The notes beneath the pieces are model-generated. The model was not told where the DNA came from and did not search any database. It saw only the letters and a list, made by a program, of their open reading frames with translations. Made by a program: the position numbers and the translations under genes. Positions 1 to 9,518 of a stretch of DNA of 9,518 nt are shown in pieces. How positions within the stretch are numbered: position 1 is the stretch's first letter; each line of letters opens with the position of its first letter. Source of the DNA: Deltaproteobacteria bacterium (GTDB lineage: Bacteria; Myxococcota; B64-G9); assembly GCA_030591745.1 (NCBI GenBank), contig JAUVAM010000071.1, positions 1-9,518 of the forward strand, read 5' to 3'.

Positions 1-1019
1 ATGCACTTGCCCGTGCCCGTGTCGCAGATGAAGTTGGGTGGGCAGTCCGCGTTGCTGCCGCAGAGATCGACGCATTGACAGGTGAGCGAATCGCAGTACT
101 GCTCATCGGGCGTGCAGATGCCGCCGCAGCAATCGGTCAGGCCGCAGGCGTGGGTCGTGTAGTTGCAGGTTTCCGGCGAGATGCAGTCGTCGTTGGAGTC
201 GCAGCCGGGCAGGCATTCGCCGGTGGCGGTATTACACCAGGTCTGGGGGGGGCAGGATTGGGGCGTGCAGCCGGAGGACTGACAGTGGTGCTCCACGCAG
301 ACGTAGCCTTCCAGCGGGCAGTCGATGTCCTGGACGCATTCGTAGATGCACAGTCCATCGGGGCCGCAGAGGGGGAACTCGGGATCCAGGCAATCGCTGT
401 CCGAACGGCATCCTTCGCTGTCCGGGATGCAGGATCCGAAGTTGCAGGAGAATCCCCAGCAGCAGTCGTCGTCGCCCTGGCAGATGGCCGGGGGCGCAGT
501 GCATTGACCGTTGCGGCAGATCAGGCAGGTGGCCCCGGCGCAATCTTCCCGGGTCACACAGGCTTCCGGCCGACAGCTGCCCTCGCGGCAAATTTCGCCT
601 TCCGGGCATTCCTCGTCGATCGTGCAGTGGGTCTCGTCGCCGCCGCTGGCTTGGCAAGTGCCGCTGATGCAATTCTCGCCGGTGTAACAATCGCAGTCGG
701 TGACACAGGGATCGGTGTCCAGGCCGTCTTCGCATTTTTTGCTGGCGGCGTTGCAATGCTGATTGCTTGCCTTGTCGCATTCGTAGTTGCAGCCCGAGGG
801 GCATGTGTCGCCGGCCGTGCAGATGCCGCCGATGCATTCTTCACCCGAGCAACAATCCGTGGTGCTTTGACAAACCACGGCGCATTCGCCGCCGTCTTCG
901 TCTCCGCTGTCGACGATTGTGCCCCCATCGGGTGGGTTTTCATCGGAGGAGCAAGCGGTCGGCAGCACAAAAAGAGCAAGTGCCATCATCATGGAAATCA
1001 GCATCGAAATATTTTTCAT
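1..1019 (-). CDS. Cys-rich secreted lipoprotein, 3' end beyond window
   Basis: The frame opens at an ATG (1017-1019) and stays open for 339 codons to the window edge, so the C-terminus is missing. The first 22 residues form a signal peptide (Lys2, hydrophobic run from about residue 4 to 20). Cys23 follows in the context L-P-T-A-C-S-S, an imperfect lipobox (Pro at -3), so lipid anchoring is likely but not certain. Roughly one residue in six is Cys, in short units such as CxxDxDC, EECxxGxC and CxxGxCxP, which would be held by disulfides outside the cytoplasm. This is a common style of surface protein in Myxococcota and relatives; the function is unknown. The start is supported by AGGAG at 1027-1031, 7 bases upstream of the ATG, and by a promoter just before it. 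The long Ala-rich frame on the opposite strand is its shadow. Confidence 0.85.
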   Translation of the reverse strand, partial: MKNISMLISMMMALALFVLPTACSSDENPPDGGTIVDSGDEDGGECAVVCQSTTDCCSGEECIGGICTAGDTCPSGCNYECDKASNQHCNAASKKCEDGLDTDPCVTDCDCYTGENCISGTCQASGGDETHCTIDEECPEGEICREGSCRPEACVTREDCAGATCLICRNGQCTAPPAICQGDDDCCWGFSCNFGSCIPDSEGCRSDSDCLDPEFPLCGPDGLCIYECVQDIDCPLEGYVCVEHHCQSSGCTPQSCPPQTWCNTATGECLPGCDSNDDCISPETCNYTTHACGLTDCCGGICTPDEQYCDSLTCQCVDLCGSNADCPPNFICDTGTGKC

Positions 1020-1055
1020 CGTTCATCTCCTACACGGTATCCAATTTGTGTGTCG

Positions 1056-1085
1056 ATTCTAGGGGTTCTGAACCGATCTCGTCAA
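1056..1085 (-). promoter_or_regulatory. sigma70-type promoter of the Cys-rich lipoprotein gene
   Basis: Read on the minus strand: -35 TTGACG (1080-1085), an 18-base spacer, -10 TAGAAT (1056-1061). That is 5/6 matches in each box. Transcription would start near 1049, giving a leader of about 30 bases that contains AGGAG (1027-1031). It indicates that this gene is transcribed separately from comF upstream. Assigned from sequence match only. Confidence 0.65.
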
Positions 1086-1086
1086 G

Positions 1087-1099
1087 TCCGCCAAGCGGA
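1087..1099. other. short perfect inverted repeat between comF and the lipoprotein promoter
   Basis: TCCGC-CAA-GCGGA, 5-bp arms with a 3-base loop, lies directly upstream of the -35 box at 1080-1085. No T-tract follows on either strand, so it is a poor intrinsic terminator. It could be an operator half-site pair or have no role. Confidence 0.3.
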
Positions 1100-1135
1100 A
1101 AAGCGCAGTACTTATGGATTTCCGCACCAATGTGA

Positions 1136-1918
1136 TCAAAGGTCTGGAAGTGTGCGACCCACCGCGAATCCCGTGATTCGGGCCGCGCCAGCCTCGCGTA
1201 TGACGCCTGCGCAACTGGCCATGGTGGCACCCGTGGTGACCACATCGTCCACCAGGCAGATTGCTTTGTCTTTGATATGCCTGGGTTTTCCCGCGACGAA
1301 GGCCCCGGCGACGTTTGAGAAACGGGCACGCTGGTCTCGGGATTGGCCTTGTGGGTCTGTGGCTCGAATGCGTCGAAGGCCCCCCAACAAGACGGGCAGG
1401 CCCTTGATGCGGCCCAGTTCAAGAGCAATCAGGGCGGCCTGGTCAAAGCCGCGTTGCACGAAGCGCGTCTTGTGCAGGGGCACGGGCAATAAGAGTTCCA
1501 CGTCATCGGGCAAGTCCAAAGCGGCCGTGAGGCTCAACTGCGCAAGGGGCCGGGCCAATTCTCGTCGCCTGCCGAATTTCAGCGCCATGATGGCTTCTTG
1601 CAGGCTGCCACCATAGGCGAAGCCGCAGCGCAGAGCGTCCAAGCCCATGGGCTGTATGGCGCAATGGGCGCAGGGGACATTTTCTTGAGTCATGGGCAAA
1701 GCACAGCGCGGACAAAAAGGGGCGTCGATGACCTCGAAGCCGAAGCGGCAGGCCGAGCAGATGAGCTGTTCCGGATCCGTGAGCAGGTCTTCGCAAACAG
1801 GGCAACGCTGTGGCAAGAGGAGGTCTATGAGGGAACCGGCCAAGTGCCGGAGGCCCTCAAGAGGGGCCTTCAGCTTGCTGGGGGCTTTTCCTTCGCTACT
1901 TTTTTGGCGTCGATCCAC
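1136..1918 (-). CDS. comF: ComF-family phosphoribosyltransferase with double zinc ribbon
   Basis: This 260-residue protein has the full ComF layout. Two N-terminal zinc-ribbon Cys sets are present (Cys39/42 with Cys54/57, and Cys69/72 with Cys83/86). They are followed by the family segment PVPLHKTRFVQRGFDQA (145-161) and the PRPP-binding loop CLVDDVVTTGAT (221-232). The fold is a type I phosphoribosyltransferase. ComF is needed for DNA uptake in naturally competent bacteria and homologues (GntX/YhgH) occur widely; the exact reaction is not settled. Reading from GTG at 1918 gives a 49-base overlap with rsfS. A TTG at residue 26 (LAGSLIDLLLPQRC) would also fit the family start and would remove the overlap. 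No strong Shine-Dalgarno distinguishes the two. Identity is secure; the start is not. Confidence 0.9.
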   Translation of the reverse strand: MDRRQKSSEGKAPSKLKAPLEGLRHLAGSLIDLLLPQRCPVCEDLLTDPEQLICSACRFGFEVIDAPFCPRCALPMTQENVPCAHCAIQPMGLDALRCGFAYGGSLQEAIMALKFGRRRELARPLAQLSLTAALDLPDDVELLLPVPLHKTRFVQRGFDQAALIALELGRIKGLPVLLGGLRRIRATDPQGQSRDQRARFSNVAGAFVAGKPRHIKDKAICLVDDVVTTGATMASCAGVIREAGAARITGFAVGRTLPDL

Positions 1919-2211
1919 AGGCCATCCAGATCGTAGTAGTCGCGGGAGATCTCCTGGAGAATGTGTACGATCACGTCACCGAAATCCACCAATATCCACT
2001 GTCCGGTCTCGTAGCCTTCTTTACCCAATGCGTGTTGTTTGTGTTCGCGCATTTCCCGCTGCAGGTGGTCTGCCAATGCGCGGGCGTGTCGATCGCTGGT
2101 TGCGCTAAGCAAAAGGATAAAGTCCGTGTAGGAGTTCATGCCTCGCAAGTCCAGCAGGCGAGGTCTTCGTGCTTTTTTCTCTTCGGCCAGTTCTAGCAGT
2201 GCTCGGGCCAA
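1870..2211 (-). CDS. rsfS: ribosomal silencing factor RsfS (Iojap/YbeB family)
   Basis: RsfS binds ribosomal protein uL14 on the 50S subunit and blocks joining with 30S, lowering translation in starvation or stationary phase. The protein carries the family pattern: LLDLRGMNSYTDFILLLSATSDRHARALADH near the N-terminus, then WILVDFGDVIVHILQEISRDYYDLDGLW near the C-terminus. The usual length is about 105-120 residues. The TTG start used here (2209-2211) gives 113. A start at ATC (2224-2226) would give 118 and adds the IEALSL segment that resembles the family N-terminus; see the Shine-Dalgarno entry. It lies directly downstream of the lipoprotein gene, whose stop is at 2214-2216, and overlaps comF. 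This differs from the common nadD/obg/rlmH neighbourhood. Confidence 0.93.
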   Translation of the reverse strand: MARALLELAEEKKARRPRLLDLRGMNSYTDFILLLSATSDRHARALADHLQREMREHKQHALGKEGYETGQWILVDFGDVIVHILQEISRDYYDLDGLWIDAKKVAKEKPPAS

Positions 2212-2213
2212 AC

Positions 2214-3266
2214 TCAGGGCTTCGATGGGGAACCTCCGCTTTTTTCTTCTTTTTTGTCGTTGGCTCGATTGGCGGCCACACCGGCTGGTGCGCCCAGTCG
2301 AGCCGTGTAGCCCTTACCATAGAAAGGATCCAGGGGGCGGGTGTCCACGGCAATGCGTTCGGGCAGGGGCTCAATCTGATCTGCCCCGGGGGCAGGGATG
2401 GAAGGCGGGTTGCCGAATCCGTCGGCGCTGATATCCGCCTTGACCGTCAAGCGCATGGCCTCGCCCTGCTCACCTTGCCAGGCCAGCTTGCCTGAAAATT
2501 CCACAAAGAGAATGCAGCCATTGTCCGCGTCTACCACCAGTCGGCCTTCGGCTGATTGGGCCACGGCCTTGTCCCGCCAGTGATCCCGATCAGCCGGGGT
2601 GGGCTGAATGGGGTAGACATACTCTGTCACGCCCTTGGGCGTCTTGACTGGCTCGGGACTGCCCGAAAGATGGGGCCCCTCGGCGGCCAGGCCGATGCGG
2701 AAAGCCAATCCGTCGCGTCCGTGGTGGCGGGTCAGGCCTTGCTTCGCAAAGTGCAGGCCGCCGCGGAAGAGGCGGTAGATGGATCCCCATGCGTCGTATG
2801 CCTTGTTTCGCCATTTCGTGTGCAGTCCGTCCAATTGGCTGCGCTTGTGGTAGGGGCTGTAACGGTTGCGAACGAACAAATCACCGCCCGAATAGACCAT
2901 CTCGTAGCCCTGGTCGCCTTTGTTGTCCACCTTGATCCGGAAGTCGCCGTTGTGGGCCAATACGATAAGGGCGCTTTCCTTTAGTTGTACCCGCTCTTTT
3001 TCTCTGGTGAAGATGAAGTCTACTTTACCCTGGTAGCGGTGGGCGCCTAAGCGCTGGGCCACCTCGTCGAAGGTCATGGCGTGGATGCGGTCGGCCACTT
3101 CCTCTGAATCGCTCAAGGAATAAACATCCGGCGGCGGCGGCAGCTCTTTGGGCTGGTCGGTCTTGGGGTCGGCGTATTTCTCCAAGTGGGCCTCCATTTT
3201 GTCGCTGCAAGCGAACAAGCCGGATGCCAAGATCACGAAAATCAACTTGTAGCCAAACGCCTTCAT
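2214..3266 (-). CDS. lipoprotein of unknown function
   Basis: A 350-residue protein starts at ATG 3264-3266, chosen because it begins a classic lipoprotein signal: MKAFGYKLIFVILASGLFAC, with lipobox LFAC and Cys20. A longer frame reaches 3350 but adds a non-signal N-terminus that runs into the divergent gene. Ser at +2 favours the outer membrane by the E. coli rule. After a Pro-rich linker (PKELPPPPD) comes a body with alternating strands (FIFTREKERVQLKESALIVLAHNGDFRIKV and similar). This reminds me of LolA/LolB/RseB-like lipoprotein folds, but no signature residue confirms that. The tail is Lys-rich. It is first in a likely unit with rsfS and comF. Function not assigned. Confidence 0.85.
   Translation of the reverse strand: MKAFGYKLIFVILASGLFACSDKMEAHLEKYADPKTDQPKELPPPPDVYSLSDSEEVADRIHAMTFDEVAQRLGAHRYQGKVDFIFTREKERVQLKESALIVLAHNGDFRIKVDNKGDQGYEMVYSGGDLFVRNRYSPYHKRSQLDGLHTKWRNKAYDAWGSIYRLFRGGLHFAKQGLTRHHGRDGLAFRIGLAAEGPHLSGSPEPVKTPKGVTEYVYPIQPTPADRDHWRDKAVAQSAEGRLVVDADNGCILFVEFSGKLAWQGEQGEAMRLTVKADISADGFGNPPSIPAPGADQIEPLPERIAVDTRPLDPFYGKGYTARLGAPAGVAANRANDKKEEKSGGSPSKP
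2233..2237 (-). promoter_or_regulatory. Shine-Dalgarno GGAGG that appears to serve rsfS
   Basis: GGAGG (minus strand, inside the last codons of the lipoprotein gene) is 6 bases from an in-frame ATC codon (2224-2226) but 21 bases from the TTG at 2209-2211 and 15 from a CTG at 2215-2217. Normal spacing is about 5-9 bases, so it points to the ATC as the start. No ATG, GTG or TTG lies at the proper distance in the rsfS frame. Confidence 0.5.
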
Positions 3267-3288
3267 GGCGCTCAATGTGCACCATTTG

Positions 3289-3318
3289 TTTATCCGGGTC
3301 AATGATCTGGGGTGTGAA
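3289..3318 (-). promoter_or_regulatory. possible sigma70-type promoter for lipoprotein-rsfS-comF
   Basis: On the minus strand: TTCACA (3313-3318, 5/6), an 18-base spacer, GATAAA (3289-3294, 4/6). The predicted start leaves a leader of roughly 15-20 bases before the ATG at 3266. The leader has no clear Shine-Dalgarno. It sits in the 92-base gap shared with the divergent activator gene. Confidence 0.4.
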
Positions 3319-3358
3319 TTTGCCTCGGGTTCGGGCTTCGTGCTATCCAAGCTTCATC

Positions 3359-4918
3359 ATGTTGGATTGGAGCGAATTGGCGGGTCTGCGTGTTATTGGG
3401 CGCATGGCCGAGATGATTAACCAACGTTGGAACCTGGGCGTGGGCTTCGCGGACGAGCGAGGTCGGCTGATCGACACCCCCACCATCCAGCGATACGCTA
3501 CCGTTCGCCCGTTTTGTGATCTCTTGCGACGTACGCCCGAGGGGCGAAGGCGCTGCGATGCCGTGGCTCAGCAGATGATCGAGCACCACCGGGCCGGGGC
3601 CGAGAAACCGGGCCCGGCCTGCATGAGTTGCCATGCAGGCCTGTTCGAGCCCTACGTGCCCGTAAGCATGGACGGACAGTTTGAAGGTTTGCTATTGGCC
3701 GGCGGATTCCTGCGCGAAGAAACGCGCGAGGCCCAGAGCCTAGAAGTGCTTGCGCGTTGTGCGGACCTATCCATCCCCAAAGACGATCTGCGCCGGGCTC
3801 TGGAGCGCACCCCCGTGCTCAGCTCTGAAGGCGAGCGCTTGCTCCAGGATCTTTTGGAGCTGGTGGTCAACGAGATATTGATTTTTCGCGAAGAGGTGAC
3901 CCGCAAAGAACGGCGTCTGGATCGCCTGACCCGGGAATTGGCGGAACGCTCCGAATACGGGCAGCTCATCGGCAAGAGTCCGGCTATGCGATCACTATAC
4001 CGCACCCTGGATAAGGTGGCGGCCAGTGATTCCAGCGTGCTCATCCTGGGCGAGAACGGCACGGGCAAAGAGTTGGTGGCTCGGGCTCTTCACTTCCATT
4101 CGGATCGCAAAGACAAGCCCTTCATTGTGCAGAACTGCTCAGCCTTCAACGACAATCTTCTGGATAGCGAGCTCTTCGGCCACGCCCGGGGTGCTTTCAC
4201 GGGTGCCGTGGGCACCAAGAAGGGCTTGTTCGAAGTGGCGGACGGTGGAACCTTCTTTTTGGACGAGATCGGCGACATGAGTCCCACCTTGCAGGTGAAG
4301 CTTCTGCGCGTCCTGCAAGAGGGCACCTTTATCCCGGTGGGCTCCACCCAGACCAGAAAAGTGGACGTGCGAATCATCGCCGCCACGAATCGGGACCTGA
4401 AGAGCATGGTGGACCAGGGTTTGTACCGCGAGGATCTCTACTATCGCATCAACGTGGTCACATTGTCCCTGCCCCCTCTGCGTGATCGCCTGGAGGATCT
4501 GCCGATGCTGGTCGATCACTTTCTGGCGCGTCATGGCCCCGAGAGCAAGACTCGTCTGTCCAGCGATTGCCTGGATCGCATGATGGATTTCAACTGGCCG
4601 GGCAACGTGCGCGAGTTGGAGAACGAAATCGAGCGTTTGCTGGTGCTTCAAGGCGACAGCGAGGTCATCGGCGAAGAGTTTCTGTCTTCGCGCATTCGTT
4701 ATGAGATCTACCCGGGCGGCGCGGCCCCCGGTGGGCCTCGAGAGCAGGCGCCCTCTTTGCACGAGGCGGTGGAGCGCTTAGAGCGCACCATGATTCTCGA
4801 CCACCTGAAGCGCTCGCGCTGGAACAAGACCAAAGCGGCGGATAGCCTGGGTATTTCAAGGCGCAACCTGATCCGCAAAGTGCAGGCCTTCGATTTGGAC
4901 CGCAGAAAAAACCGATGA
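3359..4918 (+). CDS. PocR-domain sigma54-dependent transcriptional activator
   Basis: This 519-residue bacterial enhancer-binding protein starts at ATG 3359, at the family-like N-terminus MLDWSELAGLRVIGRMAEMIN. Residues ~5-150 match a PocR sensor: FCDLLRRTPEGRRRCD, then ACMSCHAGLFEPYVPV and GLLLAGGF. A charged helical linker follows (~170-205). The AAA+ core has Walker A GENGTGKE (231-238), the sigma54-contacting GAFTGA loop (278-283) and Walker B FFLDEIGD (Asp302-Glu303), then NWPGNVRELENEIERL. A Fis-type helix-turn-helix (~489-513, KTKAADSLGISRRNLIRKVQ) ends it. All catalytic motifs are intact, so it should remodel the sigma54-RNA polymerase closed complex. There is no receiver domain, so control is presumably by a ligand or redox state sensed by PocR. 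Its targets are unknown; no good sigma54 promoter was found nearby. Confidence 0.93.
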   Translation: MLDWSELAGLRVIGRMAEMINQRWNLGVGFADERGRLIDTPTIQRYATVRPFCDLLRRTPEGRRRCDAVAQQMIEHHRAGAEKPGPACMSCHAGLFEPYVPVSMDGQFEGLLLAGGFLREETREAQSLEVLARCADLSIPKDDLRRALERTPVLSSEGERLLQDLLELVVNEILIFREEVTRKERRLDRLTRELAERSEYGQLIGKSPAMRSLYRTLDKVAASDSSVLILGENGTGKELVARALHFHSDRKDKPFIVQNCSAFNDNLLDSELFGHARGAFTGAVGTKKGLFEVADGGTFFLDEIGDMSPTLQVKLLRVLQEGTFIPVGSTQTRKVDVRIIAATNRDLKSMVDQGLYREDLYYRINVVTLSLPPLRDRLEDLPMLVDHFLARHGPESKTRLSSDCLDRMMDFNWPGNVRELENEIERLLVLQGDSEVIGEEFLSSRIRYEIYPGGAAPGGPREQAPSLHEAVERLERTMILDHLKRSRWNKTKAADSLGISRRNLIRKVQAFDLDRRKNR

Positions 4919-4925
4919 TGTGATT

Positions 4926-5735
4926 TCAGGCGCGGGTGGCTTCCATGACGCCCAGATTCAAGCTCAGCTCAAAGCCATCGGGAAAATAGGTATCCAAGGA
5001 GCGAATCATGCCGGCCAAGACACCCTCGCGCCAGGAACGATCCGGGATGAGCTTGATGCAGGCATCCAAGCAGTATTCCCGCACCAGGGGTGACTGCAGG
5101 AGGGGCAGGGCGCCGGGGAAGGGAATGTTGAAGTTTTCTGTGCGCACGTCGATGTCTTCGAGCTGTGCTTCCTCAAGCATCGCCGTGCATGTGGCCTTGT
5201 TGGGCATGCGGCGGATGAGTTGATCCAGGGCGTCTTGGGTTTGGGTCAGATCTTCTTTTTCTAAGACTTCGCGGAAGACGTCAAAAACTTCCTGGAAACT
5301 GCCTTCCATGGCCACGCCCAGGCGCAGAAAAGCGCCGGGCAGCATCAGGCGCCGGGCCTCGCCAAGCACCTTCAATATTTCGTATTTGGGCGGTAGACCC
5401 GCGGCCAAAACCGCATCGAAGGTTTCGTCGGCAAAAGAGAGATGATCCGGGGGTTCTTTCTTGAAGAAGACCTGCTTGCGGTCAAAGTCCAAGACCTTGT
5501 GTCTGCCGATTTCCATCAACTCACGGATGTCGTCGATGGCAATAACACGGCCGCCCTCGGCAAGTCGGCCCAAAAGCTTTTCGGTCAAGTGGCCCGTGCT
5601 GCAGGCCAGGTCCAGGAGCATGGGTTTTGCCGGCAGCGTCTCCGGAAAGTTCTCCAGCAGCATCCGGGTGAAGGGCTCATCCCAGTGGGGGAAGATGGTG
5701 TCTTCGTAAGCCTTGGCAAGTTTTTCAGGATCCAT
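4926..5735 (-). CDS. class I SAM-dependent methyltransferase, substrate unknown
   Basis: The 269-residue protein starts at ATG 5733-5735 (MDPEKLAKAYEDTIFPHWDEPF); a TTG at 5774 would add 13 unremarkable residues. Motif I is LLDLACSTG (40-48), followed by the acidic end of strand 2, RVIAIDD (63-69). Then come SFADETFDAVLAAGLPPKYE and LGEARRLMLPGAFLRLGV, the usual Rossmann order of ubiE/methyltransf_11-type enzymes. The C-terminal ~130 residues are helical and family-specific, and I cannot name the acceptor from them. There is no DPPY/NPPY motif, so a DNA adenine or cytosine-N4 role is unlikely. It lies 70 bases downstream of the TPR-like gene and converges on the activator with 7 bases between stops. 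Confidence 0.88.
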   Translation of the reverse strand: MDPEKLAKAYEDTIFPHWDEPFTRMLLENFPETLPAKPMLLDLACSTGHLTEKLLGRLAEGGRVIAIDDIRELMEIGRHKVLDFDRKQVFFKKEPPDHLSFADETFDAVLAAGLPPKYEILKVLGEARRLMLPGAFLRLGVAMEGSFQEVFDVFREVLEKEDLTQTQDALDQLIRRMPNKATCTAMLEEAQLEDIDVRTENFNIPFPGALPLLQSPLVREYCLDACIKLIPDRSWREGVLAGMIRSLDTYFPDGFELSLNLGVMEATRA

Positions 5736-5745
5736 AACAGGAACC

Positions 5746-5774
5746 GGTCTACCACAGGGCCAGTCCTTTGCCAA
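5746..5774 (-). promoter_or_regulatory. weak possible promoter of the methyltransferase gene
   Basis: On the minus strand: TTGGCA (5769-5774, 5/6), a 17-base spacer, TAGACC (5746-5751, 3/6), ending 10 bases before the ATG at 5735. If real, the methyltransferase can be transcribed apart from the TPR-like gene and the upstream TTG is not a start. The match is marginal. Confidence 0.25.
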
Positions 5775-5805
5775 GATTGAGGGGGACGTTGTTGCGTTAT
5801 TCTCG

Positions 5806-6318
5806 TTAATCGATTTTGGCGGCAGCTGCCTTGGGTTTTTTGCGGGGGCGTTTTAGTCGCTGGATGCGGCCGACCAGGTTTTGGACGAGTCGCTCCATTT
5901 CGACAAGGGCCATGTCTTTGGGGCGGAGCTTTCGGGCCCGGGTTAGATCGTCTTGGGCTTCCAGTGCCATGTCCTCGTTCCATTTCAGGTATCCCAGGGT
6001 CAAGAGGGTGCGAGCGCTTGCTCGGAGTACGCCTGAATGATCCGGATGAATCTTCTTGGCCTGGGCCAAAAGAGTACGTGCGTTTTCATAGCGGCCCAAA
6101 GAAAGCATGCTCAGGGCCTCGTCGAGCAAACTTTCTGCTTGGGCCAGAACTTCGGGATCGATTTGTGGCTTGGGCTTGGGTTTTTCGGTCTTGCCCATCA
6201 CGTGATCCGCTTCGATGGTGACCGGCTTCAGGTCCAGTCGGCGAGCCTGGGCTGCAAGCGGTGTCAGCGAGAACATGACCAGGATGAGCCACGAGGTGAT
6301 ATTGCAGCCAAGCTTCAT
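5806..6318 (-). CDS. small exported TPR-like protein
   Basis: The 170-residue protein has a Sec signal peptide (MKLGCNITSWLILVMFSLTP then LAAQA), predicted to be cut after Ala25 at AQA-RR. Cys5 lies too early to be a lipobox Cys. A Lys/Pro linker (KTEKPKPKPQ) precedes two helical-hairpin repeats of TPR type: AESLLDEALSMLSLGRYENARTLLAQAKKIHPD at ~61-93, and ~97-134 ending LTRARKLRPKD. A very basic tail follows (RLKRPRKKPKAAAAK). TPRs mediate protein-protein contacts; the protein would act in the periplasm. The role is unknown. It lies upstream of, and may be co-transcribed with, the methyltransferase. The ATG at 6316-6318 has no Shine-Dalgarno. Confidence 0.8.
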   Translation of the reverse strand: MKLGCNITSWLILVMFSLTPLAAQARRLDLKPVTIEADHVMGKTEKPKPKPQIDPEVLAQAESLLDEALSMLSLGRYENARTLLAQAKKIHPDHSGVLRASARTLLTLGYLKWNEDMALEAQDDLTRARKLRPKDMALVEMERLVQNLVGRIQRLKRPRKKPKAAAAKID

Positions 6319-6324
6319 GGGCGC

Positions 6325-6353
6325 ATGCTAACAAGAGGCGCATCGCGCGGCAA
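6325..6353 (-). promoter_or_regulatory. possible promoter of the TPR-like gene (near leaderless)
   Basis: On the minus strand: TTGCCG (6348-6353, 4/6), a 17-base spacer, TAGCAT (6325-6330, 4/6). Transcription would start about 6-7 bases past the -10, at or next to the ATG (6318), so the mRNA would be leaderless. This fits the absence of a Shine-Dalgarno. Confidence 0.4.
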
Positions 6354-6370
6354 GAAGCCAGGCTCCTTCG

Positions 6371-6398
6371 TTGACAGATTGGTCGCGGCGCGGATAGC
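6371..6398 (+). promoter_or_regulatory. possible promoter of the short ORF-nuclease-hexapeptide operon
   Basis: A perfect -35 TTGACA (6371-6376), a 16-base spacer and a weak -10 GATAGC (6393-6398, 3/6). The predicted start falls within one or two bases of the ATG at 6407, which has no Shine-Dalgarno, so the transcript could be leaderless. It lies outside the repeated segment, so only the upstream copy of the repeat has this promoter. Confidence 0.45.
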
Positions 6399-6405
6399 CT
6401 GACAA

Positions 6406-6494
6406 CATGAAAGCTTACGTACTCCCAAGCGGCAAGCGCATTTCGCCTTTCGGCGATCCCGTGTCTGAGTCCATGATCGGCAACGAGCGACTGG
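6406..6494 (+). repeat. 89-bp direct repeat, upstream copy
   Basis: Matches 7556-7644 with three mismatches (two adjacent at 6432-6433, one at 6490) and no gaps; the offset is 1150 bp. The match begins one base before the start codon and ends abruptly after CTGG. It is therefore the first 29 codons of the hexapeptide gene, copied in front of the nuclease gene. Confidence 0.97.
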
Positions 6495-6508
6495 ATACAC
6501 CCGCATGA
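6407..6508 (+). pseudogene. truncated 5' copy of the hexapeptide gene, reads as a 33-residue ORF
   Basis: ATG at 6407 opens a 33-codon frame. Residues 1-29 are identical to those of the gene at 7557 except Ser13 for Ala13. It then departs (DTPA) and stops with a TGA whose first bases form the nuclease start (ATGA at 6505-6508). The frame is intact and the substitutions are mostly silent. It could therefore be translated as a leader that delivers ribosomes to the nuclease start, or it may simply be debris of the insertion. It is too short to keep the parent function. Confidence 0.7.
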
Positions 6509-7555
6509 GCGATATCGTCCTCTCCGCCGACTACCTGTCCTTCGTCGAAGCCATTAAGGAGCGCGTGCGCACAGCCCAGATTCGGGCATCGCTTTCGGTT
6601 AACCAGGAGTTGGTGCTTTTGTACTGGCGCATCGGCAAGGACATCCTCAGCCGGCAGGAGAGGCTTGGCTGGGGTGCCAAGGTGGTGGTCCAGGTGGCGA
6701 AGGATTTGCGTAGGGCCTTCCCGGAGATGAGGGGCTTCTCGGCCAGAAATCTCAAATATATGCGGGCTTTTGCCGAGGCTTGGCCCGACGAGGAGTTTGT
6801 GCAGCAGGCTGCTGCACAAATCCCCTGGTTTCATAACGTCGTCATCATCCAGAAGGTCAAGGAGCCCGAGGCAAGACGTTTCTATGTGGAGTTCACGCGG
6901 ATCCATGGGTGGTCTCGGGCTATCCTCGGTGTCCAGATCGAGCAGAGTCGCCACCAGCGCCAAGGCCAGGCGCTCAGCAACTTCGAGCGCACCTTGCCGC
7001 CGTCCCAATCCGACCTCGCTCAACAGATCACCAAGGACCCATACTGTTTCGATTTTCTCACTCTCGCGGGCGACGCACATGAGCGCGAATTGGAGCGAGG
7101 CCTTGTGGAACACATCCGCGATTTCCTCGTGGAGTTGGGCGTCGGCTTTGCATTTATGGGTACACAGGTTCACTTGAGTGTCGGGGAGCAGGATTTCTAT
7201 CTCGACATGCTTTTTTATCACGTCAAGCTGCGTTGTTATGTGGTGATAGAGCTGAAGGCAAAAGGCTTTAAGCCCGAGTATGCAGGCAAGCTGAACTTCT
7301 ATCTTTCCGCGGTGGATGATTTGCTACGACACGAGGCTGACCAGCCCACGGTGGGCATCTTGCTGTGCAAAACCAAGGACGATGTGGTCGTCGAGTACGC
7401 CCTGCGCGATATGAACAAACCTATAGGCGTTGCGGGCTGGGAGACCAGGCTGGTGGAGTCATTGCCCGAGGATCTCAAGGGAATACTTCCCTCCGTGGAG
7501 GAACTTGAGGCAGAACTCGCCAAGAAACAGATGGGCACACTCGAAGGGAATGACG
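6495..7555 (+). mobile_element. candidate gene-sized insertion flanked by 89-bp target duplication
   Basis: The 1061 bp between the two repeat copies contain the nuclease gene plus only 10 bases ahead of its ATG; its stop codon lies in the second repeat copy. There is no transposase, integrase or terminal inverted repeat. Repeats of this length flanking a nuclease gene fit insertion with long target duplication, a pattern reported for restriction-modification genes. The boundaries are exact from the repeat; the mechanism is inferred. Confidence 0.5.
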
Positions 7556-7560
7556 CATGA
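6505..7560 (+). CDS. DUF1016/YhcG-type PD-(D/E)xK nuclease
   Basis: A 351-residue protein of typical length for the family. The N-terminal ~150 residues match the DUF1016 helical domain (VNQELVLLYWRIGKDI, LGWGAKVVVQVAKDLRRAFP, GFSARNLKYMRAFAEAWP, IPWFHNVVII). The C-terminal part holds the nuclease core. Asp234 in DFYLDMLFYH is followed by Glu249 and Lys251 in YVVIELKAK, the D-x14-E-x-K arrangement, then KPEYAGKLNFYLSAVDD, so the active site appears intact. Relatives often sit beside restriction-modification and other defence genes, which suggests DNA cleavage in defence, but no partner methyltransferase or specificity subunit is present here. The start overlaps the short ORF (ATGA 6505-6508) and the stop overlaps the next gene (ATGA 7557-7560), so translation is probably coupled on both sides. 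Confidence 0.93.
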   Translation: MSDIVLSADYLSFVEAIKERVRTAQIRASLSVNQELVLLYWRIGKDILSRQERLGWGAKVVVQVAKDLRRAFPEMRGFSARNLKYMRAFAEAWPDEEFVQQAAAQIPWFHNVVIIQKVKEPEARRFYVEFTRIHGWSRAILGVQIEQSRHQRQGQALSNFERTLPPSQSDLAQQITKDPYCFDFLTLAGDAHERELERGLVEHIRDFLVELGVGFAFMGTQVHLSVGEQDFYLDMLFYHVKLRCYVVIELKAKGFKPEYAGKLNFYLSAVDDLLRHEADQPTVGILLCKTKDDVVVEYALRDMNKPIGVAGWETRLVESLPEDLKGILPSVEELEAELAKKQMGTLEGNDA

Positions 7561-7644
7561 AAGCTTACGTACTCCCAAGCGGCAAGCGCATCGCGCCTTT
7601 CGGCGATCCCGTGTCTGAGTCCATGATCGGCAACGAGCGGCTGG
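7556..7644 (+). repeat. 89-bp direct repeat, downstream copy
   Basis: Second copy of the segment at 6406-6494. Here it is the genuine 5' end of the full-length gene starting at 7557. No promoter lies immediately upstream because the nuclease coding sequence occupies that space. Confidence 0.97.
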
Positions 7645-8954
7645 CTGATATCCAGCGGCGGGTCATGGGTGGGGCGGGGTTGGAGGTGATCTTTGTCGAG
7701 TCGGTGGCCGAGATCATGGACCGTCGCTTTGTGTTGACCTATGACGATGTGTTTTTCACCAAGCGGGTTTTTGACGATTTGATGCGCCAGGCCAAGGCTG
7801 GCGGAGGCTTGCGTTGTGGCTTGCCGGCGGAAAGCTTGTTGGTCAAGCGCACTCGACCTTTGCAAAAACTCGATGAGGCGGAGGTGGATGGCGAGAAGTT
7901 GGCGCTGTATCGACTTTACGTTTTAGAGGGCGATTCGGTGCCGGGCTCCGAGGCCGAGCTGAAGCAGCTGATGGCGGAGGCCCGACCGGTGAGGGCGCGG
8001 TTCAAGGAAAAGGTTGTCGGCGTACCCACGCCGCCCAACATCGTCGGCTACAGTCACTACGAACATCCGGTGACCTCCAGCGTGGTCATGGAGATCGGCC
8101 ATTGGGTGCATCGGCTTTGGGCCAACCAGCTGTCCATTCAGATCCACTGGGTGGAGACCATTTTAGGGCGCAAGTTTTGGACCGCCGGCAAGCTTTTGGC
8201 CACGGGCTTAGGCGGCCTTCTCTCGGGCGCCCGCGTGCCCGGCTTCAAGTGGTCGGCGGCCAAAAGTTTCAATCGCATCGGGCGCAACTGCGACATCCAC
8301 CCCACGGCCCGGCTCGAGTTTTGCCAACTGGGTGACAACGTGCGGGTGGGGGCCTACGCCCTGGTGCGCGGCAGCCTGCTTGGCGACAACGTGCAGATCG
8401 AAGATCGGGCCAACGTGATCTTTTCGGTCATCGGTCACGATTGTTTCATCAGCAAGAATTCAACCCTGGTTTTTTGCGCCGGCTATCCGGAAGGCGATCT
8501 CTGCATCAACGGCATTCAATGTACGCTCTTCGGTCGCAAGGTAGCCATGACCAGCCTCGTGCGCGTGGTGGACATCAAGGCCAAAGGCGAGATCCAGGTC
8601 CTGCACGAAGGCGAGCTTCAGCCGGTGGGTACCAATTTCTTGGGTGCCTGTTTTGGGCACGAGGTTTTTGCAGGCTTGGACGTAACCGTGCAGTCAGGCC
8701 GGGCCGTGCCCAACGGCACGGTGCTGGTCAAGGACCCGGACAGCATCCTGCGCAGCATCCCCGAGACCTCGCCCACCAACACCCCGATGATGATCGAAGG
8801 CGGCACCACCGTGCCCGTGCCCACCCGGACTGTGCCCGTGCCCACTCGGACTGTGCCCGTGCCCACACGGACTGTGCCCGTGCCCACACGGAGCACAAAG
8901 GCCGGTCGTACTCGAAAGGCCTCCCGTCAGCGAGAGAACAAGAGCCGTTCTTGA
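7557..8954 (+). CDS. GlmU-like protein: N-terminal NTP-transferase-like part and hexapeptide beta-helix
   Basis: 465 residues. The N-terminus (MKAYVLPSGKRIAPFGDPVSES, then VFVLTYDDVFFTK-like strand at ~58-69) resembles the degenerate sugar-nucleotidyltransferase half of GlmU-like proteins but lacks a clear nucleotide-binding GxGTRM signature. Residues ~241-300 (IGRNCDIHPTARLEFCQLGD onward) and ~340-395 contain the isoleucine/valine-spaced hexapeptide turns of a left-handed beta-helix, interrupted by an insert. Such proteins usually transfer acyl groups to sugars or sugar nucleotides for cell-envelope glycans; substrate and activity are not determined here. The ATG overlaps the nuclease stop. 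The C-terminus (418-465) is a 7-residue repeat array followed by a basic, low-complexity tail and looks added onto the domain. Confidence 0.8.
   Translation: MKAYVLPSGKRIAPFGDPVSESMIGNERLADIQRRVMGGAGLEVIFVESVAEIMDRRFVLTYDDVFFTKRVFDDLMRQAKAGGGLRCGLPAESLLVKRTRPLQKLDEAEVDGEKLALYRLYVLEGDSVPGSEAELKQLMAEARPVRARFKEKVVGVPTPPNIVGYSHYEHPVTSSVVMEIGHWVHRLWANQLSIQIHWVETILGRKFWTAGKLLATGLGGLLSGARVPGFKWSAAKSFNRIGRNCDIHPTARLEFCQLGDNVRVGAYALVRGSLLGDNVQIEDRANVIFSVIGHDCFISKNSTLVFCAGYPEGDLCINGIQCTLFGRKVAMTSLVRVVDIKAKGEIQVLHEGELQPVGTNFLGACFGHEVFAGLDVTVQSGRAVPNGTVLVKDPDSILRSIPETSPTNTPMMIEGGTTVPVPTRTVPVPTRTVPVPTRTVPVPTRSTKAGRTRKASRQRENKSRS
8808..8891 (+). repeat. four tandem 21-bp units encoding TVPVPTR
   Basis: Four head-to-tail units start at 8808, 8829, 8850 and 8871. 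They differ only in the third bases of Thr codons (ACC/ACT at unit starts; ACC, ACT, ACA, ACA before CGG). Each unit is exactly seven codons, so gain or loss of units keeps the frame. It codes residues 418-445 of the hexapeptide protein. Confidence 0.97.
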
Positions 8955-8982
8955 GTTCGGAAGGGTTCGAAGCGCAAGGAGG

Positions 8983-9000
8983 AAAAAGCACGCTTGTGCC
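8983..9000 (-). terminator. weak candidate terminator of the right-hand Cys-rich gene
   Basis: Read on the minus strand downstream of the stop at 9069: GCAC-AAGC-GTGC (8988-8999) followed by five T (8983-8987). The stem is only 4 bp, perhaps 5 with a G-T pair. A second hairpin at 9002-9016 precedes it. Confidence 0.35.
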
Positions 9001-9001
9001 A

Positions 9002-9016
9002 GTCCCTTTTGGGGAC
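9002..9016. other. short hairpin GTCCC-TTTTG-GGGAC
   Basis: Perfect 5-bp arms with a 5-base loop, two bases from the hairpin at 8988-8999, in the 114-base gap between convergent genes. It could be part of the termination region or a REP-like intergenic repeat. One copy alone cannot show which. Confidence 0.4.
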
Positions 9017-9068
9017 ATAAGTCATGATGGTCTCGGCGTGTCCAAGGGGAGCCCAGAGCAAGTTTCAA

Positions 9069-9518
9069 TCAAGGAGGAGTGCAAACGTTGCCGACGCAGT
9101 TCCAGGCCGTTTGCCAGAAGTCGCAGTTCGGGTTGTTTGAACAGCCGCAGACGCTGTCTACACAGTTGAAACTGTTGTCGCAGGCCATACCGCAGCCGCT
9201 GCAGTTGGACTCGTCGTTGTTGATGTTTGTTTCGCAACCGTTGTTGGGGTTGGTGTCGCAGTTGGCGTGAGTGGCGTCGCAGCTCGGGGTGCAGACGCCT
9301 GTGATGCAGGTGTTGGTGCCGCCAATGGCCTGGCACACGGTGTCACAGTCGCCGCAGTTGGACTCGTCGTTGTTGATGTTTGTTTCGCAACCGTTGTTGG
9401 GGTTGGTGTCGCAGTTGCCGTGATTGGCGTCGCAGCTCGGGGTGCAGAAACCGTTGATACAAGTGTTGGTGCCGCCATTGGCTTGGCAGACGGTGCCGCA
9501 GCCGCCGCAGTTGGACTC
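9069..9518 (-). CDS. Cys-rich repeat protein, 5' end beyond window
   Basis: The frame is open from the right edge for 149 codons and stops at TGA 9069-9071; the N-terminus is missing, so export is only inferred. The sequence consists of 51-residue repeats with a Cys pattern of CETNINNDESNC, CxxC, TVCQ, GGTNTCI, GxCTPSCD and NCDTNPNNG. It ends in a divergent Cys-rich cap (CGCSNNPNCDFWQTAWNCVG). NGCETN-type repeats are common in large secreted proteins of Myxococcota and related bacteria, probably disulfide-stabilised and possibly binding calcium through the Asp/Asn-rich segments. The function is unknown. It differs in repeat type from the Cys-rich lipoprotein at the left edge. Confidence 0.85.
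   Translation of the reverse strand, partial: ESNCGGCGTVCQANGGTNTCINGFCTPSCDANHGNCDTNPNNGCETNINNDESNCGDCDTVCQAIGGTNTCITGVCTPSCDATHANCDTNPNNGCETNINNDESNCSGCGMACDNSFNCVDSVCGCSNNPNCDFWQTAWNCVGNVCTPP
9201..9518 (-). repeat. 153-bp tandem repeat within the Cys-rich gene
   Basis: Units begin at 9201, 9354 and 9507 (the last cut by the window edge), a constant period of 153 bp or 51 codons. The two complete units differ at about 14 of 153 positions, and their first 64 bases are identical. The period is an exact multiple of three, so changes in copy number keep the frame. Confidence 0.95.

Follow-up and report, generated by a model that had tools for sequence, protein, structure and literature searches.

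It is poorly understood how single genes enter bacterial chromosomes when they have no mobility functions. A case in point is a 9,518-nucleotide stretch of DNA from a deltaproteobacterium (hereafter, the window), in which a nuclease gene lies between two copies of the beginning of the next gene. The features concerned are listed below, where G001 is the nearest genome compared and L001 its corresponding locus.

5806..6318, minus strand: TPR-repeat protein gene, divergent; ancestral left neighbour of the hexapeptide gene (Pfam)
6319..6405, strand not given: intergenic stretch before the target gene, presumed promoter; conserved in G001
6406..6494, plus strand: upstream copy of the 89-bp repeat, a relic of the hexapeptide gene 5' end
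6407..6508, plus strand: leader ORF of 33 aa, predicted from sequence; relic 5' end plus 10 insert bases
6495..7555, plus strand: inserted segment of 1061 bp, absent from G001 (L001)
6505..7560, plus strand: DUF1016/YhcG-type PD-(D/E)XK nuclease gene, 351 aa (ORF, Pfam, PADLOC)
7556..7644, plus strand: downstream repeat copy, the intact 5' end of the hexapeptide gene
7557..8954, plus strand: hexapeptide-repeat (LbH) transferase-like gene, 465 aa, whole (ORF, Pfam; ortholog in G001)

Anatomy of the insert and its nuclease

The direct repeat is 89 nt long. Its copies (6406-6494 and 7556-7644) start 1150 bases apart and are identical at 86 of 89 positions, i.e., with three mismatches. Given that a blastn comparison between the two insert flanks yielded E 5e-39, the repeat is not of chance origin. 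Each copy starts one base ahead of an ATG (C6406 before the ATG at 6407, C7556 before that at 7557), and the upstream copy comprises this base and the first 88 coding bases of the hexapeptide gene. The final four bases of the nuclease gene, stop codon included, fall within the downstream copy. At the left junction, the TGA of the leader ORF overlaps the nuclease ATG in an ATGA (6505-6508); at the right junction, the nuclease stop lies within another ATGA (7557-7560). A reading of the window made from its sequence alone had described an 89-bp repeat around a 1061-bp insert, the repeat being the start of a downstream gene left whole and both stop/start junctions being ATGA, and our coordinates agree with it throughout.

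The only ORF of note in the insert is the nuclease gene; the insert contains no methyltransferase, and Pfam found no transposase domain in the ten window ORFs, also as that reading had held. The Ubie-like methyltransferase at 4926-5774 (Pfam) is common to the window and G001, and is therefore host DNA. The G+C content is 0.565 in the insert, 0.61 in the hexapeptide gene and 0.587 in the left part of the window, so the insert bears no strong foreign signature.

The stretch at 6319-6405 would act as the promoter. A TTGACA upstream of the target gene (6371-6376) is conserved in G001, and a scan of 6250-7700 for the sigma-70 consensus yielded 0 sites, against 0.5 expected. Near the end of the nuclease gene, an AAGGGAA (7544-7550) six bases ahead of the hexapeptide ATG could be the ribosome site of the hexapeptide gene. 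Judging from this anatomy, the nuclease gene is predicted to have captured its neighbour's promoter and to be coupled with it in an operon.

The nuclease protein matches DUF1016_N (E 6.7e-43, 146.5 bits, cut-off 32.8) and the YhcG_C PDDEXK nuclease domain (E 6.1e-66, 221.5 bits, cut-off 32.5) in Pfam. These are the N- and C-terminal domains of the YhcG/DUF1016 family (COG4804, PF06250 with PF17761), to which the gene had already been assigned. Its catalytic residues, chosen by motif, are D234 and E249-L-K251; all 25 aligned homologs share D234 and K251. It thereby shares the conserved D and ELK positions of the family, has no trait that distinguishes it from other members, and contains by sequence the family catalytic motif E-D-E(I/L/V)K, as given in an extract from PMC1189080. 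The closest database protein, P0001, is 93% identical and of the same length, with a C-terminus near that of the window protein. PADLOC labels the protein as a defence candidate (PDC-S02, E 1.8e-152), and because the family is such a candidate, this is most likely a solitary anti-phage nuclease. According to extracts from PMC1189080 and PMC4316617, the family is found in restriction-modification clusters and on mobile elements; target duplication goes unmentioned in these extracts, and literature searches returned no published titles on target duplication around DUF1016/YhcG genes.

The empty site in a related genome

G001 encodes an ortholog of the hexapeptide protein (95% protein identity), and its locus is the empty site. 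Window positions 4928-6494 align to L001 22-1588 at 94.6%, and positions 7556-9108 align to L001 1500-3115 at 89.4%. In L001, the stretch common to both alignments is exactly the 89 bp (1500-1588), present there in a single copy. The best match to the window nuclease in G001 presents 42% identity over part of the protein.

In comparison with G001, both window copies share two differences. The upstream copy differs at four of 89 positions, two of which are private and adjacent and give an Ala to Ser change; the downstream copy is identical at 86 of 89, and its one private change is synonymous. The copy with the amino-acid change is the relic. Given that two bases common to both copies separate them from G001, the repeat is probably the host's own sequence, i.e., the gene start of this lineage.

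Of 30 hexapeptide loci fetched, sixteen from relatives (L001-L016) were examined with flanks of up to 1.5 kb, and the nuclease was found in none of them. The TPR and hexapeptide genes are adjacent in four (L001, L002, L003 and L005), the last three of which represent three other genera of the family. The absence of the nuclease from all sixteen loci and the adjacency of its neighbours in four indicate that it was gained in the window's lineage. The sequence-only reading had interpreted the locus as a solitary nuclease inserted with a long target duplication and had looked to relatives for an uninterrupted locus, which G001 provides. It had also held that relatives all carrying the nuclease and both copies would speak against it, and the sixteen loci present the reverse.

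Flanking repeats around DUF1016 and control genes

The survey of DUF1016 loci drew on two overlapping sets of 97 and 195 genomes from the phylum, on 80 genome contigs of many phyla and on 9 viral contigs. Given that at least 300 bp were required on both sides, 158 of 170 distinct loci were testable. Flanking repeats were defined as same-strand matches of at least 40 nt, with E <= 1e-5, within 600 bp on both sides. They occur at 17 of the 158 loci, with duplications 41-367 nt long; of the 191 other ORFs of 250-500 aa within these loci, one is flanked in this way. Four rows are doubtful: L109 (tandem nuclease copies), L076 (a third copy in the locus), L128 (41 nt, more than 400 bp away) and L236 (a third copy 2.2 kb downstream). 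Leaving these out yields 13/158 against 1/191 (p 0.0004). L118, L225 and L245 were counted as repeat-flanked, though without a clear target duplication. Since L057 and L060 are one site in one genus, and L094 and L120 present the same hsdM-hsdS arrangement, there are fewer independent events than loci counted. In a first screen, L035 proved to be a tandem copy and L059 a self-match; L154 (601 nt) and L160 (243 nt), also from that screen, lie outside the tighter criterion.

The genes that served as targets differ: the repeat-flanked loci lie at unrelated gene starts, at a tRNA-Pro gene and at the 3' ends of genes. In the window, L047, L111, L243 and L064, it is the downstream gene whose 5' edge is repeated; in L052, L057/L060 and L094/L120 (the hsdM-hsdS boundary), it is the 3' edge of the gene upstream. 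Like the window, these loci hold an insert between direct repeats of a neighbouring gene's end, with about 1.0-1.5 kb of DUF1016 DNA, which in L057 is a DUF1016 remnant. Across the window and 11 other repeat-flanked loci, no common end sequence was found, nor any exact terminal inverted repeat of more than 6 bp within 40 nt of the insert ends. L057/L060 occupy a variable hot spot where no clean empty site was found; L044 and L039, likewise in variable regions, yielded no clean pair of empty and filled sites; and in the family or genus searched, there was no second genome with which to compare L047 and L052.

Several of these loci are of interest in themselves. In L064, the copies that enclose the DUF1016 gene (182-257 and 1587-1662) correspond to the 5' part of a tRNA-Pro gene and the region upstream of it, and the tRNA gene itself is complete at 1621-1697; the insert contains no integrase, and the locus looks like integration at a tRNA gene. 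L243, which is in G001, holds another DUF1016 gene between diverged copies (1688-1846 and 3101-3286) of the region in which the downstream gene starts, its first codons included, i.e., the window's arrangement at a different gene. L094 and L120 (about 3830-5112 in each) have a DUF1016 gene between hsdM and hsdS, with repeats of 56-57 nt of the hsdM 3' end and a downstream copy that ends at the hsdS start. L060 (G078:C1 near 1439548) is a variable spot that adjoins the 3' end of one gene in a genus represented by 16 genomes. Its content varies between species, and a related gene end borders the DUF1016 locus L245 in another genus.

Against ordinary ORFs, initially 1/122 and then 1/191, the repeats had looked decisively specific to the nuclease. 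Two mobile families overturned this: flanking repeats were found at 4 of 97 AAA_14/DUF4143-type ATPase genes of the same phylum (2/76 in an earlier, partial look) and at 3 of 66 Fic genes, all of the latter more loosely spaced. Loci without a clear ORF (28 of 130 for AAA_14 and 17 of 90 for Fic), duplicates, and loci with less than 300 bp of flank were left out of these controls. The bounds of the nuclease genes came from tblastn and those of the control genes from ORFs, which may introduce a slight bias. The overall DUF1016 frequency compares with that of the ATPases at p 0.065 and with that of Fic genes at p 0.20; within the phylum, 9/76 DUF1016 loci against 4/97 ATPases gives p 0.08. The pooled mobile families (7/163) differ from ordinary ORFs (1/191) at p 0.027, and DUF1016 (17/158) differs from the pooled families at p 0.034 by Fisher's test, or p 0.17 with 13/158. 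In a count made by hand and after the fact, both repeats lay within 200 bp of the gene in 10/158 DUF1016 loci, 4/97 ATPases, 0/66 Fic genes and 0/191 ordinary ORFs, with p 0.036 for DUF1016 against Fic genes (0.061 without L236). Given that ordinary neighbouring ORFs are a poor control and that two mobile families also present repeats, specificity for the nuclease is not established.

Among the controls, two DUF4143-type ATPases have tight direct-repeat flanks, L300:2802-4249 (71 nt, 97%) and L448:2110-3567 (51 nt, 100%), so that the signature recurs in a second family of solitary genes, and one repeat-flanked ATPase also matches the nuclease-related domain NERD. The sole control ORF with long direct repeats, L100:1571-3817 (218 nt, 94%), is possibly another single-gene insertion.

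A second DUF1016 insertion can be dated. L031, in G056 and also in G078, is an insertion of 1196 bp that immediately follows a stop codon; the corresponding sites of G072 and G058 are empty. In comparison with these, one empty-site base is unaligned and there is no long duplication. The insertion is also absent from G141, G083, G069 and G074, with less exact edges, and G064 aligns to the locus on the left flank only. Together with the control families, L031 indicates that long duplication is neither constant for DUF1016 nor exclusive to it. The sequence-only reading had suggested a search for further DUF1016 genes between 60-150 bp repeats of the next gene's 5' end. The excess over ordinary ORFs (17/158 against 1/191) is in line with a wider occurrence, yet several repeats are instead the upstream gene's 3' end, ATPase and Fic genes are repeat-flanked as well, and L031 lacks a long duplication. 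Its interpretation is, overall, partly supported.

Routes of entry

Any explanation has to account for an empty site with the 89 bp present once, host-lineage bases in both copies, and an insert with neither a transposase nor inverted ends. We consider it fairly likely that a DNA fragment was captured without a transposase and joined illegitimately at two points of one gene. A fragment with one DUF1016 nuclease gene would have entered the 5' end of the hexapeptide gene after the split from G001, its left end attaching behind base 89 of the target stretch and its right end ahead of base 1, so that the 89 bp between the two joints would be copied on both sides of the insert. The joining may have proceeded by end-joining or by template switching, with each fragment end attached to a different sister copy of the locus and no dedicated recombinase to catalyze the reaction. 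The event presumably survived because the downstream gene was complete, the nuclease lay behind the target's start region, and ATGA overlaps existed on both sides; anti-phage action would favour retention of the nuclease. Survival of both neighbours need not mean targeting, given that gene-breaking insertions would be lost. Illegitimate joining is favoured by the variable duplication length, including none, by the varied sites, by the lack of inverted or common ends and by the non-nuclease cases. Opposed to it is the nominal excess of repeats around DUF1016 over the pooled mobile controls, in which the nuclease could have a role, although the excess fades when doubtful loci are left out.

The structure of the locus also matches a single crossover of a circle with 89 bp of homology. 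In this case, the nuclease and an 89-bp copy would circulate among relatives as a circular or linear donor that enters empty sites by homologous recombination, the long duplication having been made once, elsewhere. P0001, given its similar C-terminus, may occupy the same site, but no link was seen from it to the 42 hexapeptide homologs listed (E <= 1e-50). Moreover, the two bases common to both copies against G001 require a donor from the same lineage, and an initial event creating the duplication is still needed. We thus find homologous transfer unlikely as the origin of the locus; as a second step, it may carry an already formed cassette into the same site. It is very improbable that the nuclease and both copies are ancestral and were lost from G001: recombination between the direct repeats would restore exactly the uninterrupted gene, but none of the sixteen hexapeptide loci holds the nuclease, including the three from other genera that keep the TPR-hexapeptide adjacency. 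Hardly credible at all is an assembly artefact joining two strains or two loci: three positions distinguish the two copies, the reading frame of the nuclease is unbroken, and G001 is collinear with the window on either flank. Repeat-flanked DUF1016 genes are, besides, found in genomes assembled as a single contig (L057 in G072, L060 in G078).

The remaining contrast is whether the nuclease drives its own insertion or is a passenger. If the DUF1016 protein itself cut or nicked the target twice, at a distance of tens to hundreds of bases, and repair left a long duplication, the gene would be a transposase-free single-gene mobile element. The PD-(D/E)XK domain with its invariant D234 and K251, the excess of repeats over ordinary ORFs, the closer spacing than in Fic genes and the NERD match of one repeat-flanked ATPase are in line with this. 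However, Fic genes, which are not nucleases, also present repeats, the DUF1016 frequency compares with those of Fic genes and ATPases only at the values given above, and the datable insertion L031 has no long duplication. The varied sites and the absence of a common end sequence also count against it, as do the varied lengths, which would be uniform if the cutting machine were a fixed one. We therefore regard self-mobilisation as improbable. Equally doubtful is the broader proposal that solitary PD-(D/E)XK genes (DUF1016 and DUF4143-type ATPases) are single-gene mobile elements of a class that needs no transposase, in which the encoded nuclease would open its target at two points far apart and repair would produce a 50-220-bp duplication at a gene edge; if true, such a gene would spread without breaking host genes and would borrow their start regions.

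Insertion with long target duplication was reportedly described by Nobusato, Uchiyama, Ohashi and Kobayashi in 2000, and by Furuta, Abe and Kobayashi in 2010. Extracts from PMC1643837, PMC3031569, PMC3874152 and PMC4978471 present it for restriction-modification genes of H. pylori. Its direct repeats are 'in the order of 100 bp', of variable length, and arise without a transposase (extracts from PMC3874152; also PMC1643837 and PMC3031569), and component genes of some systems are said to move alone (an extract from PMC3874152). As far as these extracts go, the window shares the insertion relative to a related genome, the lack of a transposase and the long target repeats, and its repeat is likewise single at the orthologous empty site (L001 1500-1588). 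The cargo differs, being one nuclease gene with no methyltransferase rather than a restriction-modification system, and, unlike the known insertions, the insert lies at the first bases of the target gene with ATGA overlaps on both sides. The event in the window thus works like a restriction-modification insertion but is not one. Nor is it a transposon or insertion sequence, since the insert has no transposase gene and no terminal inverted repeats, exact inverted matches of 6 bp or more being absent within 40 nt of its ends, and it differs from a homing endonuclease gene in that repeat-flanked DUF1016 loci lie at different genes instead of a single conserved target. Arabidopsis transposed genes, according to an extract from PMC2869330, are single non-transposon genes that lie between long, directly repeated stretches of host DNA, and the orthologous empty site has such a stretch once, as for the window; these cases differ in that they are from a plant and are partly explained by tandem duplicates and circle integration.

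What we judge to be new here is a solitary nuclease gene at a gene start whose insertion is polarised by an empty site. The window and G001 constitute a clean, polarised before-and-after pair for the entry of such a gene, which suggests that solitary genes, too, use the long-target-duplication route of restriction-modification genes. The edge of a neighbouring gene present as direct repeats is a simple search signature for such events; if it is general, some truncated leader ORFs or relic gene ends beside defence genes would be footprints of gene capture.

The window contains further repetitive sequence apart from the insert. Near the 3' end of the hexapeptide gene, 21-bp tandem repeats (8808-8891) encode TVPVPTR units. 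Cysteine-rich repetitive proteins with no Pfam match are encoded at both window ends (3-1019 and 9069-9518), the second of which has a repeat unit of 153 bp.
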